This document shows positions 1 through 64,000 of a stretch of 64,000 nt of DNA, piece after piece. The translations under genes were made by a program, and so were the position numbers. The notes under the pieces were generated by a model. The model was not told where the DNA came from. It did no database searches and was given only the letters and a program-made list of their open reading frames with translations. Numbering within the stretch: the stretch's first letter is position 1; every line of letters begins with the position of its first letter. Origin of the DNA: Syntrophomonas sp. (GTDB taxonomy: Bacteria; Bacillota; Syntrophomonadia; Syntrophomonadales; Syntrophomonadaceae); the NCBI GenBank assembly GCA_016841245.1, contig JAENZN010000012.1:1-64000 (forward strand). Direction: 5' to 3'.

Positions 1-365
1 AATACACAACAAATTTATGCATAAAGATTGACAAAATAAAAGCCCGTTTTATCGGGCCTTAAGGTTAATTTTAATGTTTAGGTGTTGTAAAACAACGGAA
101 GATTATTAAAAGCAGCGGAGAATTACTTCTCCGCTGCTTTCGGGCACTTGGCTTCATTTTGGTTATCTTTAAGGAATAAAAAAACCATAACTTTTTTCCA
201 GCTTATCGATAAAGTCGCACGCTGCCAGCCCGATGGCAGAAGCTCATCTGACCTTGATTACCTTTCCATAAAACACCAATAACAAATAAGAGTTCGTTTA
301 TTGGCGTACTTCTATATTTATTCTGCTGAACATCATAATTAGCCTGCTATCTTACTGCAGCCTAA
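1..365. other. Gene-free left edge with hairpins
   Basis: I see no supportable gene in this stretch. It contains a GCCCG/CGGGC hairpin at 42-57. It also contains a small CTGCCA/TGGCAG hairpin at 222-239, inside a segment (230-253) that resembles 58450-58473 (19 of 24 bases identical by eye). The rest is A+T-rich and featureless to me. The upstream gene presumably ends left of the window. Confidence 0.5.
107..140. terminator. Strong 12-bp hairpin, possible bidirectional terminator
   Basis: AGCAGCGGAGAA (111-122) pairs perfectly with TTCTCCGCTGCT (127-138) around a TTAC loop. The + strand tail is only three T. On the - strand the stem is followed by TTTTAATAAT, a better terminator tail. It may therefore end a minus-strand gene lying outside the window, or act in both directions. 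Confidence 0.45.
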
Positions 366-394
366 TTGACAGAAAGAAGCAAAGTAGCTAAAAT
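366..394 (+). promoter_or_regulatory. Sigma-A promoter of the TolC-like gene
   Basis: TTGACA at 366-371 and TAAAAT at 389-394 are separated by 17 bases, which is close to the vegetative consensus. It lies 43 bases upstream of the TTG start at 438, which has its own GGAGGG ribosome site at 426-431. Confidence 0.7.
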
Positions 395-437
395 TAGCTT
401 AAACAATGTTTAAATTATACATACTGGAGGGTTTAAC

Positions 438-1523
438 TTGAAACGACAACACCTGGTGTTAATATTAATATCGACTTTACTGCTTTTTAGTATGCAGGTG
501 CCGGTGATGGCGGCCAGTGATGGGGACGAACCGCTGGAACTGAGCATAAATGAGGCGGTGAATAGGGCACTGACTTATAGTGATTCTCTGGACAGCGCGG
601 AATTAGATACACAAATTGCCCGAGAAAACAAAGCTGCCTTGGCCAGTGGATGGGGGTCGTCTATTATAACCGATCTTAACGAGGCTGCTGAAGCGGAAGG
701 AGTTTATCAAAATTTACCATCTCTGAAGTATCAGATCAAAGCAGCAGAAAAAACAGAAGATATGCAGGAAGATATTGTAGTAGCTGAAACCTATAAAGCT
801 TATTATGATTTATTACAGGCTATAGAAGAAGCAGCGGTGGCAGAAAAAGCCTGCCAAGCTGCAGAAAGCGCATATAATATTCAGGATCTGTATTTACAAG
901 TGGGAATGCTGAGCCGGCTGGATTATCAGGGAGCCGTTTTGAAGTTGGCAAATTCAAAAGCTGATCTTACTGAAGCTCATAATACGCTGGAAAATACCTA
1001 TATTGAATTTAATCAGTTAGTAGGACTGGATTTAAGTGACAGGCCGGTTCTTACTGACAAAGCACTTTATACAACATTAGAGTTAAAAAATGTGGATTCT
1101 ACTATAAACTATATCGCGCAAACCAGTCCCCGTCAGTGGATGGCTGAAGAAGCCGTAGATTTAAAGGAAAGACTAACTTCAACTCCAGGGGCAACTGATA
1201 CCACTGAACTTGAGGCCGAACAGGCTGAAATTGATGCCGATAGCCTTTATGATTCCACGCGTCAGGCCCTTTATCAGATCTATTATAGTATCAAAGGAAT
1301 GGAAGAAAGCTATCAGGTAGTCCAGGAGAATCTGGTTCTGGCAGAGAAGGCTTATAATGTAGCCCAGCTTCGGTTCGAAATAGGAATGGGCACCGAAGCT
1401 GATGTTTTAGAAGCGGAAGCTTCCTTAGCAGATGCGCAGAAGGCTGTACTGGCTTTGACCTGTCAGCATAATCTGATGAAAATCGCCTTTGAAAAACCAT
1501 GGTGTGCCAATTCTGTCCTCTAG
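438..1523 (+). CDS. TolC-family outer-membrane-efflux-like protein
   Basis: This 361-residue protein has a Sec signal peptide (about residues 1-25, basic start then a hydrophobic run ending near MAAS). Two long amphipathic helical repeats follow, typical of the OEP/TolC family. The first covers roughly residues 30-200 and the second roughly 265-350; the latter has the family-like segment FEIGMGTEADVLEAEASLA. In diderm bacteria such proteins form the outer duct of efflux systems. Here an RND adaptor and pump follow within 4 kb, so a shared export role is plausible. The start is TTG, chosen for the GGAGGG six bases upstream. It is somewhat short, and its last residues do not look family-like, perhaps because a degenerate palindromic repeat adjoins the stop. 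Its function in a presumed monoderm is open. Confidence 0.8.
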   Translation: MKRQHLVLILISTLLLFSMQVPVMAASDGDEPLELSINEAVNRALTYSDSLDSAELDTQIARENKAALASGWGSSIITDLNEAAEAEGVYQNLPSLKYQIKAAEKTEDMQEDIVVAETYKAYYDLLQAIEEAAVAEKACQAAESAYNIQDLYLQVGMLSRLDYQGAVLKLANSKADLTEAHNTLENTYIEFNQLVGLDLSDRPVLTDKALYTTLELKNVDSTINYIAQTSPRQWMAEEAVDLKERLTSTPGATDTTELEAEQAEIDADSLYDSTRQALYQIYYSIKGMEESYQVVQENLVLAEKAYNVAQLRFEIGMGTEADVLEAEASLADAQKAVLALTCQHNLMKIAFEKPWCANSVL

Positions 1524-1550
1524 AACCCAAAGGAACAGTTCTTTTGAGTT
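1524..1550 (+). repeat. Degenerate family A palindrome
   Basis: AACCCAA (1524-1530) and TTGAGTT (1544-1550) pair except for one base, around a core AGGAACAGTTCTT that is a decayed form of GGGGACGGTTCT. It has the same stem word as the copies flanking the transposase at 3290 and 4197, and begins one base after the TolC-like stop codon. Confidence 0.55.
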
Positions 1551-1553
1551 AAC

Positions 1554-1595
1554 ATCCCCCCTGCTTAATGTGAAATTAAGCAGGGGGGATTTTTC
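1554..1595 (+). terminator. Rho-independent terminator
   Basis: A perfect 16-bp stem (1554-1569 with 1575-1590, C-run against G-run) with a GTGAA loop is followed by a T tract. It ends the single-gene TolC-like transcript. Confidence 0.9.
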
Positions 1596-1757
1596 CAATG
1601 AAGATCTGTGCGCCCCCCGGGTATAGTCTTAATTTTTGTTAAGCAGCTTGAAATTCTGACCCAGAACTTTTTTGAACAGTAGTTGCCAGATTTATAAAAG
1701 GTGAACAGCAAGATTATATTGAATACCTATAATTATAAATAAGTTGGAGGAAAAGGG

Positions 1758-3347
1758 ATGAAAAAATATTCGCCAATAATAAAGGGGCTGCTGCTGGCTA
1801 TATTAGGAATGCTGGTGTTTCCCTACTGCCTGCTAGCCGCTCCAGATGAGGTTTTTGATGAAGTCCAGGAGCTGGTTAAAACCAACTATGTTGATCCCAT
1901 AGATATAGATAGCTTGAATGTACATTCTTCCCGGGAACTGATTGCAGAGCTGGGGGACCGCTTCAGCATGTATTTGACGGCCGCAGAGTTTAATAACTTT
2001 ATGGGGTCCATCGAGGGGCAGTATGCTGGTATTGGGGTATATCTTGATGCACAGATGCAGCCAGAAGGGATTGGAATAAGCGGCATAATCGAGGGATCAC
2101 CGGCTGAGGCAGGGGGCCTTAAAGCAGGGGATGTGATAGTTAAAGTCAATCAAAATACTATAAGCGGACTCGATATAGATATCGTTTGCCAGATGCTCCT
2201 GGGCTCTGCTGGAACCGAGGTGCAGCTGGAAGTTAAAGCAGGAGAGGCATATAAGAATTTTACTATGGTCCGCCAGGTTATAAATATTCCAGTGGTGACG
2301 TCCACTCTGCTGGATTTTAATACTGCTTATATAGATATTGACAGTTTCAGCGATCAGGCTGACCAAGATTTGGAGAAAAATATTGAAAGCTGCCTGAAAG
2401 CAGGGGCTGACAAATGGATAATTGATCTGCGGGGCAATCCCGGAGGCTACATAACCACGGCTATAGAAATGGCGGGGATATTTATAGGATCGCAAGTAGC
2501 AACGGTTTTGGAGGAAAGAAATGCCATTGTCAGCTATTATCCCGACCAACCTGAAATTCAGGTGGATGATCCGATTATTATATTGATAGATGAAAACAGC
2601 GCCAGTGCTTCGGAAATTCTGGCCGCGGCCCTGAAAGATTATCGGAAGGCAGTCTTAATTGGGGCAACCACCTATGGGAAAGGTACCGTGCAGGAAATAT
2701 ATCCTCTTTCCAATGGTGATTGGCTAAAATTGACTACGGCAAGATTCTATTCGCCCATGGGGGCAGTCATAAATGGCGTTGGGGTAGAGCCCGACCTGGC
2801 GCTGGAAAGTACACATATGGTAAAAGCAGCAGAATTACTGTTATCAGATCCTGAAGATGGTGGTGAAGGTGCTTTTGAGCTGTTGGAAAATGGGCATGAA
2901 TTTCTTATTGACCTTTCCCTGGCCCGCAGTCCGCAGTTTTGGAAAGCCTGGGGGGAAATAAGTGATCATCTGCAGTTTTTGCCGGCGTATAGGCCAGCCG
3001 GGGGAGAAAGATACCATTTATTGACTCCGGCCCAGCTCCAGGATAAAGCTGCTCTGTATTATCCCAACACTAGTATTATAGGATCGATAGATAACTACAA
3101 CAATGGTGGCGATATTGTTTTATATGTTTCTATGGAATCTGATTCAGGATGGAATGAAGATAATATTGAAATACGGAATGTAGAAACCGGGGAACAGGTG
3201 GGAGCGGCTGCGGAAGAAATCGCAGATCACTTCATAGAAATAAAGCCTGACACTGATCTGCTGCCGGGGGAATACTGGGTTATTGTTGAAACTCAAGGGG
3301 ACGGTTCTTCTGAGTTGACATCACATCTGCTTTATGTTAAAAGTTGA
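1758..3347 (+). CDS. Secreted S41 family C-terminal processing protease
   Basis: This 529-residue protein has a signal peptide (1-28), a PDZ domain (about 85-160, with the GLKAGDVIVKVN carboxylate-loop region) and an S41 protease fold (about 180-345). The nucleophile block SASASE is at residues 281-286 and the general-base lysine is K308 in TYGKGTVQ, so the catalytic dyad is intact. About 170 residues of unrecognised C-terminal extension follow. The protease acts outside the membrane on unknown substrates. GGAGG at 1745-1749 supports the ATG at 1758. The final 20 or so residues are encoded across a family A palindrome (3290-3316), so the native C-terminus was probably altered by insertion of the neighbouring transposase unit. 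A second, compact S41 protease lies at 44132. Confidence 0.9.
   Translation: MKKYSPIIKGLLLAILGMLVFPYCLLAAPDEVFDEVQELVKTNYVDPIDIDSLNVHSSRELIAELGDRFSMYLTAAEFNNFMGSIEGQYAGIGVYLDAQMQPEGIGISGIIEGSPAEAGGLKAGDVIVKVNQNTISGLDIDIVCQMLLGSAGTEVQLEVKAGEAYKNFTMVRQVINIPVVTSTLLDFNTAYIDIDSFSDQADQDLEKNIESCLKAGADKWIIDLRGNPGGYITTAIEMAGIFIGSQVATVLEERNAIVSYYPDQPEIQVDDPIIILIDENSASASEILAAALKDYRKAVLIGATTYGKGTVQEIYPLSNGDWLKLTTARFYSPMGAVINGVGVEPDLALESTHMVKAAELLLSDPEDGGEGAFELLENGHEFLIDLSLARSPQFWKAWGEISDHLQFLPAYRPAGGERYHLLTPAQLQDKAALYYPNTSIIGSIDNYNNGGDIVLYVSMESDSGWNEDNIEIRNVETGEQVGAAAEEIADHFIEIKPDTDLLPGEYWVIVETQGDGSSELTSHLLYVKS
3290..3316 (+). repeat. Family A palindrome (left end of transposase unit)
   Basis: AACTCA...TGAGTT arms surround the core GGGGACGGTTCT. 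It is entirely inside the S41 protease reading frame, where it encodes TQGDGSSEL. It is an inverted match to the copy at 4197-4223. Confidence 0.8.
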
Positions 3348-3362
3348 GCAGGGGTGATTTTT

Positions 3363-4121
3363 ATGCCTAGAACCGCCAGGAAGCGAAGTGATACCGGGAC
3401 ATATCATGTGATGTTGAGAGGAATAAACCGGCAAACCATATTCGAAGATAATGAGGATTATGAGAAATTTTTGCAAAGATTGAGAGTGTATCGAGAAGAA
3501 TGTGGATATGAAATATATGCTTATTGTTTGATGAGTAACCATGTACACTTGTTAATGAAGGAGGGGGCAGAATATCTAGGGAAAATATTTCGAAGGATAG
3601 GAGCAAGTTATGTTTACTGGTATAACTGGAAATATAGCAGAACTGGACATTTATTTCAGGATAGGTATAAAAGTGAGGTAGTGGAGAATGATCGATATTT
3701 TTTAACGGTATTGCGCTACATACATCAAAATCCTATTAAGGCAAGAATGGCAGATGATATAGGGGAATATCCCTGGAGCAGCTACAATGAGTATATAGGA
3801 CAAGCAGATATTTGTGCTACCCATTTTGCCTTAAGTATATTTTCTGATGACATAAAGACTGCAATAGAGCAGTTTTCAAGTTTTAATAAAGAAGAAAACA
3901 TAGATAAATGCTTGGATTATGAAGAAACAAAAAGGTTGAACGACATAGAAGCAAGAGAATTAATAAAAGATATAGCAAACATCCAAAACCCCAATGCATT
4001 GCAGCGATTTGAAAAAGATAAGAGGGACCTGGTAATTAAACACCTAAAGAATAACGGACTATCAATAAGACAGATAGAAAGATTAACCGGCATCAGTTAT
4101 GGTTTAATAAGGGGTGTTTAG
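3363..4121 (+). CDS. IS200-like REP-associated tyrosine transposase (RAYT)
   Basis: The protein is a Y1 transposase of the REP-associated type. The N-terminal PRTAR...YHVMLRGINRQ segment, the HUH motif in SNHVHLLMKEG and the downstream helix containing RYIHQNPIKA are all visible. A C-terminal helical tail with an HTH-like LSIRQIERLTGISYG follows. It would nick and rejoin single-stranded DNA at hairpin ends. ATG 3363 is preferred over the GTG at 3354 because GGGGTGA (3351-3357) lies just ahead of it. The frame is intact, so it may be active; the protein ends abruptly at GLIRGV. It is the obvious candidate to mobilise the palindromes seen throughout the window. Confidence 0.88.
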   Translation: MPRTARKRSDTGTYHVMLRGINRQTIFEDNEDYEKFLQRLRVYREECGYEIYAYCLMSNHVHLLMKEGAEYLGKIFRRIGASYVYWYNWKYSRTGHLFQDRYKSEVVENDRYFLTVLRYIHQNPIKARMADDIGEYPWSSYNEYIGQADICATHFALSIFSDDIKTAIEQFSSFNKEENIDKCLDYEETKRLNDIEARELIKDIANIQNPNALQRFEKDKRDLVIKHLKNNGLSIRQIERLTGISYGLIRGV

Positions 4122-4196
4122 AGGAATTTACTGGATTACAAGAGAATACCGTACGGTAAAAAGTAATCCATACCATAGATGAAATGCAAATAAATT

Positions 4197-4223
4197 AACT
4201 CAAGAGAACCGTCCCCTTGAGTT
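4197..4223 (-). repeat. Family A palindrome (right end of transposase unit)
   Basis: AACTCAA (4197-4203) pairs with TTGAGTT (4217-4223), with the core AGAACCGTCCCC in the reverse orientation to the copy at 3290. It stops four bases before the -35 box of the RND operon promoter. Confidence 0.8.
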
Positions 4224-4227
4224 TCGA

Positions 4228-4257
4228 TTGACCTCTTGGAACAGGTGAAGATATAAT
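4228..4257 (+). promoter_or_regulatory. Sigma-A promoter of the RND efflux operon
   Basis: TTGACC (4228-4233) and a perfect TATAAT (4252-4257) are 18 bases apart. The predicted start of transcription falls on the TetR-type operator that begins at 4265. Confidence 0.8.
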
Positions 4258-4264
4258 TTGAATA

Positions 4265-4280
4265 GACTGACCAGTCGGTC
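4265..4280 (+). promoter_or_regulatory. TetR-type operator
   Basis: An imperfect 16-bp palindrome of the form GAC-N-GAC-NN-GTC-N-GTC (12 of 16 bases self-complementary) lies immediately downstream of the -10 box. Position and symmetry suit repression by the TetR family regulator encoded at 8730. The pairing of that regulator with this site is inferred. Confidence 0.65.
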
Positions 4281-4315
4281 GGAAATTATAAAAAGATAAA
4301 CTGGGAGGGTACAAA

Positions 4316-5449
4316 GTGAACAAGGATAATAGATTAATCAGCCTGATACTGCTGGTAATGCTGATCTCCGCCCTTTTGCTAAGTGGGTGCGGCAATAAAG
4401 AGGAGACGGTTAAGGAGTCGGAACTGACTGTAAAGGCAGCTGCCGCAAAAACGCAGTACATCGCCAAAACTTCGGAATATTCAGGCATAATCAGAGGAGT
4501 CAATGAAGTAAATGTTATGGCCAAGGTGGCGGCCAGGGTCACAGCCATTAATGTTAAGCCGGGTGATTCTGTTAAGCAGGGACAGATTCTATTAACCCTT
4601 GATAGTACTGATTATGAAGCCAGCATCAGGCAGGCTGAGGCGGCGGTAGCGATGGCGGAAGCTGGCCAGAAGGCCAATGATGTTCAAAAAGCAACTGCTC
4701 TGGCCAATTATGAAAGGACTTTACAACTGCATCAGAGCGGTGCCGTTTCAGACAGCCAGTTGGAAACCGCCAAAGCTCAGTATGATGCTCTGAATTCCGG
4801 CAGTACCGAGGCAGCGGTTGAACAGGCCCGGGCCGGTCTGCAGCAGGCCCAGAACAGCATAGATAATTGTACCATAACTGCACCCATAAACGGGGTAGTA
4901 GGAACCATCGGGCTTTCCCTGGGGGAAACGGCCAGCCTGCAGTCACCGGCAGCTATCATCAGTGATACTTCCAGCCTGGAAACAGAAGTACAGGTAAGTG
5001 AATCAGAGATCGCCTACGTTCAGGAGGGCAGCGAAGTCCAGGTGACGGTCAGCGCGGTCAGGGCGGAACCGTTTAAGGGAGTAGTGAAAAGTGTATCTGT
5101 GGCCGCTGATCCCAGCAGCAGGAATTACATAGTTAAGATAGCCATGGATAATCCAGATAACGTAATCAAGTCTGGCATGTTTGCCCAGGCAGCATTAGCC
5201 ACCGTTTCTGAAGGAGATGCGCTATGTGTACCCCGTAACGCGGTTGTTCCCAAAGGAAGTAAATCTGTAGTATATATAGTTGATGAAGAAAGCCGGGCAC
5301 GTATGGTAGAAGTAGAGACTGGTATAGAAAATAGCAGCTACATTCAGATACTGCAGGGCCTTAGCGAGGGGCAGCAGGTAATAGAAAAAGGCAACACTCT
5401 GGTCGATGATGGAACCAAGGTCAGAGTGGTTCCCGGGGGTGAAGAATAG
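4316..5449 (+). CDS. RND efflux membrane-fusion (adaptor) lipoprotein
   Basis: This 377-residue adaptor has a lipoprotein signal with lipobox LLSGC (Cys25). A biotinyl-lipoyl-like half (AKVAARVTAINVKPGDSVKQGQ), a helical hairpin (about 95-160), the second lipoyl half (APINGVVGTIGLSLGE) and a beta-barrel and membrane-proximal part follow. This is the HlyD/AcrA order. It would link the pump to an outer duct or the cell surface. The GTG start is placed 7 bases after GGGAGG. It is followed by the pump gene with a one-base overlap (TAGTG), which implies translational coupling. Lipid anchoring fits a cell in which the adaptor is tethered to the cytoplasmic membrane. Confidence 0.93.
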   Translation: MNKDNRLISLILLVMLISALLLSGCGNKEETVKESELTVKAAAAKTQYIAKTSEYSGIIRGVNEVNVMAKVAARVTAINVKPGDSVKQGQILLTLDSTDYEASIRQAEAAVAMAEAGQKANDVQKATALANYERTLQLHQSGAVSDSQLETAKAQYDALNSGSTEAAVEQARAGLQQAQNSIDNCTITAPINGVVGTIGLSLGETASLQSPAAIISDTSSLETEVQVSESEIAYVQEGSEVQVTVSAVRAEPFKGVVKSVSVAADPSSRNYIVKIAMDNPDNVIKSGMFAQAALATVSEGDALCVPRNAVVPKGSKSVVYIVDEESRARMVEVETGIENSSYIQILQGLSEGQQVIEKGNTLVDDGTKVRVVPGGEE

Positions 5450-8400
5450 TGAAAATAGTTGATTTTTCCACCCGGAGACCGGTAAGTGTTATTATCATAG
5501 TCGCGGTTATCTTAATCTTGGGGTTTTTCTCTTTTTCCCAGACCTCGGTTGACCTGCTGCCGGAAATGAATTTTCCTATGGCTGCGGTTATAACCAGTTA
5601 TTCTGGAGCCGGGCCGGAAGAAGTTGAATCCCAGATCACCAAAACCATGGAGGGGTCGTTAAACAGTCTAAGCGGCATCACCGAGATTCAATCGACTTCC
5701 AGTGAGGGCAGTTCAGTGGTCCTGGTCATGTTCGACTGGGGTACCAATATGGACAGTTCCATGCTGGATATTCGGGAAAACATATCTTTTATCGAGAGCT
5801 TTCTGCCTGAAGGGGCAGGAAAACCGATGGTAGTCAAGATGGACCCCAATATGATGCCTATTTTGCAGATTGGAGTAAGCGGGGGAGAAAACCTGGAACA
5901 ACTGCAGGATATTGCCGAGGATATTATTGAACCCCGGCTTTCCCGCATACCGGAAATAGCATCCGTATATATTACCGGAGGGAACGTACGGCAGGTCAGT
6001 GTCGAGGTAGACCAGGTGAAATTGGAAAACTATAATCTGTCGCTGGCCCAGGTCATATCAGTTTTACAGGCAGAGAACTTCAATATGTCCGGAGGCCAGT
6101 ATGAGCAGGGCCAACGAAAGTATTATGTTCGCAACCTGCAGCAGTTTGAATCAACCGCTGACATAGAGGATGTACGCATCCTGACCACCACCGGTCAGGT
6201 CATCCGGCTGGGAGATATTGCGGTGGTCAAGGAAGGCTACGAGGATACTACTCAATATACCAGGGTAAATGGAGCGCCTGCGGTGGGGATACACTGCATG
6301 AAGCAGACCGGGGCCAATACTGTATCAGCATCGAAAAAAGTTCTAAGTGAGTTGGATAAAATCAAACAGGAACTGGATCTGGACCTGGAAGTCAGCGTAG
6401 TTATGGACCAGGCTGAATATATCAAGCAGTCCATTCAAAATACGGAGAAGATGATATTGGAAGGAGCTCTGCTGGCTATTCTGGTTATCTTCCTTTTCCT
6501 GCGCAACTGGCGCAGTACCTTTATTATCTTTATTTCCATACCGGTGTCTATAATTACTACCTTCATATTGATGTATTTCACCAATAGTACCGTCAACCTA
6601 ATTACTATGGGGGGCCTGGCTTTGGGGGTGGGCAGGATCGTTGATGACTCCATAGTGGTATTCGAAAATATATATCGGCATCGGCAAATGGGGGAACCAC
6701 GTATGCAGGCAGCGCAAAATGGTGCCTCGGAAGTTGGCGGAGCGGTAATTGCCGCTACTCTGACCATTATTGCGGTTTTTGCTCCGATTGCCTATGTAGA
6801 AGGTTTGACAGCCATATTGTTTAGACCCCTGGCCATTACTATATGCTGTGCGATTCTGGCGTCGTTGTTCGTTTCATTAACTATCATACCGTTGCTGGCT
6901 TCTCGTATGCTCACCGATGAAACCATGGAGAAATTGAATGCACTTAATATTGGAGCGGGCAATAAATTTACCGATCGCTTCAGCCGCTGGCTGGATGGAC
7001 TCAGTGAGAAGTACAGTATTTTGCTGCAGTCTGCTTTGAAACGACGCCGTCGGGTAGTGATAATAGTAACCTTAATGATGTTTGCTTCGCTGGCTTTGAT
7101 ACCACTCGTAGGAGCGGAATTCATGCCGGCTATGGATTCGGGAGAAATATCCATAAATATAGAGATGGACAAGGGCAGTATGATTTCCAGTACCGATGAG
7201 GTCAGCAGCCAGGTGGAAGAACGCCTGCATGCTATACCGGAGGTGGAACTAATATTTGCCAGTGTAGGGTCCTCATCGGTTATGCTCATGGGCTCTGGAT
7301 CTTACACCGATGTAGCTACTATGTATGTTAAACTCTGTCCCCGGACCGAACGGGATAAAGATGTTAATGAAATGACTGATGAAATACGCCAACTGATGTC
7401 TGATATACCCGGAGCCAAGATTGAGGTCAGTGTAATGGACAGCTCGGGCGGGATGATGTCGGGAAGCAGCAGTGCCATAACTATCCAGGTAACCGGCGAT
7501 GATTTGCAGGTATTAAAAGACCTTTCCACGGAGATCGCGGAAGTGGTCAGGAACGTACCAGGAACCCGGGAAGTGGTGTCTTCCTTAACCGATGGTACAC
7601 CCGAACTGCAGATTCATATTGATCGCGATCGGGCCGCGGCCTATGGCTTGACTCCGATACAGGTATCTTCGGCTATTAATTCCGCTATGCAGGGTACTGT
7701 AGCCACTCAATATCGCATCGAAGGAGACGAGATAGATGTTAAAGTTAGCTATGCTTCAGACCAGGTACAGGATATCGACTATTTAAAAAACTTGACCATT
7801 CGCAGTTCGATGGGGATGGCCGTTAAGCTATCTCAAATTGCCTCTTTTGCAGTTGAACAAGGCCCTATATCCATAAGCCGTCAGGATCAGGTGAGAATCG
7901 CCAATATAAGTGGTTCTCTTCTAAATCGAGATCTGAAGAGTGTAATGGATGATATAAAGACCGGCGTAGAAAAAATACAACTGCCGGCTGGATATGAAGT
8001 GGAATATGCCGGGCAAAACCAGCAGATGATGGATACCTTCGGGGATCTTGCTTTAGCTCTGCTGCTGGCAATTATTCTGGTCTATGCGGTTATGGCCGTG
8101 CAGTATGAATCCTTTTTTAGTCCATTTGTTATCATGTTCTCTATACCCACCGCCATAATAGGGATAATCCTGTCCCTGTTTTTAACCGGCAGAGCCTTGA
8201 GCGTACCCGCGTTTATAGGGATGATTATGCTGGTAGGCGTAGCCGTTTCCAATGCTATAGTATTTGTAGATTATCTGAAGCAGCAAATTGATAAAGGTAT
8301 GGATCGGGATGAAGCCATTATAGAAACGGGACGCGTAAGGCTGCGGCCCATACTTATGACTGCATTCAGCACCATCCTTGCCATGGTACCTCTGGCTCTG

Positions 8401-8589
8401 GGTTTGGGTGAAGGAGGGGAATACCAGGCCCCTCTGGCTACGGTAGTAATTGGCGGGTTGCTGATTTCAACCCTTATTACTCTGGTCTTGGTGCCAGTAG
8501 TATATTCCATTTTAGATGACCTAGGGCGCAAACGCCGGCAAAAACGAGCTGACCACAAAACAGTTTCATCCGAGCTCAGTATAGATTAA
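5449..8589 (+). CDS. RND family (HAE1/AcrB-type) efflux pump
   Basis: The 1046-residue length matches full-size AcrB-family pumps. There is one N-terminal transmembrane helix, a large porter loop with the multi-residue STSSEG region, a helix bundle at about 335-495, a second large loop, and a helix bundle at about 860-1030. The paired aspartates of the proton relay are visible in GVGRIVDDSIVVFENI. It exports hydrophobic or amphiphilic compounds using the proton gradient; the substrate is unknown. It is coupled to the adaptor upstream, and the TetR gene 140 bases downstream is probably the local repressor. Start GTG 5449 overlaps the adaptor stop. Confidence 0.95.
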   Translation: MKIVDFSTRRPVSVIIIVAVILILGFFSFSQTSVDLLPEMNFPMAAVITSYSGAGPEEVESQITKTMEGSLNSLSGITEIQSTSSEGSSVVLVMFDWGTNMDSSMLDIRENISFIESFLPEGAGKPMVVKMDPNMMPILQIGVSGGENLEQLQDIAEDIIEPRLSRIPEIASVYITGGNVRQVSVEVDQVKLENYNLSLAQVISVLQAENFNMSGGQYEQGQRKYYVRNLQQFESTADIEDVRILTTTGQVIRLGDIAVVKEGYEDTTQYTRVNGAPAVGIHCMKQTGANTVSASKKVLSELDKIKQELDLDLEVSVVMDQAEYIKQSIQNTEKMILEGALLAILVIFLFLRNWRSTFIIFISIPVSIITTFILMYFTNSTVNLITMGGLALGVGRIVDDSIVVFENIYRHRQMGEPRMQAAQNGASEVGGAVIAATLTIIAVFAPIAYVEGLTAILFRPLAITICCAILASLFVSLTIIPLLASRMLTDETMEKLNALNIGAGNKFTDRFSRWLDGLSEKYSILLQSALKRRRRVVIIVTLMMFASLALIPLVGAEFMPAMDSGEISINIEMDKGSMISSTDEVSSQVEERLHAIPEVELIFASVGSSSVMLMGSGSYTDVATMYVKLCPRTERDKDVNEMTDEIRQLMSDIPGAKIEVSVMDSSGGMMSGSSSAITIQVTGDDLQVLKDLSTEIAEVVRNVPGTREVVSSLTDGTPELQIHIDRDRAAAYGLTPIQVSSAINSAMQGTVATQYRIEGDEIDVKVSYASDQVQDIDYLKNLTIRSSMGMAVKLSQIASFAVEQGPISISRQDQVRIANISGSLLNRDLKSVMDDIKTGVEKIQLPAGYEVEYAGQNQQMMDTFGDLALALLLAIILVYAVMAVQYESFFSPFVIMFSIPTAIIGIILSLFLTGRALSVPAFIGMIMLVGVAVSNAIVFVDYLKQQIDKGMDRDEAIIETGRVRLRPILMTAFSTILAMVPLALGLGEGGEYQAPLATVVIGGLLISTLITLVLVPVVYSILDDLGRKRRQKRADHKTVSSELSID

Positions 8590-8631
8590 CCAGTACCAGG
8601 TGCAGAGGGTGGGTTTCATTCGCTGCCAGTA

Positions 8632-8662
8632 CAGCCGGGCAGACATCCGGATCTGCCCGCTG
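8632..8662 (+). other. Stem-loop between pump and regulator genes
   Basis: CAGC-C-GGGCAGA pairs with TCTGCCC-GCTG (one bulged C) around an 8-base loop. No T tract follows directly, so it may be an RNA-processing or partial termination structure rather than a true terminator. Confidence 0.4.
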
Positions 8663-8729
8663 TGGTGCTGGACCACACCTGCAGATACAGGTGACGGTGA
8701 TATTTTTGATGGGCAGGAGGTAACCTCAG

Positions 8730-9320
8730 ATGAGGGAAGTTATTGGTAAAACCGAGAATAAGCGGGAACGTATTTTACTGGCGGCGGTAGAAGTTTTCAC
8801 CTGTCGTGGCTATAACAGTGCCAGGATGGAAGAAATCGCCGAGATTGCCGGTATTGGTAAAGGTACCCTCTACGAATACTTTGACAGCAAACTGCATTTA
8901 TTCAATGAAATGATCATCAGATGCTGGGAAGAATACTCCCATTCAGTAACATCTGATAGGATTCAGGAGCTCAGCTTTGAAGAAATAATATGGGAAATAG
9001 TTCAGGGACATTTCAAGTTTAGCAAAGAAAAAAAGAAATTAGCCCGGATTCTATTCTGGGACACAGAGATAATGGCTGAGGATTTAAAAGAATGGATGGA
9101 TACTCGCAGGAAAGAACGAGAAAAATTGATAAAACAAATAGTTGATAAAGCCGTGCAAGAAGAGGAAATAAAACCGGTAGATTATATGCTGGTATACATA
9201 ATATTAGCAGGATTAATAGGCTCTATTTGGGCCTTTAACATCCTGGATGAATGGGAAATTAACCCGGAAAAACTGGCTGATCAACTCACCGACGCCGTCA
9301 TGAACGGCATCCGAAGATGA
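8730..9320 (+). CDS. TetR/AcrR family transcriptional regulator
   Basis: This 196-residue protein has an N-terminal TetR helix-turn-helix (about residues 10-57: ILLAAVEVF...MEEIAEIAGIGKGTLYEYF) and an all-helical ligand-binding C-terminal part. AGGAGG at 8716-8721 supports the ATG at 8730. Its place behind the adaptor-pump pair and the GAC-N-GAC-NN-GTC-N-GTC site over the operon promoter suggest it represses the efflux operon and is released by a pump substrate. That regulatory link is inferred from context. Confidence 0.9.
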   Translation: MREVIGKTENKRERILLAAVEVFTCRGYNSARMEEIAEIAGIGKGTLYEYFDSKLHLFNEMIIRCWEEYSHSVTSDRIQELSFEEIIWEIVQGHFKFSKEKKKLARILFWDTEIMAEDLKEWMDTRRKEREKLIKQIVDKAVQEEEIKPVDYMLVYIILAGLIGSIWAFNILDEWEINPEKLADQLTDAVMNGIRR

Positions 9321-9440
9321 CACTTGGGGACTGAATAAGGGGGAACAAGTGATACCAGGTGACCTGGCAAAAGTGTCCCCACGTATCATGCCAGAACACG
9401 TGGTGGTAAAACTATTAACAAAAGCATAAAATATACTTAT
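9321..9440. repeat. Decayed palindromic repeat segment
   Basis: This segment contains CACTTG...CAAGTG arms around a G-rich core (GGGACTGAATAAGGGGG), then a CCAGG-TGA-CCTGG inverted repeat and GTGTCCCC. It resembles a worn copy of the family A palindromes. No gene is seen. Confidence 0.35.
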
Positions 9441-9467
9441 ATGGTATTTTATCGGGGAGGGAATGTT

Positions 9468-9752
9468 ATGGAGGTGCTGACCGCTTTAGTTTTCTGGGTT
9501 ATCGGGCTATTAATACTATTTCTTATTATTATAAATGCGATAAATGCTTCGGATATGGATCAGAATATTAAGGAAATTAGATTATTATTACAGGAAATAA
9601 AAGAAACACTAAAGGAGCAAAATGTCAGTTCTCAAAACAGAGCAGTTCCTGCAGATGAAGATTTTGAAGATGAGTGTCCAGCCTGTCATGCTAAAGTCGC
9701 ATTAACAGATAAAGTATATCCATCCTGTGGATTAACCCTGGTTCTTGAATGA
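9468..9752 (+). CDS. Small membrane-anchored protein with degenerate zinc ribbon
   Basis: This 94-residue protein has an N-terminal transmembrane helix (about 3-22, LTALVFWVIGLLILFLIIIN), a short coiled coil (about 30-50) and a C-terminal zinc-ribbon-like tail with CPAC and YPSCG. The second knuckle lacks its first cysteine (Tyr in its place), so metal binding is doubtful. The ATG at 9468 is preferred over an in-frame ATG at 9441 because GGGGAGGG (9454-9461) precedes it at good spacing. I do not recognise a named family; similar single-helix plus ribbon proteins are common in Firmicutes. It is monocistronic, with no clear link to its neighbours. Confidence 0.65.
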   Translation: MEVLTALVFWVIGLLILFLIIINAINASDMDQNIKEIRLLLQEIKETLKEQNVSSQNRAVPADEDFEDECPACHAKVALTDKVYPSCGLTLVLE

Positions 9753-10184
9753 AGCCGGGGTAGGGAGACGTTCTTTTGCTTTCCTTCCTTGGATATGAAA
9801 ATAATGTTTAACTCATGATGTCAGTCACTCTGTTTTTCCCCCAACTCAGATTCCCACCTGCGTACTTTATCAGATTCCAATACAAAATCAATAAATATTT
9901 AATACATGGAGTGGAAGAAAAAGGGTAGAGATTATGCCATGATTTAAAAAACTGTTGGTTAAAGTTAATTTGGTGTTGTCGGGGTTACTATTACAAGTAG
10001 TTAATATTGTAGGATATCACTAGCAGCAAAGAAGGAGTAAAAGATGACAAGCTGGAACCGTTCCCATTGTCATATATTTATAGGGGCTGGGGGAGACGGT
10101 TGGCCTAAATATTTTGACTTAAGGCTGGGAATATATTACTATGATGCTAAATACCTATTTAAAATATTCTGAAAAGGAGTGCCC
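9753..10184 (+). other. Intergenic region with family A remnants
   Basis: No convincing gene is present. The right part holds a family A palindrome (10045-10072) and a G-rich partner core (10080-10105). A 42-codon reading frame at 10044-10172 starts within the palindrome and is treated as fortuitous. Confidence 0.45.
10045..10072 (-). repeat. Family A palindrome, decayed
   Basis: TGACAA (10045-10050) pairs with TTGTCA (10067-10072) around GGAACCGTTCCC, a variant of the reverse core AGAACCGTCCCC. The stem word differs from that of the transposase-flanking copies but is still self-complementary. Confidence 0.55.
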
Positions 10185-10595
10185 ATGAATAATTCTCTGT
10201 TAGAAAAAGCCCGGGAACTTATTAATGCTAATTATATTTCTACTACCTTGAGTACGGTGGATAAAGACTATAACGTGAATATTGCGGTAATCACTGTCCT
10301 GGAGATGATTGAAAATGATAGTATTATTTGTGCCCGCTTTGGAGCCGATAAGACTTATGCCAACTTAAAGGAAACGGGTAAGGGTGTTTTCCTGGTGCTG
10401 CTAACTGCAGACAATAAAACCAAGAAGGATGGCATTCGGGTGTATGTAGAGCTAACAGATGACCAGCAGGAGGGTGCTTATTATGATCGAATAAAAGCCC
10501 GGCTTGATAGGACATCTTATGCAGCTTTTCCTTTGAAAAACTGTCTGGTATTTAAAATATTGGATATATTACCAGTTTCCATGTTAAAGAAGTAG
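10185..10595 (+). CDS. Pyridoxamine 5'-phosphate oxidase-like (PPOX) flavoprotein
   Basis: This 136-residue protein is of the split-barrel PPOX/FMN-binding type. The N-terminal LINANYISTTLSTVDKDYNVNIAV strand pair and the middle ICARFGADKTYANLKETG segment are typical of the small anaerobe members often labelled pyridoxamine 5'-phosphate oxidase family. The substrate is unknown; probable roles are flavin- or F420-linked redox or a flavin sink. ATG 10185 is chosen because AAGGAG (10174-10179) sits five bases ahead; an in-frame GTG at 10179 would overlap that site. It stands alone. Confidence 0.75.
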   Translation: MNNSLLEKARELINANYISTTLSTVDKDYNVNIAVITVLEMIENDSIICARFGADKTYANLKETGKGVFLVLLTADNKTKKDGIRVYVELTDDQQEGAYYDRIKARLDRTSYAAFPLKNCLVFKILDILPVSMLKK

Positions 10596-10706
10596 AGCTG
10601 CAGGGAGAAATAGTGGATGGTGCTCTATGTTAGCTATTTGATCTAGCCTATACTCGGATTACATGGAATCCTTACAAAATACGTAACACTACGATATAAA
10701 AAGATG

Positions 10707-10734
10707 ACCAGGAGAACCGTCCCCACTGTCTGGT
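10707..10734 (-). repeat. Family A palindrome
   Basis: An exact reverse core AGAACCGTCCCC (10713-10724) lies between ACCAG (10707-10711) and CTGGT (10730-10734). The arms are short and unequal, as if part of the stem has decayed. It lies 30 bases upstream of the 2-epimerase start. Confidence 0.6.
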
Positions 10735-10763
10735 AATGATTTAATATTGGGAGGAATAAAGTA

Positions 10764-11894
10764 GTGCATTTGGGGAAAGTATTAGTGGTTTTTGGGACCA
10801 GGCCGGAGGCTATAAAGCTGGCTCCGGTAATCAAAGAATTAGAAAAGGTAGAAGATATTGAAACAGTGGTGCTGGTCACGGCACAACATAGGGAGATGTT
10901 GGATCAGGTACTGCAGCTCTTTAGAATAGAACCTGATTATGACCTGAATTTGATGCGTGATAAACAGGATTTATACAGTATTACTTCCGGGGTGTTAAAC
11001 GGGGTAAGAGAGGTATTGGAAAAGGAGAAGCCAGATCTGGTAGTAGTTCATGGGGACACTACTACAACTTTCGCGGCTTCTCTAGCTGCTTTTTATGAAA
11101 GAATACCGGTAGCTCATGTAGAAGCTGGACTACGTACCCACAACAAGTACTCGCCATTCCCGGAAGAAGCAAACCGCTCCCTTACAGCCAGGTTGGCGGA
11201 TTTGCATTTTGCCCCTACCGACATTAACCGGGACAACCTGCTGCGGGAATCTATTGGAGAATTAAGAATTTGGGTTACTGGTAATACGGTTATTGATGCC
11301 TTAATGCAGACGGTACGTCCTGACTTCGAGTTTGGGCCTGAATTATCAGGGATCAATTTTAACCGACGATTGTTATTAGTTACTACCCATCGCAGAGAAA
11401 ATTGGGGCAGCCGTATGCAGCAGATTTATCAGGCCTTATTAGATTTGCTGGATGACTTTGAAGATATCGAAGTAATATTTCCGGTCCATAAAAACCCGGT
11501 AGTAAAAGAAGTAGCTGTAGCAATGCTGGGAGGCCGGGACCGCATACATCTAATAGAACCACTAGATTATGAGCCTTTTGCCAATCTCATGAATATGTCC
11601 TGTCTGATCCTAACTGATTCAGGTGGATTGCAGGAGGAGGCACCCTCTTTAGGCAAACCGGTATTGGTGTTACGAGATACCACAGAACGACCGGAAGCGG
11701 TTAAGGCGGGGACGGTTAAACTGGTAGGAACTAACCGGGATCGAGTATATGGCGAAGCCCGGAATTTGCTTGCCAATGAGCTGGAATATCATAAAATGGC
11801 CCGAGCCATTAATCCTTATGGAGATGGAAAAGCATCCTGCAGAATTGTGAGAGTTATAGTAGATTTTCTTTATGCCCGTATCGGCGCTCAATAG
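10764..11894 (+). CDS. wecB: UDP-N-acetylglucosamine 2-epimerase (non-hydrolysing)
   Basis: This 376-residue protein is full length for the WecB/MnaA family. It interconverts UDP-GlcNAc and UDP-ManNAc in the cytoplasm for teichoic-acid linkage units or other surface polymers. Family blocks visible include the N-terminal VVFGTRPEAIKLAPV, VHGDTTTTFAASLAA, VEAGLRTHNKYSPFPEE, TTHRRENWG and LTDSGGLQEEAPSLGKPVLV with the following RDTTERPEA. The start is GTG with GGGAGGAAT upstream. In Bacillus mnaA also lies in the degS-degU neighbourhood, which supports conserved context. The next gene is separated by a decayed reading frame. Confidence 0.95.
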   Translation: MHLGKVLVVFGTRPEAIKLAPVIKELEKVEDIETVVLVTAQHREMLDQVLQLFRIEPDYDLNLMRDKQDLYSITSGVLNGVREVLEKEKPDLVVVHGDTTTTFAASLAAFYERIPVAHVEAGLRTHNKYSPFPEEANRSLTARLADLHFAPTDINRDNLLRESIGELRIWVTGNTVIDALMQTVRPDFEFGPELSGINFNRRLLLVTTHRRENWGSRMQQIYQALLDLLDDFEDIEVIFPVHKNPVVKEVAVAMLGGRDRIHLIEPLDYEPFANLMNMSCLILTDSGGLQEEAPSLGKPVLVLRDTTERPEAVKAGTVKLVGTNRDRVYGEARNLLANELEYHKMARAINPYGDGKASCRIVRVIVDFLYARIGAQ

Positions 11895-11943
11895 ATGATA
11901 AAGCGGGGATGATTATTCAACTTCTCTGGAAGAATAAGATTAA

Positions 11944-12259
11944 AAATATGATTCCAGGAGGTATAAAGATTTATTCTGGGGTGGATGTTTTGTTCTGCAT
12001 GAGGCTGGATTTGCTATTGTAGATACTGACGATCGGTTAAATGTAATAAAAGTCCGCCCAATCCTATAAATTGCGGTATCAATATTATCTATGAAGGTAT
12101 CCTGGAGTGATTGTGGATGGAGCAATTGTGTATAAAAATATGCCTGATGTAGATGGTATCCTGCATATAGATGAAATAGAAGACGACTTAATAAATGTAG
12201 CTTATATTTCAGACAATACCGATCAATCCATTAAGGAGGATTTAGATGTCAAGTATTAA
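11944..12259 (+). pseudogene. Decayed coding remnant, unknown family
   Basis: Two protein-like stretches lie in different frames. One is about 42 codons ending in a stop near 12069 (with DLFWGGCFVLHEAGFA). The other runs from GTG 12107 to 12259 (50 codons, with VIVDGAIVYKNMPDVDGI). Between them the fragment GINIIYEGI reads in a third frame. The pattern suggests one ancestral gene broken by small frameshifts. I cannot name it. The second stretch overlaps the start of the phosphohexomutase gene. Confidence 0.35.
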
Positions 12260-13676
12260 GTTTGGGACCGATGGATGGAGAGCCATTATCGCCAGGGATT
12301 TTACTTTCGCAAATTGTCGGGTGGTGGCCCAGGGTATTGCTGCTTACATTAACAGCAGCAACCTCAATAAGAAAGGGGTAGTTATTGGTTATGACAATAG
12401 ATTCATGTCTAGAGAATTTGCCGAGGAATGTGCCCGGGTTCTGGTTGGTAATGGAATTAAAACCTTCTTACTAAAAAAGGTTAGTCCAACCCCGGTTACT
12501 GCTTACGCAGTTCGGTTAAGAGGAGCAGGTGGAGGGTTGGTGATTACCGCCAGCCATAATCCGGCTGAATATAATGGTATTAAATACATACCACATTATG
12601 CGGGACCTGCGCTGCCGGATATAACCGATGCTATAGAGGAAGAAATAAATCGGGTCCGGGAAACAGAAAAAATCTATGAATTGGATCTGTCGGAAGCTGT
12701 GGAGCTGGCTTTATATCAAGAAATAGAAGTCGATAACGAATATATAAATCATATCTTAAAATTGGTTCAAGTTGAATTTTTTAAAGACCGGAAAATCAAG
12801 GTAGTGATTAACCCAATGTATGGGGCAGGAGTTGGGTACCTGGATAGAATACTGGATGAAATAGGATGCGAAGTAAGAACCATTAATAATCATCGTGATG
12901 TTTTGTTTGGGGGCAGTATGCCAGAACCAGTAAGCAGACTTCTGGGCGATTTAAAAAGAGCAGTGGTTAGTTATAATGCTGATATCGGTCTAGCTCTGGA
13001 TGGTGATGCCGACCGCTTTGGAATAGTAGATAGCAGTGGCAGCTTTGTGAGTGCCAATCGCGTAATGTACCTTCTGCTGGATCACCTGCTGAATACCAGG
13101 AAATGGAGAGGACCGGTATGTCGATCAGCAGGTACCAGTCACATTTTGGACTCTGTTGCTCATAGTAATGGTCTAAGTATAATTGAAACTCCAGTAGGGT
13201 TTAAATATATTAGTGAAGCATTGCGGGATAAGGGATGTATAATGGGTTGCGAAGAAAGCGGAGGGATGAGCATATGGGGCCATATCCCTGAAAAAGACGG
13301 AATTTTAGCCTGTCTGTTGGCAGTTGAATTACTGGCCTGTACCGGGAAGACCATACAGGGATTAACCGACCAATTCAACCAAAAATATGGATATAGCAGC
13401 AGTGAACGAATCGATATTAAGGTAACAGCAGGAGATCAGCCGATTATACAGGAAAAAATTCAGGGATTTAATCCCAAAACCTTGGGAGGGGTAAAAGTAT
13501 CATCGATAGATGAAATAGATGGTCGGAAAATTACGATGGAAGATGGCAGTTGGACTTTGATTCGTTCTTCTGGGACGGAACCAGTATTCAGGGTTTATGT
13601 GGAAGCTGAAAACGAAGCCCGGTTGCTGGAACTAAAGGAAGATGTTCTCGGCAATCTGGGACTTAAATCACAATAG
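12246..13676 (+). CDS. Phosphoglucomutase/phosphomannomutase family protein
   Basis: This 476-residue alpha-D-phosphohexomutase has all four signatures. The phosphoserine loop is VITASHNPAEYNG, the metal-binding loop is ALDGDADRFGI, the sugar-binding loop is GCEESGGMS, and the C-terminal phosphate-binding loop is IRSSGTEPVFRVY. It moves phosphate between C1 and C6 of a hexose or hexosamine. The exact sugar cannot be told from sequence alone; an N-terminus reading KFGTDGWR is typical of the PGM/PMM group. AAGGAGG at 12234-12240 supports the ATG. With the 2-epimerase upstream and the isomerase at 57382 it supplies sugar-phosphate precursors for the envelope. Confidence 0.92.
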   Translation: MSSIKFGTDGWRAIIARDFTFANCRVVAQGIAAYINSSNLNKKGVVIGYDNRFMSREFAEECARVLVGNGIKTFLLKKVSPTPVTAYAVRLRGAGGGLVITASHNPAEYNGIKYIPHYAGPALPDITDAIEEEINRVRETEKIYELDLSEAVELALYQEIEVDNEYINHILKLVQVEFFKDRKIKVVINPMYGAGVGYLDRILDEIGCEVRTINNHRDVLFGGSMPEPVSRLLGDLKRAVVSYNADIGLALDGDADRFGIVDSSGSFVSANRVMYLLLDHLLNTRKWRGPVCRSAGTSHILDSVAHSNGLSIIETPVGFKYISEALRDKGCIMGCEESGGMSIWGHIPEKDGILACLLAVELLACTGKTIQGLTDQFNQKYGYSSSERIDIKVTAGDQPIIQEKIQGFNPKTLGGVKVSSIDEIDGRKITMEDGSWTLIRSSGTEPVFRVYVEAENEARLLELKEDVLGNLGLKSQ

Positions 13677-13751
13677 ATAACAGATCGTCGTCATTATGGG
13701 CAGGGTTTTCAAATATTTATAATTTTATGAGAGGGGACAGGCAGGAATTTT

Positions 13752-14939
13752 ATGAATTATGACGAAGGTAGTATAATTGATGAAAATTTAGGAACAGATG
13801 AGTTCAATATGCTGGATGCGGTCCTTCTCGATGTGATAACTACCCTGGAGAAAGGCCGGGATGATATTTTTGACATTGCCGAAGAAAGCGGCAAGCAGGC
13901 CCAGCGTATAGAGATTGAACTTAATGATGCAAAAATAGAGACTAATCGGGTTATTGATGAGGTGCAGAAACAGGAAAAGAACGAAAGGTTTGCCAGACTC
14001 CGGTTGATGGAGGTCAGTCAGAATTTTCGCTCATATTCTGAAACGGATATACAAAAGGCCTATGAAACTGCCCGAGAATGCCAGCTTAGATTAATGGATC
14101 TGCGGCAAAACGAAATGTATTTGCGGCGGCGCCGGGACGAACTATCCCAGCAATTAAAAAAATTTAGGGCTATTAACCAAAAGGCTGATAAGTTTATGAA
14201 TACTACGGGTATGGCGTTAAAGATATTATCGGGCAATCTGGAAAGGATCAGCTATACTCTGGAAGATGCGGTTAAGAGCAAGCAGGTTGGTTTGTGGATT
14301 CTACAGTCCCAGGAGGCAGAGCGCCGTAAGATAGCCAGAGAATTGCATGATGGACCGGCTCAGTCTATGGCCAGTATGCTGATAAGAATAGATTTCGTGC
14401 AGCGTCTCTGGGATAACGATATAAGCCGTATTAATGAGGAACTGGATAATATTAAAAAAATGAGTCGAGAGAGCCTGGACGATATAAGACGGATTATGTT
14501 CGATCTGAAACCGGCTTTGATTCATGAAGAAGAATTCTACTATACCTTGAGAGATTATTTGAGGGATTTCCAGGTTAAATATAACTTTGACATAGATTTT
14601 GTAATGTTCGGCGAAAAGAAAAAATATGATATTGCTATGGAAAGTGCCATTTTCCGTTTAGTACAGGAAGCTGTAACTAATATACGAAAACATGCCGGGG
14701 TTAATAAGGCCATGGTTAAACTGGAGGATAATGGTAAAATTCTGACCCTGGTAATCAAGGACGAAGGTACCGGGTTTAATGCAGACCAACTGGACCCTGA
14801 TAAAGAAAGCTATGGAATTATGGGTATGAAAGAGAGGGTACAATTACTGGGTGGGGAAATGGAAATTAATTCTCGGCCCGGCGAAGGAACTCAGATAATT
14901 ATTACAGTCCCACTGGAAGGAGAGGCAATGAATGGATGA
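13752..14939 (+). CDS. degS: DegS-like cytoplasmic sensor histidine kinase
   Basis: This 395-residue protein has no transmembrane segment. A long helical sensor part (1-185, DegS type, coiled coil) is followed by a HisKA_3 dimerisation domain with phospho-acceptor His199 in ARELHDGPAQSMA. A HATPase_c domain follows (AVTNIRKHAGV N-box, DEGTGFN, SYGIMGMKERVQLLGG). It phosphorylates the response regulator encoded next, with which it overlaps by 8 bases. Position beside comFC and the late flagellar genes matches the Bacillus degS-degU arrangement, where the pair governs motility, competence and exoenzymes. The signal is unknown here. Confidence 0.9.
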   Translation: MNYDEGSIIDENLGTDEFNMLDAVLLDVITTLEKGRDDIFDIAEESGKQAQRIEIELNDAKIETNRVIDEVQKQEKNERFARLRLMEVSQNFRSYSETDIQKAYETARECQLRLMDLRQNEMYLRRRRDELSQQLKKFRAINQKADKFMNTTGMALKILSGNLERISYTLEDAVKSKQVGLWILQSQEAERRKIARELHDGPAQSMASMLIRIDFVQRLWDNDISRINEELDNIKKMSRESLDDIRRIMFDLKPALIHEEEFYYTLRDYLRDFQVKYNFDIDFVMFGEKKKYDIAMESAIFRLVQEAVTNIRKHAGVNKAMVKLEDNGKILTLVIKDEGTGFNADQLDPDKESYGIMGMKERVQLLGGEMEINSRPGEGTQIIITVPLEGEAMNG

Positions 14940-15576
14940 GAAGATACGGGTTATAATCGCCGATGACCATGTTCTTGTAAGAGAAGGGCTTCGAAAACTT
15001 CTGGAATTGGATCGCAGCATTGAGGTCCTTACTGAGGTAGGAGATGGTCAGGGGGCTATAAACATAGCTCGAAAACAGCAGATCGATGTCATTTTGATGG
15101 ACATTAACATGCCGGGAACCAATGGAATTACGGCTACTCAGGTAATTAAGAGAGAGATTCCCTCAATCAAGATAATTGCCCTGACTATTTATGAGGACGA
15201 AGAGGTAGTAGAAATGGTTAGAGCAGGAGTGTCAGCTTATGTACTCAAGGATGTAGCGGGAAGCGATTTAATAGATACTATTCATAAAGTAATGAATGGC
15301 GAAATAGTAATTCATCCCCGGGTAGCTAACCGACTGGTAAGTGAGCTTACTCGAGCGGAGCAGGAAACTGATGATGTAAAACTTACCAAACGCGAAAAAG
15401 ATGTACTGGGCCTACTGGTGAAAGGAAATTCTAATAAAGAAATGGCTGAAAATATGTTTATTAGTGAAAAAACGGTAAAAAACCACTTGACCAGTATTTT
15501 TAGGAAACTGGGAGTAAAAGATCGCACCCAGGCTGCAGTATACGCCTTGAAAAATCATATTGTTGCTGACGACTAG
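14932..15576 (+). CDS. degU: DegU-like NarL/FixJ response regulator
   Basis: This 214-residue protein has a receiver domain (1-120) with acidic pocket D11/D12, phospho-acceptor D57 in LMDINMP, a conserved Thr (ALTIYED) and K in VLKDV. A LuxR-type helix-turn-helix follows (about 148-207: LTKREKDVLGLLVKGNSNKEMAENMFISEKTVKNHL). It is a DNA-binding partner of the upstream kinase and is translationally coupled to it (ATGAATGGATGA overlap). Targets are unknown but motility genes immediately downstream are natural candidates. Confidence 0.92.
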   Translation: MDEKIRVIIADDHVLVREGLRKLLELDRSIEVLTEVGDGQGAINIARKQQIDVILMDINMPGTNGITATQVIKREIPSIKIIALTIYEDEEVVEMVRAGVSAYVLKDVAGSDLIDTIHKVMNGEIVIHPRVANRLVSELTRAEQETDDVKLTKREKDVLGLLVKGNSNKEMAENMFISEKTVKNHLTSIFRKLGVKDRTQAAVYALKNHIVADD

Positions 15577-15646
15577 CCAAAAGCAGTAATCAATTAACCT
15601 CCGCATCGCATATTATATATAAACTGGCTAAAAGGAGGTTCTTTTT

Positions 15647-15850
15647 GTGGCAGTCTGTCTCAAGATCCTGTGTTTTGCTATCTGGATGACCATTATGATG
15701 GTCTTAATTCATGGGAGCAATCAAAGAAGGTACACTTCGAGCCAGCGGGTTTGTTGGCAGTTAACAGAAGACGATGAGATAGAGAGGCTGGGCCAGGAGA
15801 ATCTTTTAGAAATCAACCTGCGGGATAGGTTAACGCCAATTTGCAATTAG
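15647..15850 (+). CDS. Small hypothetical membrane protein
   Basis: This 67-residue reading frame has a GTG start and a very good ribosome site (AAAGGAGG, eight bases upstream), which is the main reason to accept it. It has an N-terminal hydrophobic helix (about 3-22) and a charged C-terminal tail (TEDDEIERLGQENLLEIN). No family is recognised. It lies between the DegU-like gene and the comFC gene and could be cotranscribed with degSU. Confidence 0.5.
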   Translation: MAVCLKILCFAIWMTIMMVLIHGSNQRRYTSSQRVCWQLTEDDEIERLGQENLLEINLRDRLTPICN

Positions 15851-16074
15851 AAGGTACAAGCAAAATAGCTTGACTGCGGCAATGGTAAAATGGAGCATTA
15901 ATATAGTATATTTTATCATTAATGAGAATTATTAACTTTGTAAATCTGGTGTAAAAAACTTCTTTATACGATATGCTTAAATAAGGTCTGGAGAAAGATC
16001 GTATGTAAAGGCAGGGGGGTGCTTTCATACGATGTTTTATCTTATATACGGAAAAAGTGTTTGGGGTGGGGGAA
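15851..16074 (+). other. Intergenic region upstream of comFC
   Basis: This stretch is A+T-rich. It contains an ACGATAT box (15968-15974) that resembles the sigma-28 -10 core, but no TAAA lies at the right distance, so no promoter is called. Two ATACGA-type words (15967 and 16027) and GATCGTATG (15998) form partial inverted repeats that could be an operator. Confidence 0.3.
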
Positions 16075-16800
16075 ATGGAAAATATTCTTATGGATATCCT
16101 TTTTCCGGTAAGTGCTTGTAATTTATGCCGGGAAAAAGGCAGGTATCATAGTCGTCGTCCATGGTGTGACCGGTGTCAGGATGAAATCATTACCGCACAG
16201 ACCAGTATGTCGATTTGTGAAAAATGCGGCAAATACCTGGAGGTGCCGGAGGGCCCCTACTGCTCTGAATGCCGGGATAATCCTCCGAAATTTAGGATCG
16301 CGCGAGCTGTAGGTCCGTATAATAACGATAAGCTGCGCAAAGCGGTAAAAGTACTAAAATTTTTGTGCCGCAGATATATGAGTGTAAAAATGGGTAGCAT
16401 GATGGCTGCAGTAGTAATAGAAGAGCCTGGCTTCTGGCCTATCGATATCATAATACCAGTACCAATTTCCAAGGGAAATCTTAAACAGCGGGGTTTCAAC
16501 CAATCGGAACTGCTGGCTAAACAGATAGGCAAGGTTTTAAAAAAACGCATGTGCTCCAATCTGTTATGCAGGGTAAAAGAAACACCCTCTCAAAGAGAAT
16601 TAACTAAAGAGGAAAGAGAAGAGAACCTCTTATGTGCTTTTGAAGTAACAGATCCGGCTAAAATAAAAGGTGAAAATATTTTACTGGTAGACGATGTATA
16701 TACTACGGGGTCAACTATCAAAGAGTGCACTCGTACACTGCTGGAAGCAGGTGCGAAGAGCGTTTCGGTTATAACTTGGGCAACTGGTACAGGATATTAG
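16075..16800 (+). CDS. comFC: ComFC-like phosphoribosyltransferase-domain protein
   Basis: This 241-residue ComF family protein has an N-terminal zinc-finger part with four CxxC pairs (CNLC, CDRC, CEKC, CSEC). A type I phosphoribosyltransferase fold follows, with the PRPP loop ILLVDDVYTTGST near the C-terminus and the family segment VPISKGNLKQRGFNQSELLA. In naturally competent bacteria ComFC helps handle incoming single-stranded DNA; in others the role is unclear. ATG 16075 fits the GGTGGGGG ribosome site better than the in-frame GTG at 16057. The helicase partner ComFA is not in the window. It is the first gene of the flagellar run, as in Bacillus. Confidence 0.9.
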   Translation: MENILMDILFPVSACNLCREKGRYHSRRPWCDRCQDEIITAQTSMSICEKCGKYLEVPEGPYCSECRDNPPKFRIARAVGPYNNDKLRKAVKVLKFLCRRYMSVKMGSMMAAVVIEEPGFWPIDIIIPVPISKGNLKQRGFNQSELLAKQIGKVLKKRMCSNLLCRVKETPSQRELTKEEREENLLCAFEVTDPAKIKGENILLVDDVYTTGSTIKECTRTLLEAGAKSVSVITWATGTGY

Positions 16801-16818
16801 AGACTAAGGGGTGATATT

Positions 16819-17250
16819 ATGGCGGCAGATTTGAGGAATTGCAGTCAATGCGGCAGAGTTTTTGCTTATCGAGGAAAAAATATGTGCAGTAAATGTGCTG
16901 AGAAATTGGAAAACGATTTTGTGATAGTGAGAAAATATCTTCAGAAGCATGCGGGAGCTGGAATCAAGGAAATAGAAGAAGATACTGGAGTTGATGAACA
17001 AAATATTATACAGTTTATGCGAGAAGGAAGATTCATAGCAGAAGGTGTCTCCGGTATATTAAAATGCGATAATTGTGGTATCAGCATAAAAGAAGGCAGG
17101 TACTGCGAACAGTGTCTCTATGATATTAACCGTACGCTGCAGTCAGTTATGCCTGTAACGGAAGCCAGTCGTGTTAAACAGAACACCAGGAGTATCAAGA
17201 GAACTATGTACAGCAGGGAAAAACCAGGCCAAATGGGCAACAACAAATAG
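16819..17250 (+). CDS. yvyF: YvyF-like flagellar operon zinc-ribbon protein
   Basis: This 143-residue protein has two zinc-ribbon knuckle sets: CSQCGR with CSKCAEKL at the N-terminus, and CDNCG with CEQCLYDI at about 93-110. A short helical HTH-like region (KEIEEDTGVDEQNIIQFMREGRF) lies between them. The composition and the place between comFC and flgM match the flagellar operon protein YvyF. Its role in assembly is undefined. It is separated from flgM by an intrinsic terminator. Confidence 0.8.
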   Translation: MAADLRNCSQCGRVFAYRGKNMCSKCAEKLENDFVIVRKYLQKHAGAGIKEIEEDTGVDEQNIIQFMREGRFIAEGVSGILKCDNCGISIKEGRYCEQCLYDINRTLQSVMPVTEASRVKQNTRSIKRTMYSREKPGQMGNNK

Positions 17251-17318
17251 GACAGAACCTAAAGAGGATAGCATTGCTGAGAAAAATGGAGTAATGCTGC
17301 CATATGATGTTAAAAATC

Positions 17319-17352
17319 AACAAGGAGGCATTAAGCCTCCTGTTTGTTTTTT
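17319..17352 (+). terminator. Rho-independent terminator between yvyF and flgM
   Basis: AGGAGGC (17323-17329) pairs with GCCTCCT (17335-17341) around ATTAA, followed by GTTTGTTTTTT. It could set a step-down between comFC-yvyF and the flgM-flgN-flgK run. I found no clear promoter after it, so read-through or a promoter I cannot recognise must feed flgM. Confidence 0.75.
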
Positions 17353-17392
17353 ACGAAACAATAATACACAAACATATTATGAGGTGAAAATA

Positions 17393-17692
17393 ATGATAAT
17401 ATCAAAAGCCCAGGTGCAGAACATAATGAAGATTTATGGAAAAGATTCCAGTTCTAATCGATTAGATAACATAAAAAGCACCGGGACAGCATCAAAAACG
17501 GATGAGTTGAATATTTCCAGTGCCAGCCGGATTATGCAAAAAGCCATGATAGCGGCAAAACAGGCGCCTGATATACGTTGGGAAAAAGTCAACGAATTGA
17601 AGGAGAAAATGGCATCCGATACTCTGGAGGTATCCGATGAAGACATTGCCGACAAGATTTTGGAACAGGCTTTGACAGACGATTTACTGTGA
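17393..17692 (+). CDS. flgM: Anti-sigma-28 factor FlgM
   Basis: This 99-residue protein carries an N-terminal MIISKAQVQNIMKIYG segment, a low-complexity linker, and the C-terminal sigma-binding helices (IRWEKVNELKEKMASDTLEVSDEDIADKILE, cut here across two helices). That is the normal FlgM layout. It holds the flagellar sigma factor inactive until hook completion allows its export. The ATG at 17393 is chosen for length and GAGGTG upstream. An open frame extends back to 17171 but crosses the terminator and has no family similarity. sigma-28-type promoters are visible upstream of flaG and the minus-strand gene at 28762. Confidence 0.88.
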   Translation: MIISKAQVQNIMKIYGKDSSSNRLDNIKSTGTASKTDELNISSASRIMQKAMIAAKQAPDIRWEKVNELKEKMASDTLEVSDEDIADKILEQALTDDLL

Positions 17693-17713
17693 ATGAAAAG
17701 GCTGGTGATATAA

Positions 17714-18226
17714 TTGGAAAATCAAATCAAGGAGTTTATTAAATACCTGAAGCAGGAAAATGAGGCTATGGATAAATTGGCAGAGATGGGTAACGAAAAA
17801 ACTCATCTAATTTTAAAAAATAAAATCGAAGAACTTAACCAGTTGATTTTAGACGAAGCCGGGATAATAAAAGATCTACAGCAATTAGAAGACCGGCGTT
17901 ATGCACTGCATCAGGAACTGGCGGTATCCTGGGAGCAGGATATGGAGGATCTTGCCGCTAAACAGGTGTTAATTCGAGTAAAAAAGGAAACACCGGAATT
18001 ATATGATGAATTTCGAGTCCAGATAGATCACCTCGATTATAATCTGACCAGGCTGAAGGCTATAAATAGCCATAATAATGAACTATTGGAGCAGTCGCTA
18101 GATTTTCTTGCGTATATGGAGAAGTTATTATACGGTGATAAAGCAGGTGTTTATTCCGATAACGGTGATTACACCGATACTAAGAGTAATAAACCCAACA
18201 AGCATCTGCTTGATAAGAAGATTTAG
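17714..18226 (+). CDS. flgN: FlgN-like export chaperone
   Basis: This 170-residue, all-helical, highly charged protein is encoded immediately before flgK, the standard place of FlgN/YvyG. FlgN binds the hook-filament junction proteins FlgK and FlgL and delivers them to the flagellar export gate. Helices with an E/K/L-rich heptad pattern span residues 1-140 (MGNEKTHLILKNKIEELNQLI). The tail is polar and probably disordered. The start is TTG with GGTGAT upstream, 21 bases behind flgM. Confidence 0.8.
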   Translation: MENQIKEFIKYLKQENEAMDKLAEMGNEKTHLILKNKIEELNQLILDEAGIIKDLQQLEDRRYALHQELAVSWEQDMEDLAAKQVLIRVKKETPELYDEFRVQIDHLDYNLTRLKAINSHNNELLEQSLDFLAYMEKLLYGDKAGVYSDNGDYTDTKSNKPNKHLLDKKI

Positions 18227-18256
18227 ATGAAATTAATGTAGAAATGAGGTATGGCA

Positions 18257-20050
18257 GTGAGCATTTTTACGGCAATGGAAACGGGAAAAAGGGCCATAAT
18301 TGCACAACAGACGGCTTTGCAAGTAACAGGTCACAACATTGCTAATGCTGGGACTACCGGGTATACAAGGCAGGTGGCAAACTTGGAGACTACCAGCCCT
18401 TACATGACCCAGGGTGTTCTGGTCGGTACTGGAGTTGAGGTATCCGACATAGGCAGGATAAGAGATGAGCTCCTGGATGTGCAGATCAGAAGTGAAACTT
18501 CAGAGGAAGTATACTGGTCGACTACAGCTGATGCCCTATCACAGATAGAGACTATTCTGAGTGAACCCACGGACGAAAGCCTGGGCAATCTTATTGATAG
18601 CTACTGGCAGGCCTGGGAAGATCTGGCCAACGATCCCAGCAGTGAAGCTACTCGTACAGTACTAGCCCAAACCGCTGCTGCTCTGGCAGATACCTTTAAC
18701 AGTGTTTACAACCAGTTGAGCAACTTAGCAGATGATCTGAATGCAACCCTGGAAGCGAGGGTAACTGAAATAAATACCATAGCAGGAGAAATTGCCAGTC
18801 TGAATAAACAAATACTACAGATCGATTTAGCGGGTATGGATGCTAACGATCTTATGGATCAGAGAGATGTTCTGCTGGATGAATTGAGCACCCTGGTAGA
18901 TTATGACTACAAACTGGAAGAGAATGGTACGGTAACTGTTCAAATAGGAGGCCGCAATCTGGTTTCAAGCGGCAAATATACCAGCCTTTCCGCCGAGGCG
19001 GATTCCAACGGTCTTTATATGGTTGCCTGGGCTGATACGGGAAGTAATGTTGATGTCAGCGGGGGCGAAATAGGAGCTATTTACGATCTGCGGGGGACAA
19101 GTGATAATGGAGGCTCCATCAATGATTTAATAGATGACCTGAATGAGCTGGCTAAAACCATAATAGTTACCACTAATGAGGTACACCAGAGTGGATACAG
19201 CCTCAACAATACCAGCGGCTATCCTGATGGTACTGATTTTTTTACTATGCCTGCAGATGCTAATGATGATATAGAATGGGCTTCATTCATCAGTGTATCC
19301 GAAGATATTATTGATGATGTCCAGAATATAGCCGCCGCCAGCAGCCGTACTTATGACGAAAATGGCGATGAAAGCAATTTAGGTGATGGCAGCCTGGCTT
19401 TGACTATTGCCAACCTCAAACAGAATGCTTATGCGACACAATCTTATACTTTAAGTGATTCTCTGGATAGTGTGTTAAGTTTTCCCGGCAGTACCAGCGG
19501 AGATTTGACTATCACCTATGGGGGTGGCAGCACTACTACAATTACCCTGAATGTACCCGCTGAAGATTATCAAGATCTGCAGGAACTGGTAGATGCCATC
19601 CAGGAGCAGCTGGACGCCAATACTGATCTCAGTACTGCCGGTATCAGTATAACTGTCAGCAGCTATGGCAACAGCCTGAAGTTTTCCTCCGGTGATACCG
19701 CTTTTGAAGGGGTGAGTGATGCTGGACTTCTGGGGGGGAGTACGGGATTTTCTGCTCTGACCTCCTATACGGGAATGGCGGAAGATGTTTCAGTGGATGA
19801 TTACTGGACATCTCTTACGGCATCAGTTGGAGTGGATAGCAATACTGCTCAGGCCATGCTGTCCTATCAGGAAACCCTGGTTAGTGAACTGGAAGAAAAC
19901 CGGGAGTCTATATCCGGGGTCTCTCTGGATGAAGAAATGACCAACATGTTAATCTATCAACATGCGTACAATGCGGCCTCGCGGTATATAACGACTATTG
20001 ATGAAGCCCTGGATAAAATAATCAATGGAATGGGTGTAGTAGGAAGGTAA
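18257..20050 (+). CDS. flgK: Flagellar hook-associated protein 1
   Basis: This is a FlgK of about 597 residues. It has the N-terminal D0/D1 rod-type signature (TGHNIANAGTTGYTRQVANLE), a long coiled-coil D1 region, a variable middle, and the C-terminal family motif (GVSLDEEMTNMLIYQHAYNAASRYIT). It forms the first junction ring between hook and filament. An ATG at 18251 directly abuts the TGAGGT ribosome site, whereas GTG at 18257 sits six bases away and gives the usual M-S start, so GTG is preferred. FlgN upstream is its chaperone and FlgL follows after 11 bases. Confidence 0.95.
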   Translation: MSIFTAMETGKRAIIAQQTALQVTGHNIANAGTTGYTRQVANLETTSPYMTQGVLVGTGVEVSDIGRIRDELLDVQIRSETSEEVYWSTTADALSQIETILSEPTDESLGNLIDSYWQAWEDLANDPSSEATRTVLAQTAAALADTFNSVYNQLSNLADDLNATLEARVTEINTIAGEIASLNKQILQIDLAGMDANDLMDQRDVLLDELSTLVDYDYKLEENGTVTVQIGGRNLVSSGKYTSLSAEADSNGLYMVAWADTGSNVDVSGGEIGAIYDLRGTSDNGGSINDLIDDLNELAKTIIVTTNEVHQSGYSLNNTSGYPDGTDFFTMPADANDDIEWASFISVSEDIIDDVQNIAAASSRTYDENGDESNLGDGSLALTIANLKQNAYATQSYTLSDSLDSVLSFPGSTSGDLTITYGGGSTTTITLNVPAEDYQDLQELVDAIQEQLDANTDLSTAGISITVSSYGNSLKFSSGDTAFEGVSDAGLLGGSTGFSALTSYTGMAEDVSVDDYWTSLTASVGVDSNTAQAMLSYQETLVSELEENRESISGVSLDEEMTNMLIYQHAYNAASRYITTIDEALDKIINGMGVVGR

Positions 20051-20061
20051 GGTGAATTGAA

Positions 20062-20964
20062 ATGCGGGTTACCAACAAGATGATGTGTACGGCATTAAAG
20101 AGCAGCGTCAGCAACAACCTGACAGAATTGGCCAAAATCCAGCAGCAAATATCAAGCGAAAAAAAAATCAACAAGCCTTCGGATGATCCGGTGGGCCTGT
20201 ACAAAAGCATGAGATATCGTACCCAGATTGCGGAAAATGAACAATATGTCAGCAATGTTGAAGATGCTGTCAGTTATGAGGAAACCGTGGATACTGCTTT
20301 AGGAGAAATAGGGAATATTTTACATAGTATCCGCGACCTGACGGTACAGGCCGCTAATGGTACTAATGACGAAACAGAATTAGCGGCTATTAATGAAGAG
20401 ATATCTGCTCTGAAAGAGCAGATAAGCGTAGCAGCTAATACTACCTACGGTGATAAATATGTTTTCGCTGGTACTAATACGACGGTAGAACCATGTGGAG
20501 AAAGTGAATGGTTGGGGAATAGTAATATCATAGAAGTAGAAGTGGCAGAAGGTGTCACTATGGAGCTTAATATCGATATGACCGAGTTTTTTGGCAGTCC
20601 CAGTGGACTTGATGAGTTCGGCAATCCTGATGGAGGTATTTTTGCAGTCATAGACGATTTGATGAATGATATCACTTCGGGGGATACCGAGGCTATCAGT
20701 GATGATCTGGCCGGGCTGGATGATAAAATAGATGATGTGCTTAATAAAAGGGCTGCCGTAGGAGCCAAGATAAATCGCATGGAATTACAAGAAAGTCGGC
20801 TGGAAACATCCATTTTAACTCTTACCAACTTGATGTCCGATAATATGGATACCGATCTTGCAGAAGCTGCAGTTGATCTGGCATCGATGGAAAAAGTATA
20901 CGAGGCTTCCCTGGCGGTAGGAGCTCAAATTATTCAGCCATCATTGGTAGACTTTATAAGCTAG
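20062..20964 (+). CDS. flgL: Flagellar hook-associated protein 3
   Basis: This 300-residue flagellin-like protein starts with MRVTNKMM and has SSEKKINKPSDDPVG near residue 35, the FlgL version of the flagellin N-terminus. A TxYGDKYVFAGT motif lies at about 132-145, and a C-terminal D0 helix pair carries TNLMSDNMDTDLAEAAVDLA. It forms the second junction layer under the filament. ATG with AAGGTG upstream; it is in line with flgK. Confidence 0.95.
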   Translation: MRVTNKMMCTALKSSVSNNLTELAKIQQQISSEKKINKPSDDPVGLYKSMRYRTQIAENEQYVSNVEDAVSYEETVDTALGEIGNILHSIRDLTVQAANGTNDETELAAINEEISALKEQISVAANTTYGDKYVFAGTNTTVEPCGESEWLGNSNIIEVEVAEGVTMELNIDMTEFFGSPSGLDEFGNPDGGIFAVIDDLMNDITSGDTEAISDDLAGLDDKIDDVLNKRAAVGAKINRMELQESRLETSILTLTNLMSDNMDTDLAEAAVDLASMEKVYEASLAVGAQIIQPSLVDFIS

Positions 20965-20980
20965 ACAGGAGTGGGAACAG

Positions 20981-21541
20981 GTGACGCTGGAAATTAATCA
21001 GCAGTATGCAGTTATCGGTTTAAGAATACAAGAACCACAGCTAAACCTGCATACAGAAAAACCGGTATTACAAATTTCAACTTCTAAAGCCAGTTTAGAA
21101 ATCAAGAGCAGACCGCCTGATCTCGATATTGACCAGAGTGTCTGTTATACCAGCGGGCTGCACATGGATATAGATGAATTTGCTCGTTATTTTGCCAGAA
21201 AAGGCCAACAAGCCTGTTTGGAAGGTACTGCCCGGCGAGCGCAGGAGGGCCGCCGCATGGCTGAAATTCATAATCCAGGAGCTTTAAAACAAATCGTTGC
21301 TTCCCGCCAGAGGGCCCAGGATGATTATCCATACCTGGAGATGAAACCGGCACCGCCGCCGGAAATAGAATTTGAGATATATCCTCTGCAAATGAGGTAT
21401 ACTCCTGGAGAAGTCAGGATAGAATCTACTTCAGGTTATGTGGAGAATAATTTTCAGCGGGGATATGTGGAAGTATACCTGGATCAGAAAAATATGATTG
21501 ATATAAATTATACCGGCACTAATGTAAACCAAACAGCATGA
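20981..21541 (+). CDS. YviE-like flagellar-cluster protein (DUF6470 type)
   Basis: This 186-residue protein consists of beta-rich ends joined by a helical middle (DEFARYFARKGQQACLEGTARRAQEG). It has repeated short strands of the type LQISTSKASLEI and a C-terminal EVYLDQKNMIDINYTG. Its place between flgL and fliW and its layout match Bacillus YviE, a conserved but poorly understood late flagellar gene product. No signal peptide is seen. The start is GTG, 16 bases after flgL, with CAGGAGTGGG upstream. Confidence 0.75.
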   Translation: MTLEINQQYAVIGLRIQEPQLNLHTEKPVLQISTSKASLEIKSRPPDLDIDQSVCYTSGLHMDIDEFARYFARKGQQACLEGTARRAQEGRRMAEIHNPGALKQIVASRQRAQDDYPYLEMKPAPPPEIEFEIYPLQMRYTPGEVRIESTSGYVENNFQRGYVEVYLDQKNMIDINYTGTNVNQTA

Positions 21542-21566
21542 TTCACCATTTTGGGGGCGATTAATT

Positions 21567-22031
21567 GTGATTATTGAGAATAAAATGCTTGGTACGGTAG
21601 AAATCGACGAACAAGCTATAGTAGAGTTTCCCGCCGGCATTCCGGCCTTTGAAGATGACAGGGAATTTGTGATTATCCCTTTAGATGAAAAAGAAGGCCC
21701 GTTTTTCTACCTGCTGTCAGTTAATAATTCAGACTTGTGTCTGGTTACGGTAGATCCGTTTGTGTTTTTTCCCGACTATAGTGTGGATGTATCGGATGAA
21801 GAACTAAAGAAATTAAATGCCGATCAGAACAGCTTAAGTCTTTTAAGTGTTTTGAATATACCGGAAGATTTCAAAAAAGCTACTGCTAACCTTTTTGCTC
21901 CACTGATCATAGACACGGTTGGCAAACGGGGTATGCAATATATTCCCCAGAAATCAGATTATAAAACTAAACATCTTATTTTCCCCCAGGCCAGTGAAAA
22001 TAAGTCTGTTAAGAACAGCGGGGGGGAATAA
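21567..22031 (+). CDS. fliW: Flagellar assembly factor FliW
   Basis: This 154-residue protein has the FliW barrel motifs (EFPAGIPAFEDDREFVIIPLDE, cut at its turn, and the later VTVDPFVFFPDY and the LLSVLNIPEDFKKATANLFAPLII strand-helix). FliW binds either flagellin or CsrA. When flagellin is exported, freed FliW takes CsrA away from the flagellin mRNA. The GTG start follows GGGGGCG, and the stop is four bases before csrA, so the two are co-translated. The flagellin leader at 24302-24336 contains the expected CsrA target. Confidence 0.93.
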   Translation: MIIENKMLGTVEIDEQAIVEFPAGIPAFEDDREFVIIPLDEKEGPFFYLLSVNNSDLCLVTVDPFVFFPDYSVDVSDEELKKLNADQNSLSLLSVLNIPEDFKKATANLFAPLIIDTVGKRGMQYIPQKSDYKTKHLIFPQASENKSVKNSGGE

Positions 22032-22034
22032 AAG

Positions 22035-22265
22035 ATGCTGGTGTTAAACCGGAAAAAAGGAGAAACAATCATCCTGAATGACAATATTCAAATAACCGTA
22101 GTTGATATTCAGGGTGATAATATAAAGATTGGGATAGACGCCCCTCGTGAAGTTGCTATTTTCCGTAAGGAAATTTACGAGGAAATTGTGAACAGTAACC
22201 GGCAGGCAGTTCAGCAGGCTGCCAATATTAAAGCCTATCTGGATGAGTGGCAAAAGAAAGTGTAA
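22035..22265 (+). CDS. csrA: Carbon storage regulator CsrA
   Basis: This 76-residue protein matches the CsrA length and fold: MLVLNRKKGETIILND, the KIGIDAPREVAIFRKEIYEEI strand-helix (split across the GIDAP turn) and a short tail. It is an RNA-binding dimer that blocks ribosome access at GGA motifs. The pairing with fliW directly upstream indicates the Bacillus-type partner switch. A perfect stem with GGGA in the loop precedes the flagellin gene. Confidence 0.95.
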   Translation: MLVLNRKKGETIILNDNIQITVVDIQGDNIKIGIDAPREVAIFRKEIYEEIVNSNRQAVQQAANIKAYLDEWQKKV

Positions 22266-22297
22266 TGTAGGTTTGCCCAAAGTAAAGGAGTGATAAT

Positions 22298-23821
22298 ATG
22301 TCATCAATAAACCCAACCGCGTCATCAACGGAAACTACCCGCGTAAGTGGTCTGGTCAGCGGACTGGATACTGACTCGATGGTAGAAGAACTAATGGATG
22401 CTGAAGGTACTAAACTGGATAGTATCAAGAAAGAGCAGCAGCTGCTGGAATGGAAACAGGAAGGCTATCTGGAGATAAACACGGCTGTACTGGCAGCTCG
22501 TACAGCGCTGTTTGACCTGTGTCTGAAGGATACCTTTAATACCAATACCGTAACTTCCTCGGACAGCAGTGTTCTGACCGCTACGGCTAATACCAGTGCA
22601 TCTGATGGGCTGTATACCGTTAATGTGATTAGCCTGGCCAGCGGAGCAACTGTAGCCAGCACCGAGAGCATGGCCTCTGAAGAAGATACTACTACCCTGG
22701 CCACCCAGTTTGGATTGAGCGGAGAGCTTAGCTTTACCCTGTCTGGTTCCAATGGTTCACAGACTTTTACTTTTGATGCTGATACTGACAGCCTGGATGA
22801 CGTAATAGATCAGATAAATGATGCTGAACTGGGCTTTACGGTCAGCTATGACGAAGGAGTGGATCGGGTCTTTTTGACTACTGACAGTACCGGCAGCAGT
22901 GCTGTAATTGATATAAGTGATGATTCCAGTGCTTTCCTACGGGATACCTTAAAGTTATACAGCGGGGACCTGGCCACGGAAGAGGTGCCAGTTAACCTGG
23001 GGACCGGGACTGATGCTGAAATCGAGTATAACGGTATTACCGGGCTCACTTATTCATCCAATCAGTTTAATCTGAACAATATCACCTTTAATCTCACCAG
23101 GACCGGAGAGACAACGGTGACTGTTGCTAATGACACTGATGGCCTGGTGGAAAAGATCACCGCTTTTGTGGAAGCCTATAATGAAGCTATTGACTTGATA
23201 GGCAGTACTCTCAAAGAAGAAAGGGATTATGATTATGGACCCTTGACTGATGCGGAAAAAGAGGAGATGACTGACGAACAGATCGAACTCTGGGAGGAAA
23301 AAGCCAGGAGCGGGCTTCTAAAAAGAGATTTACTATTAAGAGGTATATACAGAGGACTGCGTTCACTGATAACGGACAATGTTGATGGATTGAGTGAGGA
23401 CAATATCTATACCAGTCTGTCAGCTATTGGAATTGCCACCGGCAGTGACTATGAAGAAAACGGCAAGCTGTATATAGATGAAGACGCTCTGGTTGAGGCT
23501 CTGGCTGATGATCCGGAAGGAGTAATGGAGCTGTTTACCGGTACCAGCAACAATGGATTGGCCCGCAGTGTGCTGGATAAAATGGACGCAGCTATGACTA
23601 ATATCACCAACCGGGCCGGTGACAGTGTGACTGATGATGCCGACAGCTATTTAGGCGGCCTGATAGATGGTCTTGATGAGGATATAGAAGATATGCAGGA
23701 CTACCTGAAGGAAAGAGAAGAAAAATACTGGGATATGTTTACCGCTATGGAAGAAGCCCTGGCCCAACTGGCCAGTCAAAGCGAATACATATCATCAGTG
23801 TTATCCAGCTTGAGCGCCTAA
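22298..23821 (+). CDS. fliD: Flagellar filament cap protein FliD
   Basis: This 507-residue HAP2 protein has an N-terminal helical segment (RVSGLVSGLDTDSMVEELMDA, split at the double glycine-serine turn), beta-rich middle domains, a FliD_C part with ITAFVEAYNEAIDLIGST, and a terminal coiled coil (EDMQDYLKEREEKYWDMFTA). It caps the growing filament and aids flagellin folding. The start is ATG with AAAGGAG upstream. Here fliD precedes flagellin, whereas in Bacillus it follows it. Confidence 0.93.
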   Translation: MSSINPTASSTETTRVSGLVSGLDTDSMVEELMDAEGTKLDSIKKEQQLLEWKQEGYLEINTAVLAARTALFDLCLKDTFNTNTVTSSDSSVLTATANTSASDGLYTVNVISLASGATVASTESMASEEDTTTLATQFGLSGELSFTLSGSNGSQTFTFDADTDSLDDVIDQINDAELGFTVSYDEGVDRVFLTTDSTGSSAVIDISDDSSAFLRDTLKLYSGDLATEEVPVNLGTGTDAEIEYNGITGLTYSSNQFNLNNITFNLTRTGETTVTVANDTDGLVEKITAFVEAYNEAIDLIGSTLKEERDYDYGPLTDAEKEEMTDEQIELWEEKARSGLLKRDLLLRGIYRGLRSLITDNVDGLSEDNIYTSLSAIGIATGSDYEENGKLYIDEDALVEALADDPEGVMELFTGTSNNGLARSVLDKMDAAMTNITNRAGDSVTDDADSYLGGLIDGLDEDIEDMQDYLKEREEKYWDMFTAMEEALAQLASQSEYISSVLSSLSA

Positions 23822-24195
23822 GGAATATATATGATAATTAGTAATGAGTAATTAGTAGTTAGTAATTACAATTGGCAAAATATCGTAAGAGGTTAGATAT
23901 AAAGGGGTGAGGGCTTTCTTTTCCTTACTCTTTACACCTTGCCCCTTACGTTTTTTTTTAACAATTAGTAATGAGCAATTAGTAGTTAGCCATTCCTCGC
24001 TGTGTTCAGAATTATCTGCACCGCTTGATTCCGGCAATAGCTGAATTGTACAAAAAAATATAACAATATACGAAAAAAGGCCTAAAAAAACATGATGTTG
24101 AGCTAAAAGACTTAGAATATGCAAGGAATATGAAGAAATAAAGGAATAATGATCATAAATCGAAGATTTTGCTGCTGCAGATGCCGCGCTGCCCT
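23822..24195 (+). other. Gene-free repeat region before the flagellin promoter
   Basis: No gene is supported. Two near-identical 27-base direct repeats (23836-23862 and 23963-23989, one mismatch) flank a segment with a G-rich/C-rich inverted pair (AAAGGGGTGAGGG near 23900 and CTTGCCCCTTACG near 23938) and a T9 run. It looks like a decayed small mobile or repetitive element. Confidence 0.45.
23836..23989 (+). repeat. 27-base direct repeats
   Basis: Both copies read AATTAGTAATGAG, then T or C, then AATTAGTAGTTAG, and lie 127 bases apart start to start. Confidence 0.7.
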
Positions 24196-24203
24196 GCCGA
24201 TAT
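24196..24203 (+). promoter_or_regulatory. Candidate sigma-28 -10 box for flagellin
   Basis: GCCGATAT is a perfect match to the flagellar sigma (SigD/FliA) -10 element, 142 bases before the flagellin ATG. No TAAA lies 14-16 bases upstream, so the promoter is only tentatively assigned. It would give a long leader that includes the CsrA site. Confidence 0.4.
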
Positions 24204-24301
24204 ATGTAAACACAGGTTGATTATAGGGGAGAAGCCCCTGCGGTCTAAAGGTCGATACCGCCGGGAAAATATTATCTCCTTATATATGCCTAGGAAATTG
24301 C

Positions 24302-24336
24302 CCCACAGGGATGTGGGAGCTGAATAATCAAGGAGG
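24302..24336 (+). promoter_or_regulatory. CsrA-binding leader of the flagellin mRNA
   Basis: CCCACA (24302-24307) pairs perfectly with TGTGGG (24312-24317), displaying GGGA in the loop. The second GGA lies in the Shine-Dalgarno AAGGAGG (24330-24336). A hairpin-loop GGA plus a GGA in the ribosome site is the known two-site architecture of CsrA repression of hag in Bacillus. fliW and csrA lie 2 kb upstream. Confidence 0.7.
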
Positions 24337-24344
24337 ATTTTAAA

Positions 24345-25880
24345 ATGATAATTAATCACAATATGATGGCACTTAACACTAACAGACAGTTGAAATGCAA
24401 TGACAATTCTTTAGCCAAATCGCTGGAAAAGCTTTCTTCCGGTTACCGCATCAACAGCGCGGCTGATGATGCTGCAGGTCTGGCCATATCCGAAAAAATG
24501 CGGTCCCAGATTTCCGGTCTGGAACAGGCTTCAACTAATGCCCAGGATGGCATTTCCCTCATTCAGACCGCTGAAGGAGCTCTGCAGGAAACAGAAGATA
24601 TCCTACAGAGAATGAGAGAACTGGCAGTACAGGCTTCCAATGGAACCCTGGCAGATGCCGATCGGGCAGCAGTACAGGATGAAGTAGATCAGTTAGCTGG
24701 GGAAATTGATCGTATTGCAGAGACTACCGAGTTTAATACCAAGAGTCTTTTAGATGGCAGCTTTACCACCAGCTTCCAGATCGGTGCTAATGCAAACCAG
24801 AGTATGAGTGTATCTATTAGCAAAATGGATGCCGAGACTCTGGGTGTAACCGACCAGAGCACTTCTGCTGCGGCAAAAGTGGATAATGGCAGCAATCTGC
24901 TGGGAGTTAGAGCACTTGATTTAAACACTGCTGGTGAAACTGTTGGTTCTTACAACCTGGTGGTCGAGTCGGATGGTTCAGGCACTACTGTAAATGTTTA
25001 CTTGAAAGATAGTGAAGGCAATACTATGGCTGAGGCTCTAGCCCAAACCGCCCCTGCTGCTGATGGCAATTTTACGACCTTTACCCTGACTGCAGCTGCC
25101 GGTGGATTTACGAATGATGTTACAATCAGTGTTGATGATGATACTGCCGCTGTGACCTGGGGCGCTGTTGCCGGTTCTATAGTGGGAACTACGCAGAGCA
25201 CCGGGGTTACTTTAAGCAATCAGGGAACTGATCTAACTGCTGCTGGTGGTGATATAAATTTTGTTAATTTGACTTCCGGCAAACTAGCTGCAGGAGATTA
25301 CCGGATTGAGTTTGTAGATGATGCCGCTACCGGTGGTGTAGTGGGTAAATTACAGGTGGATGACGGTGCAGGTGGTTGGGATGATTTGCTTGATGATGAG
25401 GGCAAAGTATATACAACTGGAGCGATAGATACAGCATCAGGCGCCAATTACACGGTTTCCTTTAAGGATGCTGACGGGAATGAAGCTACTATTACCTTCC
25501 AGAGTGAGGCGGGAGTAGTAGCGGATGGTGATCTTGTACTATTCTCCTCTGTTGTTGGTTCTGGTACCAATGTGGGTATCGATGTCTCCAGCAGCACTAC
25601 GATGGCTGAAACTGCGATTACGACTATTGATACAGCTATAGAGACAATATCCACCCAGCGTGCTTCATTAGGTGCTTACCAGAACCGTTTGGAACACACT
25701 ATCAACAACCTGGATACCTCTGCAGAAAATCTGCAGTCAGCTGAATCCCGCATTCGTGACGTGGATATGGCTACTGAGATGGTGGAATACACCAAGTACA
25801 GCATACTCTCACAGGCAGCAACTGCTATGCTGGCCCAGGCCAACCAGCTGCCTCAGAACGTACTGTCCTTATTACAATAA
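24345..25880 (+). CDS. hag: Flagellin
   Basis: This 511-residue flagellin has the conserved D0/D1 N-terminus ([47 protein letters not shown]) to about residue 165. A variable alanine/threonine/aspartate-rich central domain spans about 165-420. The conserved C-terminus ([40 protein letters not shown]) completes it. It is the main filament subunit. The ATG lies 8 bases after AAGGAGG, which is also the predicted second CsrA site. A strong terminator follows, consistent with a monocistronic, highly expressed transcript. Confidence 0.97.
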
Positions 25881-25910
25881 GTAAAAAACAAAAATTAATA
25901 TACAAAACAA

Positions 25911-25946
25911 ACATCCCTCTGGAAACAGGGGGATGTTGTTTTTATT
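25911..25946 (+). terminator. Flagellin terminator
   Basis: ACATCCCTCT (25911-25920) pairs with AGGGGGATGT (25927-25936), including one G-U pair, around GGAAAC. TGTTTTTATTT follows. Confidence 0.88.
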
Positions 25947-26252
25947 TCATAATATGCTTGCTTTTTAATTTTGTCCCCTTGAGTAAAAGTAAAAAAGCCT
26001 TCCTTTAAAAGCCGATCTTCGACCTTTCTATATGTTATTTTCCTTTCCTGTTGATTTGCTTTCTTCCATCCGTTTAATTTACTGTAAAATTTCAGCATGA
26101 GCCATTTATCCAGCTGTTATATGGTGTCGATGGATTTCTTCGCATCTTATGCTAAATACTCTCCCGGCCCTCCTTGATCAGCAAAGGATGAATGCCCCTG
26201 CCCCCATAACTAAACAAAAAATACATAAAATGATCATAAAGGGAAATAAAGG
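25947..26252. other. Intergenic region with a decayed minus-strand frame
   Basis: The minus strand carries an open stretch (26098 down to 25895; inner words WKKANQQERKITYRKVEDRLL) preceded in frame by a stop and more protein-like words (DAKKSIDTI). This suggests a dead gene fragment, perhaps of a mobile element. Its lower part passes through ACTCAAGGGGAC, the stem-plus-core start of a family A palindrome. No ribosome site or intact product is seen. Confidence 0.35.
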
Positions 26253-26288
26253 TTGAGACTGGTTTGGTGTTAATGATATGATTAACAC
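26253..26288 (+). promoter_or_regulatory. Candidate promoter and operator of the RCC1 gene
   Basis: TTGAGA (26253-26258) and TATGAT (26277-26282) are 18 bases apart. A perfect inverted repeat GTGTTAAT-GATATG-ATTAACAC (26267-26288) covers the -10 region and could be a repressor site. No partner regulator is identified. Confidence 0.45.
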
Positions 26289-26317
26289 TGTAAAAAAATG
26301 TTAGAAAGGTGGTTATT

Positions 26318-27988
26318 ATGTCTAAAAAGTATTTATCATTACTGCTTGGGTTGGTTTTTGCTTCGTTACTATTTATACCCAATTGTCAGCCTGCCCTGGC
26401 CAGCAGCTCTATAGTGCAAATGGATGGGGGAGAATGGTTCAGCATAGCCCTAAATGCGGACGGAAGCGTCTGGGCCTGGGGTCATAACCCTCATGGTCAG
26501 TTGGGAGACGGGACAACTACAGCAAGTCTCACACCCGTACAAGTAAGTGGGTTAAATGGAATAATGGCTGTTGCTTCTGGTGCCAGGCATGTACTAGCTT
26601 TGAAAGAAGATGGGAACGTCTGGGCCTGGGGCTATAATTCAAGTGGTCAGCTGGGAGATGGGACGAATACCAACAGCAGCACACCAGTACAGGTAAGTGG
26701 GCTTAATAGTATTACAGATATGGCCAAAGGGGGCTATAGTTTCCACTCCTTGGCTCTGAAAGAAGATGGAACTGTCTGGGCCTGGGGCAAAAATAGTAGT
26801 GGGCAACTGGGAGATGGCACAACTAGTAACAGAAGCATACCAGTTCAGGTTAGCGGATTAAGCAGCATAACAGCAGTAACTCATGGTTATGCTTATTCCA
26901 TAGCTCTGAAAGAAGACGGAACTGTCTGGTCCTGGGGAAGTAATGGTTACGGCCAACTTGGAGATGGGACAACTTTATCTAAGTCCACTCCAGTGCAGGT
27001 AAGCGGGCTAAGCGGGGTAACTACTATTGCTAGTGGTGGTTATCATGCATTGGCTTTGAAAGAAGATGGAACTGTGTGGGCCTGGGGTCGTAATGATTAT
27101 GGTCAGTTGGGAGACGGAACGATGATCAACAGCAGCATACCAGTACAAGTTCTCAGTGGCGTCTCCACAATTGATTGCGGTATATATTATTCAACAGCTT
27201 TGAAAGAAGATGGAACCGTCTGGGTCTGGGGCGATAATGGTTATTATCAGCTGGGAGACGGGACAACGGTAGATAGCAACACTCCGGTGCAGGTAAGCGG
27301 GCTAAGCGGGGTAACAGATATATTTTGTGGGGATAATCATTCTTTTGCTTTTACAGAAAACGGAAGTGTCTGGGCCTGGGGGCGTAATGATTATGGTCAG
27401 CTGGGAGACGGTACAGATACCACCAGGACAACTCCGGTATTATTAAGTGTCAGTTTTGAATCTGGAATACCAGAAAATCTTACTGCGACAGCCGGTGATG
27501 CGCAGGTCAGTTTGAGCTGGACGGGTGTTGATGGCGCTTCAGCTTATAATGTCAAGAGGTCTACTGATTCAGGCGGGCCTTACGATACTGTTGCCTCCAG
27601 TGTATACGAGACTTATTATTTTGATACAGATGTTGTTAACGGCACTACTTATTACTATGTCGTATCGGCAATTATAGATGGTATGGAAGGGGACAATTCC
27701 AATGAGGCGTCAGCTACACCGCAGGCAGCATCCAGTGGTGGTGATACCGGCAGCGGTAACCATGCGATTCTGGAAATAACCATGATGAACGGCTTGGAGA
27801 AAGAGTATGATCTCTCGATTACGGAATTAAACGATTTTATCGAATGGTATGAGGATAGAGCCAGTGGAACGGGGAATTATTATTATGAATTTGAAAAAAC
27901 ATTCAACCTCGGACCTTTTGACAGCAGAACAGATTATATAATCTTTGATAAGATCCTGGATTTTGAAGTCATGGAGTATACCCAATAG
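26318..27988 (+). CDS. Secreted RCC1-repeat beta-propeller protein with Fn3 domain
   Basis: This 556-residue protein has a signal peptide (about 1-28, cleaved after ALA), then seven RCC1 repeats of about 50 residues (each with ALKEDGTVWAWG and GQLGDGT-like blocks), which would close a seven-bladed propeller. A fibronectin type III domain (about 385-470: VSLSWTGVDGASAYNVKRS) and a Gly/Ser linker follow. A last domain of about 70 residues (ILEITMMNGLEKEYDLSITE...FDKILDFEVMEY) is one I cannot name. ATG 26318 fits the GAAAGGTGG ribosome site. It is probably extracellular or surface-bound with a protein- or ligand-binding role. It sits between flagellin and flaG in its own transcription unit. The repeats are nearly identical at DNA level and could vary by recombination. 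Confidence 0.85.
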   Translation: MSKKYLSLLLGLVFASLLFIPNCQPALASSSIVQMDGGEWFSIALNADGSVWAWGHNPHGQLGDGTTTASLTPVQVSGLNGIMAVASGARHVLALKEDGNVWAWGYNSSGQLGDGTNTNSSTPVQVSGLNSITDMAKGGYSFHSLALKEDGTVWAWGKNSSGQLGDGTTSNRSIPVQVSGLSSITAVTHGYAYSIALKEDGTVWSWGSNGYGQLGDGTTLSKSTPVQVSGLSGVTTIASGGYHALALKEDGTVWAWGRNDYGQLGDGTMINSSIPVQVLSGVSTIDCGIYYSTALKEDGTVWVWGDNGYYQLGDGTTVDSNTPVQVSGLSGVTDIFCGDNHSFAFTENGSVWAWGRNDYGQLGDGTDTTRTTPVLLSVSFESGIPENLTATAGDAQVSLSWTGVDGASAYNVKRSTDSGGPYDTVASSVYETYYFDTDVVNGTTYYYVVSAIIDGMEGDNSNEASATPQAASSGGDTGSGNHAILEITMMNGLEKEYDLSITELNDFIEWYEDRASGTGNYYYEFEKTFNLGPFDSRTDYIIFDKILDFEVMEYTQ

Positions 27989-28005
27989 CATTAAGTATTA
28001 AGCAC

Positions 28006-28040
28006 CCCCGGGGCCTCGGCTCCGGGGATTAACTCTTTTA
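28006..28040 (+). terminator. Probable terminator after the RCC1 gene
   Basis: CCCCGGGG (28006-28013) pairs with CTCCGGGG (28020-28027), with one G-U pair, around CCTCGG, followed by the weak tail ATTAACTCTTTTA. Since the minus-strand MNT gene also points here, it may serve both. Confidence 0.55.
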
Positions 28041-28082
28041 AGGCAGCGTTCTATTATCTGTGATTTGTTTAAGAGCAAATCT

Positions 28083-28493
28083 CTATCCACCATAAACCTG
28101 GCCTCTTTCCTGGATTTTTTCTATGATTGCTTTTCTTTCTTCATTTAAGCGGGCATATTTTTTTAGTGCCAGCATAAAAAATTCCTTTCGGAAGTAGGGT
28201 TTTGCATCATATATTATTTTGCCATTTTTCAGTATTTGCACCTGCATAACAGGGGAAACCTGGGCTAGATCAATTAAGTCTGCGTCTTTTTTCAAAAGAT
28301 ATGATAATTGCTGGGCCGAGGAAAAAATATCTATACTGACGGGTTTATTTTCACTGAGAAAAGCAATGTCAATATCACTATCAGGGCGCACTTTATTAGT
28401 GACGCTGGAGCCGAAGATAATGATAAGGACAGCACCCATTTCTTGGGATAGATATTTAATAATTTGCTTTTCCAATGAGCTGATATTATCCAT
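28083..28493 (-). CDS. MNT-type minimal nucleotidyltransferase, orphan antitoxin-like
   Basis: This 136-residue protein has the nucleotidyltransferase signature IIIFGSSVTNKVRPDSDIDIAFL (GS motif and paired Asp, written here across two blocks: GSS then DSDID). A third acidic position is in DADLIDL. MNT proteins usually act as antitoxins that AMPylate a HEPN toxin encoded next to them. No HEPN gene is present on either side: downstream there are only about 90 bases before the RCC1 gene. It may therefore be an orphan or have its toxin elsewhere. It lies on the minus strand amid plus-strand flagellar genes. The ATG overlaps no other gene. Confidence 0.82.
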   Translation of the reverse strand: MDNISSLEKQIIKYLSQEMGAVLIIIFGSSVTNKVRPDSDIDIAFLSENKPVSIDIFSSAQQLSYLLKKDADLIDLAQVSPVMQVQILKNGKIIYDAKPYFRKEFFMLALKKYARLNEERKAIIEKIQERGQVYGG

Positions 28494-28544
28494 AAGCAGA
28501 TTATAGCATAGGTGCGGATAACTTGTAAAAAATGTAAATGGATA

Positions 28545-28638
28545 TGGGGTCAGGCACTAACTTAATAACTTATGAAATGAAAAGACCGTTATGAGAACTT
28601 TTACCACGTATAAGTTAGTAAGTTAGTGCCTGACCCCA
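28545..28638. repeat. Family B palindrome, copy 1
   Basis: Arms of 29 bases start TGGGGTCAGGCACTAACTTA (28545 on) and end in the reverse complement at 28638, with one mismatch. A 36-base unpaired centre lies between them. It is found upstream of the MNT gene start. Confidence 0.85.
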
Positions 28639-28644
28639 GACAAC

Positions 28645-28675
28645 CAAAAAAAGACCCGGCTAAATCAAGCCGGGT
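28645..28675 (-). terminator. Minus-strand terminator of the 28762-29814 gene
   Basis: Read on the minus strand, ACCCGGCT pairs with AGCCGGGT (28654-28661 with 28668-28675) around a 6-base loop, followed by a T-rich tail (A8 on the + strand at 28645-28652). Confidence 0.85.
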
Positions 28676-28761
28676 GAGAGGATATTAGGTGCACAATGAT
28701 TACTGGAGTTTTATTAGAGGAGGTTGTTGCTTATTAAGTTAATTTGATAAGCGGTTGCTGC

Positions 28762-29814
28762 TTATATTCTCAAATCAATCTGCTGTATGGTTCCGGCAGT
28801 GCCGTTTTCCCGCAGGAATATCCCGCTGGACACTGCTTGGCCATTCAATTCATTGCTGCTATCGGTAAGGGAAAATTCACTAGCCACACAGGCCAGGCAG
28901 ATAGCGCCTATTCCTTTTTGTCCCAGGGCAAAAAGGACATCATTGCCGTTTTCATCTTTGGTCCAGATCTGAAGTTTATCGAATATGGAATCACCTTCGT
29001 CGATCCAGCCGTTACCGTCTTCATCATACTGAGCCAGGTCGGCAAAGCCATCTCCGCTGTTGGGACCGAAAAGCTCGCTGCCGTCATTGATTACCCCGTC
29101 ATTATTTTGGTCCAGGGCGAGAAAACCACTGCCTTCCTGGAGGAAAGATATGGTATCCATATTACCATCACTATCCAGGTCAAATGAAAAATTTCTTTCA
29201 GTCAGTTCAGCAGCCGTACCGCTGAAGTTTATTACCAGGGGATCGCAAAGAGCGGCGTCACCGGCTCGTATGTGCAATTCATTATGGGAATAAAATGAGC
29301 GGGACATATTTAGACTTACTGCTATCTGTATCTCCTGCCCGTCAGAGGTCTTTACTATGCCGCTGGCCTGAAAGCTGGTACTCTCCATCTCCTGGTAAGT
29401 TTCAGAATAATCATAGGAATATCCCCAGCCTCCCCTTGCGCTTTCAGTATTACTGATTTTTATCTGGCGAATTTGCTGTTTTATTTCTTGAAGCTGTTTC
29501 TGCTGTTCAGAACTAAAATCGGTGCGGAGAGAGAAAAGACGGCATGGTTTTCCGGTAAAAGCTTCTAACAGGGTTTTTAGAATATGGAGTTTCATTTCTT
29601 CCCTGGATGATATATTTTGTCCCTGAGCCTCCTGGGCTGCGGTGGATATTTCTACCTCATCGCTGATGGAAGCGGGGATGCTGCGGTTGTCACTCTCAAC
29701 GTTATTCCCAGCCGCATTGCTGCTGCTCCAGAAGCTGAAACTTTCGGATTTATTCAGACTTTCCTGGTAGGAACGCTGGGATGACATTTCTAGTACTGTA
29801 CTCTGTATAATCAT
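28762..29814 (-). CDS. Hypothetical flagellar-cluster protein with Ca-binding-like acidic loops
   Basis: This 350-residue protein has no signal peptide. The N-terminal 100 residues are Ser/Asn/Gln-rich and probably disordered; a helical stretch (EQQKQLQEIKQQIRQIKIS) follows, then a beta-rich region. Three aspartate-rich loops come next (DLDSDGNMDTISF, DQNNDGVINDGSELFG, DEDGNGWIDEGDSIFD), resembling dockerin/EF-hand or VCBS-type calcium loops. The start has a full AAAGGAGGT ribosome site. A sigma-28-like promoter (29845-29872, minus strand) lies directly upstream and back to back with the flaG promoter, so the gene is probably in the late flagellar regulon. It may be exported through the flagellum or act at the surface. 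I cannot name the family with confidence. Confidence 0.75.
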   Translation of the reverse strand: MIIQSTVLEMSSQRSYQESLNKSESFSFWSSSNAAGNNVESDNRSIPASISDEVEISTAAQEAQGQNISSREEMKLHILKTLLEAFTGKPCRLFSLRTDFSSEQQKQLQEIKQQIRQIKISNTESARGGWGYSYDYSETYQEMESTSFQASGIVKTSDGQEIQIAVSLNMSRSFYSHNELHIRAGDAALCDPLVINFSGTAAELTERNFSFDLDSDGNMDTISFLQEGSGFLALDQNNDGVINDGSELFGPNSGDGFADLAQYDEDGNGWIDEGDSIFDKLQIWTKDENGNDVLFALGQKGIGAICLACVASEFSLTDSSNELNGQAVSSGIFLRENGTAGTIQQIDLRI

Positions 29815-29844
29815 AATAGTACCTCCTTTGTCTCTATATATTTA

Positions 29845-29872
29845 ATATCGCCGGACAATGCGGTTAACTTTA
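29845..29872 (-). promoter_or_regulatory. Sigma-28-type promoter, minus strand
   Basis: On the minus strand, TAAA (29872-29869) is followed after 16 bases by GGCGATAT (29852-29845). The SigD consensus is TAAA, 15 bases, GCCGATAT. It is 31 bases from the start codon of the 28762-29814 gene. Confidence 0.65.
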
Positions 29873-29900
29873 ACATTTTATGTAAAAAAACAGTATGAGC

Positions 29901-29927
29901 TAAAGTTTCGGTAATTCTGGACGATAT
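29901..29927 (+). promoter_or_regulatory. Sigma-28-type promoter of flaG-fliS
   Basis: TAAA (29901-29904), exactly 15 bases, then GACGATAT (29920-29927), which matches seven of eight bases of the flagellar -10 consensus. It sits 33 bases before the flaG ATG. Confidence 0.8.
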
Positions 29928-29960
29928 TTATACTAGAAAAGAGAATAGCAGGGAGGAATT

Positions 29961-30323
29961 ATGATGCGAGTTGAAGGACAGCTGGATTCCAGCTGGGTTA
30001 ATAGCAGCAGCCCAACTGCCACAGAAGCTTCGGAGAGCAAGAAAAGCGGAGACTTAAATACGAGTGCCGAGAAAACCAATAAGATTGAAAAACAGGATCT
30101 GGAACAGGCGGTAGATATAGCCAATCAAAGCATGCGTATGGGTAATTACCACCTGGAGTTTAAAATGCATGAGGGCAGCGGCCGGTACCAGGTGAAAGTA
30201 GTTGATTCAGAAACCCAGGATCTTATTCGTGAAATACCTCCTGAACAGGTACTCAATTTTGCCGCCCGGGTCAAGGAAATGCTAGCGGAGGAATTAGGGA
30301 TTATTGTTGATGAATGGGCATAA
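29961..30323 (+). CDS. flaG: FlaG family protein
   Basis: This 120-residue protein has a disordered Ser/Thr/Lys-rich N-terminal half. A FlaG domain covers about 45-115 (YHLEFKMHEGSGRYQVKVVDSETQDLIREIPPEQVL contains the typical strand-turn-strand and the IREIPPEQ motif). FlaG/YvyC affects filament length and is a late gene. GGGAGGAATT precedes tandem ATG codons at 29961 and 29964; either could be used. It leads a sigma-28 operon with fliS and a FliT-like gene. Confidence 0.9.
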   Translation: MMRVEGQLDSSWVNSSSPTATEASESKKSGDLNTSAEKTNKIEKQDLEQAVDIANQSMRMGNYHLEFKMHEGSGRYQVKVVDSETQDLIREIPPEQVLNFAARVKEMLAEELGIIVDEWA

Positions 30324-30396
30324 TGTTTAAATAGGACGAGTACTATTAATAGAGAACGTTATTATATTTACGCTAACGAACTGAGGAGGTAAAAGG

Positions 30397-30822
30397 GTGA
30401 ACGCAAATAAACAACTATATGATCAGTATAAAAAAACTAGTGTTGAAACTACATCTCAGGGCAATCTTGTGATTATGCTCTACAATGGCTGCATTACCAA
30501 TATCCAAAAAGCTAAACAGGCTATCCGTAATAGGGAAACTCAGAATGCACATGAAAATATCATAAAGGCCCAGAAAATAATCATTGAGCTGATTGTGACT
30601 TTAAATATGGAATATGATATTGCTCAGCGGCTATTTGTTGTATATGAATATATATATAACCAGTTAGTAGATGCCAACATCAGAAAGGACATTACGCTGC
30701 TGGATGAAGCGGAAAGTTATTTGGCTGATATGCGGGATACCTGGCAGGATGCAATACTGCAGTTAAAGCAGTCCTCGTTAACAAATCCTCAGAAAAATGT
30801 AAGTTTTACAGTTAGGGGTTAG
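30397..30822 (+). CDS. fliS: Flagellin export chaperone FliS
   Basis: This 141-residue four-helix protein has the FliS signature (YDQYKKTSVETTSQGNLVIMLYNGCI, split at the SQG turn) and the conserved middle NMEYDIAQRLFVVYEYIYNQL. It binds unfolded flagellin C-termini in the cytoplasm, preventing early polymerisation. The GTG start has GAGGAGGTAAAAGG upstream. The next gene follows after six bases. Confidence 0.93.
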   Translation: MNANKQLYDQYKKTSVETTSQGNLVIMLYNGCITNIQKAKQAIRNRETQNAHENIIKAQKIIIELIVTLNMEYDIAQRLFVVYEYIYNQLVDANIRKDITLLDEAESYLADMRDTWQDAILQLKQSSLTNPQKNVSFTVRG

Positions 30823-30828
30823 AGAGCT

Positions 30829-31308
30829 ATGGAAAAAGAAGCCTGTCTGGCAGATACTATGATGGTGCTAAAAAAAATGTATATGCAGCTTCTGCAGGTA
30901 TCGAGTACGGGTCTGGAATTATTCGAAAAGGGCTTAAGTGATGAAGAATTACTTGGGGAAATAAAGCTTATTGTAAAAAAACGAAAGTCATTGATAAAAA
31001 AGATAAGAAGAACAGCAGACCGAGTACAGGCAATGGAAACCAAACTTCTGGAGGAAACAAAAATGCTGGACAGCAGCCTCGCCAATCATAGTCAAAAATA
31101 TCAAGAATATCTGGAGACAAAAGGTGAGGTGATAGATCTAATCAGAGTAATTCAGGTTAATAATTCTCGAAACCGGGACTTGCTGCTTAATACGAAAATG
31201 GAAATCAGCAAAAAAATTGGAGAAAATCGTAAGATAAGGACCGCAGTAAATTCTTATCAACCTAAACCGATTTATTATAATGCTTCGTTTTTTGATCAAA
31301 AAAAATAG
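30829..31308 (+). CDS. FliT-like helical flagellar chaperone
   Basis: This 159-residue protein is almost wholly helical and charged. Helices cover roughly 5-30, 40-80 and 90-145 (SLIKKIRRTADRVQAMETKL), and the tail ends YYNASFFDQKK. Its place directly behind fliS matches FliT, a FliD-specific chaperone, but sequence alone does not separate FliT from FlgN types. A degenerate copy of its 3' half lies just downstream (31378-31596), including the C-terminal FFD(Q/K) K motif. Confidence 0.7.
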   Translation: MEKEACLADTMMVLKKMYMQLLQVSSTGLELFEKGLSDEELLGEIKLIVKKRKSLIKKIRRTADRVQAMETKLLEETKMLDSSLANHSQKYQEYLETKGEVIDLIRVIQVNNSRNRDLLLNTKMEISKKIGENRKIRTAVNSYQPKPIYYNASFFDQKK

Positions 31309-31377
31309 AGTCATAGAAAAGGAGGAAGGTAACCTGCTTAGAAAACTAAACCTTAAATTATAACTTTTTCAAAACGT

Positions 31378-31596
31378 CAGAGAATATATGCAGGATATAT
31401 AGAGCAAAAAACAGAAATAAGAGATATAATTAGTTTAATACAGGCTAATAACAGTAAAAGCCAGGCTCTATTATCAGAGGGGATGCGAAAAACCCGGGTT
31501 AGTTTGGAAAAAAACCAGGGGCAACAAGAAGCTATGCACTAATACTATCCGGAACCAGCTTATGCCGAGGCCTGGTTTTTTGATAAGCGCAAATAA
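31378..31596 (+). pseudogene. Degenerate tandem copy of the FliT-like gene (3' half)
   Basis: Translation in one frame gives IEQKTEIRDIISLIQANNSK, which parallels LETKGEVIDLIRVIQVNNSR of the upstream gene. After an in-frame TAA (31539-31541) it continues YYPEPAYAEAWFFDKRK, against YQPKPIYYNASFFDQKK. The N-terminal half is missing, and the preceding bases (31360-31385) match only with a frameshift. It is a decayed duplication, not a functional gene. Confidence 0.75.
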
Positions 31597-31652
31597 AGCT
31601 GAAGGTTCCTTCTCCCTGATTGATGCCTGAAATTTTGATTTAAGGAAGATTA

Positions 31653-32123
31653 TTGGTGGTTAAGCAGATTATCAGGGAAATAATAGATAACTTTCATAAA
31701 CAGCTAAGTCTTTATCAGAAGATGTCAGAATTGTCTTCTGCTCAGTTGAATTGTCTGGAAAAAAAACAGGCTATGTCTGGAAAACTTAAAGATATCATGT
31801 ATAAGCGCCAGGCACTTATGGAGGATATAAGTTCGCTAAATGAGAAAAATCGTGCCAGCCAGCAGCAGGCAGTGCAGCGATTGAATATTGGCGAATTTGT
31901 ATTAAGTAAACTGCAGGGTCAGATTGAAGCGGAGGATTATGAACAATTAGGAGATATCGTTAACAGGTTGGGATCTATATTGGAAGTAATCGACGAAATG
32001 GACCGGAAAAACCAGTTGCTGATGATGGAAGTAAATACCAACCAGGCAGGGGGCGAGATAAAAGCCAGCAGCAAACAGGCCAGCGATGCTTATCGCAGGT
32101 CCATGGATTTGGATAAGAATTAA
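31653..32123 (+). CDS. FlgN/FliT-like helical protein
   Basis: This 156-residue, predominantly helical protein (IIDNFHKQLSLYQKMSELSS, then a long amphipathic helix and a polar tail) resembles the FlgN superfamily of flagellar export chaperones in composition and gene position. It could chaperone FliD, or be a third chaperone beside FlgN and the FliT-like protein. The start is TTG 31653 or GTG 31656, both behind AAGGAAG. The sequence family cannot be settled by eye. Confidence 0.6.
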   Translation: MVVKQIIREIIDNFHKQLSLYQKMSELSSAQLNCLEKKQAMSGKLKDIMYKRQALMEDISSLNEKNRASQQQAVQRLNIGEFVLSKLQGQIEAEDYEQLGDIVNRLGSILEVIDEMDRKNQLLMMEVNTNQAGGEIKASSKQASDAYRRSMDLDKN

Positions 32124-32299
32124 TTCAGGTGCCTGGCGGTACCTGGCAGCGGTAAATAAATATAAAATGCACCTGGCAGGGGATTATTGATTCCTTGCTA
32201 TTTTAATTTTAGAGCTATATAATATGCTATACGGGTCGGTAGATACTGGAATTATATAAAGTAGACTTCCGGCAAAAACATACAAAGTGAGGGATTTCT

Positions 32300-32590
32300 A
32301 TGTTTGAAGACAAAACATTAATTTGCCAGGACTGTGGGCAGGAGTTCGTCTTTACTGCTGGCGAGCAGGAATTTTATCATGAAAAGGGATTTCAAAATGA
32401 ACCGAAGAGATGTAAAGAATGCAGAACACAGCGGCGGGCGAGCCGGAATGAACGAGGTCCTCGCCAGATGTTTGATACTACCTGTGCGAGATGTGGTCAG
32501 GAAACTCAGGTACCTTTCAAACCAGTTGGAGATAGACCGGTATACTGTTTGCAATGCTTCCAGCAGATGAAAGAGGAAGATGCGATATAG
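32300..32590 (+). CDS. Zinc-ribbon domain protein
   Basis: This 96-residue protein has two zinc-binding modules. CQDCG...CKECR (about residues 10-41, with EFVFTAGEQEFYHEKGFQNEPKRC between) is a typical probable zinc-ribbon of the CxxC-x-CxxC type, and CARCG...CLQCF (about 63-87) is the second. Such proteins are common in Firmicutes and often annotated as CxxC zinc-ribbon; their function is unknown, with nucleic-acid binding plausible. The ATG follows GTGAGGG. A terminator follows directly. Confidence 0.8.
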   Translation: MFEDKTLICQDCGQEFVFTAGEQEFYHEKGFQNEPKRCKECRTQRRASRNERGPRQMFDTTCARCGQETQVPFKPVGDRPVYCLQCFQQMKEEDAI

Positions 32591-32616
32591 CCACAACAGT
32601 TAATAATATGATTATG

Positions 32617-32643
32617 ACCGGGCCCCTGCGCCCGGTTTATTTA
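32617..32643 (+). terminator. Terminator after the zinc-ribbon gene
   Basis: ACCGGGC (32617-32623) pairs with GCCCGGT (32630-32636) around CCCTGC, with tail TTATTTA. A family B palindrome begins one base later. Confidence 0.7.
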
Positions 32644-32721
32644 TGGGGTCAGGCACTAAGTTACTAACTTATTCTCCAGGTACTTAAACGGAATAAGTTA
32701 GTAAGTTAGTGCCTGACCCCA
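32644..32721. repeat. Family B palindrome, copy 2
   Basis: The left arm is TGGGGTCAGGCACTAAGTTA and onward; the right arm is the reverse complement ending TGACCCCA at 32721. The centre is about 20 bases. It lies between the zinc-ribbon gene and hpf. Confidence 0.85.
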
Positions 32722-32833
32722 TTGTATTTTGAGATAAAATGTACATACTATTTATAAGTATTGTGATTTGTAGTGGAGAAAAGAGCGTTCCTAGTATAAA
32801 ATAGAAATATAACATCGGGAAAGGAGTGGTCAT

Positions 32834-33391
32834 ATGAAACTCGACATCAGGGGAAAAAACATAGAAGTAACCGATGCGCTTAAGGATTATACCACCAAGC
32901 GGCTTTCCAAGTTAGAAAAATACTTTGAAGATGTAAAAGAGGCTCAGGTCGCCTTATCTGTGGACAGTGAGGGCCACAAGGTGGAGGTCACTATTCCCAT
33001 GAATGGAATGATTCTTCGAGGGGAAGAAGCTACCGATAACATGTACAGTTCAATAGATCTGGTAGAGGAGAAACTAGAAAAACAGATAAATAAATACAGG
33101 ACTAAATTGTACAGAAACACCAGAGGAGCAGGATTCAGGAAAAGCCTGCGGGAAGAAATCGAAAAAGAGATAAAAAGCCAGGTGGAGCCAACAGGAGCAG
33201 TAGATGCCTTCAACATTGTCAGAACCAAGAGGTTTGCGCTTAAACCTATGGATGAAGAAGAGGCCATAATGCAGATGAATCTGCTGGGGCATACCTTTTT
33301 TGTTTTTTTTAATGCTAATACTGATGAAGTGAATGTGGTGTATAAGAGAAAAGATTGTAATTACGGCCTGATTGAACCGCATTTTGACTAG
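32834..33391 (+). CDS. hpf: Long-form ribosome hibernation promoting factor
   Basis: This 185-residue protein has the N-terminal beta-alpha-beta HPF/RaiA domain (1-100: MKLDIRGKNIEVTDALKDYT) and, after a linker, the C-terminal dimerisation domain (about 125-185: VRTKRFALKPMDEEEAIMQM...GHTFFVFFNANT). The long form drives 100S ribosome dimers in stationary phase or stress. GGAAAGGAG precedes the ATG. Its position before secA is conserved in Firmicutes. A terminator separates the two genes. Confidence 0.95.
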   Translation: MKLDIRGKNIEVTDALKDYTTKRLSKLEKYFEDVKEAQVALSVDSEGHKVEVTIPMNGMILRGEEATDNMYSSIDLVEEKLEKQINKYRTKLYRNTRGAGFRKSLREEIEKEIKSQVEPTGAVDAFNIVRTKRFALKPMDEEEAIMQMNLLGHTFFVFFNANTDEVNVVYKRKDCNYGLIEPHFD

Positions 33392-33444
33392 TTGAAGTGC
33401 AGTTTGAAAAAGTGCTAATATAAAATTGATGACTTGCTTGAGGA

Positions 33445-33472
33445 AAGGAGCCAAAAGGTTCCTTCTTTTTTT
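33445..33472 (+). terminator. Terminator between hpf and secA
   Basis: AAGGAGCC (33445-33452) pairs with GGTTCCTT (33457-33464), one G-U pair, loop AAAA, followed by CTTTTTTT. It lies inside the long open frame that runs back to a TTG at 33434, so that TTG is unlikely to start secA. Confidence 0.85.
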
Positions 33473-33493
33473 AATGAAAGGCAGATGAAAAGT

Positions 33494-35983
33494 ATGTTAA
33501 AGAATATTCTTAAGAATATCCTGGATGACAACGAGAAAGAAGTAAAGCGCTATCGCAGGCGAGTAGAGGCTATTAATGAATTAGAAGCACGATACGAAAA
33601 ATTAAGCGAGGAAGAGTTCCCGGTTCAAACAGAAGAATTCAAGCAAAGACTAAAGAATGGTGAATCATTAAACGATATATTATCAGAAGCCTTTGCATTG
33701 GTCCGAGAAGCTTCCCGGCGAACCCTGGGTATGAGACATTTCGATGTGCAGTTAATAGGTGGAATGGTACTGCATGATGGCCGGATTTCGGAAATGAAAA
33801 CCGGGGAAGGTAAAACCCTGGTCGCTACGCTGCCGGCATATTTAAATGCCCTGGAAGGAAAAGGCGTTCATATTATTACGGTTAATGACTATCTGGCCAG
33901 CAGAGACGCTGAATGGATGAAGCCGATTTACGAGTACTGCGGCTTGACGGTTGGATTGGTTATACACGGAATGAATAGTCAAGAAAAAAAGGCGGCTTAT
34001 GCCTGTGATATTACCTATGGAACCAACAATGAATATGGCTTTGATTATCTGAGAGATAATATGGCAGTGAATCGGGAAAACAGAGTGCAGGGACCACTGC
34101 ATTATGCCATTATAGACGAAGTTGACTCCATATTAATTGACGAGGCCCGTACACCATTGATTATTTCCGGGGAAGGAGACAAGCCTACCGGTCTGTATTA
34201 CCAGATTGCTAAATTTGTCCCTCGCTTAAAGTATGAAGATGACTATATAGTAGACGAAAAGGCTCATGTTTCCACCCTTACCGAGGATGGGGTCAAAAAG
34301 GTGGAACAGTATTTTCATATAGAGAATCTATCTGAAAATATGGAACTAGCTCATCATATAAACCAGGGACTTAAGGCCCATACCTTGATGAAGAGGGACC
34401 GTGATTATGTTGTTAAAGACGATCAAGTAATTATAGTAGATGAATTTACCGGTAGATTAATGTTTGGCAGAAGGTTCAGTGATGGTCTGCATCAGGCTAT
34501 AGAAGCCAAGGAAGGGGTGAAGATAGAAAAGGAATCCCAGACTCTTGCTACCATCACCTTCCAGAATTATTTCCGTATGTACGATAAGCTGGCAGGAATG
34601 ACCGGTACTGCCGAAACAGAAGAAGCTGAATTTAAGAAGATATACAGCATGGACGTGGTGGTTATTCCCACCCACATGGCTATGATACGAGAAGATCACC
34701 CTGATATCATCTACCGTACCGAAATGGGGAAATTTCAGGCGGTGGTTAACGATATAGTAGAACGGCATAAACAGCAGCAGCCAGTTCTGGTAGGTACTAT
34801 TTCCATAGAAAAGTCTGAACTGCTGAGTTCACTGCTGGCCAAAAGAGGAGTAGCTCATCAGGTTTTAAATGCCAAATACCATGAAAAGGAAGCCCAGATT
34901 ATTGCCCAGGCCGGGCAAAAGGGTATGGTGACCATAGCTACTAATATGGCTGGTCGAGGGACTGATATTGTACTGGGTGAAGGAGTTAAAGAGTTGGGCG
35001 GGCTGTATGTTCTGGGTACTGAAAGGCATGAATCCAGGCGTATCGACAATCAGCTACGAGGCCGTTCAGGTCGGCAGGGAGATAACGGCAAGTCCCGTTT
35101 CTATGTATCTCTGGAAGATGATCTCATGAGGCTTTTTGGTGCTTCCACCATAGAGGGTGTCATGGATCGCCTGGGTATGGATGATGATATGCCCATTGAA
35201 AATAACATAATAACTCGGGGTATTGAAAATGCTCAGAAAAAAGTCGAGAATCGTAATTTCAGCATCCGTAAAAATGTGTTGGAATATGATGATGTTATTA
35301 ATCAGCAGCGCGGAGTCATATACGGGGAGAGGTACAAAGTACTGCTGGGAGAAGATTTACAGGAAACTGTCAGCAGTATGATTGATGATGTAGTGGATAC
35401 CGTGGTAGATACTTTTGCGGGTGAGTCCAAATATTCCGATGATTGGGATTTACCGGGTATGATGACTTATATCGAGCAATCTTTGATACCGGCACCTGAC
35501 TTTGAGGTCCAGGATATAACCGGTATGACTGCCCCGGAAGCTAAAGAATTTCTGGCTGATCGTACTCATACCTGGTATCAGTCCCGGGAGCAGGAATTGG
35601 GATCAGAAGTAATGCGGCAGCTGGAAAAAGCGCTCCTGCTGAGGATTATCGATCAAAAGTGGATGGACCATATTGATGCTATGGACCAGCTTAGAAATGG
35701 GATATCTCTTAGAGCTTACGGGCAAAAAGATCCTTTAATAGAGTATAAGTTCGAGGCCTATGATGCATTTCAGAACATGGTTTACAGTATCAAGGAAGAT
35801 GTGGTTCGTTATATATTACGGCTTAAAGTAGTTCAAAATCCGGAAGAAAGAAAAGTATCTACCAGTCAAAGTGAAGAAACGATTAAGAAACCGGTACGCA
35901 AAGACAAAAAAATTGGGCGTAATGAACCCTGTCCCTGTGGCAGCGGGAAAAAATATAAACATTGTTGTGGAAAAGGGGTCTAA
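33494..35983 (+). CDS. secA: Protein translocase ATPase SecA
   Basis: SecA of 829 residues from ATG 33494. It has the DEAD motor NBD1 with Walker [11 protein letters not shown] and [13 protein letters not shown], the preprotein cross-linking domain, NBD2 with [12 protein letters not shown] and RGRSGRQGD, and the helical scaffold and wing. A C-terminal zinc motif [14 protein letters not shown] binds SecB-like partners or phospholipid. It drives Sec export across the membrane, serving the many signal-peptide proteins in this window. ATG 33494 gives the family start MLKNILK...[11 protein letters not shown] 33485 is possible but too close to AAAGG. motA follows after three bases. Confidence 0.96.
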
Positions 35984-35986
35984 TTT

Positions 35987-36775
35987 ATGGATATAGCTAC
36001 TCTGATAGGACTGTTGTTAGGTGTGGGCGCTTTGGTAGGCGGATTCCTCCTGGAAGGAGGACATGCGGGTATGCTGTGGGTGCATACGGCCTTCATTATT
36101 GTTATTGGCGGTACTATTGGAGCCACAGTTATAAGTTTCACTATGGATGAGCTTAAGACCCTGGGTTCTTTCTTTAAACAGGTATTCACTGATAAAAAGA
36201 TAAACTATGGAGAAGTTTTAGAAATACTGGTAGAAACTGCTGATAAAGCCAGGAGAGAAGGACTCTTAAGCCTGGAAAGCCAGCTGGCTAACATAGATAA
36301 TGAATTTCTAGCTCGAGGACTGCAGCTGGTCATTGATGGAACCGATCCGGACCTGACCCGGACCATGCTGGAAATGGATATTGAGGCCCATGAAAAAAGC
36401 CAGGGTATCGGCCATACTATCTTTATGACCGCCGGTGGTTATGCTCCTACCATGGGTATTATTGGAACGGTAATGGGTTTGGTGCACGTTTTAAGCAATA
36501 TGTCCGAACCGGATGAGTTAGCCGGTGCTATTGCAGTAGCATTCCTGGCCACCTTATATGGCATTGCCAGTGCCAATGTATTATGGATTCCTTTTGCCAC
36601 CAAATGCAAAATCAAAGGTGATAAAGAAGTATTATTGATGGACCTGATATTAGAAGGGGTTCTTTCCATTCAGGCCGGAGAAAACCCCCGTGTAATTCGA
36701 GAAAAATTGCTTACTTTCGTACCCGCCGAAGCCAAGAAAAAAGCGCAAGAGCAGGCAGCGGAAATGGAGATGTAA
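35987..36775 (+). CDS. motA: Flagellar motor stator protein MotA
   Basis: This 262-residue MotA/TolQ/ExbB family protein has four transmembrane helices (about 3-25, 31-50, 150-175, 185-205). A cytoplasmic loop carries the rotor-facing charged residues (ETADKARREGLLSLESQL). The proline-bearing TM3 region is AGGYAPTMGIIGTVMGLVH. With MotB it forms the ion channel that powers flagellar rotation. It starts 3 bases after secA, an unusual partner, and is 4 bases from motB. Confidence 0.95.
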   Translation: MDIATLIGLLLGVGALVGGFLLEGGHAGMLWVHTAFIIVIGGTIGATVISFTMDELKTLGSFFKQVFTDKKINYGEVLEILVETADKARREGLLSLESQLANIDNEFLARGLQLVIDGTDPDLTRTMLEMDIEAHEKSQGIGHTIFMTAGGYAPTMGIIGTVMGLVHVLSNMSEPDELAGAIAVAFLATLYGIASANVLWIPFATKCKIKGDKEVLLMDLILEGVLSIQAGENPRVIREKLLTFVPAEAKKKAQEQAAEMEM

Positions 36776-36779
36776 ATAT

Positions 36780-37631
36780 ATGAGTCGTTCCAGGAGAAAG
36801 AAAAAGTCCGCCGAGGGAGAAGCCAATAGTGAGAGATGGTTGATAACCTATTCCGATTTGATTACCCTCTTGATGGTGTTCTTTGTTCTGATGTACTCCA
36901 TGAGTCAGGTAGACGTGGCCAAATATTCGGCCGTGGCCAATTCACTGAGCCTGGTTCTGACCGGGCAATCTATGACCATGTTGGAGGCACCGGGCCCGTC
37001 TATGGCAGAAGGTCTGTCCAGCAGTGACCAAGCCGCTGCCGCCGCGGCAGCAGCTGAGGCAGCCGCCAACCAGGCCCAGTTGGAGGAAATAGGATCCATC
37101 ATCACCAAATTTATTGCAACCCGGGATAGTCAAATAAGTAACTCGGCTTCCAACAAGTCTGAAACTACATTACTGAGTGAACAGATAATAATATATGAAC
37201 AGGAACGAGGATTAGTTATTAGTTTTAAAGATGCCCTGCTATTTGGCAGTGGTTCTGCTGATCTTACCCCGGTTGCCAGGGAGATCATCAAAGAGGTAGG
37301 TAAACCTCTGGTAGCAATACCAAATTATGTCCGGGTGGAAGGACATACCGACGATTTACCCATCAACACAGGTGAATTCCCTTCTAACTGGGAACTGTCA
37401 GTTATGAGAGCCACCAATGTCGTACATGTTTTGAGCGAAGGCAGCGGCATTCCCGCCGATCGTCTGGCCGCTATTGGTTATGGGGAAAACCGGCCTCTGG
37501 TAATAAACGACTCTAACAAACACCGGGCCATGAACCGCAGGGTGGATTTAGTCATATTGAAAAAGAAGTATGATTATTTTGAACCCCCCAAGATTGAGTT
37601 GAATGAAGAAGGTGCAAAGGACGGTTCTTAG
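36780..37631 (+). CDS. motB: Flagellar motor stator protein MotB
   Basis: This 283-residue protein has a basic N-terminus, then a single transmembrane helix with the essential aspartate (RWLITYSDLITLLMVFFVLM). An alanine-rich segment (DQAAAAAAAAEAAANQ) and a periplasmic-side OmpA-like peptidoglycan-binding domain follow (RVEGHTDDLPI, NWELSVMRATNVV, NRRVDLVI). It anchors the stator to the cell wall. The last residues (AKDGS) are read from AAAGGACGGTTCT, a family A core, so the C-terminus may have been reshaped by a repeat. Confidence 0.95.
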   Translation: MSRSRRKKKSAEGEANSERWLITYSDLITLLMVFFVLMYSMSQVDVAKYSAVANSLSLVLTGQSMTMLEAPGPSMAEGLSSSDQAAAAAAAAEAAANQAQLEEIGSIITKFIATRDSQISNSASNKSETTLLSEQIIIYEQERGLVISFKDALLFGSGSADLTPVAREIIKEVGKPLVAIPNYVRVEGHTDDLPINTGEFPSNWELSVMRATNVVHVLSEGSGIPADRLAAIGYGENRPLVINDSNKHRAMNRRVDLVILKKKYDYFEPPKIELNEEGAKDGS

Positions 37632-37632
37632 T

Positions 37633-37661
37633 GCGACAGGAGACGCTTCTCCATCTGTCGT
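37633..37661. repeat. Family A-like palindrome after motB
   Basis: CGACAG (37634-37639) pairs with CTGTCG (37655-37660) around GAGACGCTTCTC, a core related to GGGGACGGTTCT. A bare core GGACGGTTCT lies just before it, at the end of motB. Confidence 0.6.
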
Positions 37662-37702
37662 ATTTAGCTCTGAATGGTAATCTTTATTGATTCCAAGAAT
37701 AT

Positions 37703-37731
37703 TTGACAATCCTCTGATAGACATTTAATAA
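37703..37731 (+). promoter_or_regulatory. Candidate sigma-A promoter
   Basis: TTGACA (37703-37708), 17-base spacer, TAATAA (37726-37731). It is about 460 bases upstream of prfB, so it would make a long leader or a short untranslated RNA. Confidence 0.4.
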
Positions 37732-38191
37732 TTCTTTTAATTGGCCCGAAAAAATTGGTAGCTTATTTTTCTCTTTGAAAATTTAAGCTCAATTATTATG
37801 TTCATGGCTTTTTAAAGCTTATAATAATGATGAGAATCAGCTTCTGACTTTATTCTCCTAAAATGCCATATATAATTGCTATAGTTTTAATTAGCATATC
37901 CGGCAGTATTCCTACTTTTTGTTAAACAATTAACCAGTTCACCAGAAAAAATGCGATAAAATCTGTTCTCTGTTACATTTGACAAAAATATAAACGGATG
38001 CTACCTTAATACAGTAGAAGCCTACTGCCATTGTCCAGGGGAGTGAGGATGGTGCCCGCATCAATTGAAATTTTTGGGCGCATGGCTTGCTGATTTAACC
38101 GGGTATATTGTAATGCTGCCCGGTAATAATTTATTAAAATAGTTTATATGATAGAGTACATATAAGATTAAGCAGATAGGAGGAGATGGAA

Positions 38192-39293
38192 TTGATAGAA
38201 GACCCCCGGAGCGTTTGCTCATACATAATGAACCGTCTGCAGGAAATGAGGGCTTCTCTTTGACATTGGTGGCAAAAAAGAGAAAATCGAATTATTGCAG
38301 GAAAAGACTGTAAAACCTGATTTCTGGGATGACAATCAGCATGCTCAGACCATACTAAAGGAAATAAGCGATTTACAGGATATCGTAAAGCAGTACGAAG
38401 ACTTGTATAATGACGTTGAATATATTAAAGATATGCTGGAGATAGCAGAGGAAGAAAAAGAAGATGAATTAATAAGCGAAACCATTAAAGATTTGGAAGA
38501 AGTGCAGGAGAAATTTAAAGGATTTGAGCTCCTGTTTTTGTTTTCCGGAGAGCACGATTATAATAACGCTATTGTATCACTCCATGCCGGTGCTGGCGGA
38601 ACGGAAGCTCAGGACTGGGTCGAAATGCTTTTGCGTATGTATACCCGCTGGGCTGACGCATCCGGTTATAGAGTTCAAATTATGGATCTTCTGGCCGGAG
38701 ATGAAGCAGGGGTAAAAAGTGTGACCTTGCTGGTGACCGGGAATTATGCTTATGGAAAATTGAAATGTGAACAGGGCGTACACCGCTTGATTAGAGTTTC
38801 CCCCTTTGATTCATCCGGGCGAAGACATACCTCCTTTGCGTCCGTATCAGTCCTGCCAGATATCGATGAAGAAGTAGAAATTGATATAAATACCGATGAC
38901 CTGCGTATAGATACCTATCGATCGAGTGGAGCAGGCGGGCAGCACGTAAATAAAACTGATTCTGCGGTACGCATAACCCATATTCCCAGCGGGATAGTAG
39001 TTCAGTGTCAGAATGAACGATCCCAGATTTCCAATCGCATGGCAGCTATGAAAATACTAACCGCCCGGCTGTACGAGCTAAAAGAGAAGGAAATGGAGAG
39101 CAGCCTGGAAGGTTTAAAGGGTGAATATAAAGAGATTGCCTGGGGCAGTCAAATAAGAACCTATACCCTGAATCCGTTTAACCTGATCAAAGATCATCGT
39201 ACCAATGTCGAAACGGGAAATGTACAGGCAGTCCTGGATGGAGACCTGAATGCTTTCATCCATGCCTGCCTGGCCTTTAAGAACAAGCTGTAG
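38192..39293 (+). CDS. prfB: Peptide chain release factor 2 (programmed +1 frameshift)
   Basis: RF2 releases peptides at UGA and UAA. The reading frame opens at TTG 38192, behind AGGAGGAG. It runs 23 codons to CTT TGA at 38258-38263, and resumes in the +1 frame at GAC, giving ...MRASL-DIGGKKEKIELL... as in other RF2 proteins. The main part contains the conserved GGQ loop in SSGAGGQHVNKTDSAVRI and the recognition region around SPFDSSGRRHTSFASV. RF2 autoregulates by competing with the frameshift at its own UGA. An annotation starting at 38295 would lose the true N-terminus. The total product is about 366 residues, the normal size. Confidence 0.93.
38249..38263 (+). promoter_or_regulatory. prfB recoding site
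   Basis: The slippery CTT-TGA-C sits three bases after AGGGCT, an internal Shine-Dalgarno-like stimulator that is weaker than the usual AGGGGG. Confidence 0.88.
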
Positions 39294-39305
39294 AGGGAGG
39301 ATAAC

Positions 39306-40133
39306 GTGAAAGAAATTAATGACCAAGCAGTACAGCAGGTGGAAGAGAAAGCCCTGGCCATTAGAAGGCATATTGTTGCTATGCTTTGTGAAGCAGGTTC
39401 AGGTCATACCGGCGGCTCTTTGAGTGCATCGGATATAGTGGCTTGTCTTTATTTTTGGGAAATGAAAATTGATCCTGCCCATCCGGATTGGGCAGATCGG
39501 GATCGATTCGTTTTGAGTAAAGGCCATGCGGCACCAGTTTTATATGCTGCTCTGGCTGAGCGGGGTTATTTCTCCCCGGAAAAGCTGATGACTCTGAGAA
39601 AATTAGGTAGTCCGTTGCAGGGACATCCTGACAAGAGAAAACTGCCGGGGGTGGAGGCTTCTACCGGTTCACTGGGTCAGGGGATTTCCTGGGCGGTGGG
39701 AATGGCTTTAGCAGGTAAAATGGATAAAAAGGATTCCCGGATATATGCTATGGTTGGCGATGGGGAGCTGGAAGAAGGAATGGTGTGGGAAGCCAGCATG
39801 GCGGCGGCTCACTATGAATTGGACAATCTTCTGGTTTTTGTAGATCATAATGGCTTACAGATAGATGGCAGAATAACGGACGTTATGTCACCGGAGCCAA
39901 TAAGTGATAAGTTTAGAGCTTTTGGTTGGGAAGTTATGTCGATAGATGGACATGACATTCGGGCGATTATGAAGGCACTGAATAATGCGAAAAATGTTAA
40001 GGGAAAACCAGTGGTGATTGTGGCTGAAACTACCAAAGGCAAAGGCTGTTCTTTTATGGAAAATAAAGTGGAATGGCATGGAACTGCTCCCAATAAAGAA
40101 GAAGCGGGAAAAGCACTGGCTGAACTTGTTTAG
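39306..40133 (+). CDS. Transketolase, N-terminal subunit
   Basis: This 275-residue protein corresponds to the thiamine-diphosphate-binding half of transketolase: SGHTGGSLSASDIVACLY, DRFVLSKGHAAPVLYA, and the TPP motif GDGELEEGMVWEA...LVFVDHNGLQ. It pairs with the next gene's product to form the two-subunit transketolase seen in many anaerobes and archaea. It moves two-carbon units between sugar phosphates in the non-oxidative pentose pathway. GTG start behind GGGAGG. Confidence 0.93.
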   Translation: MKEINDQAVQQVEEKALAIRRHIVAMLCEAGSGHTGGSLSASDIVACLYFWEMKIDPAHPDWADRDRFVLSKGHAAPVLYAALAERGYFSPEKLMTLRKLGSPLQGHPDKRKLPGVEASTGSLGQGISWAVGMALAGKMDKKDSRIYAMVGDGELEEGMVWEASMAAAHYELDNLLVFVDHNGLQIDGRITDVMSPEPISDKFRAFGWEVMSIDGHDIRAIMKALNNAKNVKGKPVVIVAETTKGKGCSFMENKVEWHGTAPNKEEAGKALAELV

Positions 40134-40167
40134 ACTTAATAGTAGCTTAGATTAGGAGGAATACGCC

Positions 40168-41103
40168 TTGAAAAAGCAGGCAACTAGAGAAGCATATGGA
40201 AAGGCTTTAGTAGAATTAGGACAGCAGCATCATGACATAGTAGTTCTAGATGCAGATCTGTCTAAATCAACTAAGACAGCAGAATTCGCAGGACTTTTCC
40301 CCGAAAGATTCATTAATGCAGGGATAGCTGAACAGAATCTTATGGGCATGTCGGCCGGGCTGGCTGCATCAGGTAAGGTAGTGTTTGCCAGTACCTTTGC
40401 CGTGTTTGCTGCCGGACGTGCTTTTGAACAGATAAGAAACTCTATAGCTTATGCGGAACTGAATGTAAAAATATGTGCTACTCATGCTGGTATTACCGTG
40501 GGTGAAGATGGCGGGTCTCACCAGTCGGTGGAGGACGTGGCGTTAATGCGCAGTATACCGGGAATGTGCGTGGTAGTACCTGCAGATGGGCCTAGTACCC
40601 GCCAGCTTTTGCTGGAACTTTATGAAAGAAGCGGTCCTGCCTATCTACGGCTGGGTCGGCTGTCAGTGCCGCATATATATAATGATGATCTTAAACTGCA
40701 AATAGGCCGGGGTATGGAGCTCAAAGATGGAAAAGACGTCACCATAATCGCATGTGGGATTATGGTGGAAAAATCTTTGCAGGCCTCGGATATTCTGGCT
40801 GGAGAAGGGATAATGGTCTCAGTGGTTGATATGCATACTATCAAACCGTTGGATAAGGAACTGGTGATCAGGAAGGCGCAGGAAACAGGTGCCATACTGA
40901 CAGTGGAAGAACACAGTATTATCGGAGGTCTGGGCAGCGCGGTTTGCGAAGTAACCAGTGAATACTGCCCGGTACCAGTCTTGCGTTTGGGGATCGAAGA
41001 TCAGTTTGGCCAATCGGGAAGTCCCGATGATTTATTACAACATTATGGTCTAACTGTAGATAAAATAGCACAAAAAGTCCGGAATTTACTAAAAAATATA
41101 TAA
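40168..41103 (+). CDS. Transketolase, C-terminal subunit
   Basis: This 311-residue protein carries the pyrimidine-binding domain (INAGIAEQNLMGMSAGLA, with the catalytic Glu) and the transketolase C-terminal domain. TKAGITVGEDGGSHQ-like residues (THAGITVGEDGGSHQSVED) are visible. It associates with the upstream N-terminal subunit. TTG start with TAGGAGGA upstream. A strong terminator ends the two-gene unit. Confidence 0.93.
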   Translation: MKKQATREAYGKALVELGQQHHDIVVLDADLSKSTKTAEFAGLFPERFINAGIAEQNLMGMSAGLAASGKVVFASTFAVFAAGRAFEQIRNSIAYAELNVKICATHAGITVGEDGGSHQSVEDVALMRSIPGMCVVVPADGPSTRQLLLELYERSGPAYLRLGRLSVPHIYNDDLKLQIGRGMELKDGKDVTIIACGIMVEKSLQASDILAGEGIMVSVVDMHTIKPLDKELVIRKAQETGAILTVEEHSIIGGLGSAVCEVTSEYCPVPVLRLGIEDQFGQSGSPDDLLQHYGLTVDKIAQKVRNLLKNI

Positions 41104-41135
41104 AATTAAAAAAGGAATTTTATATATTTTTGTAG

Positions 41136-41161
41136 AACCACCTTTTTGAGGTGGTTTTTTT
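41136..41161 (+). terminator. Terminator after the transketolase genes
   Basis: AACCACCT (41136-41143) pairs with AGGTGGTT (41149-41156) around TTTTG, followed by a run of T. The ftsE start is only 17 bases later, so a promoter for ftsE must overlap or lie upstream, or read-through occurs. Confidence 0.88.
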
Positions 41162-41177
41162 ATTTGGAGGTTAGTAT

Positions 41178-41867
41178 ATGCTAGTTCAATTTTATAACGT
41201 CTCCAAAATATATGCCAATGGGGTAAAGGCGTTAGATGATATATCTATAAAAATAGATGGAGGAGAATTTGTTTTCCTTATGGGACCCAGCGGAGCTGGC
41301 AAATCAACGATGATTAAGATGCTGTATAGAGAGGAAACTCCCAGCCGGGGGCAGATTTTTGTAGCCTCCAGAAGTTTAGTGCGTATGAAGAAAAGGGAAA
41401 TCCCAATCCTGCGCAGAAACATCGGGGTAGTTTTCCAGGACTTTAAACTGTTAGAAAGCAAGACCGTGTATGAAAACGTGTCATTTGCCATGGAGGTTGT
41501 GGGAGCTAATCACCGTGAAATAAGAAGTCGGGTAATTGAAGTGATTAAGCTGGTAGGGCTTCAAGGCAAAGAAAAGTCTCTTCCCAGTGAGCTTTCTGGA
41601 GGAGAACAGCAGCGGGTGGGGATAGCCCGGGCTCTTACCAATAGACCTTTGTTATTGATTGCTGATGAACCAACTGGCAACCTGGATATGAATACCGCCC
41701 ATGAGATCATGGAGCTTCTTTTTGATATTAATCGAAAAGGTACCACGGTGATTATGGCTACCCATGCCTGGGAACTGGTTAAGGCAGCTCGTAAACGGGT
41801 TATTACTTTAGAGAGCGGTAAGATTTATTCAGATATCAATCCAGGAGAATTTACGTTATGCAAATAA
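41178..41867 (+). CDS. ftsE: Cell division ATP-binding protein FtsE
   Basis: This 229-residue ABC ATPase has Walker A GPSGAGKST, Q-loop VFQDFKLL, signature LSGGEQQRV, Walker B LLIADEPTGNLD and the H-loop His in MATHAWEL. With FtsX it transmits a signal across the membrane to activate cell-wall hydrolases during division. It overlaps ftsX by 10 bases. The M23 hydrolase encoded after ftsX is the likely target. Confidence 0.95.
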   Translation: MLVQFYNVSKIYANGVKALDDISIKIDGGEFVFLMGPSGAGKSTMIKMLYREETPSRGQIFVASRSLVRMKKREIPILRRNIGVVFQDFKLLESKTVYENVSFAMEVVGANHREIRSRVIEVIKLVGLQGKEKSLPSELSGGEQQRVGIARALTNRPLLLIADEPTGNLDMNTAHEIMELLFDINRKGTTVIMATHAWELVKAARKRVITLESGKIYSDINPGEFTLCK

Positions 41868-42742
41868 GAAATGCAGTATATTTTTTTCGGGAAGCATGTA
41901 AATCGATAGCCCGGAATCACCTGCTGAGCATTGCGACCATAAGTACCGTAACCATATGCATTTTGATACTGGGTATGTCGGTATTGATAACTCTTAATAC
42001 CAGTACTTTTCTGGACAGCCTGGAATCGGATGTGGAAATCATGGCTTATCTGGATCAAGATTTGGATAATGTTGGGGTGAAAGAAGTACAGGAGAAATTA
42101 GAAAGCCTGGCGGGGATAGAAACTATAACTTTCGTATCCCGGGAACAAGCCCTGCAGGATATGCAGGAGACTCTGGGCAAAAAAAACTATGATTTAGAGA
42201 GTACCCTGGGGAAAAACCCTCTGCCGGACTCATTTGAAATAAAGGCCGTTGATTCGCATGATGTGCCAGACCTAGCAGTTAAAATCGAGCAAATATATGG
42301 TGTATACAAAGTGAATTACGGCAAAGGAGTAGTCGAACAGCTGTTTTCTACTGCCAAATGGGTCAGGGTGGTAAGTTTGGTTTTCATATTTTTGCTGGCC
42401 CTGGGAGCCATTTTCTTAATCGCTACTACTATTCGCTTGGCGATTTTCGCACGTAGAAAAGAAATTTACTTGATGAAGCTGATCGGCTCCACAGACTGGT
42501 TTATTCGCTGGCCTTTCTTCATTGAGGGAATTGGACTTGGATTTCTGGGTTCCATGTTATCAATTATTATTCTGGCGGCAGCTTATGGTTCCTTGTTAAA
42601 TAGGGTGAATACCATTTTGTTTATGCCCCTGGTAAGCGGGACCAATGTCTTGATAAACCTGTATCTATCCCTTTTTGCTGCCGGAGCAGTACTGGGTATT
42701 ATCGGGACCGGCATTTCTATCAATAAGTTCCTGGATGTTTGA
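41858..42742 (+). CDS. ftsX: Cell division protein FtsX
   Basis: This 294-residue protein has four transmembrane helices: one near 22-45, then after an extracellular domain (about 50-165, with VKEVQEKLESLAGIETITFVS cut at the loop) three at about 170-195, 215-245 and 265-288. It is the membrane half of the FtsEX complex. Order ftsE-ftsX-M23 hydrolase-ctp is conserved in Firmicutes. Confidence 0.93.
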   Translation: MQIRNAVYFFREACKSIARNHLLSIATISTVTICILILGMSVLITLNTSTFLDSLESDVEIMAYLDQDLDNVGVKEVQEKLESLAGIETITFVSREQALQDMQETLGKKNYDLESTLGKNPLPDSFEIKAVDSHDVPDLAVKIEQIYGVYKVNYGKGVVEQLFSTAKWVRVVSLVFIFLLALGAIFLIATTIRLAIFARRKEIYLMKLIGSTDWFIRWPFFIEGIGLGFLGSMLSIIILAAAYGSLLNRVNTILFMPLVSGTNVLINLYLSLFAAGAVLGIIGTGISINKFLDV

Positions 42743-42787
42743 TAGTGGAAGATTTTGTTCCGCAGAGAAAAGAGAAGGAGTGATAAT

Positions 42788-43912
42788 GTGAAAGCTTATA
42801 AACGTCTGGCAGCGCTGATGATTATACTGTGTTTTATGATTACCGCCATTATACCTGTTTATGCAGATGACATAGAGCAAAAACTGCAGGACGTAAGCCG
42901 GCAGCAAGAAGCCCAGCAGAACAAGCTAGGCCAGGTTAAACAGCAGGAAAACTCCATTATGGGTCAGTTAGAAACCCTGGAAAAAAATATTATCGACAAA
43001 GAACAGCAGATCAAAATACTGGCGGGCCAAATTGATGAGCTGGAACAGGATATCAGCAAAACCGAGGAAGAGATAAGGATAAGTGAAGAAGAACTGCAGG
43101 TGCAGATAAATTATCTGTGTGAGCGGCTGGTCTATATGTATGAAGACGGGATGGACGTTTCTTATCTGGAAGTGCTGTTTTCCGCTACTAATATCAAGGA
43201 TTTTCTTACTCGTTATGATTTGCTGCAGTATGTGGTAGAACAGGATATGGATCTTATAGATTCCATAAACAAGCATAAGCGGGCTTTGGATATCAAGAAG
43301 AGCGACCTGGAGATACAGAAAAGAGAGCTGGTATCTATGCGAGAAGTCCAGGAAGCGCAGCGCAGCGAGCTATCCGCTCAGTCCGATCAGAAAGAGGAAC
43401 TGCTGGCAAGTGTGCGGCAGGAAAAGAGCAGCTGTGAAAAAGCCCTGGAAGAATTGGAACAGACATCCCGGGAGTTGGAAGCCTTAATCAGGGCATCGCA
43501 GTCCGGCGAACAGCTGGGTACCGGGGTATATACCTGGCCCACTCCAGGTTATAGTGCTATAACCTCATCTTATGGGATGCGCTTTCATCCCATATTAAAA
43601 ACCAGGAAGCTGCATACCGGAGTAGATATTGGCGCACCGTCAGGAGCCAAAATCGTGGCCGCCGATACGGGCAAGGTATTATTTGTTGGCTGGCAGGGCG
43701 GATACGGCCAGACCATAATCATAGACCACGGTGGCGATATGTCGACCTTATATGCTCATCAATCAAGATTTGCAGTAAGCTCTGGGCAAACGGTTGTCAA
43801 AGGACAGGTGATAGGTTATGTGGGCAGTACCGGTTGGAGTACCGGTCCCCACCTGCATTTTGAAGTTAGAATAAACGGAAATCCTACCGATCCCATGAGT
43901 TATATAAAGTAA
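42788..43912 (+). CDS. M23 family murein hydrolase with coiled coil (EnvC/PcsB-like)
   Basis: This 374-residue protein has a signal peptide (1-26, ending VYADD), a long coiled coil (about 27-245, Q/E/L-rich) and a LytM/M23 metallopeptidase domain (about 255-374). Zinc-ligand motifs are HTGVDIG and HLHFEVR. The coiled coil is what FtsX engages to switch on such hydrolases. GTG 42788 is 7 bases after AAGGAG and gives a proper signal peptide; the longer frame back to 42755 does not. It cuts peptidoglycan during septation, probably gated by FtsEX. Confidence 0.9.
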   Translation: MKAYKRLAALMIILCFMITAIIPVYADDIEQKLQDVSRQQEAQQNKLGQVKQQENSIMGQLETLEKNIIDKEQQIKILAGQIDELEQDISKTEEEIRISEEELQVQINYLCERLVYMYEDGMDVSYLEVLFSATNIKDFLTRYDLLQYVVEQDMDLIDSINKHKRALDIKKSDLEIQKRELVSMREVQEAQRSELSAQSDQKEELLASVRQEKSSCEKALEELEQTSRELEALIRASQSGEQLGTGVYTWPTPGYSAITSSYGMRFHPILKTRKLHTGVDIGAPSGAKIVAADTGKVLFVGWQGGYGQTIIIDHGGDMSTLYAHQSRFAVSSGQTVVKGQVIGYVGSTGWSTGPHLHFEVRINGNPTDPMSYIK

Positions 43913-43969
43913 TTATAGAATAGGAGCTCGCTTCTAACTAAAGTTTATAGCTTGAAGAACAATAATATA

Positions 43970-44004
43970 TTTAACCAGGATATTGCTTCCTGGTTAAATT
44001 TTTT
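43970..44004 (+). terminator. Terminator after the M23 hydrolase gene
   Basis: TTTAACCAGGA (43970-43980) pairs with TCCTGGTTAAA (43988-43998), followed by a T6 tail. Confidence 0.88.
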
Positions 44005-44131
44005 AGAGCCAAAGTGTACCCGCCAAAGCAGCTCCTGGGGGCAATTAATAAATGCTGCATTGTATTTCCTGTTTATCAGGAGTAACATAAAATCAATAGT
44101 TTAATAATAAAATGCTAGTGGTGGTGAAGAT

Positions 44132-45286
44132 TTGAATAATAAAGGAAAAGGTTTACTAAAAGGTCTAAACGTTATATTTTCAACTCTGGGGGTACTTTTC
44201 ATAGCCGGTTTAATAATTATACTGGCAGTAAATCCAATCGGGCTGGGGACCTTATTCAGTGTAGTAGGGCTAGTAAACACTCAGTCGTTGTACGATATTA
44301 ATTCCCGGCAGATGTTTGAAGGGGCCGCGGCCGGCATAGTAGATGCGCTGGATGATCCTTATTCAACTTACCTGGATCAACAGACCTGGCAGGAATTAAA
44401 GATCAGGTTATCAGCAAAATTCGGTGGAATTGGAGTATATGTATTTCAGGATAACGAGGGGCAGATCAAAATTTATTCACCTATTAAGGGAACCCCGGCT
44501 TATGAGGCAGGGGTACAGCATGGTGATATCGTTACCAGGATTAATGGGGAAAGCACCATGAATATGACTCAGGATGATGCAGTAACTCTGATGAGGGGAG
44601 ACCCCGGAACTCAGCTGGAACTGACCATTTATCGAGAATCAGATAATAAGGAGTATGTATTCAAGATCATTCGGGAAATAATAAATGTACCTTCCGTAGA
44701 AGATGAAATCCTGGATGCCGATAATGGCATCAGCTACATCAGGCTCAGCCAGTTCCATACTCAATCAGCCCAGGAAATGCTGGAAAGTATTGACCGTCTG
44801 GTAAATCAAGAGGTTATGAAAGGACTTATTCTTGATCTTCGTAATAACGGTGGGGGAGAATTTGATGCAGCTATCGATATAGCCAGTATTTTCCTTAACG
44901 AAGGGGATGTGGTGGTAAGTTCTGCTGATGCGCGAGGAAACCAAAAAGTATATAAGGCTTCGTCCGGAAAAACCGATGTTCCTTTGGTGGTACTGGTCAA
45001 CCAGGATAGTGCCAGCGCCTCAGAAATACTGGCTGCAGCGCTGCAGGATAACCATAGAGCACTACTGGTGGGAGCAACTACCTATGGTAAAGGCCTGGTG
45101 CAGACCGTATTCCCTTTACGGGATGGAGGTGCCTTAAAATTAACTACCCAGAGGTATTTTACTCCTAGCGGTACCGACATCAACGAAATTGGAATTATTC
45201 CGGATTATATAGTCGCTGATGATATAGAAAGCAGTGAGGATCTGCAGCTTAAACGGGCTATTGAGGTACTGAAACAACAGATGTAA
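44132..45286 (+). CDS. CtpA/CtpB-like S41 carboxyl-terminal processing protease
   Basis: This 384-residue protein has an N-terminal membrane anchor (about 10-35), a PDZ domain (about 95-165: YEAGVQHGDIVTRING) and the S41 protease domain, with SASASE and TYGKGLVQ giving the Ser-Lys dyad. It lies between the ftsEX/M23 genes and a MinJ-like gene, the place of ctpB in Bacillus. It probably trims envelope proteins. TTG start. It differs from the S41 protease at 1758 in lacking the long C-terminal extension. A family B palindrome follows five bases after the stop. Confidence 0.9.
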   Translation: MNNKGKGLLKGLNVIFSTLGVLFIAGLIIILAVNPIGLGTLFSVVGLVNTQSLYDINSRQMFEGAAAGIVDALDDPYSTYLDQQTWQELKIRLSAKFGGIGVYVFQDNEGQIKIYSPIKGTPAYEAGVQHGDIVTRINGESTMNMTQDDAVTLMRGDPGTQLELTIYRESDNKEYVFKIIREIINVPSVEDEILDADNGISYIRLSQFHTQSAQEMLESIDRLVNQEVMKGLILDLRNNGGGEFDAAIDIASIFLNEGDVVVSSADARGNQKVYKASSGKTDVPLVVLVNQDSASASEILAAALQDNHRALLVGATTYGKGLVQTVFPLRDGGALKLTTQRYFTPSGTDINEIGIIPDYIVADDIESSEDLQLKRAIEVLKQQM

Positions 45287-45291
45287 ATTAA

Positions 45292-45387
45292 TGGGGTCAG
45301 GCACTAACTTACTAACTTATGCGGTTATATCAGGAGTAACGTAATTCACTTACGGTCATAAGGTAGTAAGTTAGTGCCTGACCCCCA
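45292..45387. repeat. Family B palindrome, copy 3
   Basis: The left arm runs from 45292 (TGGGGTCAGGCACTAACTTA...) and the right arm from 45358 to 45387, with one mismatch. Its centre contains ACTTACGGTCATAAG, the reverse complement of a segment in copy 4. It sits 11 bases before the ribosome site of the minJ-like gene. Confidence 0.85.
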
Positions 45388-45412
45388 CTGAACACTCGGG
45401 AGGATAAGATAT

Positions 45413-46654
45413 TTGGATCTGCTGATAGAAATATTGTCATTGATGGGGCGGGTTATGCTGGAAACGCTTACCTCGCCCCTTTTTATTACCATATATTTAC
45501 TCCTGTTCACTATAGTTTGCTGGCAGTATAAACGGCTGGAAAATATGAGTGAAAAACTCATAAAAAGCAACAACCGGCTTTTTTTGCGCTCTGCCTGCTT
45601 ATCATCTTTGGTAGGAATTTTCGGTGGTTTGCTGGGAAGTATACTGCTGATTATGGTCGGTATCAATCTGGAGAACATTGGTTTTGCTTATCTATGGGGC
45701 CTGGCATTGCTGTTAATGCTTATAAATCCACGATTTTTATGTTTTGCCTATGCGGCTGGAATTTTATCTTTAGTAAGCTTGGGGTTTTCTTACCCGGACA
45801 TCAGTATCCCCCATCTACTGGCTTTGGTAGCCATACTTCATATGATCGAAAGCTTCCTGATTTTGATAAATGGTCATAGTTATCCTATTCCGCTGTATGT
45901 AAAGAAGAAAAACCAGATCGTAGGTGGCTTTAACCTGCAAAAATTTTGGCCGCTGCCTCTTATGGCTTTGGTGGGAGTTTCAGGCATTGCCCCGATGGAA
46001 GGTCTGGCTATGCCGCATTGGTGGCCTTTGTTGCAGGGTTATTCGGGGATGACTAGCCAGACATTTACGCTGCTTCCGGTAGTTGCCATACTGGGATATG
46101 GAGAAATAACTACTACCAGCACACCAGTGTTGAGGGTGAAGAAATCCTCATTCAATCTTTTTATTTACAGCCTGATCCTATTGCTTCTGGCCTGGTTATC
46201 ATGCCGTATGCCAGCGCTAACCATAGCCGCAGCCTTGTTTTCTCCTCTAGGTCATGAGTTCGTTATCTGGTTGGGAATGCGGGAAGAAAATAACCGTAAA
46301 CCTTTATATATCAGAAGCCAGGAGGGGGTAAGAGTCCTGAATATTAGACCAGGCAGCCCGGCTCACCATGCAGGCATAAGCGAGAGAGACATTATTCTCA
46401 CGGTTAATGGCTTTAAGGCAGACCATTATTCAATGGTAAGAGAATTAGTTCGTACGGCTAGTAATGTTTCCCTGCGGGTAAGAAGAGAGGGTGAAGAGAT
46501 GGATATTCGCCTGCCGGGATCATCTTCGGACGATCCCGGTATAATCCCGGTACCCGAGGAACCAGTGGCCAGATATATCGTAATGCAGGAAGATCGGATA
46601 TTCAACCTGGTTCGCAAACTCTGGCAAAAAATCGGTAATGGGGTCAGGCACTAA
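45413..46654 (+). CDS. minJ: MinJ-like multi-pass membrane protein with PDZ domain
   Basis: This 413-residue protein has about seven hydrophobic segments from residue 10 to 285, then a cytoplasmic or surface PDZ domain (about 300-375: RVLNIRPGSPAHHAGISERDII). This topology and the place between ctp and uvrB match MinJ/YvjD, which links the MinCD division inhibitor to DivIVA at cell poles in Bacillus. No MinC/D or DivIVA gene is in view. The last residues (NGVRH) and the stop codon are inside a family B palindrome. Start TTG 45413, nine bases after GGGAGG. Confidence 0.8.
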   Translation: MDLLIEILSLMGRVMLETLTSPLFITIYLLLFTIVCWQYKRLENMSEKLIKSNNRLFLRSACLSSLVGIFGGLLGSILLIMVGINLENIGFAYLWGLALLLMLINPRFLCFAYAAGILSLVSLGFSYPDISIPHLLALVAILHMIESFLILINGHSYPIPLYVKKKNQIVGGFNLQKFWPLPLMALVGVSGIAPMEGLAMPHWWPLLQGYSGMTSQTFTLLPVVAILGYGEITTTSTPVLRVKKSSFNLFIYSLILLLLAWLSCRMPALTIAAALFSPLGHEFVIWLGMREENNRKPLYIRSQEGVRVLNIRPGSPAHHAGISERDIILTVNGFKADHYSMVRELVRTASNVSLRVRREGEEMDIRLPGSSSDDPGIIPVPEEPVARYIVMQEDRIFNLVRKLWQKIGNGVRH

Positions 46655-46716
46655 CTTACTAACTTATGACCGTAAGTTAGTAAGTTAGTAAGTTAGTAAG
46701 TTAGTGCCTGACCCCA
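46639..46716. repeat. Family B palindrome, copy 4, with 8-base repeat expansion
   Basis: It starts TGGGGTCAGGCACTAACTTA at 46639 and ends TGACCCCA at 46716. The right arm contains AAGTTAGT four times in tandem while the left arm has only two matching units, so the arms are unequal. It overlaps the last five codons and stop of the minJ-like gene. Confidence 0.85.
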
Positions 46717-46794
46717 AAAACTAATCCGCCATAAATTTTATTAACATTCTGTAAATACACTGAATATATTAGTAAGGAATATACGGGCAGGCAA

Positions 46795-47883
46795 ATGGGG
46801 GTTTTATATTTGGGCGGCAAGGGAAAAATCAGGTATGTGTTTACCAGCAGCCATACCGGTAAGGGTTTTTATACTTTTATTCCCAGGTTGCTGGAGGGAG
46901 TTAAGAGAGTTTATGTTCTTAAGGGTGCACCTGGGTCTGGAAAGTCAACCTTTATAAGATGCCTGGGGGATTCTTTTGCGGAACAGGGATATGAAGTAGA
47001 GTTCTGGATGTCGGCAGAAGATCCTATGAATCCGGAGGGAGTATATATTATACAAATGGAAACAGCCATAGTGAATGGGAATCTGCCGATAGCCATTGAT
47101 CCTAAATATCCCGGCATTACAGGCTCCATTATTAATTTATCCGAATATTTGGATGAATTGAGTATAATTAAATATGGGCCGGAAATTATGGAGTTGGTAG
47201 ATCAGGTTGAAAAGCAGTGCATACAGGTGGGCAGCATTTTGGAGCAGGCTTCTATGATTAAAGAAGAATTGCTGCAGGTAAGTGATGACGGGTTTAATGA
47301 AAATAAACTGCATAAGTTGATCAGCAGGCTGGAAAAGGAAATCCTTAAGGAGCAGCCAGGTGAAAAGCATTATTTTGCTACCTCAATTACCCCGGAAGGG
47401 ATCATCAATTATGTGGATGAGATAAGCAGCCGCTGTAAGATCAGATATCTGTTAAAAGGTGGGTCTGGTGCTGGAAAAGTAATTGCCGAAATTGCGTTTA
47501 GAGCCAGAGAAGCAGGATATTTTGTAGAATATTATCACTGTGGGTTAAATCCGCTCAGAATTATCATGGTAATAATTACTCATCTTCAGTTGGCTATCAT
47601 CGAAACCGATGATATAGAAATATCTACCCGTCCCGGGGATAGAATAACTGACCTGGCTGACTGCCTGGATGAATTTTATCAGCCGTTAAAGGAGCAGGAT
47701 CATACCGGGTTCCGACGGCAATATGAAAGTTTGGTCTTAAAAGCTCAGGCTGAGCTGGAAACTTCCTATAGAGCAATGAAGAGCTTAAAGCGCTTGTATT
47801 CAGCAGCCATGAATTTTGAAACCGTGGAAGAAAAAAGGCAGGAGATCCTTAATATAATGACCAGTATCAGTGAAGAAAAGTAG
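46795..47883 (+). CDS. Two-domain P-loop ATPase (PRK06851-like)
   Basis: This protein of about 362 residues has a complete Walker A, GAPGSGKST, at about residues 44-52. A second, related half has GGSGAGKVI at about 222-230, where the Ser/Thr after the lysine is replaced by Val, so probably only the first site hydrolyses nucleotide. A similar segment in each half (GVYIIQMETAIV; LQLAIIETDDIEI) suggests internal duplication. The nearest description I know is the uncharacterised PRK06851 family, found in sporulating and other Firmicutes. A TTG at 46810 with GGGGG upstream may be the true start. Function is unknown. Confidence 0.75.
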   Translation: MGVLYLGGKGKIRYVFTSSHTGKGFYTFIPRLLEGVKRVYVLKGAPGSGKSTFIRCLGDSFAEQGYEVEFWMSAEDPMNPEGVYIIQMETAIVNGNLPIAIDPKYPGITGSIINLSEYLDELSIIKYGPEIMELVDQVEKQCIQVGSILEQASMIKEELLQVSDDGFNENKLHKLISRLEKEILKEQPGEKHYFATSITPEGIINYVDEISSRCKIRYLLKGGSGAGKVIAEIAFRAREAGYFVEYYHCGLNPLRIIMVIITHLQLAIIETDDIEISTRPGDRITDLADCLDEFYQPLKEQDHTGFRRQYESLVLKAQAELETSYRAMKSLKRLYSAAMNFETVEEKRQEILNIMTSISEEK

Positions 47884-47916
47884 TTATGCTGGTTTAAATC
47901 ATAAATGTTAATTTAT

Positions 47917-47949
47917 AGTATTGGGATTTTCCCAATACTTTTGTTATTA
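47917..47949 (+). terminator. Terminator before uvrB
   Basis: AGTATTGGGA (47917-47926) pairs with TCCCAATACT (47930-47939) around TTT, with tail TTTGTTATT. Confidence 0.88.
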
Positions 47950-47998
47950 TTTATGAGAAAGCTGTGGATATCAGGTGAATAATTCGGGAGAGATAAAT

Positions 47999-49996
47999 AT
48001 GAACAGATTTAAACTGCATTCAGCATATTCTGCTACCGGTGACCAGCCCCAGGCGATTGCCAGTCTGGCCAGAGGACTAGTTAACGGGAATCGAGACCAG
48101 GTTTTATTAGGGGTTACCGGATCGGGAAAAACTTTTACCATGGCTAGAGTTATAGAAGAATTGCAGCGTCCTGCTCTGGTAATGGCTCCCAATAAAACGC
48201 TGGCCGGGCAGCTTTATTCGGAATTCAAACAGTATTTTCCGGAAAATTCAGTGGAATATTTTATCAGTTACTATGATTACTATCAGCCCGAGGCTTATGT
48301 GCCTCAGACTGATACCTACATAGAAAAAGACTCTTCGATTAATGATGAAATAGACAAGCTCAGACACTCGGCCACGGCTGCACTCTTGGAACGGAGAGAT
48401 GTAATAATAGTAGCCAGTGTTTCTTGTATCTATGGCCTGGGGGCTCCCCAGGACTACTATGAATTGGCGGTTTCACTGCGGCCTCAGATGGCCATAGCGC
48501 GGGATGATCTGCTGAGAAATCTGGTCCAGATCCAGTATGAGCGTAATGAGGTGGCTTTTTACCGTGGTACCTTCAGGGTTAGAGGTGATGTGGTTGAGAT
48601 ATTTCCGGCTTCCAGTGGGGAGAAAGCCATAAGAGTAGAATTTTTTGGTGACGAAATAGAGCGTATGATTGAATTTAACCCGCTTACCGGTGAAATACTA
48701 GGTAAGCGGATGCATGTCATGATATTCCCGGCCTCACATTTCGTAACTACCCGGGATAATATGCTGGCGGCTGCGGAAGAAATAGAGCAGGAACTGCAGC
48801 AGCAGATAGAGTACTTTAAAAGTGCCGGACAGCTTCTGGAGGCTCAGCGCATAGGACAGAGAACCAGCTATGATCTGGAAATGATCAAGGAAGTCGGCTA
48901 TTGTAAGGGCATTGAAAATTATTCGCGCTACATCACTGGAAGGAAAGCCGGAGAACCTCCCTATACCTTGATAGACTTTTTCCCTGAAGATTATCTTCTG
49001 TTTATGGATGAATCGCACATTGGCGTTCCCCAGGTCAGAGGTATGTATGAAGGAGACCGGGTGCGCAAACAAAACCTGGTGGATTTTGGATTTCGTCTCC
49101 CCTCAGCCCTGGATAACCGGCCGTTAAAGTTTCAAGAGTTTAACAGCAAGATCAAACAGGTGATATACGTCAGTGCTACTCCGGGAGCTTATGAATTAGA
49201 GAGAAGCAGCCATACCGCAGAACAGATTATACGACCTACCGGACTGGTGGACCCGGAAATCGAGGTTAAGCCAACCGAAAACCAGATCGACGATCTTATG
49301 GAAAATATCCGGCAGAAAGTTGCTCGGGGGTTCAGGGTACTGGTCACCACCCTGACCAAGAGGATGGCAGAAGATCTCTGTGGTTACCTGGCCGATGCAA
49401 AAATAAGAGTGAGGTATTTGCATTCCGACATAGATGCCCTGGAAAGATTGGATATTTTGCGGGAACTTCGTTCCGGGGTATTTGATGTTCTGATAGGGAT
49501 TAACCTGCTGCGAGAGGGACTGGATTTACCGGAGGTAGCCCTGGTGGCCATATTGGACGCTGACAAAGAGGGTTTTTTAAGATCAGAACGATCGCTGATA
49601 CAGACTATCGGTCGAGCTGCGCGTAATGTAGAAGGAAAAGTAATAATGTATGCCGACCGGATTACACCATCCATGAAGCAGGCTATAGACGAGACTGACC
49701 GCAGGCGAAATAAGCAGATAGAATATAACCGGGTACATAATATAACTCCAGAAAGCATAACAAAGGCAGTTTATCAGGCCATCGAGGCCACTATTGCTGA
49801 GGAACCGGGGGAATATGAAATCAGTAATTTTACTGCCATGAAGAGTGAAGAACGGCTTAGATTGGCAGCAGAGATGCAGCGAGAAATGATCAGTGCGGCT
49901 GAAAAACTTGATTTTGAAAGGGCGGCAGAACTCAGGGACATGATAAAACAGCTGCAGGACCCACCCAAAAAGGGTAAGAAAAAGAAAAGACGATAA
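47999..49996 (+). CDS. uvrB: Excinuclease ABC subunit B
   Basis: UvrB of 665 residues from ATG 47999 ([20 protein letters not shown]), 8 bases after GGGAG. Helicase-like motifs are visible: Walker [13 protein letters not shown], the beta-hairpin region [20 protein letters not shown] (split), [10 protein letters not shown] and [17 protein letters not shown]-terminal UVR domain that contacts UvrC follows ([18 protein letters not shown]). It verifies DNA damage loaded by UvrA2 and positions UvrC for dual incision. The next two genes complete the UvrABC system. Confidence 0.97.
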
Positions 49997-50000
49997 TTGC

Positions 50001-50087
50001 TTGTCAAAGGGGATGGTGCTCTTTGACAATAATGCTATGATGATAAAAATAATGTTGTCAAAAAAGAGCCGTCCCTTTGACAACATT
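50001..50087. repeat. Inverted pair of family A palindromes between uvrB and uvrA
   Basis: First unit: TTGTCAAAG (50001-50009), core GGGATGGTGCT, CTTTGACAA (50021-50029). Second unit: AATGTTGTCAAA (50051-50062), GAGCCGTCCC core, TTTGACAACATT (50076-50087). Both stems are perfect and the units are in opposite orientation, so the whole block can also fold as one long hairpin. Confidence 0.85.
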
Positions 50088-50105
50088 AAATGGGAGAGAT
50101 TATAA

Positions 50106-52946
50106 GTGAAAGATTATATCTATGTTAAAGGGGCTCGGGAACATAATTTGCAAAATATCGATGTCACCATCCCCCGGGACAAACTGGTGGTATTTACCGG
50201 AGTATCCGGGTCCGGCAAGTCCAGTCTGGCTTTTGATACCATTTACAGTGAAGGCCAGCGGCGCTATGTGGAATCGCTTTCTACTTATGCCCGACAATTT
50301 CTGGGCCAGATGGACAAACCAGATGTCGATTATATAGAAGGATTATCCCCTTCGATATCTATAGACCAAAAATCAACATCCAATAATCCTCGTTCCACGG
50401 TGGGTACAGTAACCGAAATATATGATTATCTGCGTCTGATGTATGCTCGGGTGGGAAAACCGCACTGCCCTAATTGCGGTATACCTATCGAAAGACAGAC
50501 GGTAGACCAGGTGGTGGATAGTTTATTGCAGCTGGAAGAAAAAAGCAGGATCAAGCTGCTAGCGCCCGTGATTAAAAGTCAGAAAGGTGAACACCGAAAA
50601 GTTTTGCAAAACCTCTTCCGGGAAGGCTTTATCAGGGTGATGGTAGATGGTTACGAGTATACCTCGGATGAGGAGATAAACCTGGAAAAAAACAAGAAAC
50701 ATGATATCAGCGCAGTTATCGATCGTCTGGTTATAAAGGACGGAATACGCAGCCGGCTGGCGGAGTCACTGGAACTGGCCTTTGAACTGGGAGAAGGCAC
50801 CGCAGTAGTCAAACTTATAAAAGATGACAGTAGTGAAGAGGAGATGGTCTACAGTCAGGATTTTGCTTGTACCCGCTGCGGTTTCAGCCTGCCCGAGTTA
50901 AGTCCCCGCATGTTCTCGTTTAACAGTCCATTTGGTGCCTGTCCTGAATGTGATGGTCTGGGAGAAAAAAGAGAAATAGATCCTGACCTGGTGCTAAATC
51001 AGGAAAAAAGCCTGCAGGATGGAGCAATAGTACCCTGGTCCAATAATTTTTACACCTATTATAATCAGATCCTGGCCGCCATGGCTGAGCGGCAGAAGAT
51101 ACCTATGGACCTGCCCTTAAAGGAGGTAAGTAAAAAGCAGCTTAATATCATTCTTTATGGAAATGGTGATGAACGATTCAAAATAAATTATGTTAACTCC
51201 TATGGAGAGCAACACTCCTTTCGCTCCAGTTATGAAGGGGTAATAAATAATCTCAAGCGCCGTTATCAGGAGACGAAATCCGATGCTTCCCGGGAAGAAA
51301 TTGAAAAATATATGACTGCCAGCCTCTGTCCGCAGTGTAAAGGGAAGAGGTTAAAAAGGGAGATGCTATGGGTTCTTATAGGGGATAAATCTATAAATGA
51401 TATTACTTCCATGTCTGTAAATCAGGCAGCTGAGTTTTTTGAGAATCTACATTTAAACGAAAAAGATACCCTTATTGCCCGCCAGGTTATTAAAGAGATT
51501 CAATCTCGGTTGAACTTTCTTATTGACGTGGGTTTGGATTATCTGACTTTGGATAGAGCTGCCGGCAGTCTTTCCGGTGGAGAAGCCCAGCGGATACGTC
51601 TGGCCACTCAGGTAGGTTCCAGTCTGGTAGGGGTACTCTATGTCCTGGATGAACCAAGTATTGGTTTGCATCCCCGGGACAATGATCGTCTCCTGGCTAC
51701 TTTAAAACGACTGCGAGATATCGGAAATACTGTTATAGTAGTAGAACATGATGAGGATACTATACTGAATGCCGATTATATCATAGATATTGGCCCTTTT
51801 GCCGGTATACATGGCGGCCGAGTAGTTGCTCACGGCAGTGTAAAAGATATTATGCTGGCAGAAGAATCCCTTACCGCCCAGTACTTATCAGGTCGGAGAA
51901 TAATTGAAACCCCGGTCAGCCGGAGAGCCGGCAACCATAAATCGCTGCGCATATTAGGGGCTGAACAGCACAATTTAAAAAATATCGATGTGGATATCCC
52001 CCTGGGGCAACTGGTGCTGGTGACCGGGGTATCTGGTTCCGGCAAGAGTACCCTGGTGCAGGAAATACTGTATCCGGCCCTGATGAGCAGACTTTCGCGC
52101 CAGCAGACCCGAGCCTCACTACGATATCGTCCTGGTCAGCATCGGGCGATAGAAGGAATCGAGGCTATTGACCGGGTAATCAATATCGACCAGTCACCGA
52201 TTGGCCGTACTCCACGTTCCAACCCGGCTACTTATACCGGAGCTTTCGATGGCATCAGGGAGCTGTTTTCAAATGTCCCCGAGTCCCGGGTAAGAGGATA
52301 TAAGCCGGGTCGTTTCAGCTTTAATGTTCGGGGAGGACGCTGTGAAGCATGTTCAGGAGATGGGATAATAAAAATTGAAATGCACTTCCTGCCTGATGTA
52401 TATGTTCCCTGCGAAGTATGCAAGGGAAAGAGATATAATCGTGAGACCCTGGAAATCAAATATAAAGGTAAGACCATCGCAGATGTACTGGATATGACTG
52501 TTGATGAAGCAGTAGACTTCTTTGAAAATATAAACAAAGTATATCGCAAACTGAAAGTATTACAGGATGTAGGGTTGGGCTATATTCAACTGGGACAGCC
52601 TGCTCCCAGTCTTTCCGGAGGTGAGGCCCAAAGGGTCAAGTTAGCCACGGAACTTTCCAAAAGGCCAACCGGGAAAACCCTGTATATATTAGATGAACCG
52701 ACTACCGGACTGCATAAAGAAGATGTGAGACACCTGCTGGGGGTCTTGAACCGATTGGTAGACACCGGTAATACAGTTCTGGTTATTGAACATAATCTGG
52801 ATGTGATAAAATCAGCTGATTATATTATTGACCTGGGGCCCGAAGGCGGGGACCAGGGAGGACAAATTGTAACACAGGGTTCTCCAGAACAAGTTGCCGA
52901 AGTCCCTGAATCTTATACCGGGAAATATCTCCGAGAAGCATTGTAA
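50106..52946 (+). CDS. uvrA: Excinuclease ABC subunit A
   Basis: UvrA of 946 residues. It has two ABC ATPase halves with Walker [15 protein letters not shown] and [13 protein letters not shown], and signatures [12 protein letters not shown] and [12 protein letters not shown]. Zinc-binding pairs are present (CPNC, CTRC, CPEC, CPQC, and CEAC/CEVC in the second half). It scans DNA for bulky lesions and loads UvrB. GTG start behind GGGAGAG. Palindromic family A pairs bracket the gene on both sides; the downstream one contains its TAA stop (52944-52946). Confidence 0.97.
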
Positions 52947-53059
52947 CAAGGGGACGGTTCTGTTGTTACATATAAAATTTGTTTAGGCAGTAGGATACGC
53001 TTGCAATAACAGTAGGTTGTAAACGATGGGTGTAACAACAGAACCGTCCCCTTGTTACA
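52942..53059. repeat. Inverted pair of family A palindromes between uvrA and uvrC
   Basis: Left unit: TGTAACAA (52942-52949), GGGGACGGTTCTG, TTGTTACA (52963-52970). Right unit: TGTAACAA (53031-53038), CAGAACCGTCCCC, TTGTTACA (53052-53059). Same stem word, opposite core orientation, 60 bases apart. The right unit abuts the uvrC ribosome site AAGGAGG. Confidence 0.9.
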
Positions 53060-53073
53060 AGGAGGGATGATTG

Positions 53074-54876
53074 GTGAAAGAACGCTTGAAAAATGTACCC
53101 AAACAGCCCGGGGTTTATATGTTCAAGGATTCGGAAGGACGCGTAGTTTATGTGGGTAAAGCGGTAGTCTTGCGCAACCGCTTGCGTTCTTATTTTCAAG
53201 CCCCAGATCGCCTGCACCCCAAGGTGCGAGCCATGATGAATCGGGTGACCGACTTTGACTACATCGTTACTGCTGCAGAAGTAGAAGCGCTGATACTGGA
53301 GAACAATCTCATCAAAGAATACCGGCCCCGGTATAATATAGATTTGAGAGACGATAAAACCTATCCTTATTTGAAAATCAGCCTGGGCGATAAATATCCC
53401 CGCATGTATATTACCAGGGAGAAGAAGGATCACTCATCCCGTTACTTTGGCCCTTATACTGATGTAACTTCACTGCGGGAAACTCTGAAACTGCTGACCG
53501 GTATATTTCCTCTCCGGGTCTGTCGAGTATTTAGACAGCGTCCCCGACCTTGTTTAAATCATGATATTAAGAGATGCCTGGCTCCTTGTACGGGTAATGT
53601 TTCGGTAGAAGAATATAGTGCCATGGTAAATGCCCTGCTGAAGTTTATGGAAGGAGACATTAAGACCTTAGTAAACCAGTTGGAAGCGGAAATGAAAGAG
53701 GCGGCGGCTGATCTGGAATTTGAAAAAGCAGCCCGGCTGAGAGATCAGATAAGCAATATCCATAAAATCAACGAAAAACAGAATATCAACTTTGAAAAAC
53801 CTTATAATCTGGATATGGTTGCGGTTATTCAGGGGGAGAAAACCGCCTTGGGGTTATTATTTAAGATACGGGCCGGAAAGATCGTTGATCGCTATGCTTC
53901 CTGGCTGAACCAGGCTATGGATGAAGGCGAGGAAGAGTTAATCCAGTATTTTTTACAGCATTACTACGATGAAAATCAGGATATACCTCATGATATACTG
54001 CTGAACCGTCTGCCTGCTCATATCCAGTTGGTTGAGCAGTGGTTAAAGGAAAAAACTGGCCGAACGGTCCGCCTGGGTATCCCCCACCGGGGAGACAAGA
54101 AAAAGATGTTCAACATGTTGGAAGAAAACGCTCGAATCTTATACCAGGAAAAGATAGCCCGGGATGAGAAGGGAACCGAAAGCCTGATTAAATTGAGCAG
54201 GGCTTTGAAGTTGGAAGAGATTCCCCGGCGTATAGAGTGTTATGATATATCTCACCTATCTGGGGAGGAAACTGCAGCTTCTATGGTAGTTTTTACGGAC
54301 GGATTTCCAGATAAAAAGGCTTATCGCCGATTTAAGATGAAAAAGGATCAGAATGATGATTATGCATCCCTGGCTGAAACGCTTAAAAGGCGCTTTGATG
54401 AAGCCAGAAGAGGCAATATGGCTTTTCTGCCTGAACCGGATTTGATCCTGATAGATGGAGGTTTAGGGCAGGTTAATGCTGCAGCTGGTATTTTGCATGA
54501 AGTTCAGGCTGATATTCCTCTTTTCAGTCTGGCCAAAAAGCAGGAAGAGATATACCGGCCGGGCAGTTCTGCTCCTATCAGACTGCACCGAAATGATGAA
54601 GGGCTGAAGCTGCTGCAGCGTTTAAGGGATGAAGCTCACCGGTTTGCGATAGAGTATAACCGCAGCAGGAGACAGAAAAAACTCAGGGGATCGACTCTAG
54701 ATCATATTCCGGGGGTGGGAACCCAGCGCAAAAAGGCATTATTAGCGCATTTTGGTTCAGCTGTCCAGGTGAAAGAGGCCAGCCTGGAAGAGCTTCAGGC
54801 TGTGCCGGGCATCAGTTTAACTCTGGCTCGGAATATTTACCAGCACTTACGGAAAAATAATACTGTAACCGACTAA
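53074..54876 (+). CDS. uvrC: Excinuclease ABC subunit C
   Basis: UvrC of 600 residues with an N-terminal GIY-YIG nuclease (PGVYMFKDSEGRVVYVGKAV), a cysteine cluster region (CLNHDIKRCLAPC), a UVR motif (LEFEKAARLRDQI), an RNase H-like second nuclease (IECYDISHLSGEE, LILIDGGLGQVNAA) and a C-terminal helix-hairpin-helix pair (LDHIPGVGTQRKKALL, LQAVPGISLTLA). It makes both incisions in nucleotide excision repair. GTG 53074 is eight bases from GGAGG; TTG 53071 is possible. Spacing from the palindrome is minimal, so translation may be influenced by that structure. Confidence 0.96.
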   Translation: MKERLKNVPKQPGVYMFKDSEGRVVYVGKAVVLRNRLRSYFQAPDRLHPKVRAMMNRVTDFDYIVTAAEVEALILENNLIKEYRPRYNIDLRDDKTYPYLKISLGDKYPRMYITREKKDHSSRYFGPYTDVTSLRETLKLLTGIFPLRVCRVFRQRPRPCLNHDIKRCLAPCTGNVSVEEYSAMVNALLKFMEGDIKTLVNQLEAEMKEAAADLEFEKAARLRDQISNIHKINEKQNINFEKPYNLDMVAVIQGEKTALGLLFKIRAGKIVDRYASWLNQAMDEGEEELIQYFLQHYYDENQDIPHDILLNRLPAHIQLVEQWLKEKTGRTVRLGIPHRGDKKKMFNMLEENARILYQEKIARDEKGTESLIKLSRALKLEEIPRRIECYDISHLSGEETAASMVVFTDGFPDKKAYRRFKMKKDQNDDYASLAETLKRRFDEARRGNMAFLPEPDLILIDGGLGQVNAAAGILHEVQADIPLFSLAKKQEEIYRPGSSAPIRLHRNDEGLKLLQRLRDEAHRFAIEYNRSRRQKKLRGSTLDHIPGVGTQRKKALLAHFGSAVQVKEASLEELQAVPGISLTLARNIYQHLRKNNTVTD

Positions 54877-54985
54877 AAAATATTCAAAAAGGTTAGAAAT
54901 ATCTAGAAAATATTATAAAAATACAGAAAAATAGAGTATTATAAGGGTAATGAATGTAAAGAAACCGCAGGAAGGGAGGATTTAT

Positions 54986-55345
54986 ATGGTACAGGGTTGG
55001 ATTTTGAGGTGGTTGTTAAATATACTGGCCATTGTGATAACCGCTGCCATTATACCTGCTTTTGACCTTACTCCGTGGGCCGCCGTGGTAGGTTCAATAT
55101 TTCTAGGAGTAATAAATGCCGTTATTCGTCCCCTGTTAATATTGCTCACTTTACCTTTAAACCTGTTAACCCTCGGGTTATTCACCTTTATTATCAATGG
55201 TTTTATGCTGTGGGTGACTTCGATTACTATCCGGGGATTTGATATTGATGGTTTTGGTTGGGCCATTTTGAGTGCTATCTTAATAAGTATTATTAGCTTT
55301 GTAATCAGCTTTATAGTGGATGATAAGGATTTCAAGTTTAAATAG
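54986..55345 (+). CDS. Phage-holin-4-like small membrane protein
   Basis: This 119-residue protein has four hydrophobic segments. The conserved family core is VVGSIFLGVINAVIRPLLIL, LPLNLLTLGLFTFIINGFM (two pieces) and a GFGWAILSAILISI terminal helix. It is the phage holin family 4 superfamily (DUF360-like), widespread as chromosomal single genes with no phage context. Role unknown, perhaps membrane stress. ATG 54986 has GGGAGG seven bases away. Confidence 0.85.
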   Translation: MVQGWILRWLLNILAIVITAAIIPAFDLTPWAAVVGSIFLGVINAVIRPLLILLTLPLNLLTLGLFTFIINGFMLWVTSITIRGFDIDGFGWAILSAILISIISFVISFIVDDKDFKFK

Positions 55346-55382
55346 GATTGAATAAGCCGTTAACATAAACCTATCGCAGTAA

Positions 55383-55408
55383 ATAAACCGGGCAGCAGTC
55401 CGGTTTAT
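55383..55408 (+). other. Stem-loop before the HAD gene pair
   Basis: ATAAACCGG (55383-55391) pairs perfectly with CCGGTTTAT (55400-55408). There is no T tract, so it may be a weak terminator or leader structure of the next operon. Confidence 0.4.
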
Positions 55409-55437
55409 CGTATCTCCTACCATAAAAGGAGGGCTTT

Positions 55438-56262
55438 ATGCCGGTAAAATTGGTTGCCATTGATCTGGATGATACCCTGCTGGATTCAGGGTTAAAAATA
55501 TCTGGCCCGTGTATCAGGAATATTCAAGCTGCTCGTACTCAAGGGGTCATAGTTACTCTGGCTACGGGCAGGATGTACAGCTCTGCCCTGCCTTATGCAA
55601 TGGAACTGCAAACGGATGTTCCGCTTATCACCTATCAGGGAGCTCTGGTCAAAAATTCCCAGACCCAAAAGGTACTGTACTATAAACCTCTTACGCTAGA
55701 TTTGGCGGTAGAAACCATGGAATATTTTAAGAATGCTGGTGTACACTACCATACTTATTTTAACGATCGCCTGTGCCTGGAGTCATTAAGTAAAGAAGGG
55801 AACGATTATGCTCACCTGGCAGGAGTTAAACCACTATTAGTGAATAACCTGATTGAGTCATGCAAGAGCGGACAGGAAGCAATTAAAATAATGGCGGTAA
55901 TCCGGGATCAGAGATTGCTTTTGGACCTGGAAAATGATCTAAAGCGTCAATATGGCAGTTCACTCAACATCATCAGGTCCAAACCATATTTCCTAGAAGT
56001 AATGAACCCTCTGGCCAATAAAGCCGATGCTCTGAGGCTGGTTGCTGATTATTTCGGGATCCAGCAGGAGGAGGTTATGGCAGTGGGGGACAGCTATAAT
56101 GATCTGGCCATGATAAAATGGGCTGGAATAGGGGTGGCTATGGGTAATGCCCGGGAAGAAGTGAAAAACGCGGCGGATTATGTTACCTCTTCCAATGAGG
56201 AACATGGAGTAGCTGAAGCATTGCTAAGGCTGGTATTGGAACAGGAGCAGAATGAAAGATGA
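55438..56262 (+). CDS. Cof-type HAD family phosphatase (first of pair)
   Basis: This 274-residue protein starts with the HAD nucleophile motif VAIDLDDTLLDSG. It also has TLATGRM (motif II) and the C-terminal GDSYNDLAMIKWAGIGVAMGNA (motif IV, Asp pair), with a C2B-type cap between. These are Cof/YidA-like phosphatases of sugar phosphates or flavin precursors; the substrate is not defined by sequence. It overlaps the next gene by four bases (ATGA). Confidence 0.92.
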   Translation: MPVKLVAIDLDDTLLDSGLKISGPCIRNIQAARTQGVIVTLATGRMYSSALPYAMELQTDVPLITYQGALVKNSQTQKVLYYKPLTLDLAVETMEYFKNAGVHYHTYFNDRLCLESLSKEGNDYAHLAGVKPLLVNNLIESCKSGQEAIKIMAVIRDQRLLLDLENDLKRQYGSSLNIIRSKPYFLEVMNPLANKADALRLVADYFGIQQEEVMAVGDSYNDLAMIKWAGIGVAMGNAREEVKNAADYVTSSNEEHGVAEALLRLVLEQEQNER

Positions 56263-57059
56263 GCATTAAACTGGCAGCGATCGACCTGGATGATACCCTG
56301 CTGGATTCCAGGCACTGTATATCACCGGCATGTATTAAAGCCATCCAGCGAGTAAAAGCGCAGGGGGTACATATCATACTAGCTACCGGCAGGATGTTTA
56401 GAGCAGCGCTTCCCTATGCACAGCAGCTGGGTCTGGACCTGCCCCTGATTGCTTACCAGGGGGCTCTGGTGAAAAATGCTTATTCGGGTGATGTGCTGTA
56501 TGAACGTACCATTGACCGGGAACTGGCATTAAAGATAAGCGATGTGCTGGAAGCTGAGCAGATAGATTACCATATTTATTCTAATGATCAGTTATATACC
56601 CGAAAAATAATACCGGTTCTGGAAAAACATACGAGAATAACTGGAATTGAGCCGATAGTTATTACAGATGTCCCTGGCATGCTAAGAGAAATCCAGCCTC
56701 TGGAGATTATGGCGGTGTTTGAGGGAAAGTCCGACAGGCAGGGTATGGAACAGATGATAAGTAATCTTTATGGGGAGCAGCTTCACCTGACCAGGTTTAA
56801 ATATGATTCGCTGGAAATTATGGACCGCTATGCTACCAAAGCCAGAGCCCTGGCAGCCGTTGCTGACCAGTTAAATATTCAGCAGCATGAGGTTATGGCT
56901 ATAGGAGATAGCTATAACGATCTGCCCATGATCAAATGGGCAGGAACTGGAGTAGCGGTTGGAAATGCGCACCCGCTGGTAAAAAAAGCAGCCGACTTTG
57001 TAACTGGATCCAATGAAGAAGAAGGTGTAGTATTGGCTCTGGAAAAATTCATTGGTTGA
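56259..57059 (+). CDS. Cof-type HAD family phosphatase (second of pair)
   Basis: This 266-residue paralogue of the preceding gene has the same motifs (AAIDLDDTLLDSR, ILATGRMF, GDSYNDLPMIKWAGTGVAVGNA) and conserved length, evidently a tandem duplication. It is translationally coupled through ATGA. The two probably differ in cap-domain substrate preference. Confidence 0.92.
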   Translation: MSIKLAAIDLDDTLLDSRHCISPACIKAIQRVKAQGVHIILATGRMFRAALPYAQQLGLDLPLIAYQGALVKNAYSGDVLYERTIDRELALKISDVLEAEQIDYHIYSNDQLYTRKIIPVLEKHTRITGIEPIVITDVPGMLREIQPLEIMAVFEGKSDRQGMEQMISNLYGEQLHLTRFKYDSLEIMDRYATKARALAAVADQLNIQQHEVMAIGDSYNDLPMIKWAGTGVAVGNAHPLVKKAADFVTGSNEEEGVVLALEKFIG

Positions 57060-57381
57060 ATATCTGGGTTAGCTGTAATAGTAAAGCAAGGCATGGGAAA
57101 AGATAGTAAAGGACGCCCGGAGCGTATCTATCCTTGATTCTGTACTATTTATAAGGTGCCCGGCTGATAATTAATTAGTATATTTAAACTATAGACCATA
57201 GTAACAAATAATCTAAATACTGATAAAGCTTATAGCTTATACCCGGCAGCCAGAGGTACTGAACCAGATTTTACCGGCATAAGCTATATAAAAAAATCCG
57301 GCACTTGCAGCTCAGTTATTAACGGGTTAAAGCTAATGGTTGCTTCAGTTTAGTAAATACATGATGGTAGGGGGGATCAAG
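57060..57381 (+). other. Intergenic region before the isomerase gene
   Basis: No gene is seen. A possible structured element near 57102-57132 (GATAG...ACGC-CCGGA-GCGT...CTATC) is noted. The rest is A+T-rich. No clear promoter was identified. Confidence 0.35.
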
Positions 57382-58416
57382 ATGCAGAATGATTTAAGTG
57401 TTGAAAAAATGATGGGATATCTTTATGAACTGCCGGATCAGTTCCAAAACAGCCTGGGCCTAAAGTTTGATTTTATCGAACAGTATAAGAAGGTCTACCG
57501 CAATGTCGTGGTAACCGGATTAGGAGGCTCTGCAATCGGAGGCGATATTCTAAGGAATTATGCGGCCAAGCAGGCTAGCATTCCGGTGGTAGTGAACCGT
57601 GATTATAATCTTCCAGCTTTTGTAGGACCTGATACTCTGGTTTTTGCGGTTAGCTATTCAGGAAATACAGAGGAAACCTTGGAAGCATACCAAAAGGCTG
57701 TAAATCGAGGAGCAGACGTTATAGTCTTGAGCAGTGGGGGGAAACTTTCAGAATATGCTCGCCGAGATAATAAAGCGGTTATCCAGGTTCCAACTGGTTT
57801 TGTACCCCGGGCTGCCGCGGCCTGGCTGTTTGCGCCGGTGGTTCTTCTACTGGGCCAGATGGGGATATTGTCAGGAATAGAGGACGAAATAAAAGAAACA
57901 GTTGAAATATTAAAACAGCTCAGAGAATCTCTAAATCCCACCTTAGATGTGCCGATAAATATAGCTCGCGTTATCGCTGGGAAAACTCGGGGTAATTTTC
58001 CGGTAATTTGGGGAACTACAGGTGTATCAGAGGTAGCGGCTCAGCGCTGGAAAGCACAGATTAATGAAAACGCCAAAAGTCCTGCCTATTATAATGTATT
58101 TCCCGAACTTAACCATAACGAAATCGTAGGCTTTGAAGTTCCTCAGGATTTACTGCGCCGGCAGGTTTATATTATTTTGAGAGATAATGGGGATAATGAG
58201 CGTATCAAAAAGCGTATCGAAATAAGTAAAACTATAATAAAAGACCAGGTGAAACACATAATTGAAGTTAGCAGCAGAGGGGAATCTTATTTAGCCCGAG
58301 TTTTCTCTCTTATATATGTAGGTGATTACGCCAGTGTCTACCTGGCCCTAGAATATGGTATCAACCCCACCCCGGTAAAGATGATAGACTATCTTAAAGA
58401 ACAGCTGGCTAAATAA
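57382..58416 (+). CDS. Bifunctional phosphoglucose/phosphomannose isomerase
   Basis: This 344-residue SIS-domain isomerase has the phosphate-binding stretches TGLGGSAIGGDILRNY and FAVSYSGNTEETLEAY and the C-terminal VFPELNHNEIVGFE typical of the bifunctional PGI/PMI family. It interconverts glucose-6-P, fructose-6-P and mannose-6-P. ATG 57382, behind GGGGGGA, is preferred over upstream in-frame ATGs that precede that site. It may feed the surface-sugar genes near 10.8-13.7 kb. Confidence 0.9.
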   Translation: MQNDLSVEKMMGYLYELPDQFQNSLGLKFDFIEQYKKVYRNVVVTGLGGSAIGGDILRNYAAKQASIPVVVNRDYNLPAFVGPDTLVFAVSYSGNTEETLEAYQKAVNRGADVIVLSSGGKLSEYARRDNKAVIQVPTGFVPRAAAAWLFAPVVLLLGQMGILSGIEDEIKETVEILKQLRESLNPTLDVPINIARVIAGKTRGNFPVIWGTTGVSEVAAQRWKAQINENAKSPAYYNVFPELNHNEIVGFEVPQDLLRRQVYIILRDNGDNERIKKRIEISKTIIKDQVKHIIEVSSRGESYLARVFSLIYVGDYASVYLALEYGINPTPVKMIDYLKEQLAK

Positions 58417-58647
58417 AAAACAAAGGGTTAATACATGAGTGAAATCAGGCCGATGACGGAAGCTCACAGGACCACAGTTTACGCTCACTGTGCTCGAAAA
58501 ACAGAGAAGTCCGTGATTGAGGCGTGCCTGAGTACGTCGATTGAGCGGGATTTTTGAAATAATGCTGAGATTCGTTTCGATTATTTTGTGAGTTTTGCGC
58601 GAACTTTACATTGTTATCCCCGGAGGGGGCTTTCGTCGTCGGCCTGG
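58417..58647 (+). other. Intergenic region with possible structured RNA
   Basis: No supported gene; a 40-codon frame from 58435 lacks a ribosome site and family likeness. The base composition (58440-58560) is richer in G+C than nearby spacers, and it runs to a terminator at 58648. The segment 58450-58473 resembles 230-253 (19 of 24 bases). A short untranslated RNA ending at the terminator is possible. Confidence 0.35.
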
Positions 58648-58679
58648 ACCAGGGGATATAGCCCTGGTTTTTTCTTTTT
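58648..58679 (+). terminator. Terminator before the PHP gene
   Basis: ACCAGGG (58648-58654) pairs with CCCTGGT (58662-58668), followed by TTTTTTCTTTTT. Confidence 0.88.
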
Positions 58680-58750
58680 AATGAGTATTAAATGTCGGAG
58701 TACTATAATCAGAAAATAATGGACAAATTATAGGTGAGGAGGTGGTAGTT

Positions 58751-59539
58751 ATGAAATTCTATGGCGATTACCATACTCATTCAAGACATAGTGATGGTCG
58801 GCAAAGTGTCGAAGACATAGTTAATGCAGCCGTTGATAGAGGCTTACAAGAAGTTGCTATAACGGATCATGGGCCTTTGGCTGCAGTTATCGGTGTGAAA
58901 AACGCAGATGATTATCTGAAAATAAAGCAGGAAATCGTCGACCTTCAAAGCCAGCAGGCTGATATAACCATACTGCTGGGAGCGGAAGCTAATATAAGAG
59001 ATCTAGAGGGAACTCTGGACATCGATAAGGAGTATATAGAAGAACTGGATATATTGATCGCAGGTTTGCACCCGTATACTCTTCCCAAGACCATTAAAGA
59101 TGGCTGGAATATTATGGTGCAGAACTCTATGCGTCATCTGGGCAGGAGTTTCAGGGATAAGGCGGTGAATGCTAATACTAAAGCGGTAGTAGAAGTAATT
59201 TGCCAGCATCCGGAATTAGATATCCTGGCTCATCCAGGTTTATTTTTTAAGGTGGATATCGGAGAGGTTTCCCGGGCCTGTATAAAAAATAATGTTTTAT
59301 TTGAAATAAATTGTGGCCATAAATATCCATCTATTTCTGATATAATTGAAGCTAACCGGGTTGGTGTAGATTTCATAATTAACAGTGACTCACATTTTCA
59401 AGCAACAGTTGGAAAACTTGATTATGGCAGCTGGATAGTAGATGAATTAGGCATTGATGAAGAGAGAATAGCCAATAACCGGTCCGGGGGGGGATATAAA
59501 GGGTGGTCAAAAAAAGTGAAGTATTGCGCATACTTATAA
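58751..59539 (+). CDS. PHP domain phosphoesterase
   Basis: This 262-residue protein has the PHP metal motifs: DYHTHSRHSDGR near the start, AITDHGP, GAEANI, the mid HxxD-like LAHPGLFF and the C-terminal NSDSHFQATVG. It probably hydrolyses a phosphoester (the histidinol-phosphatase/PHP superfamily); the substrate is unknown. ATG 58751 has GAGGAGG six bases upstream. It overlaps rapZ by 37 bases, so the two are coupled; PHP next to rapZ is common in Clostridia. Confidence 0.9.
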   Translation: MKFYGDYHTHSRHSDGRQSVEDIVNAAVDRGLQEVAITDHGPLAAVIGVKNADDYLKIKQEIVDLQSQQADITILLGAEANIRDLEGTLDIDKEYIEELDILIAGLHPYTLPKTIKDGWNIMVQNSMRHLGRSFRDKAVNANTKAVVEVICQHPELDILAHPGLFFKVDIGEVSRACIKNNVLFEINCGHKYPSISDIIEANRVGVDFIINSDSHFQATVGKLDYGSWIVDELGIDEERIANNRSGGGYKGWSKKVKYCAYL

Positions 59540-60390
59540 TTACCGGATTATCCGGAGCAGGAAAAACTCAGACAGTTAACTGTCTGGAGGATATTGGTTA
59601 TTACTGCGTTGATAATCTCCCACCGGCACTGCTGACCAAGTTTGTAGAACTGGGTGTACAATCAGAGGGTAAAATTGACCAAGTGGCTCTGGTTATAGAC
59701 GCCCGGGGGGGCGACTTTTTCCATGATCTATCCAGAGCCCTGGGGGAGTTAGAACAGGAGAACATCCAGTATGAAATACTATTCCTGGAAGCTTCCGATG
59801 AGGTTCTGGTACGGCGCTTTAAGGAGTCCCGAAGGAAACATCCGCTGTCTGGACGGTGGAGGCTCTTGGAAGCTATCCAGATTGAAAAAACCATGCTGGA
59901 AGAACTGCGTGGTCAGGCTAACGTGGTTATCGATACTTCAGCCACTACTTCCCGTGAATTACGAGAGAAATTAATCAGTCTCTATGCTGAAGAGGCTATT
60001 AATGGATTTTCAATTAATGTAGTCTCATTTGGATATAAAATGGGAATACCATTGGATTCAGATCTGGTTATTGATGTTAGATTCCTGCCCAACCCATTTT
60101 ATGATCCGATCATGAAGACTATGACCGGCATGGATCAGGAAGTCCGGGATTTTGTACTGGATTCTGCAGTTACCCGTGCTTTTAACCGCAGATTCATGGG
60201 TCTGTTAAAGTATTTGATTCCTCATTATATCAAAGAAGGAAAGACTAATCTGGCTCTATCTATTGGATGTACGGGAGGGCAGCACCGCTCGGTGGTACTG
60301 GCTGAATATATAGCCAAACAACTCACGAATATGGGGTATAGTGTACTGGTCAAACATAGAGATAATACCAGGTCAAAATTGGAGGAGTGA
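59503..60390 (+). CDS. rapZ: RNase adapter protein RapZ
   Basis: This 295-residue protein has an N-terminal P-loop (GLSGAGKT), VDNLPPALL and DARGGDF, and the C-terminal RapZ domain (FGYKMGIPLDSDLVIDVRFLPNPF split at the DSD turn; GCTGGQHRSVV). In Enterobacteria RapZ controls GlmS through small RNAs; in Bacillus the homologue YvcJ binds nucleotides and affects competence. Start GTG 59503 lies within the PHP gene. It is followed with no gap by yvcK. Confidence 0.95.
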   Translation: MVKKSEVLRILIITGLSGAGKTQTVNCLEDIGYYCVDNLPPALLTKFVELGVQSEGKIDQVALVIDARGGDFFHDLSRALGELEQENIQYEILFLEASDEVLVRRFKESRRKHPLSGRWRLLEAIQIEKTMLEELRGQANVVIDTSATTSRELREKLISLYAEEAINGFSINVVSFGYKMGIPLDSDLVIDVRFLPNPFYDPIMKTMTGMDQEVRDFVLDSAVTRAFNRRFMGLLKYLIPHYIKEGKTNLALSIGCTGGQHRSVVLAEYIAKQLTNMGYSVLVKHRDNTRSKLEE

Positions 60391-61344
60391 ATGGACAGAG
60401 ATAGAGAACCCAGGATAGTTGTTATTGGTGGAGGAACTGGACTTGCGGTACTATTGAAAGGTTTAAAAAGATATACCTCCCAGTTGACCGCAGTAGTTAC
60501 AGTCAGTGATGATGGAGGCAGTTCCGGAAGACTCAGGGCGGAAATGGGTGTTTTACCGCCCGGAGATATTCGTAATTGTCTGGTAGCCCTGGCGGAAACT
60601 GAGACCTTAATGGATAAGGTGTTTCAACACCGGTTCAAAGCAGGGGGAGGCTTGCAGGGACACAATTTGGGTAATCTGCTGTTGGTGGCCATGAGTGAGA
60701 TTGCGGGAGATTTTGTTTCAGCCATCCAAGAAGTTAGTAAGGTCCTGGCGGTCAGGGGGGTGGTTTTACCAGCTACCCTGGAACCAGTAGTACTGGCTGC
60801 CAGTATGAAAAATGGCAGTACAGTAGTAGGTGAAACTCGTATCAGGAACCATGAGGGGAAAATAGAGAGAATATCCCTTATACCGGATAAATGTCTGCCC
60901 GTTCCTGAGACTTTGCTGGCCATTCATGAAGCTGATGCAATTGTACTGGGACCTGGCAGCCTGTATACCAGCATAATACCCAACCTGCTGGTTCAAAAGG
61001 TGACTGAGTCTATTGAAAGAGCCAGGGCGCCGGTAATTTATGTCAGCAATATAATGACCGAAAAAGGTGAAACAGATGATTTTACTGCTGCTGACCATCT
61101 ACAGGTAATCAATCGACATATAAACCAGCAGCTGATAGACTATATGATTATTAATTCGGGCACTATTGATGAAACCAGACTTATTCGATACCGGCAGGAA
61201 GAAGCTGTCCCAGTACGGCCTGCTTACGAAGATATTCAGAATATGGGTGTTAAAATCATTAAACACGATCTGGTCTCTGATGACGAAGTTGCCTGGCATG
61301 ATTCTGATAAACTGGCTCGAGCCATACTGGAACTGATAGACTGA
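60391..61344 (+). CDS. yvcK: YvcK/CofD-like regulator (gluconeogenesis factor)
   Basis: This 317-residue protein has the signature VIGGGTGLAVLLKGLK, the VTVSDDGGSSGRLR loop and LGPGSLYTSIIPNLLV. YvcK/MgfA binds UDP-sugars and is needed for growth on gluconeogenic sources and correct cell shape; it belongs to the CofD-like superfamily. The ATG is the very next codon after the rapZ stop. The rapZ-yvcK-whiA order is highly conserved in Gram-positives. Confidence 0.95.
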   Translation: MDRDREPRIVVIGGGTGLAVLLKGLKRYTSQLTAVVTVSDDGGSSGRLRAEMGVLPPGDIRNCLVALAETETLMDKVFQHRFKAGGGLQGHNLGNLLLVAMSEIAGDFVSAIQEVSKVLAVRGVVLPATLEPVVLAASMKNGSTVVGETRIRNHEGKIERISLIPDKCLPVPETLLAIHEADAIVLGPGSLYTSIIPNLLVQKVTESIERARAPVIYVSNIMTEKGETDDFTAADHLQVINRHINQQLIDYMIINSGTIDETRLIRYRQEEAVPVRPAYEDIQNMGVKIIKHDLVSDDEVAWHDSDKLARAILELID

Positions 61345-61368
61345 GTAAAGCCGGGGAGAAAAAAAGCT

Positions 61369-62310
61369 ATGAGTTTTTCCAATGATGTACGTAATGAATT
61401 GGCACGAGAGATGGGTGAAAAAGACTGCTGTCAAAAAGCGGAGCTTTCAGCATTATTTATGAGCAGCGGCAAGTTGTCCTTAAAAGAGGAAAAATACAGT
61501 CTAAGCCTCACCTTAGACAATGCAGCTACTGCCAGGAAAGCCTTTAAGATGTTCAAAAATGTTTATGGACTGCAATCTACAGTAAACGTAGCAACCAGAA
61601 GATTTTTCCGCAAAAATCGTTATTATATGGTTAGTGCAGAGATGAGCGCGGATGAATTCCGAGTCCTGGAGGATATCATTAATGTAAACAAGCAGGGTGG
61701 AATAAGTAAAAGGATCAACTGGGCACTATTAGGAAAATCCTGCTGTAAAAGAGCCTATCTGCGAGGATTATTTTTGAGCCGGGGATTTATTAACCGCCCG
61801 GAAGGCAGCTACCATCTAGAAATTATTTGTAATGATAGTAAGATGGCGGGAGATATCAAAAAGCTTATGGGTTTATATGATCTCCCGGCGGGCCTGGTGG
61901 AGAGAAAGACCAATCTGGTCATCTATCTCAAAGAAGGCGAAAAAATAGTAGATTTCCTGCGTCTGGTGGGAGCCAACAAAGCTCTCTTGGACTTTGAAAA
62001 TGTTCGAATTTTGAAATCCGTACGCAACAATGTTAACCGGCAGGTGAATTGCGAAACGGCTAATCTGGCTAAAACGGTAGATGCGTCACTGCGGCAGGTA
62101 GATTTAATTAAACAGTATATAGAAAACAATGGTTGGGATAGCTTTCCCAGTAATATGCGAGAACTAGCCATACTAAGAGTCGAATACCCGGATTATTCGT
62201 TAAAGGAACTGGGTGCTATGCTCGAACCTCCATTGAGTAAATCGGGTACAGCTTACCGGATGAGAAAACTCGAATCAATGATCGAACAAGCTGCCGGAGA
62301 GCAGCAATAA
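61369..62310 (+). CDS. whiA: DNA-binding protein WhiA
   Basis: This 313-residue protein has an N-terminal region (SFSNDVRNELAREM), two degenerate LAGLIDADG homing-endonuclease-like domains (AYLRGLFLSRGFINRPEGSYH region) and a C-terminal HTH (RELAILRVEYPDYSLKELGAML). WhiA affects chromosome segregation and division in Bacillus and sporulation in Streptomyces. It is part of the rapZ-yvcK-whiA unit, 24 bases after yvcK. Confidence 0.95.
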   Translation: MSFSNDVRNELAREMGEKDCCQKAELSALFMSSGKLSLKEEKYSLSLTLDNAATARKAFKMFKNVYGLQSTVNVATRRFFRKNRYYMVSAEMSADEFRVLEDIINVNKQGGISKRINWALLGKSCCKRAYLRGLFLSRGFINRPEGSYHLEIICNDSKMAGDIKKLMGLYDLPAGLVERKTNLVIYLKEGEKIVDFLRLVGANKALLDFENVRILKSVRNNVNRQVNCETANLAKTVDASLRQVDLIKQYIENNGWDSFPSNMRELAILRVEYPDYSLKELGAMLEPPLSKSGTAYRMRKLESMIEQAAGEQQ

Positions 62311-62384
62311 GCAGTAAAAGCAGGAACTTGTAATTTTATGACGAAATCTAAGGAATGGATAGTATTTGAAGCGGAGGGACCAAG

Positions 62385-63773
62385 ATGAGGCTGACACAGG
62401 ATGTTTTCCTGGAACAACAGCAGAAATTGATGATGACTCCTGAATTGCGTCAGGCCATTGCTATCCTGCAGATGTCTACCATTGAGTTGAGTGAGTATAT
62501 TGAGCAGGAACTTCAGGAAAATCCCTTCCTGGAAGTGAAAGAGCCTGAAGAAAGCCCTGAATCTGATAAAGTAGAGAGTGAACGCGAAAGCGATAATAAA
62601 ATAGAAGACATAGTGGAGTACTACAATGATAGAGATATAGAATATACTCCCACCAACCGGGAAGAAAGTCCATCCCTGGAAAATTTCCTTTCTAAAAGAC
62701 CTAGTCTTTATGAACATCTGGAATTCCAGCTTCATCTGAGCAGCAAAGAAGAAGACGATCTGGTTGTAGGCCATTACCTTATTGGAAGTATAGATAGAAC
62801 AGGATATCTATGTGTTGACTTGAAGGAAGTGTCATCAAATCTAAAGGTTCCAATGGAAAAAGTGGATGAAGTATTGAGTATGATTCAATCCTTCCATCCG
62901 CATGGGGTTGGAGCCCGGGATTTATCGGAGTGCTTGTTATTGCAGCTCAGGTATTATAATAAAGAAAATTCTATCGCCACCCGCATTATACAGCATCATA
63001 TGGAAGACCTGGCCAAGGCCAAGCTTAATAAAATAGCCCAGGCCTTATCTATACCGGTAAATAAGGTTCAGGACGTATGTGATCTTATACGCACCCTGGA
63101 CCCCAAGCCAGGACTCCAATACAGCAGCTACGATGAAGTTAAATATATCATGCCCGATGTCTTTGTTGAAAAAGTTGAGGGAGAATATGTAGTAATAGTT
63201 AATGATTTGAATTTTCCTCGCCTGATAGTAAATAATGTTTATAAACGGATATTACATCAAAATGATAATTTTTCCCAGGATGCCAAAAAATATCTGGAAG
63301 ATAAAATGGGTTCCGCTATATGGCTTATACGCAGTATAGAGCAAAGACGCATGACCCTTTACAAGGTGGCCCGCAGCATAGTAGACATTCAGACCGATTT
63401 TTTGGATAAGGGAGTAGAATATATGAAGCCTCTCAACCTGCGTAAAGTTGCGGAAGCTGTTGATGTTCATGAATCAACGGTCAGCAGGGCAACAACTAAC
63501 AAATATATTCAGACCCCCCAGGGTTTATTTGAGTTAAAATACTTCTTCAGCACAGGAGTTGATTCATATGGAAGCAGTAGTAAAGTGTCTTCCAAGAGTA
63601 TCAAACATATGGTAGAAGAGATTATTAACGCTGAAGATAGCAGCAAACCATTAAGTGATGAAGTCATATCCAAGTTATTAAAACAAAAAGGGATCAGGAT
63701 TTCCAGGAGAACAGTAGCTAAATATCGTCAGGAAATGGGGATCCCATCTACCATGGCTCGTAAAAGGTATTGA
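62385..63773 (+). CDS. rpoN: RNA polymerase sigma-54 factor
   Basis: RpoN of 462 residues. Region I starts with the Gln-rich helix (FLEQQQKLMMTPELRQAI, ENPFLE) that keeps the complex silent until an AAA+ activator acts. The acidic region II, the core-binding region III and the DNA-binding C-terminus with the RpoN box (ISRRTVAKYRQEMGIPST) are complete. It directs -24/-12 promoters. No sigma-54 activator gene is in this window. GCGGAGGG lies before the ATG. Confidence 0.96.
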   Translation: MRLTQDVFLEQQQKLMMTPELRQAIAILQMSTIELSEYIEQELQENPFLEVKEPEESPESDKVESERESDNKIEDIVEYYNDRDIEYTPTNREESPSLENFLSKRPSLYEHLEFQLHLSSKEEDDLVVGHYLIGSIDRTGYLCVDLKEVSSNLKVPMEKVDEVLSMIQSFHPHGVGARDLSECLLLQLRYYNKENSIATRIIQHHMEDLAKAKLNKIAQALSIPVNKVQDVCDLIRTLDPKPGLQYSSYDEVKYIMPDVFVEKVEGEYVVIVNDLNFPRLIVNNVYKRILHQNDNFSQDAKKYLEDKMGSAIWLIRSIEQRRMTLYKVARSIVDIQTDFLDKGVEYMKPLNLRKVAEAVDVHESTVSRATTNKYIQTPQGLFELKYFFSTGVDSYGSSSKVSSKSIKHMVEEIINAEDSSKPLSDEVISKLLKQKGIRISRRTVAKYRQEMGIPSTMARKRY

Positions 63774-63820
63774 AAATATTATTGAATAGTGGGAAAATAT
63801 CATAGTATTCGATGTCAACT

Positions 63821-63851
63821 GCTGCATCCATCTGGGAGGCAGCTTTTTCTT
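63821..63851 (+). terminator. Terminator after rpoN
   Basis: GCTGC (63821-63825) and TCC (63827-63829) pair with GGA (63835-63837) and GCAGC (63839-63843), followed by TTTTTCTT. Confidence 0.75.
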
Positions 63852-63880
63852 CCACCTCAATATTATCAATTAGGATTTCT

Positions 63881-64000
63881 TTGCATTTAACTGATTTTAC
63901 GGAATCACAGTTTAAGGAATGGATTAAGTTTATGAATTTTAGAACAAACCTGGAAAGTAATCGAAGCAGTAATTACTGGCTTGATTCCTCAATGCTTTTA
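63881..64000 (+). CDS. Possible 5' end of a gene cut by the window edge
   Basis: The frame from TTG 63881 stays open to the edge (40 codons, with LTDFTESQFKEWIKFMNF), and an ATG at 63931 is in the same frame behind AAGGAA. The sequence looks protein-like but I recognise no family, and no firm ribosome site decides the start. It may be the next gene. Confidence 0.3.
   Translation, partial: MHLTDFTESQFKEWIKFMNFRTNLESNRSSNYWLDSSMLL

Follow-up and report, generated by a model that had tools for sequence, protein, structure and literature searches.

A gene assigned to the sigma-28 flagellar regulon of Syntrophomonas whose protein is predicted to carry the fold of the FrpC self-processing module

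The locus described here lies inside a flagellar gene cluster of Syntrophomonas sp., in a stretch of 64,000 nucleotides that was analysed as a whole (the window). Its centre is a minus-strand gene that diverges from flaG. Within the organism's own family the order fliD, fliC, this gene, flaG, fliS, fliT-like, zinc-finger, hpf, secA, motA, motB, prfB is largely kept, the gene adjoining or lying near flaG in either orientation, between fliC and flaG-fliS. The features considered are the following.

28762-29814, minus strand: the minus-strand gene, for a 350-residue protein assigned to the sigma-28 regulon, with a C-terminal domain like a self-processing module (SPM)
28765-29241, minus strand: SPM-fold domain, residues 192-350, 16.9 kDa (profile, Foldseek and structure alignment)
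29239-29244, minus strand: Asp191-Pro192, which the profile and structure alignments place in register with the D414-P415 bond cleaved in FrpC
29242-29814, minus strand: N-terminal part, residues 1-191, 21.4 kDa, the would-be reactive fragment (AlphaFold model)
29821-29829, minus strand: ribosome-binding site AAAGGAGGT of the minus-strand gene, read directly
29845-29872, minus strand: sigma-28-like promoter of the minus-strand gene, TAAA-16-GGCGATAT
29901-29927, plus strand: sigma-28-like promoter of flaG, TAAA-15-GACGATAT, read directly
29961-30323, plus strand: flaG (Pfam FlaG, E 1.7e-24)
30397-30822, plus strand: fliS, the flagellin chaperone gene (Pfam FliS, E 1.2e-36)

A sequence-only reading of this DNA had proposed back-to-back sigma-28 promoters between flaG and the 28762-29814 gene, with spacers of 15 and 16 bases and 28 bases between the sites, and direct inspection confirms positions, spacers, gap and neighbours, the identity of FlaG resting on its Pfam match. 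The flaG site reads TAAA GTTTCGGTAATTCTG GACGATAT on the plus strand (15-base spacer), the site of the minus-strand gene reads TAAA GTTAACCGCATTGTCC GGCGATAT from 29872 to 29845 (16-base spacer), and the gap comprises 29873-29900. Scored on the 12 letters of the consensus TAAA-N15-GCCGATAT, each site matches at 11, which bears out the close agreement that had been claimed. From the end of the -10 element to the ATG there are 33 bp for flaG and 30 bp for the minus-strand gene, with a good ribosome-binding site in between in both cases. When the 146-bp interval was subjected to first-order Markov shuffling, a site of at least 11/12 appeared on one given strand in ~0.25% of shuffles (about 1 in 400), and none of the 20,000 shuffles had one on both strands; the whole 64-kb window contains only three 11/12 sites, namely the promoter pair and an unrelated one at 57932.

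A genome-wide search for further sites, proposed by the same reading as a check, does not discriminate: the pattern TAAA-N14-16-GMCGATAW has 21 matches, against 23 for the reversed control, with no excess over chance. A lone match hence proves nothing, and conservation was used as the test instead; the case for the promoters is carried by position, pairing and conservation, not by single matches. The same count is what could be argued for both sites being chance matches and for a gene that is independent of sigma-28. We regard this as very improbable, since the sites are paired, correctly placed and not reproduced by shuffling, and since comparable sites are enriched before the orthologues of the gene.

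Concerning this enrichment, two relatives of the same genus share the divergent pair formed by flaG and the minus-strand gene. In the window and in both relatives flaG is preceded by the same TAAAGTTT and CGATAT promoter blocks. Before the minus-strand gene each of the two relatives carries a TAAAG...GCGATA site of its own, at a distance of 46-57 bp from the start as annotated. Across the phylum the orthologues are preceded by TAAA-N14-16-(N)CCGATAA/T, typically 30-90 bp upstream, and beyond the genus the site persists even where flagellar genes are not adjacent. With the same scoring throughout, and with near-duplicate genomes and loci left in, sites of at least 10/12 were found at 21 of 39 orthologue loci versus 8 of 465 other ORFs in a first sample and at 16 of 30 versus 6 of 95 in a second; pooled, the figures are 37/69 and 14/560 (p ~3e-29). 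This p value is optimistic because some of the orthologue loci are near-duplicates of one another, but the enrichment itself is not in doubt.

The genome holds one FliA-type sigma factor above cut-off (FliA_WhiG match, 267 bits) and one FlgM, the latter located in the window at 17501-17665. SigD promoters of C. difficile have their TAAA and CG elements 15-18 bases apart (PMC3865298), a separation that both window sites satisfy. The likeness to the SigD/FliA promoters of C. difficile and B. subtilis extends to the TAAA and CG elements, their spacing and the distance to the gene, the only unusual features here being the back-to-back layout and, for the minus-strand site, a spacer of 16 bases. 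Membership of the minus-strand gene in the FliA/SigD (sigma-28) flagellar regulon, as the sequence-only reading had proposed, is strongly supported by this comparison of sequences, in the absence of an expression experiment. The gene would then be transcribed late, alongside flaG-fliS and flagellin.

The larger result is the protein: the gene belongs to a flagellum-linked family with the SPM fold and an invariant Asp-Pro, for which self-processing is inferred only. The product had been described as unrecognised, and single-sequence searches of Pfam and NCBIfam indeed give no family above cut-off; weak Pfam matches to Anth_Ig, DUF6802 and EF-hand_6, all below it, were rejected. A profile of 13 orthologues compared with PDB sequences nevertheless returns 6SJW (E 1.9e-12) and 6SJX (E 7.7e-11) as the sole entries with small E-values. 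Both are the SPM of FrpC, and the match covers residues 189-350, from the scissile Asp-Pro onward; a 32-sequence profile agrees, with matches to these two entries only. The AlphaFold model used (m9b134c40269f; 32 sequences, pLDDT 78), which replaced a 13-sequence model of pLDDT 65, has a confidence of ~90 over residues 191-310 and mostly 80-90 up to the C terminus. Foldseek with this model ranks 6SJX and 6SJW as the top two (E 3e-10 and 1e-9, the next being 0.009), and VIA-align gives Z 19.6 over 147 residues with rmsd 2.8 for 6SJW and Z 18.9 over 151 residues with rmsd 2.4 for 6SJX, followed by Z 5.6 for the next-best row. In this alignment model residue 192 falls on chain residue 1 (P415) of the cleaved SPM, and residue 350 on residue 170. 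Profile and predicted structure together show that the C-terminal domain has the fold of the FrpC self-processing module, and the protein is a homologue of that module.

The predicted domain contains two EF-hand-like loops, D235-E247 and D264-D275. In the N-terminal part, the model places long strands at 3-30, 130-156 and 161-185 around a low-confidence linker. A resemblance of this half, as part of the full-length model, to the long hairpins of pore-forming proteins (Z 4-5.6) was rejected, the arrangement being a common one. There are no GGXGXDXXX nonapeptide repeats in the 350-residue sequence, which does not meet the description of an RTX protein (repeats, large size) and should not be filed as one.

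The FrpC module cleaves its Asp-Pro bond on binding Ca2+, and its D414, D478 and D579 hold a transient fifth Ca2+ ion (Kuban et al. 2020, PMC7078468). Of these, D478 and D579 do not act as the catalyst: Asn is tolerated at both, D579N being active and D478N only moderately slowed, while D579A is inactive (PMC7078468). In the present family all 62 orthologues examined, near-duplicates among them, have D191-P192, down to ~33% identity. The same holds for D235, D264, D266, D272, D275 and D347, and W284 (FrpC W519) is kept in 60 of the 62. The position of FrpC D478 is occupied by P, T or A and that of D579 (residue 345) by Q or H, so that neither provides the aspartate expected near the scissile bond. 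The invariant D347 stands two residues past Q/H345, on the last strand and facing the cleavage site, as judged from the numbering of the profile alignment and the structural end points. When the four Ca2+ sites of FrpC are compared (D419-G424 with D456; D462-E474; D499-D511; D521-E532), the N-terminal one (D419/D421/D423) is lost here, the D521-E532 loop is shortened and the two other loops are conserved; the position of W451 is mostly F in the orthologues. The segment FDLDSDG at 211-217 may stand in for the lost first site. Since several of the Ca2+ ligands known from FrpC are replaced, activity is plausible but has not been demonstrated, and Ca2+-dependent self-processing by the 350-residue protein remains undecided without an experiment.

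These substitutions are also what one would expect if the protein, still under sigma-28 control, carried an inactive SPM fold that does no more than bind Ca2+ and has a structural or adhesive role at or close to the flagellum, its Asp-Pro being structural: the D478 and D579 positions are altered, two of the four FrpC Ca2+ sites are lost, and conserved EF-hand-like loops remain. We think this unlikely, though it deserves serious attention. An Asp-Pro kept through 62 sequences exceeds the need of a structural turn, an RTX protein of Bacillota type (locus L061) has one in the matching register, and D347, opposite the cleavage site, is invariant too.

The reading that we prefer, and which we consider about equally likely to hold or to fail as a whole, is that of a late sigma-28-regulon protein in two parts that is exported and clipped by Ca2+ at Asp191-Pro192, its N-terminal fragment possibly becoming linked. 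Export, Ca2+-triggered cleavage and covalent linking are inferences, with no experiment behind them. The product would consist of a beta-rich N-terminal part of ~190 residues and the SPM-fold domain, and the latter, to judge from FrpC, would be unfolded in the low-Ca2+ cytosol. As the sequence contains neither a signal peptide nor a transmembrane stretch (maximal 19-residue hydropathy 1.85), export would probably proceed via the flagellar type III apparatus. The same absence could point to a protein that is never exported, belongs to the sigma-28 regulon by chance and, in the cytoplasm, regulates flagellar assembly or chemotaxis in response to Ca2+. Late flagellar export substrates, however, lack signal peptides as well. 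Moreover, the Ca2+ affinity of the FrpC module, near 150 uM (PMC7078468), is far above cytosolic Ca2+, and we hold a cytoplasmic role to be quite improbable.

For the exported two-part protein, extracellular Ca2+ is inferred to fold the module and thereby to break the Asp191-Pro192 bond, which would turn the protein of 38.3 kDa into fragments of 21.4 and 16.9 kDa, the first and N-terminal of them ending in an aspartic anhydride. This anhydride might react with a lysine of a neighbour (flagellin, the cap or another copy), and the N-terminal fragment would thereby be fixed covalently to the flagellum or another surface. The predicted N-terminal strands and the low-confidence linker could bind the partner ahead of linking. 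An SPM-fold protein in the flagellar regulon suggests an undescribed covalent step in flagellated bacteria. The wider proposal is put forward tentatively, as one whose chances we place somewhat below even. It holds that in a widespread flagellum-linked family of this phylum Ca2+ triggers extracellular clipping at Asp-Pro and linking of Asp to Lys, which would bond a protein fragment covalently to the flagellum or to a surface in contact with it, and would be an instance of this chemistry independent of RTX proteins and of type I secretion.

The distribution of the gene is patchy. The search of its own family found it in 8 of 37 genomes, and it was present in 35 of 299 sampled across the phylum and in 42 of 246 from another order of the phylum; these counts include a few partial matches or matches that belong to larger RTX-like proteins. 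In many other lineages the gene is not beside flagellar genes, which, like the patchiness, counts against the preferred reading. The carrier genomes are flagellated: in the phylum sample flagellin was found in 30 of 30 high-quality carriers versus 221 of 267 genomes overall (p 0.002), two low-completeness carriers being without a flagellin match, and in the order sample FliS was present in 42 of 42 carriers versus 169 of 246 overall (p 2e-8). A single-sequence scan of genome contigs retrieved only two relatives, both from Lachnospiraceae MAGs. Large ORFs that flank the gene in other lineages were considered as chemotaxis receptors and rejected, as they encode UbiD, dihydroxy-acid dehydratase, a sigma-54 activator, RmuC and others.

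To our knowledge, SPMs have been described only from RTX proteins. The family described here resembles the SPM of N. meningitidis FrpC (6SJW, 6SJX) and ApxIVA in its fold over ~150 residues, in the domain boundary at Asp-Pro, in the EF-hand-like loops D462-E474 and D499-D510, in W519 and in the C-terminal strand beside the cleavage site. It differs in that the module forms the C terminus of a small protein of 350 residues with no RTX repeats and with a flagellar promoter; with respect to the FrpC module, identity is ~25%, D478 and D579 are replaced, the N-terminal Ca2+ site is lost and the third loop is shortened. In Filifactor alocis (Firmicutes) the RTX protein FtxA also has an SPM-like region, a further case of such a domain in a Gram-positive-type lineage (PMC7692872), but FtxA is a large RTX protein, whereas the present family is small and flagellum-linked. 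The L061 protein (from genome G159, same phylum) is likewise larger, with an SPM-like domain that starts WDPLTLDLNGDG and glycine-aspartate repeats downstream, and represents an RTX-type SPM outside Gram-negative bacteria. Precedent for covalent linkage of flagellar proteins comes from the flagellar hook of spirochetes, which is cross-linked through lysinoalanine (PMC10691653); chemistry, subunit (FlgE) and lineage all differ there. No paper linking an SPM to flagella was found in open-access full text, and one elsewhere is not excluded.

If the domain is active, the clip-and-link chemistry is not limited to RTX proteins and belongs to the flagellar programme of many bacteria, with Ca2+-gated covalent bonding at the surface of flagellated cells. 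In that case the diverged modules, in which D478 and D579 are naturally replaced, would also offer material with which to test the twisted-amide mechanism and to build tools for protein ligation through anhydrides. At minimum, an unnamed gene family of the flagellar regulon gains a fold and a testable function.

Several further observations concern the surrounding genes. Upstream of fliC there is a perfect GCCGATAT -10 box (24196-24203, plus strand), 141 bp before the fliC start, with a poor -35 and no TAAA at the usual spacing. Between fliC and the minus-strand gene, inside the flagellar cluster, lies an ORF (26309-27988, plus strand; Pfam RCC1 E 2.7e-96) whose product is a beta-propeller protein of RCC1 repeats that also has an fn3 domain and, apparently, a hydrophobic leader at its N terminus; this ORF is missing at that position in the related loci read. 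Elsewhere in the window an ORF at 3354-4121 (plus strand) resembles REP-associated transposases, and a 46% identical relative of it is found in another genome of the genus (L023, 4440-5213, minus strand), where it lies in the interval from fliC to the minus-strand gene, from which we conclude that this interval takes up foreign genes. Just downstream of the minus-strand gene, 28083-28493 (minus strand) encodes an MNT-like nucleotidyltransferase of the polymerase-beta type (Pfam Polbeta E 1.3e-19). Finally, 30829-31308 and 31653-32123 (plus strand) encode two successive small FliT-like helical proteins, of which the second is 78% identical within the genus and the first only ~28%, an unusual difference in rate.
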